From: an uncultured Arenicella sp.
GTDB taxonomy: Bacteria > Pseudomonadota > Gammaproteobacteria > Arenicellales > Arenicellaceae
Length of the DNA stretch: 36,537 bases
NCBI GenBank assembly: GCA_937989675.1
Contig: CALKRK010000007.1
Span: 1-36,537 of the forward strand
Reading direction: 5' to 3'
Shown here: piece by piece, positions 1-36,537 of the stretch
How the letters are laid out: every line of letters starts with the position of its first letter
How positions within the stretch are numbered: the stretch's first letter is position 1
Translations under genes and position numbers: made by a program
Notes under the pieces: model-generated
Database searches by the model: none
What the model was told of the DNA's origin: nothing
What the model saw: the letters and a program-made list of their open reading frames with translations, nothing else

Positions 1-291
1 CAGAGTGTTGCGCCCAGCCTTTTTGGGAAGTGAGCTAATCAGTTTGCTTAGCGCGCCTGAAACGTTAGTCTGCGGGCAAAACGAATCTGTCGTGGCATTA
101 AATAACTCAGCTAGGGCGCTCTTAAAGCGTTCAATTTCGTGCAGCCATTGCGGCCAAATATCATCTTGGCTGCTTTGCCAGTGGGCAAAAAAATGTTGTT
201 CGCAGTACGCATGTGTCGAGACCGGCATCTTACCGATCGAATGCGCCAGCAAGTAAACGTCGTTACTTTCGCTGAATAGTTCTTGGTGCAT
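1..291 (-). CDS. Class-V aminotransferase / kynureninase-like PLP enzyme (5' part only)
   Basis: This open frame is missing from the ORF track because it runs off the left edge. It starts at an ATG whose complement lies at 289-291, three bases after the stop of the PrnB-like gene, with an AAGG-like ribosome site inside that gene. The visible 97 residues begin MHQELFSESNDVYLLAHSIG and contain YLLAHSIGKMP, the N-terminal signature of kynureninase-like fold-type I PLP enzymes, followed by a Trp-rich helix (HWQSSQDDIWPQW). The catalytic lysine region is outside the window. Such enzymes cleave or transaminate amino acids such as kynurenine. Tight coupling to a haem dioxygenase-superfamily gene suggests a shared tryptophan- or indole-derived substrate. 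The exact substrate is unknown; the family call is fairly secure. Confidence 0.72.
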   Translation of the reverse strand, partial: MHQELFSESNDVYLLAHSIGKMPVSTHAYCEQHFFAHWQSSQDDIWPQWLHEIERFKSALAELFNATTDSFCPQTNVSGALSKLISSLPKKAGRNTL

Positions 292-294
292 TAT

Positions 295-1488
295 CTAGCC
301 TTTGTCGTGTAGGGCTTTGCGAAGTTTTTGAAAATCTTCGAAACGGCTTGGAATGCCAACTACATCAGCTGCGGAGCGTAAGTCACACAGTTTTTTCAAA
401 CCTCTTATCAGCACATCTAGTGGCGGGCCGCTGGCGGTCAGGTTTTCTTCGCCCTGCAAATGGTCGCGCTCAACCGGGTGTTCAATAAATCGGCTGATTA
501 ACATTTCATGATGTTGAATTGCGGTTTGTCCATGCAGTTCACATACTTCTAAGAAGGCTTGAGCGTTCTTTTCAAACCAACTTGCTTCTGAGTTACTTCG
601 CCTAGCATCAAGTGTGGACAAAAAGCTATCCAACAAGCTCTCGCGACGCATGCAATCGCGCAATACCAGCTGATCTTCTGGGCGCATAAAGAGAAATTTA
701 TCGACCAGCAGTTGTGAGTAGTAAGGGTCATCGGCACGGCACACGCCGAGCAGCAAATCGATGACATTGATACCAGCAAAATCACCGGCGTTGGCACCAC
801 GATATTCATGTAAGCCAACGCGGTGAGGTTTGTAGTAGGGGCGCACGCAGTAAAAGAAGCGGTCGACATCCAGTTCTGCGAATAACTTTTTGTTGTTGTC
901 GATGACTTCTTGCAAATCGCGTTTGGCGGCCAACAGTAAGTCGTAGGTAACTGGGTGCGAAACGCCCAGTGGTAATGTGTGCAAAAGTGCTTCAGACGCG
1001 CGAATAAAAGCGAACACACCGCGAGTGTTGTAGTCTAAAAAAAGTGCTTCGTCTTTTAATGAGGTGAATGTTTTATAGATGCCGTTAATAGCGCGATTAT
1101 GGGTTTCCAAATGAGCGGAAGCAAAACGCGGAATTACACCAAGTGACGCGCCGAGCTGCATTGCCAGAGCGGAAGCTTCAACCAACGGTGACTTTCGTTC
1201 GCGTGATGGTTCAGTTAAGTCATGGCGACGACACGCCGCCATAAAGAAGCCGACATTGCCAAGTAGATCAAAGCCGTTGTCAAAACCTTCGTCGGTGTTG
1301 CCTTCGCTTAGCAGGGTTTGTATGTGTTCGTTGCCTTGAACTAATAATTGTTGTTTGAGCGTATCACCGACTTTGTCTACTGTATTGCGATCTTTCTGTT
1401 TGAAATAAAGCTCTTCAAGCTCGGTGTTGATTTGCTTAAATTCGTTTCGAATCCAATGATCGAAATTCCTTGAGTTGCGAGTTTTCAT
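295..1488 (-). CDS. PrnB-family (DUF1864) haem protein, IDO/TDO superfamily
   Basis: This 397-residue protein carries the family signature VRPYYKPHRVGLHEYRGANA (about residues 215-234), continuing GDFAGINVIDLLLGVC. I recognise this block from the PrnB/DUF1864 family, whose founder rearranges 7-chlorotryptophan in pyrrolnitrin synthesis and shares a fold with indoleamine and tryptophan 2,3-dioxygenases. It is cytoplasmic, with no signal peptide, and the length is normal for the family. It is the first gene of a minus-strand pair with the kynureninase-like enzyme, its stop lying three bases before the next start. No chlorinase genes are visible, so pyrrolnitrin synthesis is not implied. A catabolic role on tryptophan or a related indole is inference. 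The ATG start has no clear ribosome-binding site. Confidence 0.8.
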   Translation of the reverse strand: MKTRNSRNFDHWIRNEFKQINTELEELYFKQKDRNTVDKVGDTLKQQLLVQGNEHIQTLLSEGNTDEGFDNGFDLLGNVGFFMAACRRHDLTEPSRERKSPLVEASALAMQLGASLGVIPRFASAHLETHNRAINGIYKTFTSLKDEALFLDYNTRGVFAFIRASEALLHTLPLGVSHPVTYDLLLAAKRDLQEVIDNNKKLFAELDVDRFFYCVRPYYKPHRVGLHEYRGANAGDFAGINVIDLLLGVCRADDPYYSQLLVDKFLFMRPEDQLVLRDCMRRESLLDSFLSTLDARRSNSEASWFEKNAQAFLEVCELHGQTAIQHHEMLISRFIEHPVERDHLQGEENLTASGPPLDVLIRGLKKLCDLRSAADVVGIPSRFEDFQKLRKALHDKG

Positions 1489-1716
1489 GGTGATGTTTCG
1501 TGGGCAGTTATGAGCATGATAGCAGGCATGCCAATCATCTTGCCATGTTAGTGCCCGAATCTAACTCAAGCGCTGCGCGCAGCTTATCTGGCCGCATAAA
1601 CTACGATAAATTTGTCATGCACCTTTGTTTGATGTGGGTCACTTGCGACAAGTCATGAGTCGGCGTATTTTTGGAGTCTCGAATAAAGGTGCACGCCACA
1701 CTAGGAGGAAGTGTTT

Positions 1717-2211
1717 ATGCGAATCTCTCTTGTAATCTTAATGTTTTCATATTGCTGTATAACATGGGCGCAAACCCCTCAGGCTGGTTGCGTGACCGAG
1801 GAGCACCGCCAATTTGATTTTTGGCTTGGTACTTGGGGTGTCACTACGCCTGATGGAAAAGCGGCTGGGGTAAATGTGATTCAGAATATTCAAAATGGCT
1901 GTGTGCTTCAGGAAAACTGGACTAGCGCCGCCGGTAATTTTACCGGTACCAGTTTCAACTTTTATAATTCGACCCTTAAGCGCTGGGAGCAGTTGTGGCT
2001 GGATAATCAAGGTGGCTCGCTAAAGCTTTTTGGTAATCGAAAGGGAGATCAGATGATTTTGGCTTCTGAACCAGCGCCTGAGACTGGCGTCATTCAACGA
2101 ATTACTTGGACAATGAATGAGGATAGGTCTGTACGTCAGCTTTGGGAACGTGTCAATGGAGAGGAGGTTAACATCGTCTTTGATGGCTTATATAAACCCA
2201 CAGAGGAGTGA
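1717..2211 (+). CDS. Secreted protein of unknown function (DUF1579-like)
   Basis: The protein has about 165 residues and begins MRISLVILMFSYCCITWAQ, a clear Sec signal peptide with likely cleavage after the alanine. The mature part opens with a Cys and the motif HRQFDFWLGTWGV, which is typical of small beta-rich secreted or DUF1579-like proteins. It has two further cysteines and many Trp and Phe residues. The ORF track starts at GTG 1711, but AGGAGGAA at 1703-1710 abuts that codon and is properly spaced (6 nt) for the ATG at 1717, so I chose 1717. It stands alone on the plus strand, divergent from the PrnB-like gene. Its biochemical role is unknown. Confidence 0.7.
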   Translation: MRISLVILMFSYCCITWAQTPQAGCVTEEHRQFDFWLGTWGVTTPDGKAAGVNVIQNIQNGCVLQENWTSAAGNFTGTSFNFYNSTLKRWEQLWLDNQGGSLKLFGNRKGDQMILASEPAPETGVIQRITWTMNEDRSVRQLWERVNGEEVNIVFDGLYKPTEE

Positions 2212-2244
2212 TGCGATCAGGCAATTGATGTGCCTATGAGGCTT

Positions 2245-2267
2245 GAAATGTTATAAGGTAACAACTA
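2245..2267 (+). promoter_or_regulatory. Candidate Zur operator
   Basis: The sequence GAAATGTTATA-A-GGTAACAACTA has a left half identical to the gammaproteobacterial Zur consensus half-site GAAATGTTATA, and a right half keeping the TAACA core, so TGTTA and TAACA form a 5-bp inverted repeat around 5 bases. It lies 10 bases before the start of the small Cys/His protein. A possible sigma-70 promoter is TTGATG (2225-2230) with TGTTAT (2249-2254) at 18-bp spacing, so a bound repressor would cover the -10 element. The gene content downstream (ZnuD-like receptor) is what Zur normally controls. Confidence 0.68.
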
Positions 2268-2277
2268 GTATGGCGAG

Positions 2278-2577
2278 ATGTTGCCGATACTAAAGTCATC
2301 CAAACACCTGCGCGTGCGCGTAATAAGCCCAATGCTTATGTTGTTGGTCATTGTCTTTGCACAATCGGCGATTGCTTCGCATGATATTGGCCATTTCGGG
2401 CATGAAAAAACGGAATTTTGTGATGTTTGCATGCATGCTGAAAAAGCCGACGTTTCATTGGCCACCTCGCAGCTTCAGCCAGTGTCATTCGATGCAGGGC
2501 AGATTCAGTGCTCGAGTACACCCAGGGTTACAAATTCAATTGTATTAAGCGCTCGATCACGTGCGCCTCCATATTAA
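2278..2577 (+). CDS. Small exported Cys/His-rich protein (DUF2946-like), metal-uptake linked
   Basis: This 99-residue protein has an N-terminal hydrophobic segment (SPMLMLLVIVFAQSAIA, about residues 18-34) that is a signal peptide or anchor. The mature part starts SHDIGHFGHEKTEFCDVCMH, rich in His plus a CxxC pair, and so a likely metal-binding head. The end ARSRAPPY resembles the SRAPP tails of DUF2946-type proteins, which commonly sit beside TonB receptors for zinc or copper. No ordinary ribosome site precedes the ATG; GGCGAG touches it. The candidate Zur operator is directly upstream and the receptor gene follows after 106 bases, so I read these as one zinc-responsive unit. Binding of zinc is inferred. 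Confidence 0.68.
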   Translation: MLPILKSSKHLRVRVISPMLMLLVIVFAQSAIASHDIGHFGHEKTEFCDVCMHAEKADVSLATSQLQPVSFDAGQIQCSSTPRVTNSIVLSARSRAPPY

Positions 2578-2645
2578 CTAATTTCAGTTGTTTCTATAGA
2601 TAACCGGCTTTATTTAGTAAGTTCGGTTTTGTGTCGATTAAATTT

Positions 2646-2659
2646 GGTCCGCGTGGACC
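2646..2659 (+). other. Short G+C hairpin before the receptor gene
   Basis: GGTCC-GCGT-GGACC forms a perfect 5-bp stem with a 4-base loop, extendable by a T-A-rich neighbour on each side, 24 bases before the receptor ATG. It lacks a T-run and so is not a normal terminator. It could affect translation or mRNA stability between the two metal genes; this is speculative. Confidence 0.35.
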
Positions 2660-2683
2660 GAATAGCTTGAAAATTAGTTCCCT

Positions 2684-4753
2684 ATGAAAATAAAAATATT
2701 GGCGGCGGCCAGTTTAAGTTTACTCCCGTTAGTTGGAGCCGCAGAAGATCTCGAAGAAATTATTGTGAAAGCCCACCCTTTATCAGATAAAGGGCTTGCG
2801 CAAGATGTGCGCGTGCTTACTGGCGATGAGTTAGCCAGTGAACTACAGTCATCTTTGGGTGAGACCGTTGCGGGTCAGCCGGGTGTGCGATCAGCGAGTT
2901 TCGGTGGCGCCGTTGGCCGCCCTGTTATTCATGGTTTAGGAGGCGCTCGGGTTAAAACCACTGAGGACCGAATCGACAGTTTAGACGCGTCGGTAACAAG
3001 TACAGATCATGCCGTAACGGTCGAGCCCTTTGTTGCAAATCAAATTACCGTGTTGAAGGGAGCCAGTACTTTGTTGTATGGGTCTGGTGCGATTGGCGGT
3101 GTTGTTGATACTGAGACTGGCCGAATACCTACTGAGCTACCCGATGAGCCGGTTTCTGGCCGCGTGGAGCTTAGGCTTGCCGACAATGGCGATGCCAAAA
3201 CTGGTGCTGTAAGGCTGGACGGGGCCGCGGGTGATGCCCTTGCTTGGCACCTTGATGCATTTAGCAAAGAGGCCGATGATTATGAAATTCCTGGGGAAGT
3301 TGAATCGGCGGCTTTGCGAGCCTCGGAAGGCGAAGAGCACGACGAGGAAGAAGAAGGAGAATTCGGTTTGCTCGAAGGCAGCCGTTATGATATTTCCGGT
3401 GGCGCTGTTGGCTTAAGCTGGGTGCAAGATGGTGGCTTTATCGGATTTTCAGTAAGTACTTTGGACGCTGATTATGGATTGATTGGTGGGCATGGCCACG
3501 AAGAAGAGGAAGGCCATGATGAGGAAGAAGAGCACGGTGAAGAGGAGGAGCATGACGAAGAGCTCGAGGAAGAAGGCGTTGGCATGATTGGTCTCGAGCA
3601 AACGCGTTTTGATATCGAAGCGGGGTTGAATAACCCATTTGCTGGTGTCAAAACATTGAATTTCCGCTTGGGTGTTAATGATTATGAGCACACTGAGTTT
3701 GAAGGTAATGGAGAAGTAGGAACAGTCTTTGATAATCAAGCTTGGGAAGGGCGACTGGAGTTGTCGCATGAAGAGTTAATCGGTTTTGACGGGACATTTG
3801 GGCTTCAGCTTAGCAATCGCGAGTTCAGCGCTTTGGGTGAAGAAGCGTTTGTACCGCCGGTAGAGACAGACCTGACGAGTGCTTTCTGGGTAGGAGAGCG
3901 TGATTTGGCTGGCGTGTCGCTGGAGACCGGTGTGCGCTTTGAAGAGGTTAAGCATCGGCCCTCCGTTGCGGGGCTCCCTGAACGAGATTTTTCAACAGGC
4001 AGTGCGTCAATTGGTGTTGTCGTGCCTCAGAATGACACCATTCGATGGTCAGCGTTGTTAGACTACTCCGAGCGCGCGCCGAGCATCGAAGAGCTTTATT
4101 CCAATGGCCCCCATCTAGCGACTCAGAGTTTTGAGATCGGCGATACTGAACTAGATAAAGAGTCTGGGCTAGGGCTTACCTTAACTTGGGTTTACGAATC
4201 AGATGGTTTCGATGCGCGTGCGTCTCTCTACCACACGCGCTTCGATGACTTCATCTTTGAAGTGGCTAGTGGTGAAGAAGAAGATGAACTGCCAGTGTTT
4301 GTTTATCAGCAACGTGATGCCGATTTTACTGGAATAGATATAGAGCTTGGACTGCATTTAGCTGAAATGGCTGGTGGTGATTTAGATCTAAAATTGATGG
4401 GTGATTGGGTCAAAGCTGAAGTCAGTAATCCTAATCAGTATCTGCCAAGGATACCCGCCACCCGCGTTACAGCAGGCTTAGACTGGCAGAACTCAGTTTG
4501 GAGAACCACGCTAAAGTTCACCCATGTTTTCGAGCAAGATGAGTTTGCTCAGTTTGAATTGCCTACAGAATCCTATAATGATGTGAGTTTCCGAGTTGCC
4601 CGAGAATTTGATCTTGGTGAAAATGCATTGTCTGTATTTTTCAGTGGTCGTAATATCACCGACGAAGAGCAGCGCCAGCATACCTCATTCTTGAAGGATG
4701 TTGCGCCCGCGCCAGGCCGTCGTCTAGAGTTGGGAGTCAGGTTAAACTTCTAA
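2684..4753 (+). CDS. TonB-dependent receptor, ZnuD-like (zinc or other divalent metal)
   Basis: The receptor has 689 residues: signal peptide MKIKILAAASLSLLPLVGAA, then a plug domain (VLTGDELASELQSSLGETVA ... ITVLKGASTLLYGSGAIGGV, about 45-150) and a 22-strand-type barrel ending in the terminal Phe of LELGVRLNF. Extracellular loops carry unusually dense acidic/His stretches, at about 217-228 and especially about 268-300 (GHGHEEEEGHDEEEEHG...). ZnuD of Neisseria and relatives use His/acid-rich loops to capture zinc, so zinc is the best substrate guess; copper is possible. The gene follows the small Cys/His protein and the Zur-like site. No canonical ribosome site precedes the ATG. A strong hairpin lies just after the stop. 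Confidence 0.85.
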   Translation: MKIKILAAASLSLLPLVGAAEDLEEIIVKAHPLSDKGLAQDVRVLTGDELASELQSSLGETVAGQPGVRSASFGGAVGRPVIHGLGGARVKTTEDRIDSLDASVTSTDHAVTVEPFVANQITVLKGASTLLYGSGAIGGVVDTETGRIPTELPDEPVSGRVELRLADNGDAKTGAVRLDGAAGDALAWHLDAFSKEADDYEIPGEVESAALRASEGEEHDEEEEGEFGLLEGSRYDISGGAVGLSWVQDGGFIGFSVSTLDADYGLIGGHGHEEEEGHDEEEEHGEEEEHDEELEEEGVGMIGLEQTRFDIEAGLNNPFAGVKTLNFRLGVNDYEHTEFEGNGEVGTVFDNQAWEGRLELSHEELIGFDGTFGLQLSNREFSALGEEAFVPPVETDLTSAFWVGERDLAGVSLETGVRFEEVKHRPSVAGLPERDFSTGSASIGVVVPQNDTIRWSALLDYSERAPSIEELYSNGPHLATQSFEIGDTELDKESGLGLTLTWVYESDGFDARASLYHTRFDDFIFEVASGEEEDELPVFVYQQRDADFTGIDIELGLHLAEMAGGDLDLKLMGDWVKAEVSNPNQYLPRIPATRVTAGLDWQNSVWRTTLKFTHVFEQDEFAQFELPTESYNDVSFRVAREFDLGENALSVFFSGRNITDEEQRQHTSFLKDVAPAPGRRLELGVRLNF

Positions 4754-4763
4754 CTTGCATTGC

Positions 4764-4794
4764 CGCCAAGCTGGCGTCGACGACCAGCTTGGCG
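4764..4794 (+). terminator. Strong hairpin after the ZnuD-like gene, probable terminator
   Basis: CGCCAAGCTGG and CCAGCTTGGCG form a perfect 11-bp stem around a 9-base loop containing GTCGAC, 11 bases after the receptor stop. The T-run expected of an intrinsic terminator is absent, so it may instead be an mRNA-stabilising or bidirectional element. Confidence 0.55.
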
Positions 4795-4831
4795 CATAAT
4801 CTGAACCTTTGTAAAAGGCTCGGATAAGATC

Positions 4832-5578
4832 TTGAAAATTGGCTATAGACTAGTAATCACCTTGGTGTTTGTTGCATTCGTACTGCCTTATTTGGTGATG
4901 AATGTATTTGGCGGTAAGCAAAGCATCGATGCAAGAAAACAATTGCAAGAGTACGATCAGTTTGTTGCTGAGTACGATAACAATTTAGACGAGCATGCTG
5001 AGAACCTGTATGCGACTGTCGACAACATAGGTATCCGTGACCCCAATTTCAAAAAGTGCCTTAAGAAAAGTTTGGCTGATTTCGCGCGAATACCTGCGAG
5101 TAGCACCGGGCATTTGCGTTCGGTCACTGAGCTACCGAGAATTCGTTGCTATTCTATGGGTATTACTGACTTAAAAGGGATTGAGAAATTAACTGTGTTG
5201 AGCAGCGCAGAGTTGAACGGTAATGACATTAGTAGTTTGCTGCCCTTGACCTATCATCCTTCGCTTAAGAGTATTTCGTTGGAGGGGAGTAGTCAGCTGC
5301 AAAATCTGGAAGTGTTGTTAGATATTAAGAGCCTTGAAAAGGTTCGATTTCCAAATTTAACAGACAGCTACTGCTATGAGGCCATCCGTGTTCATGAAAA
5401 GTTACGCGCACGAAACAGCGCAGAGCGTCGGCCAACTAATGCAAAGAATATTCGTTGCCGCGGCAAGTATGACAACAATATTGGGCGCCTTATTAAGCGT
5501 AAGCAGCGAGGAGAAAAGCTCAGCTATGATGAAAAGCAACAGTTAAAAGATTACGAAGTAAACAAAAGTAGAAGTTAA
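4832..5578 (+). CDS. Membrane-anchored leucine-rich-repeat-like protein
   Basis: This 248-residue protein has an N-terminal transmembrane anchor (LVITLVFVAFVLPYLVMNVF, about 7-27), then a charged helical region. A section of about 100 residues with LRR-like spacing follows (ITDLKGIEKLTVLSSAELNG, NDISSLLPLTYHPSLKSISL, LQNLEVLLDIKSLEKVRF). The C-terminal tail is very basic (RLIKRKQRGEKLSYDEKQQL). The frame opens with TTG at 4832; the next Met lies inside the anchor, so TTG is the likely start although the ribosome site is weak. Most of the protein would face the periplasm. I do not recognise a named family, and the function is unknown. It stands alone after the receptor hairpin. Confidence 0.62.
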   Translation: MKIGYRLVITLVFVAFVLPYLVMNVFGGKQSIDARKQLQEYDQFVAEYDNNLDEHAENLYATVDNIGIRDPNFKKCLKKSLADFARIPASSTGHLRSVTELPRIRCYSMGITDLKGIEKLTVLSSAELNGNDISSLLPLTYHPSLKSISLEGSSQLQNLEVLLDIKSLEKVRFPNLTDSYCYEAIRVHEKLRARNSAERRPTNAKNIRCRGKYDNNIGRLIKRKQRGEKLSYDEKQQLKDYEVNKSRS

Positions 5579-5836
5579 TGCAGCTGGTTTTGCTTATATG
5601 AGAAGCTATTTAGTGCTTGTGTTCGCTAAATAAGATCAGGTTAGTGTCGCGGCAATGTCGGCGTAACCTTCGAGTTGATAATCGTTATTTACATACAGAG
5701 TTGCTATCGAGGCTTTTTATATTAGTTTTGTTAGTAAATATTTCAGACGTTTGAGGCTAAACCCTAAGCCAATATTAGTTGTTTTACTTTTTGTTGCGAC
5801 TCGGTATGCTTTGACAAATTCAATTACGCGAGGGCT

Positions 5837-8035
5837 ATGATGATGCAACTTTTTAAACGACAGATTTCGATGTTAGGTGCTCTAACACTGGCCTTCACTC
5901 TTACAGCCTGCACGACCACTCAAAACGACCCGAACACACCAGATACGATGAGCCTCAAAGTAGATCGACTAAAACAACTCAGTATTACTGCCCCGGTTGC
6001 GGACAAAAAACCTTACCAAGCTCAGTACCATGGGCAAACTTTGTCTGATCCTTATCATTGGTTGAAAGACCAAGGTTACCCAGAGGTAAATGACGAGCCA
6101 GTTTTGGATTATCTGAAAGCTGAAAACGCTTACTATCATAAGTTTTTGGAGCCTAATCAGGCGTTGGCCGATAAAATTTTCGAAGAGTTTAAAGGCCGTA
6201 CAGATGAAGAGGAAACGTCGGTGCCGTATACCGAAAATGGGTATGAGTATCGTTGGTATTACCGGCCTGGTGAAGAGTATCGAACGCGAAGCCGTAAGAA
6301 TCTCACTACCGGTGCTGAAGAAATTTTCCTTGACGAAACCGCGCTGGCAAAAGGGCATGATTACTTTGTGTTAGGTGATTGGGAGATCAGCCCAGATAAC
6401 CGCTTTTTAGCGTATTCGTTTGATACAGCCGGTGATGAGCGCTACCAGGTTAAGGTAAAAGACCTAGAAACCGGCGAATATCTCGATGATGTGCTAGAGG
6501 ACGTGCAAGGCGAAGTTGTGTTCTCATCTGATGGCTCATCGCTTGTGTATGCTTTGCTGGAAAAAGGTAAATGGTTAGCCAAAAACATCAAGGCCCATAA
6601 GTTGGGCAGCAAGCAAAGTGATGACGAAACCATCTACTATGAAGAAGACGATGGTTTTTTCATCGGTTTTGGTATGACCAGTAGTCGCGATCATTTGCTA
6701 ATTGTCTCAAGTCAGGGAGAGGTGCAAGAGAGCTATGTTATGCCTGCTGACCTGTCTGCAAAACCGGTGATGATGGTGTCACGTGACCAGGGCTTTCAGC
6801 AGTCGATTGATCACGCTCACGGTGAGTTTTATATATTGGCAAACGATACGCACAAGAACTTTCGTTTGGCTAAGGTCGATGATAAAGATCCAGGTTACAA
6901 GAATTGGCAAACGCTTCAGGCTGGCAGTGATGACGTTTACTGGTTAGGTCTGCAAACATTTGATGGCTTTATCGCACTTAAGTCTCGTGATCGTGGAACG
7001 GAAAAAATTTTAGTACGAGATTACGATGGTAAAACCGATGCTGTGGCCTTTCCTGAGGATGTGTTTACCGCTTCTATCGGTATCAACCCTGAATTTAAAC
7101 AGACACATTTACGTATCAACTACGAATCGATGATCACACCTGAAACGGTATTCGATTTTGATTTGTCGACCAAAGCCTTAAGCACCCGTAAGGTCCAAAA
7201 AATTCCATCGGGCTACGATAAATCTCAATATGAAACGGAGCGCGTGTTTGTAACCGCTCGTGATGGCGCTCAGGTGCCAGTATCAATTGTTTATAAAAAG
7301 GGCTATAAGAAGGATGGATCTCATCCAATGTGGCTCTATGGTTACGGAGCCTACGCTGCGACCATAACGCCAAGTTTTTCCACGACTCGATTAAGTGCCT
7401 TAGACCGTGGGTTCGCGTTTGCGATTGCGCATGTGCGGGGCGGATCTATGATGAGTTATCAGTGGTATCTTGATGGCAAATTGAAGAAGCGTAAAAACAC
7501 TTTTAACGATTTTGTGGATGTGGCCAGGCACCTAGTTGAAGAGAAATACGTTGCCGCTGGAAATATTTCTGCTTCTGGGCGCAGCGCGGGCGGTGAGCTA
7601 ATGGGCGCTGTTACCATTCAGGCGCCTGAGCTATGGCGCTCGGTTAATTTGGGTGTGCCGTTTGTTGACGTGCTCAATACAATGTTGGATGCCTCCTTGC
7701 CGCTAACACCGCCAGAATGGAAGGAGTGGGGTAACCCAATTGAGAGTGCCGATGATTATGACCTTATCAAGAGCTACTCGCCCTATGACAATATTGAAAA
7801 GCGTGAGTACCCGCCTATGTTTGTCAGCGGTGGCCTGAACGACCCTCGTGTTACCTATTGGGAACCGGCAAAATGGACCGCTCGTATGCGGGAAATGAAA
7901 ACCGACGACAACTTGTTAGTGATGCGTATTAATATGGGGGCGGGTCATTTTGCTAACAGTGGTCGATACGGGCGTCTAAAAGATTACGCTGAAGAATACG
8001 CTTTTATGTTTTTGGCCCACGGTATTAACGAATAA
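5837..8035 (+). CDS. Oligopeptidase B-like S9 serine peptidase, lipoprotein
   Basis: The protein has 732 residues. The N-terminus MMMQLFKRQISMLGALTLAFTLTAC ends in a lipobox (LTAC), so the enzyme is predicted to be a lipoprotein exported from the cytoplasm. Residues about 50-430 form the beta-propeller and about 430-730 the alpha/beta hydrolase domain. The likely triad is Ser583 (GRSAGG), Asp669 (GGLNDPRV) and His704 (GAGHFANSGRYG). YWEPAKWTARMRE, VPFVDVLNTMLD and KSYSPYDNI are hallmark oligopeptidase B (PtrB) segments; these enzymes cleave short peptides after basic residues. Classic PtrB is cytoplasmic and has GGSAGG, so the Arg before the nucleophile and the lipobox are distinctive. GAGGG lies before the tandem ATGs. 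Confidence 0.88.
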   Translation: MMMQLFKRQISMLGALTLAFTLTACTTTQNDPNTPDTMSLKVDRLKQLSITAPVADKKPYQAQYHGQTLSDPYHWLKDQGYPEVNDEPVLDYLKAENAYYHKFLEPNQALADKIFEEFKGRTDEEETSVPYTENGYEYRWYYRPGEEYRTRSRKNLTTGAEEIFLDETALAKGHDYFVLGDWEISPDNRFLAYSFDTAGDERYQVKVKDLETGEYLDDVLEDVQGEVVFSSDGSSLVYALLEKGKWLAKNIKAHKLGSKQSDDETIYYEEDDGFFIGFGMTSSRDHLLIVSSQGEVQESYVMPADLSAKPVMMVSRDQGFQQSIDHAHGEFYILANDTHKNFRLAKVDDKDPGYKNWQTLQAGSDDVYWLGLQTFDGFIALKSRDRGTEKILVRDYDGKTDAVAFPEDVFTASIGINPEFKQTHLRINYESMITPETVFDFDLSTKALSTRKVQKIPSGYDKSQYETERVFVTARDGAQVPVSIVYKKGYKKDGSHPMWLYGYGAYAATITPSFSTTRLSALDRGFAFAIAHVRGGSMMSYQWYLDGKLKKRKNTFNDFVDVARHLVEEKYVAAGNISASGRSAGGELMGAVTIQAPELWRSVNLGVPFVDVLNTMLDASLPLTPPEWKEWGNPIESADDYDLIKSYSPYDNIEKREYPPMFVSGGLNDPRVTYWEPAKWTARMREMKTDDNLLVMRINMGAGHFANSGRYGRLKDYAEEYAFMFLAHGINE

Positions 8036-8067
8036 ACCGATACGGTTAACAAACCCAAATCAGTCAG

Positions 8068-8634
8068 TTATTCGAGTGCGAGTTTGACCCGTTTGCGAAG
8101 CTCCGGGACAAACTCAGCTTCGAACCACGGGTTTTTGCTCAGCCAAATATTGTTGCGCGGGCTCGGGTGTGGCATCGGCAAGATGCCTTCTGAGTAAGTG
8201 CGCCACGCTTTTACAGTTTCCGTTAGTGTCGGTTTTGTTTCTATGTGCCAGGCTTGTGCGTATTGACCAATGACCAGCGTCAATCGAACCTGCTTTAACT
8301 CTTGTAGCACGCTATTACGCCAAGTCTCCGCGCATATTTTTGGAGGAGGCAAATCTCCTGATTTACCTTTTCCTGGATAACAAAAAGCCATCGGTACGAT
8401 GGCAATGTTTCGTTCGTCGTAGAATGTTTTGCGCTCAACACCCATCCATTCTCTTAGGCGGTCACCGCTGGCGTCGTCGAACGGTATTCCTGATTTATGC
8501 ACCTTGGCGCCAGGCGCTTGCCCGGCGATAATAATTTTTGACTGACGGCTGAACTGAAAAACAGGGCGTACGCCAAACTCCAAATCGTTTTCACACGCAG
8601 TGCAACTTGAAATCTGTTCTCGTAAAGCCTTCAT
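8068..8634 (-). CDS. Uracil-DNA glycosylase family protein
   Basis: This protein of about 188 residues has the Cys-rich start SSCTACE, the active-site-like motif IIIAGQAPGAKVHKSGIPFD, and the C-terminal LPMPHPSPRNNIWL that corresponds to the HPS loop of UDG-fold enzymes. These enzymes hydrolyse uracil from DNA; this subgroup is usually annotated only as UDG family. The ORF track starts further upstream at 8688, inside the neighbouring gene. I chose the ATG at 8634 because it begins MKALREQISSCTAC and lies seven bases after the stop of the small membrane-protein gene, suggesting translational coupling. It is convergent with the peptidase gene. Confidence 0.8.
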   Translation of the reverse strand: MKALREQISSCTACENDLEFGVRPVFQFSRQSKIIIAGQAPGAKVHKSGIPFDDASGDRLREWMGVERKTFYDERNIAIVPMAFCYPGKGKSGDLPPPKICAETWRNSVLQELKQVRLTLVIGQYAQAWHIETKPTLTETVKAWRTYSEGILPMPHPSPRNNIWLSKNPWFEAEFVPELRKRVKLALE

Positions 8635-8641
8635 TTTTTCA

Positions 8642-8872
8642 TTAGAAGTGACCAAATAAACGCAAGTCGAATGCCATAGAAAGCCCAAGATATAGGCTAC
8701 AGATAACTAAGCCAATTCCCCATACATGCATCCAAAGTTGTTTACCTCGGCGGCCCAAGAAAGTAAGTGCTAAGCCAATGATAGTGCCTAGTACGGCGGT
8801 GAGCAGCAGCATGTCATCACTGGCGTGCACAGCGAGCTGCTCTTTTGGTATCTCTCCCTCTTTGTATCGCAT
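8642..8872 (-). CDS. Small two-helix membrane protein
   Basis: The 76-residue protein has two hydrophobic segments (MLLLTAVLGTIIGLALTFL, about 21-39, and MHVWGIGLVICSLYLGLSMAF, about 48-68) joined by the basic loop GRRGKQLW. It sits between gor (15 bases upstream) and the UDG-family gene (7 bases downstream) on the same strand, so the three are probably cotranscribed. I recognise no family. Both predicted helices and the tight packing between genes support a real gene. Confidence 0.6.
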   Translation of the reverse strand: MRYKEGEIPKEQLAVHASDDMLLLTAVLGTIIGLALTFLGRRGKQLWMHVWGIGLVICSLYLGLSMAFDLRLFGHF

Positions 8873-8887
8873 ACCTGTTTAACCCGC

Positions 8888-10246
8888 TTAATCTGCGTCT
8901 TTAGTACGCATAGTGCAAAACTCTTCGGCGGTACTTGGGTGAATCCCAACCGTTGCGTTAAAGTCGGCTTTTGTGGCTCCGGCCTTAATGGCGATAGCGA
9001 TGCCTTGCATGATCTCAGCCGCGTCAGGGCCCACCATGTGAGCGCCGACTACTCGGTCTGTATCGGCATCAACAATCAGCTTCATGAAGGTTCGCTCGGT
9101 ATTTTCGGTCAGAGTGTGTTTCAGTATTTTGAATTCTGAAGAGTAGGTATCAACATTCGCAAGGCTTTCGCGAGCCTGTTCCTCGCTTAAGCCCACCGAG
9201 CCGATGGGCGGTTGTGAAAAGACGGCCGATGGAACATTGGTGTGGTCGGCTAAACGCGGGTTGTTGCCGAAAACAGTGTCTGCGAATGCATGGCCTTCCA
9301 TTGTGGCAACTGGGGTCAGTGCTATACGGTCAGTTACGTCGCCCACGGCATAGATGTTGTCGATGTTTGTTTTAGAAGTCTCATCAACTTTTATCTGCCC
9401 TTTAGACCCCAGCTCAATGTTCGCATTGTTCAGGTTTAGCGCCTCGGTATTGGGTACCCGGCCAGTTGCGAACAATACGCAGTCGACGACTCGCACGCTG
9501 TCGTCGGTAAAGGTGACTTGCTTATGGCCACTTTCGGTCAGTTCGATTTTTGTAACATTAGTATCGAGTCTGAGGTCGATGCCCTTCTTAACGATTTCTT
9601 TGGCAAGGTGCTCTCTAATATCGTTATCGAAACCTCGTAAAATTTGCGGGCCACGATAGACGAGTATTGACTCGGTGCCGATGCCATTAAAGATACCTGC
9701 GAACTCCACGGCGATATAGCCACCGCCAACAACGACCGCAGATTTTGGTTGGCTTTCTAGGTGGAATACCTCGTTGGAGCTGATGGCGTGCTCTATGCCA
9801 GGTATCTCAGGCATAAAAGGCGTGCCGCCACTGGCGATTAGAATTTTATCGGTGGATAGTGTTTGGTCTCCTAAGCGTACGGTGTTGGCGTCGATCAGGC
9901 TGGCGGTGCCATACAGGATCTCTACGCCGGCGTTGCTTAGCAAGTTTTCGTAAATGCCATTTAAGCGATCAATCTCGGCGTCCTTATTGCGAATGAGTCT
10001 TGCCCAGTCAAAGCTATCTACTTTGGTGTTCCAGCCGTAGGCCTGACTGTCGTCAAAGTCTTCGTGATAATGGGCGGCGTAGACCATCATCTTTTTGGGA
10101 ACGCAGCCGCGTATAACACAGGTGCCGCCATAACGAAACTCTTCACAAATGGCGACCTTTGCGCCATGGCCCGCTGCGATGCGCGCTGCGCGCACGCCAC
10201 CAGACCCACCACCGATTACGACAAGATCATAGACATTTTCGTTCAT
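8888..10246 (-). CDS. gor: Glutathione-disulfide reductase
   Basis: This flavoenzyme of 452 residues reduces GSSG with NADPH in the cytoplasm. Visible motifs are the FAD-binding VVIGGGSGGVRAA (about 9-21), the redox-active disulfide GGTCVIRGCVPKK (Cys43 and Cys48), the NADPH-binding VVGGGYIAVEFA, the second FAD segment IYAVGDVTDRIALTPVA, and the C-terminal catalytic GIHPSTAEEF with the His-Glu pair. The ORF track begins at TTG 10258; I chose ATG 10246 (MNENVYDLVVIGGG) preceded by GAGA. Length is normal for the family. It is the first gene of a likely operon with the small membrane protein and the UDG-family gene. Confidence 0.95.
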   Translation of the reverse strand: MNENVYDLVVIGGGSGGVRAARIAAGHGAKVAICEEFRYGGTCVIRGCVPKKMMVYAAHYHEDFDDSQAYGWNTKVDSFDWARLIRNKDAEIDRLNGIYENLLSNAGVEILYGTASLIDANTVRLGDQTLSTDKILIASGGTPFMPEIPGIEHAISSNEVFHLESQPKSAVVVGGGYIAVEFAGIFNGIGTESILVYRGPQILRGFDNDIREHLAKEIVKKGIDLRLDTNVTKIELTESGHKQVTFTDDSVRVVDCVLFATGRVPNTEALNLNNANIELGSKGQIKVDETSKTNIDNIYAVGDVTDRIALTPVATMEGHAFADTVFGNNPRLADHTNVPSAVFSQPPIGSVGLSEEQARESLANVDTYSSEFKILKHTLTENTERTFMKLIVDADTDRVVGAHMVGPDAAEIMQGIAIAIKAGATKADFNATVGIHPSTAEEFCTMRTKDAD

Positions 10247-10365
10247 TGCTTTTCTCAAATTTTAAGTTGTATCGTTCTTTGTTTGGCGTTTGTAGTGCCA
10301 GACTTGATTTGCTTATAGGGCCAGTGAGCTGCAAAGCCAGCATGTGGCAACAAGAGCCGGCGCAC

Positions 10366-10393
10366 AAAAAAGGCCCTTTCATACGAAAGGGCC
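10366..10393 (-). terminator. Rho-independent terminator of rpoH
   Basis: Read on the minus strand, GGCCCTTTC-GTAT-GAAAGGGCC forms a 9-bp stem with a 4-base loop followed by TTTTTT. It lies about 29 bases after the rpoH stop and separates rpoH from gor on the same strand. Confidence 0.93.
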
Positions 10394-10421
10394 ATGCCAT
10401 TAAAGCCTGTCGTATTAGACC

Positions 10422-11279
10422 TTACGCAACCAGTTGACCTTTCATCTTTTGCATTGCGCGTTTTTCGATCTGGCGAATTCGCTCTGCAGAGACATTGTAC
10501 TCGGCTGCCAACTCATGCAACGTGGATTTGCTTTCACCTAACCAACGACGCTGTAGTATGTCTTTGCTGCGATCATCCAAGTCTTCAATCGCGGCATATA
10601 GCGCTTGTTTATTATTGTCGCTGTTTTGCGTCTTCATAACCAGCTCTTCTGGGTTATAACGCATGTCAGGTAAATAACCTGATGGGCTCGTTGTGAACTC
10701 ATCATCATCGCTATCAACGCCATCGAATGCGACATCTGTTGACGTCATGCGTTGCTCCATCTCGCGAACAGTTTTGACAGGCACATCCAGGTTGGATGCT
10801 AAGTCCTGTGTTTCTTGCTCGGTCATGGCCGCTAAAGATTTACGTGCTTTACGTAAATTGAAGAACAGTTTGCGCTGCGCTTTGGTTGTTGCGACTTTTA
10901 CGATCTTCCAGTTTTTTAGTACATATTCGTAAATTTCGGCTTTGATCCAGTGAACTGCATACGAGACCAAGCGGATCCCGCGTTCAGGATCAAAGTTTTT
11001 AACAGCTTTCATCAAGCCAATATTACCTTCCTGAATGAGGTCAGCAACCGGTAAACCATAACCAGTAAAACTCTTAGCCACGTGAATGACATGGCGAAGT
11101 TGCGATACAACTAATTGGCGTGCAGCATCAACATCATCATCATCGCGGAAGCGGCGTGCAAGGCGAGCTTCGTGCTCCGCCGTCAACACAGGTGCATTAT
11201 TGGCAACTTGTAGAAAACCTGCCAAATTGGTGTCTTGAGGCAGAGATACAGGGTTAGCTTTACGTGTATTTGTAACCAT
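10422..11279 (-). CDS. rpoH: Heat-shock sigma factor RpoH (sigma-32)
   Basis: The 285-residue protein shows region 2 (ADLIQEGNIGLMKAVKNFDP, then GIRLVSYAVHWIKAEIYEYV), the RpoH-specific box KAQRKLFFNLRK, and a region 4 helix-turn-helix near the C-terminus (LHELAAEYNVSAERIRQIEK). It directs RNA polymerase to chaperone and protease promoters. AGGAGAAAC precedes the ATG. Gene order ftsY-ftsE-ftsX-rpoH is conserved in gammaproteobacteria. A perfect CIRCE sequence lies about 77 bases upstream, which would place this sigma factor under HrcA repression in addition to any post-transcriptional control. A strong terminator follows. Confidence 0.96.
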   Translation of the reverse strand: MVTNTRKANPVSLPQDTNLAGFLQVANNAPVLTAEHEARLARRFRDDDDVDAARQLVVSQLRHVIHVAKSFTGYGLPVADLIQEGNIGLMKAVKNFDPERGIRLVSYAVHWIKAEIYEYVLKNWKIVKVATTKAQRKLFFNLRKARKSLAAMTEQETQDLASNLDVPVKTVREMEQRMTSTDVAFDGVDSDDDEFTTSPSGYLPDMRYNPEELVMKTQNSDNNKQALYAAIEDLDDRSKDILQRRWLGESKSTLHELAAEYNVSAERIRQIEKRAMQKMKGQLVA

Positions 11280-11355
11280 TTATGTTTCTCCTAGACTCTT
11301 TCGAGTGCTTTTCAGAGGCTGCTAATCATTAGCAACGTGATCTATGAACAGCAGT

Positions 11356-11382
11356 TTAGCACTCAAGAGTGGCGAGTGCTAA
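11356..11382 (-). promoter_or_regulatory. Perfect CIRCE element (HrcA operator) upstream of rpoH
   Basis: TTAGCACTC, nine bases, then GAGTGCTAA matches the textbook CIRCE consensus TTAGCACTC-N9-GAGTGCTAA at all 18 conserved positions. It lies 76 bases before the rpoH start, overlapping a possible -10 hexamer. HrcA binds CIRCE and represses, classically groESL and dnaK operons. The palindrome reads the same on both strands, but rpoH is the only gene it could serve here, since ftsX ends toward it. Confidence 0.9.
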
Positions 11383-11407
11383 TAAATATAATTTCTGTTA
11401 AAAGCAA
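11379..11407 (-). promoter_or_regulatory. Possible sigma-70 promoter of rpoH
   Basis: On the minus strand TTGCTT (11407-11402) and TATTAG (11384-11379) are separated by 17 bases. The -10 hexamer overlaps the first CIRCE arm, which fits repression by occlusion. Both hexamers are imperfect, so the exact promoter is uncertain. Confidence 0.4.
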
Positions 11408-11438
11408 AAGTTTTAATAACTGATAGTTATTAAAACTT
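11401..11438 (-). terminator. Long A+T-rich perfect hairpin, probable ftsYEX terminator
   Basis: AAGTTTTAATAACT-GAT-AGTTATTAAAACTT is a perfect 14-bp inverted repeat with a 3-base loop; on the minus strand it is followed by TTTGCTTT. It lies about 200 bases after the ftsX stop and immediately upstream of the rpoH promoter candidate. It could terminate ftsX transcription, or be a protein-binding palindrome in the rpoH regulatory region. The remaining 11440-11634 holds nothing I recognise. Confidence 0.5.
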
Positions 11439-11634
11439 GCTTCATTTTGGCAATTAATTAGGCAAATGATCATTAAGTGTGCCCGCTCACCTCTGTTTAA
11501 CAGCGTGTTCGCGACTGCCCGGAAGGCCTGACTTATATCACCATTGCCTGTGCAGAACTCAAGACCGGTTCCGAATCATTTTTATGGCTTCAGCTATTTT
11601 TCCGACTTTACCGCGCCGTTTAGCGGTTCAAAGT

Positions 11635-12564
11635 TTAGCGAGGTTGAATTTTGCGTAGGTGTTGGGCAACCGACCAACGAGCTGCGAGCCAGCCGATAAC
11701 GCCGCCGCAAAGTACGATAGTCAATAACTCCCATCCCGTGACGGCGTGCAGAAGGGCGTTTGTTTGATAGAGCGATGCCAGCTCTTGTAACGGTTGCGCA
11801 ACTAATTCGGAGGCCAGCAATAAAAGCCCAAGGGTAATGAGAGAGCCGAGTATGCCGAATAAGGTGCCGTAGTAAAGAAATGGTCTACGTACAAAGGTAT
11901 CTGTACCACCGACTAATTTGGTGATCTCGATTTCGTGGCGTCGGTTAAAGATCAGCAGTTTGATTGTATTGCCAACAATGAGAATGAGGCCGATGCCAAG
12001 CAGTGCGCTAAGCAGTAAGGCAACTCGGGTAAAGGCCTGGAGTATGGCGTTGAAGCGCTCGGTCCAGTCTAAATCTAAGCGAATGGTGTCGATGCCGTCA
12101 AAGCTGCTCAGTTCGTCTTTAAGTGCTTGTAGCTTAGCTGATGCGGATGATTCGATAACCGGCATAACCACAATGGATGGCGGAAGTGGGTTTTCCCCCA
12201 AGAATTCGATTTCTTGATCCAGTGAGTTTTTCTCATCACCGCTAAGAATACGAAATTCTTCCAGCGCTTGATCCGGAGAAATAAATTCAGCGAGCTCAAT
12301 TGCTGGGTGTAGCTGTATTTCTTCAAATATTAGCTGTGCGGTATTGTCGCTGACATTCGCTTGTAAAAAAATGGATATTTGGGGGCGACCCTGCCAATTT
12401 TGGCTTAAGCCTTGGGCACTTTTCACCGCAATATATAGTAAGCAAGGAAGCAATAAGGTAATGGCGATAATCAATAGAGTATTAATAGTGGCCATTGGTG
12501 TGCGCCGCATATCGCCGAGGGTTGCGAACAAAACCTGTAGATGACGAGTTAGATAAGTCAGCAT
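11635..12564 (-). CDS. ftsX: Cell-division protein FtsX
   Basis: The 309-residue membrane partner of FtsE has a first helix at about 24-45 (TLLIIAITLLLPCLLYIAV), a large periplasmic domain (about 50-170), then three more helices (ALLLSALLGIGLILIVGNTI; LFGILGSLITLGLLLLASEL; LLTIVLCGGVIGWLAA). The cytoplasmic NRRHEIEITKLVGGT segment is typical of FtsX and couples it to the ATPase. FtsEX sits at the divisome and controls septal peptidoglycan hydrolases and constriction. The start codon overlaps the ftsE stop as TAATG, so the two are translationally coupled. Confidence 0.95.
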   Translation of the reverse strand: MLTYLTRHLQVLFATLGDMRRTPMATINTLLIIAITLLLPCLLYIAVKSAQGLSQNWQGRPQISIFLQANVSDNTAQLIFEEIQLHPAIELAEFISPDQALEEFRILSGDEKNSLDQEIEFLGENPLPPSIVVMPVIESSASAKLQALKDELSSFDGIDTIRLDLDWTERFNAILQAFTRVALLLSALLGIGLILIVGNTIKLLIFNRRHEIEITKLVGGTDTFVRRPFLYYGTLFGILGSLITLGLLLLASELVAQPLQELASLYQTNALLHAVTGWELLTIVLCGGVIGWLAARWSVAQHLRKIQPR

Positions 12565-13271
12565 TAGCTCAGCTCCAGATCTGAAGCTACCTGTTCGGTA
12601 TCTTCTATGGATTCTGCGGGCTCGACAATCTCTCCGTTCGCTAGATGGATCGTACGTTTGCTGAGCCGCTCGACTTGGCGAAGGTCGTGGGTGGCGATAA
12701 GCACGGTTACACCAACTTGGTTAAAGTCCGCAAATATATCGATGATTTCATCAGAGAGCGCTTCGTCTAAATTCCCAGTCGGTTCGTCGGCCAACAAAAT
12801 ATTGGGGCGATTAATGACCGCGCGTGCGATGCCAACCCGCTGTTGTTCGCCGCCAGACAGGGTGATGGGCAATTGTTTTTCCTTGCCTGATAGGCCAACC
12901 TTACCAAGTGCCGCACGAACGCGTTTTTTAATTTCGTCGTGTGGCATGCCGATTACAATTAGAGGTAGCGCCACGTTATCGAAGACCGAGCGATCCATTA
13001 ATAGCTTGTGATCTTGAAAAATCACACCAATTTCTCGCCTAAGAGCCGGAATTTTGGCGCGGCTTAAGCGCCCCAAATTCTGATTATCGACAATGATTTG
13101 CCCGGAAGTGGGCTTTTCAATGCGTGTAATTAATTTGAAGAGGGTGCTTTTACCGGCGCCGGAATGGCCGGACAGAAATGCCATTTCACCAGCGTCCAGA
13201 TCGAAGCTGATATCTTTTAGGGCTTCGTGCCCATTTGGGTAGCGTTTTGTAACGTGGCTTAATTTGATCAT
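12564..13271 (-). CDS. ftsE: Cell-division ATP-binding protein FtsE
   Basis: This ABC ATPase of about 235 residues shows Walker A SGHSGAGKST, Q-loop VIFQDH, signature LSGGEQQRVGIARAV, Walker B ILLADEPTGNLD, and the H-loop in LIATHD. The ORF track begins at TTG 13280; the usual FtsE N-terminus MIKLSHVTKRYPNG argues for the ATG at 13271. It overlaps ftsX by one base and follows ftsY closely. With FtsX it forms a non-transporting ABC complex at the septum. The C-terminal tail (VEPAESIEDTEQVASDLELS) is slightly longer and more acidic than in E. coli. Confidence 0.95.
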   Translation of the reverse strand: MIKLSHVTKRYPNGHEALKDISFDLDAGEMAFLSGHSGAGKSTLFKLITRIEKPTSGQIIVDNQNLGRLSRAKIPALRREIGVIFQDHKLLMDRSVFDNVALPLIVIGMPHDEIKKRVRAALGKVGLSGKEKQLPITLSGGEQQRVGIARAVINRPNILLADEPTGNLDEALSDEIIDIFADFNQVGVTVLIATHDLRQVERLSKRTIHLANGEIVEPAESIEDTEQVASDLELS

Positions 13272-13282
13272 GGATGACAAGC

Positions 13283-14350
13283 TTACAGATTATCGAGGTC
13301 AGGCACCAACGCATTTGCGAATGCCTGTGCTTCAAATGCTTGTAGATCGTTAAAGCCTTCGCCCACGCCAATATAGCGGATAGGTAGTTGGTGTTTTTGC
13401 GTGATCGAAATGGCCAGACCGCCTTTGGCTGACCCGTCTAGCTTGGTCAGACAAACGCTTGTAACACCAACGGCGTTTTTGAAATGTTCCAGTTGTGATA
13501 AGGCATTCTGACCAGTGCCAGCATCCAGAATCTGCATAACTTCATGGGGCATTGAGGGGTCGAGGTTTGAGAGCACTCGATTAACCTTTTGCAGTTGCTC
13601 CATTAAGTCGGATTGAGTGTGCAGACGCCCTGCGGTGTCTATCATCAATACGTGTGTGCCCTTCACGATAGCGGAATTTAGAGCATCGTGGGCGACGGCT
13701 GCGGCATCCGCGCCATGACCTTGTGCTACCACAGGGATATCTAGTCGTCGGCCCCACTCTTGAAGTTGGTCAACCGCAGCGGCTCTGAATGTATCGGCTG
13801 CCGCAAACATAACGGATTTGCCCTGATCTTGAAACTGTTTTGCTATCTTTGCCGTAGTAGTGGTTTTGCCGACGCCGTTGACGCCGACCATTAGCATTAC
13901 ATAGGGGCGTTGGTGCATTACGTTCCAGGGTTGTTCGGCTGGTTTTAGCATTTCGGCGATTTCAGTTCGCAAGCCAGCGATAACACCTGCTGCATCCTGA
14001 ATCTTGTCGTTCTTAACGCGCGCTCTTAGCCGCTCAACCAAGGCTAGGCTGGCGTCAACGCCAATGTCGCTGGTAATAAGTGCTTCTTCTAGTTCGTCAA
14101 ATAGATCGTCGTCAAGACTAAAAGAGCCCTTGAAGACGTTGCCTATTTTTCCAAACAGGCTAGAGCGGCTTTTATTAAGCCCTTCTTCGACAGTGGCAGG
14201 CTCTGCGTTAATCATAGCCTCAGCGGAGTCGTCTGTACCTTTGTTATCTGAGCCTCGACCGAAAAAGCGCGAAAAGCCACTCTTCTTCTTTGTCTGTGTG
14301 TCTTCTTGATCAGGTTTAACTTGGTTTGGCGGCGTATTGGAATCGGTCAT
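13283..14350 (-). CDS. ftsY: Signal recognition particle receptor FtsY
   Basis: This 355-residue GTPase docks SRP-ribosome complexes at the inner membrane. An acidic/basic A-region of about 60 residues precedes the N domain and G domain. Motifs are GVNGVGKTTTTAKIA (G1), AADTFRAAAVDQL, DTAGRLHTQSDLM (G3) and TKLDGSAKGG (G4). The A domain is short compared with the E. coli protein (497 residues), as is common in other gammaproteobacteria. It is the first gene of the ftsYEX unit and is divergent from rsmD across a 75-base gap that must carry both promoters. Confidence 0.96.
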   Translation of the reverse strand: MTDSNTPPNQVKPDQEDTQTKKKSGFSRFFGRGSDNKGTDDSAEAMINAEPATVEEGLNKSRSSLFGKIGNVFKGSFSLDDDLFDELEEALITSDIGVDASLALVERLRARVKNDKIQDAAGVIAGLRTEIAEMLKPAEQPWNVMHQRPYVMLMVGVNGVGKTTTTAKIAKQFQDQGKSVMFAAADTFRAAAVDQLQEWGRRLDIPVVAQGHGADAAAVAHDALNSAIVKGTHVLMIDTAGRLHTQSDLMEQLQKVNRVLSNLDPSMPHEVMQILDAGTGQNALSQLEHFKNAVGVTSVCLTKLDGSAKGGLAISITQKHQLPIRYIGVGEGFNDLQAFEAQAFANALVPDLDNL

Positions 14351-14425
14351 TCTGGGTTCGTCTATGATAAAGTTGGGTGTTGTTGCCCATGTGGCTATAT
14401 TGTAGGGATTGTCCGAAAAATCACA

Positions 14426-14995
14426 ATGAACAAGCGTGCTAAATCAAACACCATTCGTATTATTGCGGGCAAGTGGCGTGGTCGTCGTTTGCCGGTTTTG
14501 GATAGCCTAGGTTTAAGGCCAACGACTGATCGTGTGCGTGAAACTTTGTTCAATTGGTTAATGCATGACGTACCTAGCGCGCGCTGCTTGGATCTATTTG
14601 CTGGTAGCGGTGCGCTTGGCCTTGAATGCTTGTCCAGAGGTGCGGCTAGTGTGGCGTTTGTAGAAGCTGATAAGCGTGTAGCAGCCAGCCTGGTTGCTAA
14701 CCTGGGCACGCTGGGCTCAAGTGATGCGTCGGTTACTGTGGGCAGTGCGCTGCGATATTTGACTAAACCGCCGAAGAGCCCGTTTGATCTGGTATTTCTT
14801 GATCCTCCGTATCAGTCAGATTTGTTGGCTCCAGCTCTAGATCTTCTTAGCGAGCAGGCGTGGTTAGCGGAGCGGGCGCTTGTCTATGTCGAACAGTCTT
14901 CTGCTGAAACTCCTGTAAACATACCTGAAGATTGGTTTGAACACCGGTCTGGGCGCGCTGGGCAAAGTCGTTTTAGTTTGTATCAAACTGCATAA
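14426..14995 (+). CDS. rsmD: 16S rRNA (guanine966-N2)-methyltransferase
   Basis: The methyltransferase has about 189 residues, with the N-terminal IRIIAGKWRGRRLPV, the RPTTDRVRETLFNWL block, the SAM-binding motif LDLFAGSGALGLECLSRGA, and the catalytic LDPPY. It methylates G966 of 16S rRNA in the 30S subunit. The ORF track frame extends upstream to 14306, but MNKRAKSNTIRIIAGKWRG at 14426 is the normal N-terminus. It is followed 37 bases later by coaD, the usual order in gammaproteobacteria. Confidence 0.95.
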   Translation: MNKRAKSNTIRIIAGKWRGRRLPVLDSLGLRPTTDRVRETLFNWLMHDVPSARCLDLFAGSGALGLECLSRGAASVAFVEADKRVAASLVANLGTLGSSDASVTVGSALRYLTKPPKSPFDLVFLDPPYQSDLLAPALDLLSEQAWLAERALVYVEQSSAETPVNIPEDWFEHRSGRAGQSRFSLYQTA

Positions 14996-15032
14996 TCCGG
15001 TGTCAGAGCCATTACTGAGTTATAATCTCTCT

Positions 15033-15524
15033 ATGAGTAAAGTTGCTATATATCCTGGTACGTTTGACCCCATCACGAATGGCCATCTCGATTTGGTCGC
15101 GAGGGCCGAACAAATATTTGACGAAGTTATTATTGCTGTGTCGGATAATCCACGTAAAAATCCCTTGTTTAGTATTGAAGAACGTTTGGCGATGGTTGAT
15201 GAGGCCACCAAGGACATACCTCATGTGAGCGTTGAGAGTTTTGACGACTTGCTGGTTAATTTTGTCGCACAAAAACAAGCCAAGTTTGTTATTCGTGGGT
15301 TGCGAGCGGTGTCCGATTTCGAGTACGAATTTCAGCTGGCGTCTGCGAACCGGCGATTAAGCAGCAATGTGGAGACGATTTTTCTTACGCCACTAGAAGC
15401 AAATTACTTTATTTCTTCATCGCTAGTTCGAGAGATCTCTTACTATGGTGGCGACATCAGCAGTTTTGTGCCTCAGCATGTGGAGCAACGCTTGCATTCC
15501 AAGTGGAAGCAAAAAAAGGCTTGA
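15033..15524 (+). CDS. coaD: Pantetheine-phosphate adenylyltransferase
   Basis: This 163-residue enzyme transfers AMP to 4'-phosphopantetheine to give dephospho-CoA. It shows GTFDPITNGHLDLVARA (the T/HxGH nucleotidyltransferase motif), FVIRGLRAVSDFEYEFQLA, and the C-terminal SSSLVREI motif. I chose ATG 15033 (MSKVAIYPGTFDP) over the upstream ORF-track start at 14937, which overlaps rsmD. It lies between rsmD and the ferredoxin gene, a conserved arrangement. Confidence 0.96.
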   Translation: MSKVAIYPGTFDPITNGHLDLVARAEQIFDEVIIAVSDNPRKNPLFSIEERLAMVDEATKDIPHVSVESFDDLLVNFVAQKQAKFVIRGLRAVSDFEYEFQLASANRRLSSNVETIFLTPLEANYFISSSLVREISYYGGDISSFVPQHVEQRLHSKWKQKKA

Positions 15525-15564
15525 ACCCTGTTTGTTTCAAGGTTCGACCGGTCTTGCTTAGTGA

Positions 15565-15846
<282 letters not shown>

Positions 15847-15873
15847 GTTCACCCGTGTTAGCGGCCTTACAAC

Positions 15874-16224
15874 TTACTGTTTCACCATATTCGGAACCCA
15901 AGAAATCTTTTTAAATTTCTTGTGCTCTCGAACAAATTCTTTGGCTTTCCATGTTTTTACTTGTTCATAAAAGCCAGGGCGAATGACTTTTAAGGAGACG
16001 GTCGTTGCACCATCAAAGCGCACTGATTTGTCCAGTACGACAGGTGTTGGGCCTAAATAGATCCATTCAGGGTTTTCATCCCCCTTATATTTGACCTGCA
16101 TTAGCGCGTAAGCACCGAGTGGGTCTGAGTGAACATTTACCGCGAAACTACGCTTATTGCCACCACAGGCGGCTAATGTAAGACAGGTCGCAATAACGAG
16201 TGCGATTTTTAAATATGCATTCAT
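15874..16224 (-). CDS. PEGA-like lipoprotein 1
   Basis: This 116-residue protein has a lipoprotein signal MNAYLKIALVIATCLTLAAC with lipobox LAAC. The mature part has a PEGA-like segment: SDPLGAYALMQ (about 33-43) and YLGPTPVVLDKS (about 57-68), then basic residues and a positively charged end (FVREHKKFKKISWVPNMVKQ). PEGA domains are small beta folds in surface or periplasmic proteins that often bind glycans or other proteins. Its neighbour 20 bases upstream is a paralogue of the same length and layout. The function is unknown. Confidence 0.68.
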   Translation of the reverse strand: MNAYLKIALVIATCLTLAACGGNKRSFAVNVHSDPLGAYALMQVKYKGDENPEWIYLGPTPVVLDKSVRFDGATTVSLKVIRPGFYEQVKTWKAKEFVREHKKFKKISWVPNMVKQ

Positions 16225-16244
16225 GATGTTTTATTATTGTTGTG

Positions 16245-16583
16245 TTATTCGCCTTTTTTGACCATTACTATTTCGACTAATTGCGCGTTTTCAACCGCAT
16301 CACGTTGAGTTTTGTGACGCATGCTTAGCCAAAATGATGAAACTTTTTCGTAATGACCGTTGAGTTTTAGGCGAACCGGAATGTGTTGTCTAGTTCCGCT
16401 GCCATCTTTCCAGTAGTGGGTAATGGGCGTTGTTCCAATGACAGTTCCATCATCTAGGTTAATGACTTCGGCGCCAGGAGGCTCTGATACGAAACGCGCC
16501 GCACCATAATGTGCGCCGCAAGCTGATAATGTCGCGCAAAGTAAGAGCGATGCGAAGGTTTTTCTAAAAAATTGTGAAGGCAT
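16245..16583 (-). CDS. PEGA-like lipoprotein 2
   Basis: The 112-residue protein has the lipoprotein signal MPSQFFRKTFASLLLCATLSAC (lipobox LSAC) followed by a clear PEGA-type motif, SEPPGAEVINLDDGTVIGTT with PITHYW. The second half, VRLKLNGHYEKVSSFWLSMR, corresponds in layout to the downstream paralogue. The two form a tandem pair with 20 bases between, probably cotranscribed and arisen by duplication. The predicted location is a membrane-attached periplasmic lipoprotein. The role is unknown. Confidence 0.68.
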   Translation of the reverse strand: MPSQFFRKTFASLLLCATLSACGAHYGAARFVSEPPGAEVINLDDGTVIGTTPITHYWKDGSGTRQHIPVRLKLNGHYEKVSSFWLSMRHKTQRDAVENAQLVEIVMVKKGE

Positions 16584-16672
16584 GAACTGTCTTTATTCTT
16601 ATATTCTCGCCTGCGATGATAGCATACCGCGGGCAGGCACTTGCAAGATTGCAGAGCTTGTAATGAACGTTT

Positions 16673-18706
16673 TTAGAACTTTGTTTTGTGATCCCAGTAC
16701 AAGATGTCTGCGCTGGAATTATCCTCCAGTTCAGGCGGGGTATTGGCCTGTTCTGCCTCACGCAGCAGGCTAGCAAGCGTGTTTTGGTATTGGGTGAATT
16801 GATCGTGCTGCTCGAGCAGCGTGGCCTGCATTTGCTTTAGTTCTTGCAGACGTTGTTCAACTGTATCAGACGCTTTATGAATCCGCTTTACACTTTCCAG
16901 ACGACGACGTAATTGAGTGTGATGCTCGCGAACATAGGTTTCCATTGGCACCATTAGGTTATTATTCCAATTTGTAGCGTCTCGTTGGGCGCGCGAGAAA
17001 ATTTTACGCGAGGCCTGGCAAACAGACTCATAGAAGCGATTTGTAATCGACATCTGTTCGCGAAAAAACAAGGTCTTTGTTTCTTTTAAATTGGAGTGTT
17101 TAGCCTCAAGACGCGCTACCTCTTGCTTGAATTTTTCTAAGCGTAGGCGGCGCACACGGAAATTGGCGATGCCATGATCTTGCTCAAAGTCGCGAGTAAT
17201 GCTCTCAGACAATACGGCTATTTCGTTAGCTTGTTTAATCGCCGAATCGATGTAGTAGTTAAGCCGGTCAAAATATTTTGAAATGGTTTTCTGTAGCGTG
17301 ATTGATGACGCGCAACGGGCCATATTGTGCTTGGTAATGGCGATCAATTTTTCAAGGCGATCGGGACTTAAAATTTGAACCAGTTTTGAGGTCTCCTTGG
17401 AGTAAACCGTGCGCAGGGCCTGATAGCGTTGCATATCTTTTTCCAGAGAGGTTTTCTCTGACTGCACTTTGAGCATGATGTGTGAAATTACATCTGTGTT
17501 TTTGCTGCTGAGCTGCTTCAACTCGGCAATGTGCTCATCTGCGTCTTTCAGGCGGTTATCAAGGACTGAACTGGCTGAATCAAGAATGCCTTCGAGTGAT
17601 CCACGCACTTTCTCGACCACAATTTTGCGTTTCTCTGGAATCAACTTATTGGCAATGGCACTTTCGAGCGATAAAATATTGCTGCGCTCGAGCAATTCCT
17701 GATCGTCGTTAAGTTTGGCAAGTAGGCCTTTCTGAGCCGAGACTGCAAAAATATTATCCGGGTCAAGCGTCAGTGTTTTGGCCGTAGCGCCGATTTGAAC
17801 GTCGATCTCTTGTTGTATTTCTTCCTCGGTGCGGATGCCGTCCCACAAGGCGTCAATTTTGTTCAATGCCACAAGTTTGCGCTGATTACGTGCAGCGCCT
17901 GTGTTATCACCGGTTTCACCGCCAAGATGTTGCTCCCATAGCTCAAGGTCAGTTGAAGTGACGCCGGTGTCGTGTGACAGAATGAATACCACGGTATGTG
18001 CCGTGGAAAGTTGATTTATGGTCAACTCTGGCTCCGCGCCGATCGCATTCAAGCCAGGCGTATCTAAGATAACTAAGCCTTGCTCGAGCAAAGGGTGCGG
18101 CAAATTGATGATGGCGTGGCGCCAGCTGGGTATTTCGACTTCATCGTATTCGTTGAGAGGTAAGCCGATCTCGGAGTTTTCATCTTCGAGTAAGTCAAAC
18201 TTGAGCTTTTTCGCATAGTTTTTGCTGACCAGTTTGTTCTCGGTCATGCCCTTCATCGCTTCGCTAACGCTATTCACATCGTCAGCGTCGAATTGAATTT
18301 CGTGCCACAATTCGCTGTCTTTTTTCAGTTCAAATAACGCGCGCTCGTCTTTTCGTGATTCGATAGGTAACAGGCGAATAGAGCTTGGCAGATTCGGGTC
18401 GTACATCAACTCGGTCGGGCACATGGTGGTGCGACCAGTTCCAGAAGGAAGAATACGTTTTTTGTAGTTGCCGAAGAAAATAGTGTTAATCATCTCCGAC
18501 TTTCCGCGTGAAAATTCGGCAACAAAAGCAACCGACAAATTGTCGTCGGCAAGTGCTCCTAATACTGTTTCAAACTGGTGATGAGTTCGTAAGTCTGTAA
18601 CGTTGTTTGATTTTAGGAAAGTGCTGAGTTCCTGCACCGAGTCGCTGACGTTACTACGCCATTCGGAATAGGTCTCGATTTCATTATTTAGTCGTTGATC
18701 GGTCAC
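16673..18706 (-). CDS. Bacterial dynamin-like GTPase
   Basis: The protein has 677 residues. The GTPase domain occupies about 55-370: the P-loop is the variant AEFSRGKSEMIN (63-74), G2 region SGTGRTTMCPTEL, G3 LDTPGLNAIGAE, and G4 NKID. The rest is helical with long coiled-coil stretches (QSEKTSLEKDMQRYQALRTV; RLRLEKFKQEVARLEAKHSN) and a C-terminal helical bundle, the usual plan of dynamin-family proteins that remodel membranes. No transmembrane helix is obvious, so any membrane binding would be peripheral. It is a single gene on the minus strand. The physiological role (membrane repair, division or phage defence) cannot be told from sequence. Confidence 0.85.
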   Translation of the reverse strand: MTDQRLNNEIETYSEWRSNVSDSVQELSTFLKSNNVTDLRTHHQFETVLGALADDNLSVAFVAEFSRGKSEMINTIFFGNYKKRILPSGTGRTTMCPTELMYDPNLPSSIRLLPIESRKDERALFELKKDSELWHEIQFDADDVNSVSEAMKGMTENKLVSKNYAKKLKFDLLEDENSEIGLPLNEYDEVEIPSWRHAIINLPHPLLEQGLVILDTPGLNAIGAEPELTINQLSTAHTVVFILSHDTGVTSTDLELWEQHLGGETGDNTGAARNQRKLVALNKIDALWDGIRTEEEIQQEIDVQIGATAKTLTLDPDNIFAVSAQKGLLAKLNDDQELLERSNILSLESAIANKLIPEKRKIVVEKVRGSLEGILDSASSVLDNRLKDADEHIAELKQLSSKNTDVISHIMLKVQSEKTSLEKDMQRYQALRTVYSKETSKLVQILSPDRLEKLIAITKHNMARCASSITLQKTISKYFDRLNYYIDSAIKQANEIAVLSESITRDFEQDHGIANFRVRRLRLEKFKQEVARLEAKHSNLKETKTLFFREQMSITNRFYESVCQASRKIFSRAQRDATNWNNNLMVPMETYVREHHTQLRRRLESVKRIHKASDTVEQRLQELKQMQATLLEQHDQFTQYQNTLASLLREAEQANTPPELEDNSSADILYWDHKTKF

Positions 18707-19170
18707 GGTCGAATATTTGTTCGGTGTTCGTTCTAATTATCGTGCTGAATTTACAGGGCTATTTATTGTTCTCAATGGTACGCAATTTGCATGCACGCCA
18801 CTCAAAATTGACAACAGTCTTTCACCTCTGCCAAAACCTTCCCCAAAGGCTTAAGTCCACTCTCAATTCCTTCCACAAAAAGAGTGATCGTAGATCATAT
18901 CTGAGAGCCCCTGAGCATGTCAAAGGGAAAATGTGAAGTTATGTTTCATATAGTTGGCGCATCTTGTTGATTTGTAAGTCAATATGAATCTGGTTGTGTT
19001 GCATTTTCTAACTCACTGTTACAGCCGATTCACAATGTTTGGGTAAGCGTTGTAATTGTGCTTAACTAAGGTCAAAATCGGGGGCGGAAGAGGCAGTGAT
19101 TGGGGTTATTCGTGTTCTTTTCTTATTCTTAGCTTTTCATTCGAAGTCCTAATTTCACTAAAAAAGTCCG
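18707..19170. other. Intergenic region between divergent dynamin-like gene and mrcB
   Basis: This 464-base gap must hold promoters for both genes. The 70-codon ORF at 18724 has no family features, a poor start context and low-complexity composition, and I do not call it. I see no tRNA, riboswitch motif, repeat or terminator I can defend. A small RNA cannot be excluded. Confidence 0.4.
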
Positions 19171-21696
19171 ATGGTAGGAAAAAAAACCACTTCAAAAAAG
19201 AAGGCGACTAAGCGTCGGGTGAGTAAAGCGTCACCTAATTCTCGTTCAACTTCTAATTCAAAAAGGGCCGGTAAAGCGGGTACAAAAGTTGCGAGGTCTA
19301 AGCGTTCTACCGTTAAGAGTGCGCGCGGGGGTACTCGATCCACCGTTTTTCGATTTATTAGGTTCTGGTTATTGCGTGCCACACTGGTGGTGTTTGTACT
19401 GTTGCTAGGCCTGACAGTCTATTTAGATGCTTCAATTCGTAAAAAGTTCGAGGGCCAGAAATGGGCGCTACCAGCGCATGTTTACACCCGCCCAATGGAG
19501 CTATACATAGGCCAGAAGTTAGACCGAGATTTGATTCAAAGTGAGCTGGTTGAGCTTGGTTACGTGGTCCGCAATGACTTAAGCCGAGTTGGAAGTTATC
19601 GCTTTTCGACTCGCGAGCTGGCTATTTATCAACGCGAATTTCGGTTTTGGGATGGGCTTCGCCCGCAGCAAAAAATTCGTTTGGCGCTTACTAATGATGT
19701 GATCGATGAGATTACCCTTGAGTCGCCAGGTGGCTTGGTTTCGAGCACTGAAATTGTGAGATTGGAGCCGCGCCTCTTCGGTAGTGTGTCGCCAATGAGT
19801 CATGAAGATAGAAGCCTGCTGAAAATTGAAGACGTTCCGCAGGAGCTGATTGACGGTTTAATTGTTAATGAGGACCGGCAATTCTACTCACACTTCGGCG
19901 TCAACCCGCTTGGGATTATGCGCGCCATGATTCGTAATGTTCGCGCGGGCCGAGTGGTGCAAGGAGGTAGCACGTTAACCCAGCAGCTGGTCAAGAACTA
20001 CTACCTAACTTCAGAGCAGTCCTACAAACGTAAACTGCTTGAGGCGATTATGGCTGTCTTGTTAGAGATGCATTACAGCAAAGACGAAATTTTGCAGGCA
20101 TATTTAAATGAAGTGCACCTGAGTCAAGTAGGTAACCGAGCGATTCACGGTTTTGGTTTGGCTAGCCAATATTTTTATGGGCGGCCCGTTCAGGAGCTAG
20201 AACTGGATCAGATAGCAACTTTAATTGCAGTCAATAACGGGTCCAGTAAATACAACCCTATTCGCAATCCTAATAACGCAACCAAGCGGCGTAACCTCGT
20301 TTTGAAGACGATGCTGGAGCAGGGTGTTATTGATGATGAGCGCTATCAATTAGCGGTTTCTAAGAAGTTATCGATTAGCCCCACTGCCGAACGCGCGGCG
20401 CTCTTGTCATACCCATCGTTTCTTGGGTTTGTGCGGCAGAATTTGCAGGAAGACTACCAGCAAGAAGATTTATTGAACGATGGTTTGCAAATTCATACGA
20501 CTCTAAACCCTCGCATTCAAGAAAGCCTGGAAAGTGCTGTGCGCACAGAGCTAGATGCCATCGAGAAAAACAAAGGCATTTCCCAGAATAGCTTGCAGCT
20601 TGCGGCTGTTGTCGTCCGTACTGATAACGGTGAGGTTGCTGCGATGCTGGGTGATCGTAACCCAAGTTTTTCAGGCTACAACCGAGCCATGCAGGCGCGC
20701 CGCCCGGTCGGCTCCTTGTTAAAGCCGTTTGTGTACTTAACAGCACTTGAATCGCCAGACCGTTATTCTCTGGCCACGATGCTGAGCGATGACCGCATCA
20801 CGGTATCGCAAAAAGGCAGCCCCGACTGGAATCCGGAAAACTATGACAATCAAACGCATGGCAATGTCATGTTGATTGAGGCGTTGGCCAGATCCTACAA
20901 TTTGGCAACCGTGCGCCTGGGCATGGATCTCGGTGTGCCGAGGGTGTCGAAAACCATTCGTCGAGTTGGCTATCACGATGAGTTTAGTGAGCTGCCTTCA
21001 GTGCTGCTTGGCGCGGTTCCGATGACGGTGATGGATGTTGCACAGCTGTATTTAACGCTTGCATCAGGTGGGTTCAAAACGCCGATCAAAGGCATTCGTT
21101 CGGTCTTGAGTAATCAGAATGAACCGCTGGCACGTTACTCGCTCGATATTGAACAAGTAATTGAACCTGAGTTCACCATGTTGATCAATTATGCATTGCA
21201 AGACGTAGTGAGAAATGGCACCGCTCGCAATGTGTTAACCGGTTTTCGCTATGACTATGGCTTGGCTGGTAAGACTGGCACCACAGATGAAAATCGAGAT
21301 AGTTGGTTTGCCGGTTTCAGCGGCAATTATTTAACGGTAATTTGGGTTGGTCGGGACGATAATCAGCCGACCAAGCTAACCGGTGCCAGTGGTGCCGCAC
21401 GGTTGTGGGGTAAAGCGATGCAGCAAATGCCACTGCAAAGATTTGAGCTCGGTTACAGTGACGACGTTATTTCGCAAACAGTGCACTACTCTCTAGACCC
21501 CGTGGCTGAAGATTGCAGTTTGTCGCGTAATCTGCCGATGTTAATCGAATCGTTGGAACTCGAAAATATTCCTTGTGCGGATCGATTCCAGTATGATTTG
21601 AAGAATGATGAAGAATTACAGCACTTTGAACCCTCGCCACATGGTAATCCGCCGCGCCGCAAAAAGAAATCGTGGTGGCAGCGAGTTTTTGGCTAG
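19171..21696 (+). CDS. mrcB: Penicillin-binding protein 1B (bifunctional glycosyltransferase/transpeptidase)
   Basis: The 841-residue class A PBP has a strongly basic, Ser/Lys-rich cytoplasmic tail (1-65), one transmembrane helix (LLRATLVVFVLLLGLTVYLD, about 68-87), and a UB2H-like region (KWALPAHVYTRPMELYIGQK). The GT51 domain (catalytic Glu234 in NEDRQFYSHFG; QGGSTLTQQLVKN) is followed by the transpeptidase with nucleophile Ser515 in PVGSLLKPF, the SYN motif (RSYNLATVRLG) and K701TGTT. It polymerises and crosslinks peptidoglycan in the periplasm. An outer-membrane lipoprotein gene starts 8 bases after its stop, and that protein is a likely activator. Confidence 0.95.
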   Translation: MVGKKTTSKKKATKRRVSKASPNSRSTSNSKRAGKAGTKVARSKRSTVKSARGGTRSTVFRFIRFWLLRATLVVFVLLLGLTVYLDASIRKKFEGQKWALPAHVYTRPMELYIGQKLDRDLIQSELVELGYVVRNDLSRVGSYRFSTRELAIYQREFRFWDGLRPQQKIRLALTNDVIDEITLESPGGLVSSTEIVRLEPRLFGSVSPMSHEDRSLLKIEDVPQELIDGLIVNEDRQFYSHFGVNPLGIMRAMIRNVRAGRVVQGGSTLTQQLVKNYYLTSEQSYKRKLLEAIMAVLLEMHYSKDEILQAYLNEVHLSQVGNRAIHGFGLASQYFYGRPVQELELDQIATLIAVNNGSSKYNPIRNPNNATKRRNLVLKTMLEQGVIDDERYQLAVSKKLSISPTAERAALLSYPSFLGFVRQNLQEDYQQEDLLNDGLQIHTTLNPRIQESLESAVRTELDAIEKNKGISQNSLQLAAVVVRTDNGEVAAMLGDRNPSFSGYNRAMQARRPVGSLLKPFVYLTALESPDRYSLATMLSDDRITVSQKGSPDWNPENYDNQTHGNVMLIEALARSYNLATVRLGMDLGVPRVSKTIRRVGYHDEFSELPSVLLGAVPMTVMDVAQLYLTLASGGFKTPIKGIRSVLSNQNEPLARYSLDIEQVIEPEFTMLINYALQDVVRNGTARNVLTGFRYDYGLAGKTGTTDENRDSWFAGFSGNYLTVIWVGRDDNQPTKLTGASGAARLWGKAMQQMPLQRFELGYSDDVISQTVHYSLDPVAEDCSLSRNLPMLIESLELENIPCADRFQYDLKNDEELQHFEPSPHGNPPRRKKKSWWQRVFG

Positions 21697-21703
21697 ATCG
21701 TCC

Positions 21704-22228
21704 ATGGATGACATAGTTAAATCAATAGCCAAACCAGCGGCGCTATTATTGCTGCTGTTGACCTTGAGCGGTTGTATTTCAACTAAAACGATAGACGTGC
21801 CGACCCAGCCGCCAGTTGATGTTGAGGACAGAGTGATTGTCGACGGCGAGGTTTTGCCGCTGCCTGATCAGGCCGTGGTAAAAACCGAACCCCTGAGCGG
21901 GCAGCCATCAATGTCGCCAGTAGTGAGAACGCTGATGACATCGGCGCAGAATCAACGCAACGCAGGTAACTGGGATGGCGCTGCCAGCTCTTTGGAGCGC
22001 GCATTGCGGATCGAGCCGCGTAACGCCATGTTATGGGGGCGGCTTGCCGACGTTCGATATGGCCAGAAAGCCTGGCGTAAAGCTATTCAGTTAGCAGCTA
22101 AGTCAAACACCTTAGCGGGCAGTGATCAGATGCTCCGACGGCAGAATTGGTATCTAATGGCAAACGCCTACGAGGCACTGAACGACCCAATTTCATCACA
22201 AAAGTATCGTGCCAAATTGAATCAATAA
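21704..22228 (+). CDS. TPR lipoprotein, LpoP-like PBP1B activator candidate
   Basis: This protein has about 174 residues. I chose ATG 21704 (MDDIVKSIAKPAALLLLLLT) rather than the ORF-track start inside mrcB. The signal peptide ends in lipobox LSGC. A linker rich in Pro, Val and Glu is followed by TPR-like helices (QRNAGNWDGAASSLERALRI, PRNAMLWGRLADVRYGQKAW, and further pairs to the end). The Pseudomonas PBP1B activator LpoP is a TPR lipoprotein, and the immediate coupling to mrcB here supports the same role. E. coli LpoB is a different fold. The assignment rests on architecture and context. Confidence 0.75.
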   Translation: MDDIVKSIAKPAALLLLLLTLSGCISTKTIDVPTQPPVDVEDRVIVDGEVLPLPDQAVVKTEPLSGQPSMSPVVRTLMTSAQNQRNAGNWDGAASSLERALRIEPRNAMLWGRLADVRYGQKAWRKAIQLAAKSNTLAGSDQMLRRQNWYLMANAYEALNDPISSQKYRAKLNQ

Positions 22229-22429
22229 GCCGTGCTGCTTGTATCTTAGTTTTTAACTTGAGTGCAAGGTTGAGTAAAGCGAAAAACCACCCAATTAAGT
22301 GATTGGTTTCGATGTTTGTTCACGGTAGACTCACTGTTGATGGAGGTCCGATGGATGTCGGAGGGGGCATGGAAGCCATTTAAACTTCTTCTTAGGTTGC
22401 GAATCCCTAATCTGGTAGGTATGCGGAAG

Positions 22430-22897
22430 CTAGTTATATAAAAGAATATAAGTGTTCAGTGACGTTGCTAGTAACAACCATAGCAGATACGGGCAAAGCA
22501 GCCAGCCGATCAAATTCAACGATTGCCGACGCGCCTGAAAAATAAGTAGTATCACCAATAGATCGATTATGACTAAGTCGATGAGGCCAGCAAGCACCCA
22601 TTGCTTGCCAAAAAACAGCCATGACCAAACACCGTTAAATGCGAGCTGTAAGCTCCAAGCCCATTTTAGAATGCGTGAACCGTGTGCAAATATCTGCCAT
22701 CCGGCAATCGCGATCAACGCATAGAGAATTACCCAAACAACCGGGAATGCAATATTAGGGGGGCTCCATGGAGCTCGGTTAAGTGATTCGTACCAGTCGC
22801 CTGGCTGAAACAAGCCGCCAAACCCAAACACGGCGTAACACAATAAAAAGAACAAACTCAAATTGCCCCAAGACCTTGGCATGGCGTGCTCAGTCAT
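22430..22897 (-). CDS. tspO: TspO/MBR family protein (tryptophan-rich sensory protein)
   Basis: This membrane protein of about 155 residues has five hydrophobic segments and the family motifs WYESLNRAPWSPPNIAFPVV and WVILYALIAIAGW, plus FNGVWSWLFFGKQ. TspO proteins bind porphyrins and other hydrophobic ligands. Its start overlaps the 3' end of the carbonic-anhydrase-like gene; GGAGCA before ATGATG favours the second ATG (22897). Translational coupling is likely. Confidence 0.92.
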   Translation of the reverse strand: MTEHAMPRSWGNLSLFFLLCYAVFGFGGLFQPGDWYESLNRAPWSPPNIAFPVVWVILYALIAIAGWQIFAHGSRILKWAWSLQLAFNGVWSWLFFGKQWVLAGLIDLVIIDLLVILLIFQARRQSLNLIGWLLCPYLLWLLLATSLNTYILLYN

Positions 22898-23435
22898 CAT
22901 ATTGCTCCACGCGGTATTCGTGCGCTAGCCGAACATAACGCTGGCGGTTTATTTCAAAAAATTCGAGGTCTTTTTCGTTGATATCACGTAGCTTTTTCGC
23001 TGGGCTGCCTGCCCAAACTTCACCGGCTTTCACTATTTTGCCGGGAGTCACTAATGCACCGGCGGCAACCATGGCGCCTTTCTCGATTAGGCAGTCATCC
23101 ATTACGCAGGCTTGAATGCCAATGAACGCGTTATCCTCGACAGTGCATGCATGTAGAACGGCCGAGTGCCCAACCGTAATGTCATCACCGAGGTAGGTGC
23201 CTTGGCCAAGCTCGGCACAATGAATCATAGTGAGGTCTTGAATATTAGTGCGCTTACCGATGCGAATTTCATTAACGTCGCCTCGCACAACGCAGCCGTA
23301 CCAAATACCTGAGTCTTCGCCAATCTGAGTATCACCAATAACGGTTGCGGTTTGCGCGATAAATGCAGAGGAGTGCACAGTTGGTAATACGCCACGATAC
23401 GGTAAAAGCGTGGGCTGGGTGAGGGGGCGTGTCAT
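22890..23435 (-). CDS. Gamma-carbonic anhydrase family protein (YrdA-like)
   Basis: The 181-residue left-handed beta-helix protein has hexapeptide repeats (IGDTQIGEDSGIWYGCVVRG, DVNEIRIGKRTNIQDLTMIH, DDITVGHSAVLHACTVEDNA). Family-type His residues occur in MIHCAE and VGHSAVLHAC and would bind metal at trimer interfaces. It is cytoplasmic. Many YrdA-like members have no measured carbonic anhydrase activity, so the reaction is uncertain. It overlaps tspO and is divergent from zapE across about 85 bases. Confidence 0.9.
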   Translation of the reverse strand: MTRPLTQPTLLPYRGVLPTVHSSAFIAQTATVIGDTQIGEDSGIWYGCVVRGDVNEIRIGKRTNIQDLTMIHCAELGQGTYLGDDITVGHSAVLHACTVEDNAFIGIQACVMDDCLIEKGAMVAAGALVTPGKIVKAGEVWAGSPAKKLRDINEKDLEFFEINRQRYVRLAHEYRVEQYDD

Positions 23436-23520
23436 GATAACTTGCTTTTGTTGGGTTATAAGTATTTTCTAAGCACATACGTTAAACTCTACGCCAACCA
23501 ATAGCAAACGCTCGTTCATC

Positions 23521-24621
23521 ATGGTGAATACGCCACTTTCTCGTTACCAAAAAGACCTTGAAGACCCTGAATTTGAGCCCGATGAGGCGCAAAAAATTGC
23601 GGTGGAAAATCTGCAAAGACTTTACGACGAACTGATTGTTGTCGAACCAGTTAAGAAAAGCTGGCTTTCTCGGCTCGGCTTGGCTAAAAGTGAGAAAGTT
23701 CGGCCAGTTCAAGGCCTTTATTTTTGGGGTGGAGTAGGCCGCGGCAAGACCTATTTAGTCGACACGTTTTTTGATTGTCTGCCGTTTGAGGAAAAAACGC
23801 GTATGCATTTCCACCGCTTTATGCATCGAGTCCATTTGGAGCGTAAGCAACTTCGAGAGCAACCCGACCCATTGGTGATTATTGGTAAGCAACTTGCAAG
23901 CGAAGCCCGAGTATTGTGTTTCGATGAGTTTGTGGTAAATGACGTTGCCGATGCGGTAATTTTGGTAAAGCTGATGCGTGTTTTATTTGACGAAGGCGTA
24001 AGCTTAGTCGCGACTAGCAATGTCGAGCCCAAGAACCTCTACCTTGGTGGCCTTCAGCGCGATCTGTTTTTGCCGGCGATCGACATGATTTATGACTACA
24101 CTGATGTGGTAAATATCGACTCAGGCATCGACTACCGTTTGCGCTTTTTAGACAAAGCTGAGACTTACTTTACGCCGGTTAATGAGGCGGCTAATGAGGG
24201 CATGCAATACAACTTTGAGCACTTAGCTCCAGAGCCAGGTGTGGCAAACGCCACCATTGAAGTTGAAGGCCGAGAGTTGACTTCTATTCGGCGTGCCGAT
24301 GGCGTGATCTGGTTTGATTTCGCCGAGCTCTGCGATGGCCCGAGGTCGCAGAACGATTACATTGAGCTGGCGGTTTGTTTTCACTCCATTCTGGTTTCTG
24401 ATGTGCCCGAGATGGGGCGGCTAATGGAAGATCAGGCGCGCCGTTTTATTAATATGGTCGACGTGTTCTACGACCATAATGTGAAGCTGATTGTCTCAGC
24501 AGATAAACCGGTAACTGAGCTCTACAATGGTACCCGAGTCGCATTTGAATTTCAGCGTACAGTAAGTCGGTTGCAGGAGATGCAGTCGCACGACTATTTA
24601 GCGTTAAGTCACAAGACCTAG
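23521..24621 (+). CDS. zapE: Cell-division protein ZapE (AFG1-type AAA ATPase)
   Basis: This 366-residue ATPase has Walker A WGGVGRGKTYLVD (about 69-81), the MHFHRFMHRVH block, Walker B RVLCFDEFVVND, the sensor-like LVATSNVEPKNLYLGGLQRD, and a C-terminal VDVFYDHNVKLIVSAD segment. ZapE associates with the Z-ring late in constriction and is homologous to mitochondrial Afg1/Lace1. The length is normal. No good ribosome site is visible before the ATG. It converges on the next minus-strand gene with 24 bases between. Confidence 0.94.
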   Translation: MVNTPLSRYQKDLEDPEFEPDEAQKIAVENLQRLYDELIVVEPVKKSWLSRLGLAKSEKVRPVQGLYFWGGVGRGKTYLVDTFFDCLPFEEKTRMHFHRFMHRVHLERKQLREQPDPLVIIGKQLASEARVLCFDEFVVNDVADAVILVKLMRVLFDEGVSLVATSNVEPKNLYLGGLQRDLFLPAIDMIYDYTDVVNIDSGIDYRLRFLDKAETYFTPVNEAANEGMQYNFEHLAPEPGVANATIEVEGRELTSIRRADGVIWFDFAELCDGPRSQNDYIELAVCFHSILVSDVPEMGRLMEDQARRFINMVDVFYDHNVKLIVSADKPVTELYNGTRVAFEFQRTVSRLQEMQSHDYLALSHKT

Positions 24622-24645
24622 GTGTTAGCCCTTGAGTAAATCACA

Positions 24646-25032
24646 CTACATATTCTTAAGTTTTCCATTCAATATAGTTGGTCGCATGCCCAGAATTTCA
24701 GGTTTACAGTTTTGTTCGCCAGGCTCATTTAGTAGATATAACTCTTTACCCAAGGCATAGCCGAATGCGAGTTCGATTAGTGAGTTAGGGCCAACGTAAC
24801 CCGCTACCCCATTTTTAAAGTAGTTAGCTACTAGAACTTTATCTGACTTTTCGATTTTCAAAAGGTGTGCTCGGATATAGTCGCCTTTGTGAATTGAAAA
24901 TGCCTCATCGCCTATTTCGCTGCGCAATAGTTCACGTTCTTCTTCCATAGGGTAGTAGCTTGAAATTCCCGTTGCGGATAAGGCCCTTGAAATTTCTTTG
25001 ATTTTTCCGATAAACGTCATCGACCCGCACAA
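24646..25032 (-). CDS. Nucleoside 2-deoxyribosyltransferase-like protein, start uncertain
   Basis: The ORF-track frame opens at TTG 25032 (residues LCGSMTF onward). It shows CGSMTF near the N-terminus and the later block VANYFKNGVAGYVGPNSLIE followed by LAFGYALGKELYLLNE, typical of small nucleoside 2-deoxyribosyltransferase-superfamily proteins. The first beta strand (RQVALCGSM) lies partly upstream of TTG. AGGAGAG at 25066-25060 is spaced six bases from an in-frame ATC at 25053, and the frame is closed by TGA at 25074-25072. So translation may begin at a rare ATC, or an ATG has mutated. The substrate is unknown. The region around it contains pseudogenes. Confidence 0.6.
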   Translation of the reverse strand: MCGSMTFIGKIKEISRALSATGISSYYPMEEERELLRSEIGDEAFSIHKGDYIRAHLLKIEKSDKVLVANYFKNGVAGYVGPNSLIELAFGYALGKELYLLNEPGEQNCKPEILGMRPTILNGKLKNM

Positions 25033-25121
25033 TGCGACTTGTCTGTGTTCGATCTTGCTCTCTCCTGCTATTCACAAGGTCTTTATAAAAGGCGCGCGAA
25101 GCAGCCTATGTATTTGTTGCG

Positions 25122-25358
25122 CTAATTGTTTAGAGACTCTTCTAACTTCTTAGCTCTCTCATCAGCGTTATCTTGCACAAATTTATTGATGTCGCTTTCA
25201 AATTTTTGTAACTCTTTTGGGGATGAAGGTACTTGAACATCGATATTTTCATCGTCTATGATTTCATTGGCTTGATTCTTTGATGAGCTATTGCCCAGTT
25301 GCGTTGTAATTAAAAAACCAATCAATAGTAATGCGAGTAGCAGTGATATTAATCTCAT
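25122..25358 (-). CDS. Small membrane-anchored or secreted protein, unknown
   Basis: The 78-residue protein begins MRLISLLLALLLIGFLITTQ, a hydrophobic anchor or signal peptide, followed by a polar acidic stretch (EIIDDENIDVQVPSSPKE) and a C-terminal amphipathic helix (LQKFESDINKFVQDNADERA). GGAGAAC at good spacing precedes the ATG, which supports a real gene. It lies downstream of the Coq7-like relic on the same strand. I recognise no family. Confidence 0.55.
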   Translation of the reverse strand: MRLISLLLALLLIGFLITTQLGNSSSKNQANEIIDDENIDVQVPSSPKELQKFESDINKFVQDNADERAKKLEESLNN

Positions 25359-25469
25359 ATTAGTTCTCCAAAAATTATCTTCCTAAAACGCTTTGTAAGT
25401 AGCAGCATGTTCTTTCGGTATTTGCATCTGTGCGACTGAAAATTTCGCAATTGAACTTGTTTCTCATCG

Positions 25470-25820
25470 TTATCTCATGCCAAATCTGATCGTCGTTTCT
25501 GTATAAAAGACTATTACAAAACCTCAGCGGTTTATACCAAATATTGGTAGCGCCACTTCCGGTGCCAATATCTCTGTGGTTTTTTTCATCATCCAAAATG
25601 CTGTTAACCGCTTCGTAAGCTCGGTCATCGCCTTTTTTCCTAAGATAGATAAGTTGATCTTTTGGATGCTCAATCACCACTGATTTAATTGCCCAAGTGC
25701 AAGCTTCTATTCCTTTCCTACTAATAATTGATGAAATAAACTAATAACGTATCCGCCAGGCCCACATAACCAATAACTGGTGTGTTTGTGGCCAACTGGT
25801 CGATTGGTAATCGAAATCTT
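25470..25820 (-). pseudogene. Frameshifted relic of a Coq7/DMQ-hydroxylase-like di-iron protein
   Basis: Three frames read in order on the minus strand rebuild the C-terminal half of a demethoxyubiquinone-hydroxylase-family protein. Frame A (to about 25712) gives SYWLCGPGGYVISLFHQLL. Frame B, the core of the 101-residue ORF-track entry, gives GIEACTWAIKSVVIEHPKDQ then DDEKNHRDIGTG ... WYKPLR. Frame C, after a shift near 25522-25527, gives GFVIVFYTETTIRFGMR and a stop at 25470. The IEH and DExxH residues match the second half of the ferritin-like di-iron site. The first ExxH half is missing, and frame A is also closed upstream by TAG at 25821. The remaining tail of the ORF-track entry (to 25375) is then out-of-frame sequence. 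Confidence 0.65.
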
Positions 25821-25825
25821 CTAGC

Positions 25826-25858
25826 GGCAATCTTGGTGCATATTACGCGGATTATACT
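25826..25858 (+). promoter_or_regulatory. Candidate response-regulator box plus -10, copy 1
   Basis: GGCAATCTTGGTGCATATT (25826-25844) is followed eight bases later by TATACT. It differs at one position in 19 from the copy before the M16 peptidase, and the distance from its first G to the -10 is 27 bases in both. ATCTT-N5-ATATT has the 10-bp direct-repeat layout of OmpR-family operators. The next plus-strand start is the small secreted ORF at 25898. Confidence 0.55.
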
Positions 25859-25897
25859 CGAGGTCACTCAAAATAATATTTATGTCGGAGAGATCTG

Positions 25898-26041
25898 ATG
25901 ACTAAGATTTACGCGTTTATTTTATTCTTCTGTGTCACTCTTGCCGGTGATGCTAATCAAGATGCTGAGGAGTCCTCGGGCTTGGATTCTTTTTCTTTGA
26001 TGAAACCGAGTCTGATATCACTGGCCTATATGCGGGGTTAA
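25898..26041 (+). CDS. Tiny secreted ORF (47 aa), possibly frameshifted
   Basis: The ATG follows GGAGAG at normal spacing and encodes MTKIYAFILFFCVTLAGDAN, a signal peptide, then a short acidic tail ending ISLAYMRG. It is too short for the ORF track. The next frame (-1) is open from about 25975 to a stop at 26113-26115 and reads FFFDETESDITGLYAGLKRP followed by LCGAFVFQKHSK. A T-run (TTCTTTTTCTTT) at 25987-25998 may mark a frameshift in a once longer secreted protein of about 72 residues. The promoter-box copy upstream suggests it is, or was, expressed. Confidence 0.42.
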   Translation: MTKIYAFILFFCVTLAGDANQDAEESSGLDSFSLMKPSLISLAYMRG

Positions 26042-26115
26042 AGCGGCCTCTTTGCGGTGCATTCGTTTTTCAAAAGCACAGTAAGGCTATCCGCAATTGT
26101 GATTTGTTACTTTAA

Positions 26116-26405
26116 ATACGTACTTAGTAAGATATCGAGCAGCCATCATTGTTACCGAGTTAGATCACTTTGTCCGGCAAACTGGTGTCATAGAACTAAG
26201 ATCATGGTAAAGCTTAGGTCTTGCTAATAGGTAGCTTGCGTGACTATTGCTATGTTTACGGTAAGCCACATTCACACAGATTCAGGGTTCGCTTGGCTTG
26301 CCGGCGTACATGGCTGTTGGATACTTTTATGCATAGACTTTGGGTAGTCAGTTATCGCGTACATCCAGGCTGTGTAAACTAACCTTTGACAACTTAGAGG
26401 TAATC
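26116..26405. other. Upstream region of the two-component system
   Basis: I find no ORF and no copy of the GGCAAT box here. A promoter for the response-regulator gene is expected but I cannot locate convincing hexamers. GAGG before the ATG at 26406 is the ribosome site. Confidence 0.35.
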
Positions 26406-27089
26406 ATGCGTGTATTGATTGTTGAAGACGACCTTCAAATAGCCAAGTTATTGAAGCGTTATCTAGAATCACACAATTTTGTCGTGGATCACCAAGAGAC
26501 CGTTGGCCGCGGTTTACAAGCGGTACTAGATGCAAAATACTCGGCCGTGATTATTGATCGAATGTTGCCTGATGGGGATGGTATAGAGCTTATCGACAAG
26601 TTAAAAGAAAGGCGGTTGGAAAAGGATTTGCCTCCTTTTTTGGTCTTGTCTGCCTTAGGGGATGTGGAAGAAAGAGTAGCGAGCTTAAATTTGGGCGCTG
26701 TTGACTACGTGGTGAAACCCTACGAACCAGAAGAATTACTGGCGAGATTAAAGGTGTGTATCAAACACAAAACCACTGGGGTTGATCAAACCATTGCTCT
26801 TGGCAACATTGTTTATGATATACAAGATCAGCACATCGAGATTGATGGTAAAGCACTCAACTTAAGACGCAGGGAACTGTTGATCTTTGATACGCTGGTA
26901 CGCCATCAAGGCAGAGTCACATCCTACCGCGCTCTGGAAGAAGCGGTCTACAGCTACGATGACGATATTTGTTCCAACACCCTGGCGTCACAGGTGTCAC
27001 GCTTACGCAAGGCCTTGCGTGACGCGAATTCGGGTGTTCACATTAAGGTGCTGAGAAATATTGGCTATCTACTCGAATTAGAATCATGA
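26406..27089 (+). CDS. OmpR/PhoB-family response regulator
   Basis: This two-domain regulator has about 227 residues. The receiver (1-120) has acidic pocket VEDD, phosphoacceptor Asp51 in AVIIDRMLPDGDG, the switch residue in VLSALGD, and Lys in VVKPYEP. The winged-helix DNA-binding domain (about 130-225) ends RVTSYRALEEAVYSYDDD ... LRKALRDANSGVHIKVLRNIGYLLELES. The ORF-track start at 26340 is too far upstream; MRVLIVEDD at 26406 has AGAGG before it. Its stop overlaps the start of the kinase gene (ATGA), so they are coupled. Candidate target boxes flank the locus. Confidence 0.92.
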   Translation: MRVLIVEDDLQIAKLLKRYLESHNFVVDHQETVGRGLQAVLDAKYSAVIIDRMLPDGDGIELIDKLKERRLEKDLPPFLVLSALGDVEERVASLNLGAVDYVVKPYEPEELLARLKVCIKHKTTGVDQTIALGNIVYDIQDQHIEIDGKALNLRRRELLIFDTLVRHQGRVTSYRALEEAVYSYDDDICSNTLASQVSRLRKALRDANSGVHIKVLRNIGYLLELES

Positions 27090-28600
27090 TGAAATCGATT
27101 TACAACAGTCTGTCTGCCAGAATAATCGCACTTTCCTTGATTGTTCATCTGGTCATGATGGGCATTGCGATGATGAACCAATATCGCGTAATGACTGAAC
27201 TTGATGCCTTAGGTTGGGAAGAGGCTATTGCTGTTTCCTATGAATTGGAAGATTTCTTTTCTGAGTACAATCCTAATATCGCGAGAACGAAACGGGCCAA
27301 TATTGGCCAAAAAATGCCAGGCCAAAGTGACTTTAATAAGCCTTCTATTATAGGCGCCGAGCTTGATTTGATCAGCCGCGATGCAGTCAAACTTACCAGC
27401 AAAGATTTAACCGGCAGCTCTGGTTTACAAAAAGCAATAAACAGAAACCCTGATATTTGGTTTTACTACTATAGTTCGAGCGATGGAGTTGGTTACTCGT
27501 TCGGGCGTGAACCAGTGACGCTCAAAGACACCGCTGTTCAAGCCATTATGGCCGAAAAAAAAACAGGAGCGTTTTGTTCAGAACTGACACTACCAAAAGG
27601 ATTTGAGAGTCTCGAAATAGTCACTCTGGTACAAAATTGTGCCGATAGCGGCGCCAGTTTTATCGAAGTTGGGGGTATTGAGCCAACTAATCCGAGGCAA
27701 TACAGTTTTTTAGAAGTTTTCTATGAGCTGGCCTCTGAGGACGAGCGGGCTCTGTTTTTTTTGTATTTGATATTAATGCTACTCACTCCTATCGTTATTT
27801 ACTTTTTAATTAGGCCGGTTTCTCGAGCCTCAAGAGTGGCCAGAAAAATATCGCCTTATTCAAAAGAAAAAACGCTTCCTAGTGAAGGTGTTTTTACTGA
27901 AGTACTTGGGCTCGTTGAGTCTGTCAATGCAGCTTTTACTAGGTTGGATGCGGGTTATGAGCGCGAGCGATGGTTAAGAGATGTAATCGCTCATGAGCTG
28001 CGAACACCGTTGACTGTATTCCGAGCAAGGGTAGAAGAGATCGCTGAACCTGAGTTGAAGTCTGAATTGGTTTTGGACTTGCGCAAACTAAACGAATTGA
28101 TTGAACGACTCATCAGTTTTTCAAAAGCAACCGCACTGTCTTCTCAGGCTGAGTGCTTATCCCTAATTGGCGAAGTGCAAACCGCTTGTGCCGAGTGTGC
28201 AACCTTGGCGTTAAAATCGAATGTAGAGATTGATTTTCGCTACCCTGAAGAGCAAGAAATTTTTATTCAAGCGAATAGCATGGTTGTTTTTATGGTGCTG
28301 ACTAATCTGTTGAACAATGCGATCAAGCACAGTGAAACTAGTGCTCCGGTAAAAGTACTGATACAAAAAGACGGTACGGTTATTGTTTCAGATCACGGTG
28401 TGGGTATGGACGTGGATATCTATCAGGCATTTTTTGAAAACTTCTCACTTAGTCATATGGATAATGTGCGACAGCACGGGCTGGGTTTGGTTATCGTCGC
28501 TGAGTTGATGCAATTTTGCGCAGGCGACATCAAGGTCTTCCAAAGTGAAGGGGGTGGCGTGGCCTATTCTCTGCGTTTTCCTCTATCATCAGCACATTGA
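27086..28600 (+). CDS. Membrane sensor histidine kinase
   Basis: The 504-residue kinase has a first helix at about 10-30 (ARIIALSLIVHLVMMGIAMM) and a periplasmic sensor domain of about 190 residues with two cysteines (FCSEL and NCADSG) that could form a disulfide. The second helix is at about 222-243 (LFFLYLILMLLTPIVIYFLI), followed by a HAMP-like linker and a HisKA box with phospho-His303 (IAHELRTPLT). The ATPase domain has the N box (LTNLLNNAIKHS), G1 (SDHGVGMD) and G2 (HGLGLVIVAELM). It pairs with the overlapping regulator. The ligand is unknown; the neighbouring receptor and peptidase suggest an envelope nutrient or peptide cue. Confidence 0.9.
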   Translation: MMKSIYNSLSARIIALSLIVHLVMMGIAMMNQYRVMTELDALGWEEAIAVSYELEDFFSEYNPNIARTKRANIGQKMPGQSDFNKPSIIGAELDLISRDAVKLTSKDLTGSSGLQKAINRNPDIWFYYYSSSDGVGYSFGREPVTLKDTAVQAIMAEKKTGAFCSELTLPKGFESLEIVTLVQNCADSGASFIEVGGIEPTNPRQYSFLEVFYELASEDERALFFLYLILMLLTPIVIYFLIRPVSRASRVARKISPYSKEKTLPSEGVFTEVLGLVESVNAAFTRLDAGYERERWLRDVIAHELRTPLTVFRARVEEIAEPELKSELVLDLRKLNELIERLISFSKATALSSQAECLSLIGEVQTACAECATLALKSNVEIDFRYPEEQEIFIQANSMVVFMVLTNLLNNAIKHSETSAPVKVLIQKDGTVIVSDHGVGMDVDIYQAFFENFSLSHMDNVRQHGLGLVIVAELMQFCAGDIKVFQSEGGGVAYSLRFPLSSAH

Positions 28601-28715
28601 ATTAACACCAGTGAAAAATGGGAGGCTATTGAATTTTCTTCTACTAAATCCTTCTAATCTCAATATTAATCGTTTTGAGGCCGTTTGCACCAACAATAGT
28701 AGCGTGCGTATTTCT

Positions 28716-28748
28716 GGCAATGTTCGGGCAATATTCAGTTGCTAGCGT
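28716..28748 (+). promoter_or_regulatory. Candidate response-regulator box plus -10, copy 2 (receptor promoter)
   Basis: GGCAATGTTCGGGCAATATT (28716-28735) resembles the other two copies with one inserted A and two substitutions in the spacer. A -10-like TAGCGT begins at 28743, exactly 27 bases after the first G, as in the other two. GGCAAT itself occurs twice, 11 bases apart. The receptor ATG is about 100 bases downstream. Confidence 0.45.
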
Positions 28749-28844
28749 GTCTGTTGTATCGGGTTTTCTTAATCTGATAGTCGGTCAAGTATGTCTTTAG
28801 TGCATAAAATTACAAACAGAACAGAGATTGCCGGGAGCGTGGAA

Positions 28845-31685
28845 ATGAAACTAAAAACAACAATATTGTCGATGTCGTTAATGATGCCAATGCCTTGTGT
28901 GCTAGCTCAAACCATCAACGGAGATATCACGAATCAAAGTGACGTTGTTAGAGAAGAGCTAACGGAAGAAGAAAACAGTCAGGAACTAGAAGAAATAACG
29001 GTAACTGGATCCCGAATAGAGGGTGGTGCCGAATCGGTTCCTATAACCGTGATCACTGCCGAAGACATTGAGATCCGAGGAATCACCAGCATTGACCAAT
29101 TATTCAGGCAATTCACGTCGAACTCGCCCAATATATCCTCCTCCAATACGGCTGGTATTAATGGTGCTCGTCCAACCAATCGAGGTAGAGCATTTGACAA
29201 CATCGGCGGCGGCAGCGTGGTCAACCTTAGGGGCTTAGGCGCAGGATCTACTCTGGTGTTACTGAATGGCCGCAGACTAGCCGGTGAAGGGCTGGCTCGT
29301 GGCGATTTTGCCGATATCGCGGGTATTGCTATTAATTCCATTGAACGAGTTGAAATATTAACCTCAGGAGCCTCTGCTATTTATGGCGCAGACGCCGTTG
29401 CCGGAGTGGTGAATATCATTCAAAAGAAAAACTTTACTGGCTTAACTGCCACGGCAAGGCTGGAATCAAGTAACACCGGTGCATCAATTCAGAGGTATAG
29501 CTTAACCTCAGGTCATTCTTGGGGGTCGGGTAACCTGACCGCGACCATTACCTACGCTGATCAAAAGGCGGTTAATGCTAGGCGCTTTGGATTAACCACG
29601 CGCGATTTCAGACCGAGAGGAGGAAGCGATCTCAGACAAATAAGTTCCCCCAGAGGTGCTTTCTCTCTTGACCCTGAATTTAATGATTTCAGCGACACAT
29701 CAGATGAATTTACTCGAGATGTGCTTTTGCTACCTGAAAACTCAGGACCCGTTGATTTCGCCACTGACACAGATAGTTTTGAACGACTGTCTAGAGGAAA
29801 TTTGATTGAACGACTCCCTGTCACACTGAGTCCAGCCAGCAAATCGACTTCATTAAGTTTACGTTTTAATCAAGAGATAGATTCAAAGTATATCAACAAC
29901 GTCTTTATTGATGCGGCCTACTCCGATCGAAGCACCGATACAGAAGTTGAGCGCCCCCAAATAGCAATAGCCGGAGTGGATTTGCCCTTTTCTGAATTTG
30001 GTAGCCCGTTTGACAGAGACGATATTCGCTTTGATTTGTCATTGGACGAGGCTGTCGTTGCTGGCATTATTCCTGAAAACGGGTTTGAAACTGAGGGTGA
30101 GAACTTGTCTTTTGCGGCCGGCTTTGGCGGTAATTTATCGCCGAGTTGGAATTGGGAGGCCAGCGCCTCCTATTCCGAAAATGAAGACACAGATCGTAGT
30201 TTCTTCACCACTCCCGAGGCGCTTTTGGAACCCGATTTTAATTTTGATACAGGTGAGCTATTACGACCTGCCGTCAATATTATCCGAAATGATTTTTTAA
30301 CCAGTCCAGAGGCAATGCAAATTCTACGCGACAGTGCCACCAGGGAGCTAGACATTGGGGAATCGAGCGTATTGAACGTGTTAGCGCTGACTCGCGGTGA
30401 GCTTTTCAGCAACCGAGACTCTGGCCCTTTGCAAGTGTCTTTTGGGTTTGAATATCGCGAGGAAGACAGCGATGGTACGTCGATTATCACTGATCTTGTA
30501 TTGGGTGAGTTTTTAGAAGGTGATCGTAATCTAGACAGCACCAGGAAAACCACCGCCGTATTTTCAGAACTCAGTTTCCCAATCACCGAACGTATTACCC
30601 TAGAGGCAGCGGCCAGGTGGGAAGAAACAAGAAATCAGGGGCGGACTACTGGCGTTGAAGAAGCCTTAGCGGCCTTTGAGGCGAACGGACGAGCCAATCA
30701 ATTTGACCCAATTCCAGGAAACTTTAACTTTGATGAATCCAGTTCTGGGCTTAGCCCGCGCTTAGGGGCAGCTTGGCAGCTTAGAGACAATTTAAAACTT
30801 CGTGCATCGCTTGGCCAGTCTTTCAGGTCACCGAATCCAGATGAAGTGGGTCAGCCAGTTATAGTCATGAGGGGTTTTAGTGTTCCTGACCCTTTAACGG
30901 GAGAAATTCTTGATCCTGAGTTGACGCCGCAGGTGCTTGGGGGGAATGAGCGGTTGAGAAATGAAATCGCAGACACCTTGAATGTTGGTTTTGAATATGG
31001 ATTTGATTCGGCGCTGGGCTCCTTTGACATGGGGTTGGATTACTACCAAATTCAGTACGAAGACAGAATAGCTGATTCAGTCGAGTTTTTACCGTCAGAG
31101 TTCGAAAACATACCCCTCAGAGAGCCCGCAGTAGTCAGAACTGATGATGGCACCGCAAGGTTTATATTCGATGGTCCAATAAATGTCGCCAATGAAGATG
31201 TTGCCGGCCTAGATTTTAGTTTAAATCACATTTATGAGGGTAACTCCTTTGCCTTGAGTTCGAATTTGACGATTAATCAGCAATTAGAGAGCGAGAGATT
31301 TTCAGCGGGTTCTGATGAGGTTGAAGACAATTTAGGTATTGCCCAACCCGAAACCAGAGCAAACCTGGTGTCCACTTTGATTTTTGGGAATTTCGAGATT
31401 ACCAGCTCGATACAATATAACGGGAGTTATCTGCAAAGAACATTTGATGACTTTGGTGCCGAAGCTGTACCAACGGATATCGAAAGTTTTACTACCGTTG
31501 ATTTACAACTCTCTTACTTGGTCCCCGATGGCGTGAAGTATTTTAACGGCACGAGAGTGCGTATCGGCGCAAACAATATATTTGATACTGACCCACCATT
31601 TTTAGATGACTTTAATGGTTTCGACGGCCTCTTTTACGATCTTCGCCGTAGAGTGGTGTATTTAGAGCTGTCAAAGACATTCTGA
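28845..31685 (+). CDS. TonB-dependent outer-membrane receptor
   Basis: The receptor has about 946 residues. I chose ATG 28845 because MKLKTTILSMSLMMPMPCVLAQ is a good signal peptide; the ORF-track ATG at 28791 adds 18 polar residues. A short TonB-box-like segment (EEITVTGSRI) starts the plug (about 50-180), with VNLRGLGAGSTLVLLNGRRL and SGASAIYGADAVAGVVNIIQ. The barrel ends VVYLELSKTF with terminal Phe. The length, large acidic loops and TonB-box type resemble receptors for oligosaccharides, peptides or proteins rather than small siderophores. It follows the two-component genes and precedes a periplasmic M16 peptidase. Confidence 0.92.
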   Translation: MKLKTTILSMSLMMPMPCVLAQTINGDITNQSDVVREELTEEENSQELEEITVTGSRIEGGAESVPITVITAEDIEIRGITSIDQLFRQFTSNSPNISSSNTAGINGARPTNRGRAFDNIGGGSVVNLRGLGAGSTLVLLNGRRLAGEGLARGDFADIAGIAINSIERVEILTSGASAIYGADAVAGVVNIIQKKNFTGLTATARLESSNTGASIQRYSLTSGHSWGSGNLTATITYADQKAVNARRFGLTTRDFRPRGGSDLRQISSPRGAFSLDPEFNDFSDTSDEFTRDVLLLPENSGPVDFATDTDSFERLSRGNLIERLPVTLSPASKSTSLSLRFNQEIDSKYINNVFIDAAYSDRSTDTEVERPQIAIAGVDLPFSEFGSPFDRDDIRFDLSLDEAVVAGIIPENGFETEGENLSFAAGFGGNLSPSWNWEASASYSENEDTDRSFFTTPEALLEPDFNFDTGELLRPAVNIIRNDFLTSPEAMQILRDSATRELDIGESSVLNVLALTRGELFSNRDSGPLQVSFGFEYREEDSDGTSIITDLVLGEFLEGDRNLDSTRKTTAVFSELSFPITERITLEAAARWEETRNQGRTTGVEEALAAFEANGRANQFDPIPGNFNFDESSSGLSPRLGAAWQLRDNLKLRASLGQSFRSPNPDEVGQPVIVMRGFSVPDPLTGEILDPELTPQVLGGNERLRNEIADTLNVGFEYGFDSALGSFDMGLDYYQIQYEDRIADSVEFLPSEFENIPLREPAVVRTDDGTARFIFDGPINVANEDVAGLDFSLNHIYEGNSFALSSNLTINQQLESERFSAGSDEVEDNLGIAQPETRANLVSTLIFGNFEITSSIQYNGSYLQRTFDDFGAEAVPTDIESFTTVDLQLSYLVPDGVKYFNGTRVRIGANNIFDTDPPFLDDFNGFDGLFYDLRRRVVYLELSKTF

Positions 31686-31750
31686 TCGTTTTGACGCCGT
31701 AATCTCGTTTCCTACTTTGTAGAAGTTTTCTTAAGACCGAGTTTAATGAC

Positions 31751-31800
31751 AGGCAAAGGAACTTTGTGGAGAAGGATCTCACCTTTGCCTAATGTGTTGA
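31751..31800 (+). other. Nested hairpin between receptor and peptidase genes
   Basis: AGGCAAAGG (31751-31759) and CCTTTGCCT (31792-31800) form a perfect 9-bp stem, with an inner GAGA-AGGA-TCTC hairpin. No T-run follows. It may be a terminator-like or RNA-stabilising element that sets the ratio of the two genes. Confidence 0.45.
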
Positions 31801-31898
31801 ATTCGCTTGCGGATTATAAGATCGCTTAACTCTCGAACGTTTGCAACACGATTGATGTCAAGGAACGATTTTCTTTACAACTTTAAAAAGATTCGAAC

Positions 31899-31931
31899 GG
31901 CAATATTGGTGCATATTCGGCTATCTATAAT
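31899..31931 (+). promoter_or_regulatory. Candidate response-regulator box plus -10, copy 3 (peptidase promoter)
   Basis: GGCAATATTGGTGCATATT is followed eight bases later by a perfect TATAAT at 31926-31931, but no -35 hexamer stands 16-18 bases upstream of it. ATATT-GGTGC-ATATT is an exact direct repeat with 10-bp period. The box covers the -35 region, as expected of class-II activation by an OmpR-type regulator. The peptidase start is 26 bases after the -10. Confidence 0.62.
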
Positions 31932-31956
31932 CAACGTAGATTTAACAATTTAAAAT

Positions 31957-34740
31957 ATGGGTTTTACTATGAATCGCTTACTTAAACTGTCGTTATTGAT
32001 CTTAGTGATAATCGCAAACGGCGTTGAAGGTGTGTCTCTTGCTAACGCTAAGCCATCTGCCGAAAAAGACAAATCGCAGGGTTCAGTCAAGTACCAAGAT
32101 TACATCAAGCACGATATGTTTGAACTGGACAATGGCTTACGCGTCATCGTGCATGAAGACAAAACCGCCCCAATAGTAAGTTATTTGTTGTCGTTCCACG
32201 TTGGCTCTAAAGACGAGCCGCAGGGCAAAACAGGTTTTGCTCACCTTTTTGAGCATCTTCTATTTGCGGGTACCAAGACCAACCCCGGTGAGTATTTTGG
32301 GTACGTTGCCGAGCTCGGTGGAACCAACCTGAATGCCAGTACTGGCAATGACTTCACCAGTTACTTTGCCACCGTGCCGAGCGGTGCATTCGAGCGAGTA
32401 ATGTGGATTGAAGGAGACCGAATGGCAAACACCATCTATTCCATTGATGAAAAATATCTGGCAACGCAAATTGACGTTGTTAAAAATGAAAAATCATTGA
32501 GTGCGAACCAACCATTTGGTGACAGCGTTAAAGACACTTTGAAAGCAATCTACCCCGCAGGCCACCCTTATGCGCACGAAATCATTGGCTCTACAGAGGA
32601 TATAGAAGCCGCCAGTATGGACGACGTTAGAAGCTGGTACGAACAATACTACGGCGCTAGAAATATTGTGCTGAGCATCTCGGGAGACATCGACCTGCCA
32701 ACAGCGAAGACGATTGTGACCAAGTATTTTGGTTCTTTAAGATCCGGGCCATCTATTTACAAGCAAACCGCGAAACCTGTTAAGCGACTCATTAATACAC
32801 AGCAAAAGAATTATGACGTCGCTCAGTCTTCGTCGGTGCGCAGAACTTACGTGCTACCCAAGGTAATAGATCAGAATTCATATATGCCCTTGGTCGCGGC
32901 GGATATTATCGCGGCAGGAAGCGAGTCGCGTTTATCCAAAGCGCTGGTGGATGAACAGGAGATAGCGATATCCGTTGACGGCGCAGGCGCAATAGCGGAA
33001 CTGGGTTCAGAATATGTCATCGAAGCCGTGCCGGCAGAAGGCGTGTCTCTTGAACAGTTATCTGATGCGCTTGACGTTGAAATAGCCAAGGCAATTGATA
33101 AAGGGTTTAAAAGAAGTGACTTACAAATCAAATATGGTCCGGCAAAGTCCGCGCTACTGGGAACGCTGACCAATACTCTAGACAAAGCTTTTATGTTGGG
33201 GGAGGGTTTGCAGGGCGCCAATGACCCATTGTATGAATTGCGTAAGCTTGAGTGGATTGAAACAGCGTCGCCTGGTGAGCTTAAAAGCGCTGCGCAAGAC
33301 TGGTTGATGGTCGGTTTTCATGAAGAGCATAACATCGCATTAAAAGAAGCTGAACAAAATCAACAGCCGACGTCGGTTGGCCCGCCACCCCCGATTGCGA
33401 GTGATATCGAGACAAGTATTCCTGCTCCTGAGACCTTCACTCTGAACAATGGTTTGGATGTAGTGCTACTCACTCGTAAGGTCACGCCCAGCATTGCCAT
33501 GTCGTATCAGGTCGCGGCGGGAACGGCCTATCAAAACGCCGACACACGAGAGCTGCCCACTATCATGGGCGACATTCTCAACAATTCTGGTCTTGCCAGG
33601 ATGAGTTCGGACAAGCAAGCCGAGCTTATCGCAAAATTGGGTGTCGATATTGGCATGAATGTAGGCGAACGCTACACCAACCTTGAACTTAATGCCGATA
33701 AAGATTCGTTTCCCAAAGCCTTGGACGTCTGGACAGATATGCTTAGCAAAGCTCAATTTGAACAAGACGACGTCGATCGTTACGCAAAACAAAACATTCA
33801 ATTCGAACGTATAGCTGAGGAAGACATTCAATATGTTCGGCTACTTGTTCAACGACAAGCGATTTGGGGAGACGAATACACCATTACACCGCAAGAAAAA
33901 ATTCAATATTTAGAAACACTGACAAGCGAACAGCTTAATCAATACTACCGCAAATGGTTTCGGCCAAAAGGGGCAAAGCTTTATATTGTAGGTGATATAG
34001 AGCGCTCTGAAATTGAGCCTTTATTGAATAAAAAACTGAAAAACTGGGTAGGAACCGTACCCAAATCTCAGATCATAAGCTTGAATTTTTCGCCCAAATC
34101 GAACAAATCAAAATTTATTATCATTGACGATAAAGGTTCTGATCAAACCGACATCCTTGCGGTTAGTCGACTCGATATGCATGAGCGAGATATGTATCGT
34201 GAAAACGTCATGAATAGCGCTTTTGGTGGTAGCTTTACCTCACGTTTGAACTTAAATATCCGTGAGGACAAAGGGTGGACCTATGGAATCAGTTCTTTCT
34301 TTGAAAACAGCCCATCTCGTGCATACTTTGCCATCGATACGGCGGTAACGGCGGAAAATACGCTCGACAGTATTCAAGAAATTATCACGGAGATACGTGA
34401 AGCGCGCACCACGCGCCCGATCACGTCAAGTGAGATAGAAAAAATCATAAACGAAGAAGTCAAGGTGTTCTCAAGTGCACTTGTCACCAATAGCGACTTT
34501 ATGTCGGTCTACATGAACAGTGACTACTATGGCAAAGATTATACTTACTACAATGATTACAAAGATCGCATACTAGCGATAGATGCAGAGTCGACCAATA
34601 AGTCGTTAAAAGAATTGATTGACAGCAATGGCATGGTATGGGCCTTGACCGGCGATGCCGAATTGATCGAGGCCGATATCAGAGCCGCGAATTTAGGAGA
34701 AGTTGAAGTCTACAATCGAAACGGAAAGCGATTACGCTAA
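31957..34740 (+). CDS. Two-domain M16 zinc metallopeptidase, exported
   Basis: The 927-residue protein has a signal peptide (MNRLLKLSLLILVIIANGVE, from the second Met at 31969, ending near LANA). The first M16 unit has the inverted zinc motif H96-LFE-H100 in GFAHLFEHLLFAGT and the third ligand Glu178 (VVKNEKS); it continues to about 480. The second M16 unit (about 490-927) lacks HxxEH (GDILNNSGLARM) and has the FGGSFTSRLNLNIREDKGWT block, as usual for the inactive half. Such enzymes degrade peptides or small proteins in a clamshell; FusC in Pectobacterium cleaves imported ferredoxin. The neighbouring TonB receptor makes processing of an imported polypeptide plausible. Confidence 0.92.
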   Translation: MGFTMNRLLKLSLLILVIIANGVEGVSLANAKPSAEKDKSQGSVKYQDYIKHDMFELDNGLRVIVHEDKTAPIVSYLLSFHVGSKDEPQGKTGFAHLFEHLLFAGTKTNPGEYFGYVAELGGTNLNASTGNDFTSYFATVPSGAFERVMWIEGDRMANTIYSIDEKYLATQIDVVKNEKSLSANQPFGDSVKDTLKAIYPAGHPYAHEIIGSTEDIEAASMDDVRSWYEQYYGARNIVLSISGDIDLPTAKTIVTKYFGSLRSGPSIYKQTAKPVKRLINTQQKNYDVAQSSSVRRTYVLPKVIDQNSYMPLVAADIIAAGSESRLSKALVDEQEIAISVDGAGAIAELGSEYVIEAVPAEGVSLEQLSDALDVEIAKAIDKGFKRSDLQIKYGPAKSALLGTLTNTLDKAFMLGEGLQGANDPLYELRKLEWIETASPGELKSAAQDWLMVGFHEEHNIALKEAEQNQQPTSVGPPPPIASDIETSIPAPETFTLNNGLDVVLLTRKVTPSIAMSYQVAAGTAYQNADTRELPTIMGDILNNSGLARMSSDKQAELIAKLGVDIGMNVGERYTNLELNADKDSFPKALDVWTDMLSKAQFEQDDVDRYAKQNIQFERIAEEDIQYVRLLVQRQAIWGDEYTITPQEKIQYLETLTSEQLNQYYRKWFRPKGAKLYIVGDIERSEIEPLLNKKLKNWVGTVPKSQIISLNFSPKSNKSKFIIIDDKGSDQTDILAVSRLDMHERDMYRENVMNSAFGGSFTSRLNLNIREDKGWTYGISSFFENSPSRAYFAIDTAVTAENTLDSIQEIITEIREARTTRPITSSEIEKIINEEVKVFSSALVTNSDFMSVYMNSDYYGKDYTYYNDYKDRILAIDAESTNKSLKELIDSNGMVWALTGDAELIEADIRAANLGEVEVYNRNGKRLR

Positions 34741-34927
34741 GGTATCGCTTCCTCGACTTCGTTGCCTTTATCAGGGTTCCGGGTTGTGGTCTGATTTTAC
34801 CTTGGTGCAGTCAGACTTAGAGCCCGGATCTTTCTTCTATTCAGGAATAGGTTAAAAGTGCTCTTACTTGATTTTCTAGCTGCATTTCGAAGAAAGATAC
34901 AATGACTATTCTGGTTAGCTATCCAGC

Positions 34928-35119
34928 TTATGTATTGACAGAGTAATACACATCATGATTGTCAAGTTCTCTAGGAAATATTTGTGCACCTTTAAAACCA
35001 GGTGTTTCCGAAGTTTCTTTAACTCCAGTTTTATAAAGATACTCAATGAAGTTTTTTTCAAACAGTTTCGGACACTTAGCTTTCCATTCTATATTAGGGC
35101 TCCAGTTGAATATAACGTC
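34928..35119 (-). pseudogene. Relic of an antibiotic-biosynthesis-monooxygenase (ABM)-like gene
   Basis: Directly after the DUF2007 stop, and in the same frame, 63 codons remain open on the minus strand: DVIFNWSPNIEWKAKCPKLF ... YLYKTGVKETSETPGFKGAQ, then IFPRELDNHDVYYSVNT. The TPGFKGAQIFPRE and YYSVNT segments resemble the ABM/haem-degrading ferredoxin-like fold. No start codon is present, and a stop falls where the conserved YW of the next strand is expected; a shifted frame resumes with W. I read it as a decayed gene fused behind DUF2007. From 34741 to 34927 I see nothing else. Confidence 0.48.
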
Positions 35120-35563
35120 TTAGAATGAGTTAGAATTTTTTTGTGAGTCTGTGTCAGCTTTTCTGACACCATCGTTCTTGGGCTTGTTGGTGGTTTTTTT
35201 GCCGCTCAAGGAGGACCAACCCAATAATATGGTTTCCAAAATTATTCTGATTTTAGAGCCAATTGTCAGATCTTCCTGCAATGAATTTTCTTTAGGCTCC
35301 AGCGCATCAGACCTCAGGCCTTGTATCAAGTTCAAAGCCTCATCGTAGTGCTCTTGAGGCACTAAAAATCGCCGCTCGTTGTAGGAGGCTATTTGAATAC
35401 CAGGGTATAGCGAACCAAAATTCTCCCCCACAATATGGAATGGTATTTCTGCACTTTGTAACATCGCTCGTATGTACATAACTTCTATATCATTTATTGC
35501 ATGGCAAAGAGTAATCATTTGAATATCGTTAACACCTTTGAAGTGGGCCTGCAGAAAACGCAT
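35120..35563 (-). CDS. DUF2007 domain protein
   Basis: This 147-residue protein has a DUF2007 domain (MITLCHAINDIEVMYIRAML then QSAEIPFHIVGENFGSLYPG ... RRFLVPQEHYDEALNLIQGL, about 16-82), a small fold of unknown function thought to be regulatory. A linker, a hydrophobic helix (IGSKIRIILETILLGW, about 100-116) and a Lys/Asn/Ser-rich tail follow. Homology suggests the domain begins at the Met at 35518, so the first 15 residues may not be translated; neither start has a good ribosome site. It follows the unknown anchored protein by 39 bases, and the ABM-like relic continues in frame beyond its stop. Confidence 0.72.
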   Translation of the reverse strand: MRFLQAHFKGVNDIQMITLCHAINDIEVMYIRAMLQSAEIPFHIVGENFGSLYPGIQIASYNERRFLVPQEHYDEALNLIQGLRSDALEPKENSLQEDLTIGSKIRIILETILLGWSSLSGKKTTNKPKNDGVRKADTDSQKNSNSF

Positions 35564-35602
35564 CCGAGACGAACGCGTTCATTTTTGATGCTTGTAATAT
35601 CT

Positions 35603-36040
35603 CTATTTTTGAACTTCAGCTCTATCAACAACTGATACGGCGCTGAGCATATCTTCGCTAATCTCTTCCCATTTGTTGCGGCAGAATATTGAAACAGTCT
35701 TAGTTTCGCCAGCTTGCAGTTTAAAATAAATATGACTGCATTTTTCAATTGGCTGCTTATTATGGGAGACAATCGCATCCATCCAAACACCATCTAATGC
35801 AAATGGATTATTATTTGTAATCATGGCAGAAACAATAATTTTACCTTCCCTAAGTGCTATGTTTTTAACTTGCGATTTTATTTTGGTGAAATCGACCGTA
35901 GTCTCTGCTTTTTTGACATCCTTCTTATTTTGATTGGGACTTAATTCTAATTTTTCGGCGCTTAGAAAAACTACTATCAATCCTAAAGTAAAGCCTATTC
36001 CCCAAAATAAACCCTCGAATAACTTTTTCAAATAATGCAT
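35603..36040 (-). CDS. Membrane-anchored protein with periplasmic beta domain, unknown
   Basis: The 145-residue protein has an N-terminal transmembrane helix (LFWGIGFTLGLIVVFLSAEK, about 11-29), then a Lys-rich linker. A domain of about 90 residues follows that looks beta-rich (VKNIALREGKIIVSAMITNN, NPFALDGVWMDAIVSHNKQP, YFKLQAGETKTVSIFCRNKW). The pattern resembles small Ig-like or FxLYD-type domains, where NNNPFALDGV is a typical loop, but I cannot assign a family. GGAGAC at good spacing precedes the ATG. It is cotranscribed with the DUF2007 gene. Confidence 0.6.
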   Translation of the reverse strand: MHYLKKLFEGLFWGIGFTLGLIVVFLSAEKLELSPNQNKKDVKKAETTVDFTKIKSQVKNIALREGKIIVSAMITNNNPFALDGVWMDAIVSHNKQPIEKCSHIYFKLQAGETKTVSIFCRNKWEEISEDMLSAVSVVDRAEVQK

Positions 36041-36378
36041 ATCAGTCTCCGTACATATAGTGCTATTAAAACGAACACGTGTCTCGTTGCTTGACCGTGT
36101 CAGTTATGCTGGCATTTTTTGACCCTGCTTAGTTTTATCTGATGTCACTCCGCCGTTTTTACAAGATGCATGCGTTATAAAAAAGAGCCGGCCCATTGAT
36201 TTACAAAAGGGGTTTTGCTGATGACTATTAATAGTGCTGGTCCTGTTACTGGCCAACCAAATTAGGCACCACAAAATGATTTCTTCGTTGGCTTATCTGT
36301 TCCCAGAGTTCTGTAGATTACATCAGAAGTATGCTTAATGCTGCGACGACCGGCGCCGCGCCAAGCGCTAGTGCTTTG
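36041..36378. other. Intergenic region with a possible degraded small gene
   Basis: A GGGG-preceded ATG at 36221 encodes only MTINSAGPVTGQPN before TAG (36263); the same frame continues APQNDFFVGLSVPRVL to a second TAG (36314). Another frame has MLNAATTGAAPSASALLRDV from 36331, running antisense into the MGMT-like gene. The composition looks protein-like, so this may be a decayed small gene, but I recognise no family. It also must hold the promoter of the anchored protein gene. Confidence 0.3.
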
Positions 36379-36537
36379 TTACGCGATGTGACTAAGATGA
36401 TTTTTAACCGCGGGATTTTTTTTACTATAGTCAATTTCTAAACCTTCTTTTCTTAATAAATCTGCGTGACCTTCTGTGCCGCCAGGGAATTTTGAAATTA
36501 GTTCTCCTTGCTTTTTTACAACTCGCCAATAACAAAC
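36379..36537 (-). CDS. MGMT / alkyltransferase-like protein, 3' part
   Basis: The last 52 codons of a minus-strand gene enter from the right edge: CYWRVVKKQGELISKFPGGT, EGHADLLRKEGLEI, then a polar tail to TAA at 36379. This matches the C-terminal DNA-binding part of O6-methylguanine-DNA methyltransferase-fold proteins, in which a WRVV segment follows the active-site region and a G-x-LL-xxEG helix ends the domain. The position of the active-site Cys (PCHR in MGMT) is at or beyond the edge; the visible CYWRVV suggests a non-canonical, perhaps alkyltransferase-like (ATL) member. The N-terminal part is outside the window. Confidence 0.65.
   Translation of the reverse strand, partial: VCYWRVVKKQGELISKFPGGTEGHADLLRKEGLEIDYSKKNPAVKNHLSHIA

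Follow-up and report, generated by a model that had tools for sequence, protein, structure and literature searches.

The rpoH locus and its CIRCE operator

The window, that is, the whole 36,537-nucleotide stretch of DNA from an uncultured Arenicella sp. that was analyzed, encodes the heat-shock sigma factor sigma-32 (RpoH), whose translation contains the RpoH box QRKLFFNLRK as AQRKLFFNLRK. Three genes, ftsX, ftsE, and ftsY, lie upstream of rpoH on the same strand (Table 1) and are its usual neighbors. Between ftsX and rpoH is a CIRCE element, TTAGCACTC-N9-GAGTGCTAA, which agrees with the initial annotation in having no mismatches, a 9-base spacer and a gap of 76 bp to the rpoH start codon. This is the sole match in the window even when up to three mismatches are allowed (shuffled sequences gave a mean of 0.01), and base composition alone puts the probability of a perfect match within 400 bp at about 6 × 10⁻⁹. 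Since no other long ORF among those of the window begins near the element, rpoH is its only candidate target.

Table 1. Features at the rpoH locus (window coordinates; a dot marks features given no strand).
Feature	Position	Strand	Basis
rpoH, sigma-32, 285 aa	10422..11279	-	NCBIfam PRK06596, 395 bits (cut-off 241); TIGR02392, 373 bits (cut-off 323)
Putative -10 hexamer TAAACT (TAA[A/T]AT in relatives), overlapping CIRCE right arm	11353..11358	-	Conserved flank
CIRCE operator, proposed HrcA site	11356..11382	.	18/18 match; arms invariant in genus
Putative weak -35 TTAGCA, start of CIRCE left arm	11377..11382	-	Sequence and spacing only
AT-rich block, possible UP element	11383..11403	-	Position conserved in 18 genus genomes
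Perfect inverted repeat	11408..11438	.	14-nt arms, 100% complementary
ftsX	11635..12564	-	TIGR00439, 294.6 bits
ftsE	12564-13280	-	Over cut-off
ftsY	13283-14350	-	Over cut-off

Several other elements surround the operator. The inverted repeat upstream of it, AAGTTTTAATAACT-GAT-AGTTATTAAAACTT, has a core, ATAACTnnnAGTTAT, that is found at the same offset in several members of the genus, and it is possibly the operator of another regulator. A short palindrome, TGCTAAT-C-ATTAGCA, is situated between CIRCE and the rpoH start (11320-11334), and similar palindromes are present in two other genus members, at loci L118 (G003) and L120 (G008). These two loci, along with L115 (G016), L117 (G006), and L119 (G005), also have a sigma-32-like promoter (11-13 of 13 positions) 78-97 bp before CIRCE, suggesting that rpoH is autoregulated by sigma-32 in these five sister species. 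We rejected such a promoter for the window, where the best match is just 7/13.

HrcA and other CIRCE sites in the same genome

The proposal in the initial annotation that HrcA acts at this site depends on the presence of hrcA in the genome, and the gene is present and intact: its ORF of 347 residues matches PF01628 over the full length of the model (1-215) with 213.6 bits. It lies beside what we take, from its sequence, to be an NAD-kinase-like gene. Exactly two perfect CIRCE sites were found in the assembly (3.58 Mb, 80% complete), the one at rpoH and a second upstream of groES on contig C282. No CIRCE was found at hrcA itself in this 80% complete assembly; in some other families of the order hrcA does have one. 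A site with three mismatches on contig C21 (L003) was discounted, as it has no adjacent rpoH or groES and is at the background level of the reversed pattern. The only HSP70-family match in the 80% complete assembly is partial (40.6 bits) and dnaK is not in the assembly. The HrcA regulon of this genome, dnaK being absent from the assembly, appears to consist of groESL plus rpoH.

Conservation of the rpoH operator

The arrangement is conserved throughout the order. Of the 40 rpoH-bearing genomes, 39 have a CIRCE with no more than one mismatch at a distance of 38-349 bp upstream of their rpoH match, and the 40th (G022), which was looked at separately, has a site too, a perfect one. Within the genus, CIRCE is just upstream of rpoH in all 18 genomes; all 18 arm positions are invariant across them, and the 9-base spacer varies (0.07-0.7 bits per position, mean about 0.3). 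As a control, the reversed pattern gave no matches in the 41 genomes of the order plus 40 named genomes. hrcA was detected in 39 of the 41 genomes of the order, the two without it being 78% and 88% complete. With hrcA present in the window's genome and CIRCE kept in 40/40 rpoH-bearing genomes of the order, the link between the HrcA and sigma-32 circuits proposed in the initial annotation is therefore well supported by comparative evidence.

To the order we added a separate, wider sample of 78 named GTDB genomes, found through RpoH. A CIRCE at rpoH was present in 36 of the 47 genomes that have hrcA vs. 3 of the 31 that do not (Fisher p = 6 × 10⁻⁹, kinship ignored), an association that is confounded with phylogeny. 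The three genomes with the site and no detected hrcA are MAGs of 1.7-2.9 Mb. Among the named genomes carrying the site are those of Dyella, Methylocaldum, Pseudoalteromonas, Nitrosomonas, Pandoraea, Trinickia, Herbaspirillum, Polynucleobacter, Pseudacidovorax, Uliginosibacterium, and Rhodocyclaceae, while Vibrio, Shewanella, Haemophilus, Aeromonas, Photorhabdus, Serratia, and Dickeya, among others, have neither hrcA nor the site. The remaining 11 of the 47 genomes with hrcA, including Xanthomonas, the sampled alphaproteobacteria and others, have no CIRCE at rpoH. The arrangement is thus common across beta- and gammaproteobacteria with hrcA and not peculiar to the window's genome. At two loci from Lysobacteraceae and Luteimonas, L102 (1948) and L055 (1934), the rpoH CIRCE is altered in both arms, symmetrically so in L102 (CACTC to CAGTC and GAGTG to GACTG), which suggests a shifted HrcA specificity.

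Promoter anatomy at rpoH and groES

We compared 81 rpoH sites with 56 groES sites aligned on CIRCE; since related sequences inflate the p values, these are descriptive. The two sets show different designs around the operator. At rpoH sites the right arm runs on as GAGTGCTAA[A/T]AT: AT at positions +28 and +29 occurs in 67/81 rpoH sites vs. 0/56 groES sites (p = 2 × 10⁻²⁵, inflated by relatedness) and 0/6 hrcA sites, and T at +29 alone in 74/81 vs. 6/56. As this flank is specific to rpoH sites, it is expected to be a feature of the rpoH promoter and not of HrcA recognition, and its best reading is a sigma-70-like -10 hexamer, TAA[A/T]AT. Alone in its genus, the window carries C at +28. The overlap of CIRCE with a candidate -10, as initially annotated, is plausible, the best-supported -10 being this conserved flank (TAAACT in the window), but neither a consensus sigma-70 promoter at the 9/12 limit of our scan nor a terminator was found in 11200-11700, and the putative hexamers in TTAGCA-N18-TAAACT match at only 4/6 each. 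In the genus an AT-rich block, consensus TTTTAACAGAAATTAAATTTA, occupies a fixed place from -21 to -1 of CIRCE, with a mean AT content of 89%, where rpoH sites from elsewhere and groES sites average 58-59%.

At groES sites (e.g., L002, L181, and L203), a promoter-like sequence, CTTGAA/CTTGACT...CC[C/A]TATTA, stops right before CIRCE, and the combination looks like joint control by sigma-32 and HrcA.

Many rpoH loci outside the genus have a further promoter-like sequence. The sigma-E -35 motif GGAACTT (at least 6/7) is found in 27 of these 63 loci, starting 16 or 17 bp before CIRCE and hardly ever at another position, and TCTnA spans the CIRCE left arm and spacer, also in 27/63; the two motifs co-occur (p = 0.01, inflated by relatedness). 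Examples include L029, L034, L048, L086, and L095. Together these motifs resemble a sigma-E promoter on which CIRCE is superimposed. We rejected a promoter of this type for the window's genus, where GGAACTT is found in 0/18 genomes; as a rule the genus lacks both motifs and has instead the AT-rich block and a palindrome around -41.

Most Pseudoalteromonas species have one CIRCE, at rpoH

In 20 of 21 Pseudoalteromonas species there is exactly one CIRCE (up to two mismatches) per genome, and in all 20 it lies 32-36 bp before rpoH (L205, L260-L278). All 21 species encode HrcA, although with scores of just 28-48 bits (L279-L291), and the strongly diverged protein retains the DNA-binding motif. Compared with the HrcA of the window's genome, the Pseudoalteromonas proteins are 40% identical in the DNA-binding region and 19% identical in the remainder, vs. 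61% and 54%, respectively, for HrcA from other families of the order. At the one hrcA locus inspected (L279), the gene adjoins nadK-like and grpE-like genes. Since only the CIRCE at rpoH has been kept in these species, the HrcA-rpoH link can outlive CIRCE at the chaperone genes, and Pseudoalteromonas would provide a clean test system for control of rpoH by HrcA.

Proposed regulation of rpoH and alternatives

Our main reading, to which we give a probability of roughly 85%, is that the element is a true HrcA operator, through which rpoH is repressed by promoter occlusion and, on heat, derepressed together with groESL. At normal temperature HrcA bound to CIRCE would keep RNA polymerase off the rpoH promoter; the operator's right arm overlaps the putative -10, and its left arm may coincide with the weak -35. 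The HrcA family is characterized by GroEL dependence and heat lability. By analogy with known HrcA systems, heat shock would inactivate the repressor through GroEL titration or through its own heat lability, so that groESL and rpoH would be derepressed together. Sigma-32 would then transcribe the wider heat-shock regulon, and once GroEL is refilled HrcA activity would be restored. What the sequences show is the site next to rpoH, the hrcA gene, the conservation of the site and its co-occurrence with hrcA, and the promoter-like flank found only at rpoH; we infer HrcA binding, the rpoH start point, repression and its relief on heating. Because the close relatives all share this arrangement, as do many beta- and gammaproteobacteria with hrcA, the HrcA and sigma-32 circuits very probably act in series in these bacteria.

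A more tentative extension, for which we would put the odds a little short of even, is that in beta- and gammaproteobacteria with hrcA the CIRCE arms themselves supply core promoter hexamers of rpoH, such that promoter and operator would be one object. The right arm would contribute to the sigma-70 -10, TAA[A/T]AT, and in many lineages the left arm to a sigma-E -10, TCTnA, with GGAACTT upstream at sigma-E spacing. A single repressor would thus gate both the housekeeping and the envelope-stress input into sigma-32, and in Pseudoalteromonas this would be the one CIRCE-linked task left to a rapidly diverging HrcA.

The strongest alternative, which we consider unlikely but deserving of some weight, is that HrcA does bind but does no more than trim basal transcription, with rpoH output depending mostly on other promoters (read-through from ftsYEX, sigma-E, sigma-32) and on the stability or translation of sigma-32, as in E. 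coli. Consistent with this, ftsX ends 252 bp before CIRCE on the same strand, the five sister species listed above have sigma-32-like promoters upstream of CIRCE, and the sigma-E -35 is present at the 27 loci outside the genus; some transcription of rpoH may indeed come from farther upstream, from ftsYEX or other promoters, past the reach of HrcA. However, the genus-wide invariance of 18 positions and the retention of CIRCE at rpoH alone in Pseudoalteromonas suggest that the site matters strongly for fitness, and where CIRCE overlaps the sigma-E promoter, as in many lineages, HrcA would block that input too.

Far less probable is a role at the RNA level, with the palindrome forming a stem-loop in the leader of rpoH that affects stability or serves as a thermometer, in place of a role as DNA operator. 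There are precedents for such roles, as E. coli rpoH leaders carry RNA thermometers and CIRCE in the 5′ leader affects mRNA stability in Bacillus subtilis. The arm letters are, however, conserved across the 18 genus genomes beyond what pairing alone would require, the site tracks hrcA, the conserved flank suggests a -10 and with it a start point downstream of CIRCE, and no Rfam family matches at E-values up to 1; we rejected an RNA element on these grounds. Finally, a chance match or decayed remnant, for which we saw no support, can be dismissed, as the site is perfect where 0.01 matches are expected in the window, and its conservation in all 40 rpoH-bearing genomes of the order refutes that reading.

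Comparison with known systems

HrcA and CIRCE control the groESL and dnaK operons in Bacillus subtilis, Caulobacter, and others. The operator and the repressor family are the same here, and groES in the window's genome bears the same site; in contrast to the chaperone operons that are the classical targets, the target here is the gene for the heat-shock sigma factor. The place of the operator also differs, as it lies over the putative -10 at rpoH and directly after a -10-like element at groES.

The link between CIRCE and rpoH has already been predicted for at least one other bacterium, the deltaproteobacterium Geobacter sulfurreducens (Rodionov et al., 2004, Table 8; PMC545781). Like the window's genome, it is listed there with a perfect CIRCE, 51 bp before rpoH, with hrcA, and with CIRCE at groESL; unlike in the window's genome, where hrcA has no CIRCE, there is also a site at hrcA-grpE-dnaKJ (PMC545781). 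The promoter architecture seen here is not among the features that Table 8 describes for G. sulfurreducens (PMC545781). A limited search of the literature found neither the composite promoter nor the single-site Pseudoalteromonas case. A 2003 survey of beta-, gamma-, and epsilonproteobacteria by Permina and Gelfand is reported to cover the groups that show the arrangement here and may already list rpoH as an HrcA target.

E. coli shares the gene order ftsYEX-rpoH with the window. It has no hrcA (it is absent from the control list of our HrcA search), and its rpoH has sigma-70 and sigma-E promoters and no HrcA control; the sigma-E -35 is seen in many of the related loci examined here. Sigma-32 in E. 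coli is controlled post-transcriptionally, through translation and stability. In textbooks, repression by HrcA and activation by sigma-32 appear as two alternative strategies of the heat-shock response. Should HrcA control rpoH across the beta- and gammaproteobacteria that have it, the two strategies would be successive steps of a single cascade, and the scheme of E. coli may be derived, having arisen after hrcA was lost.
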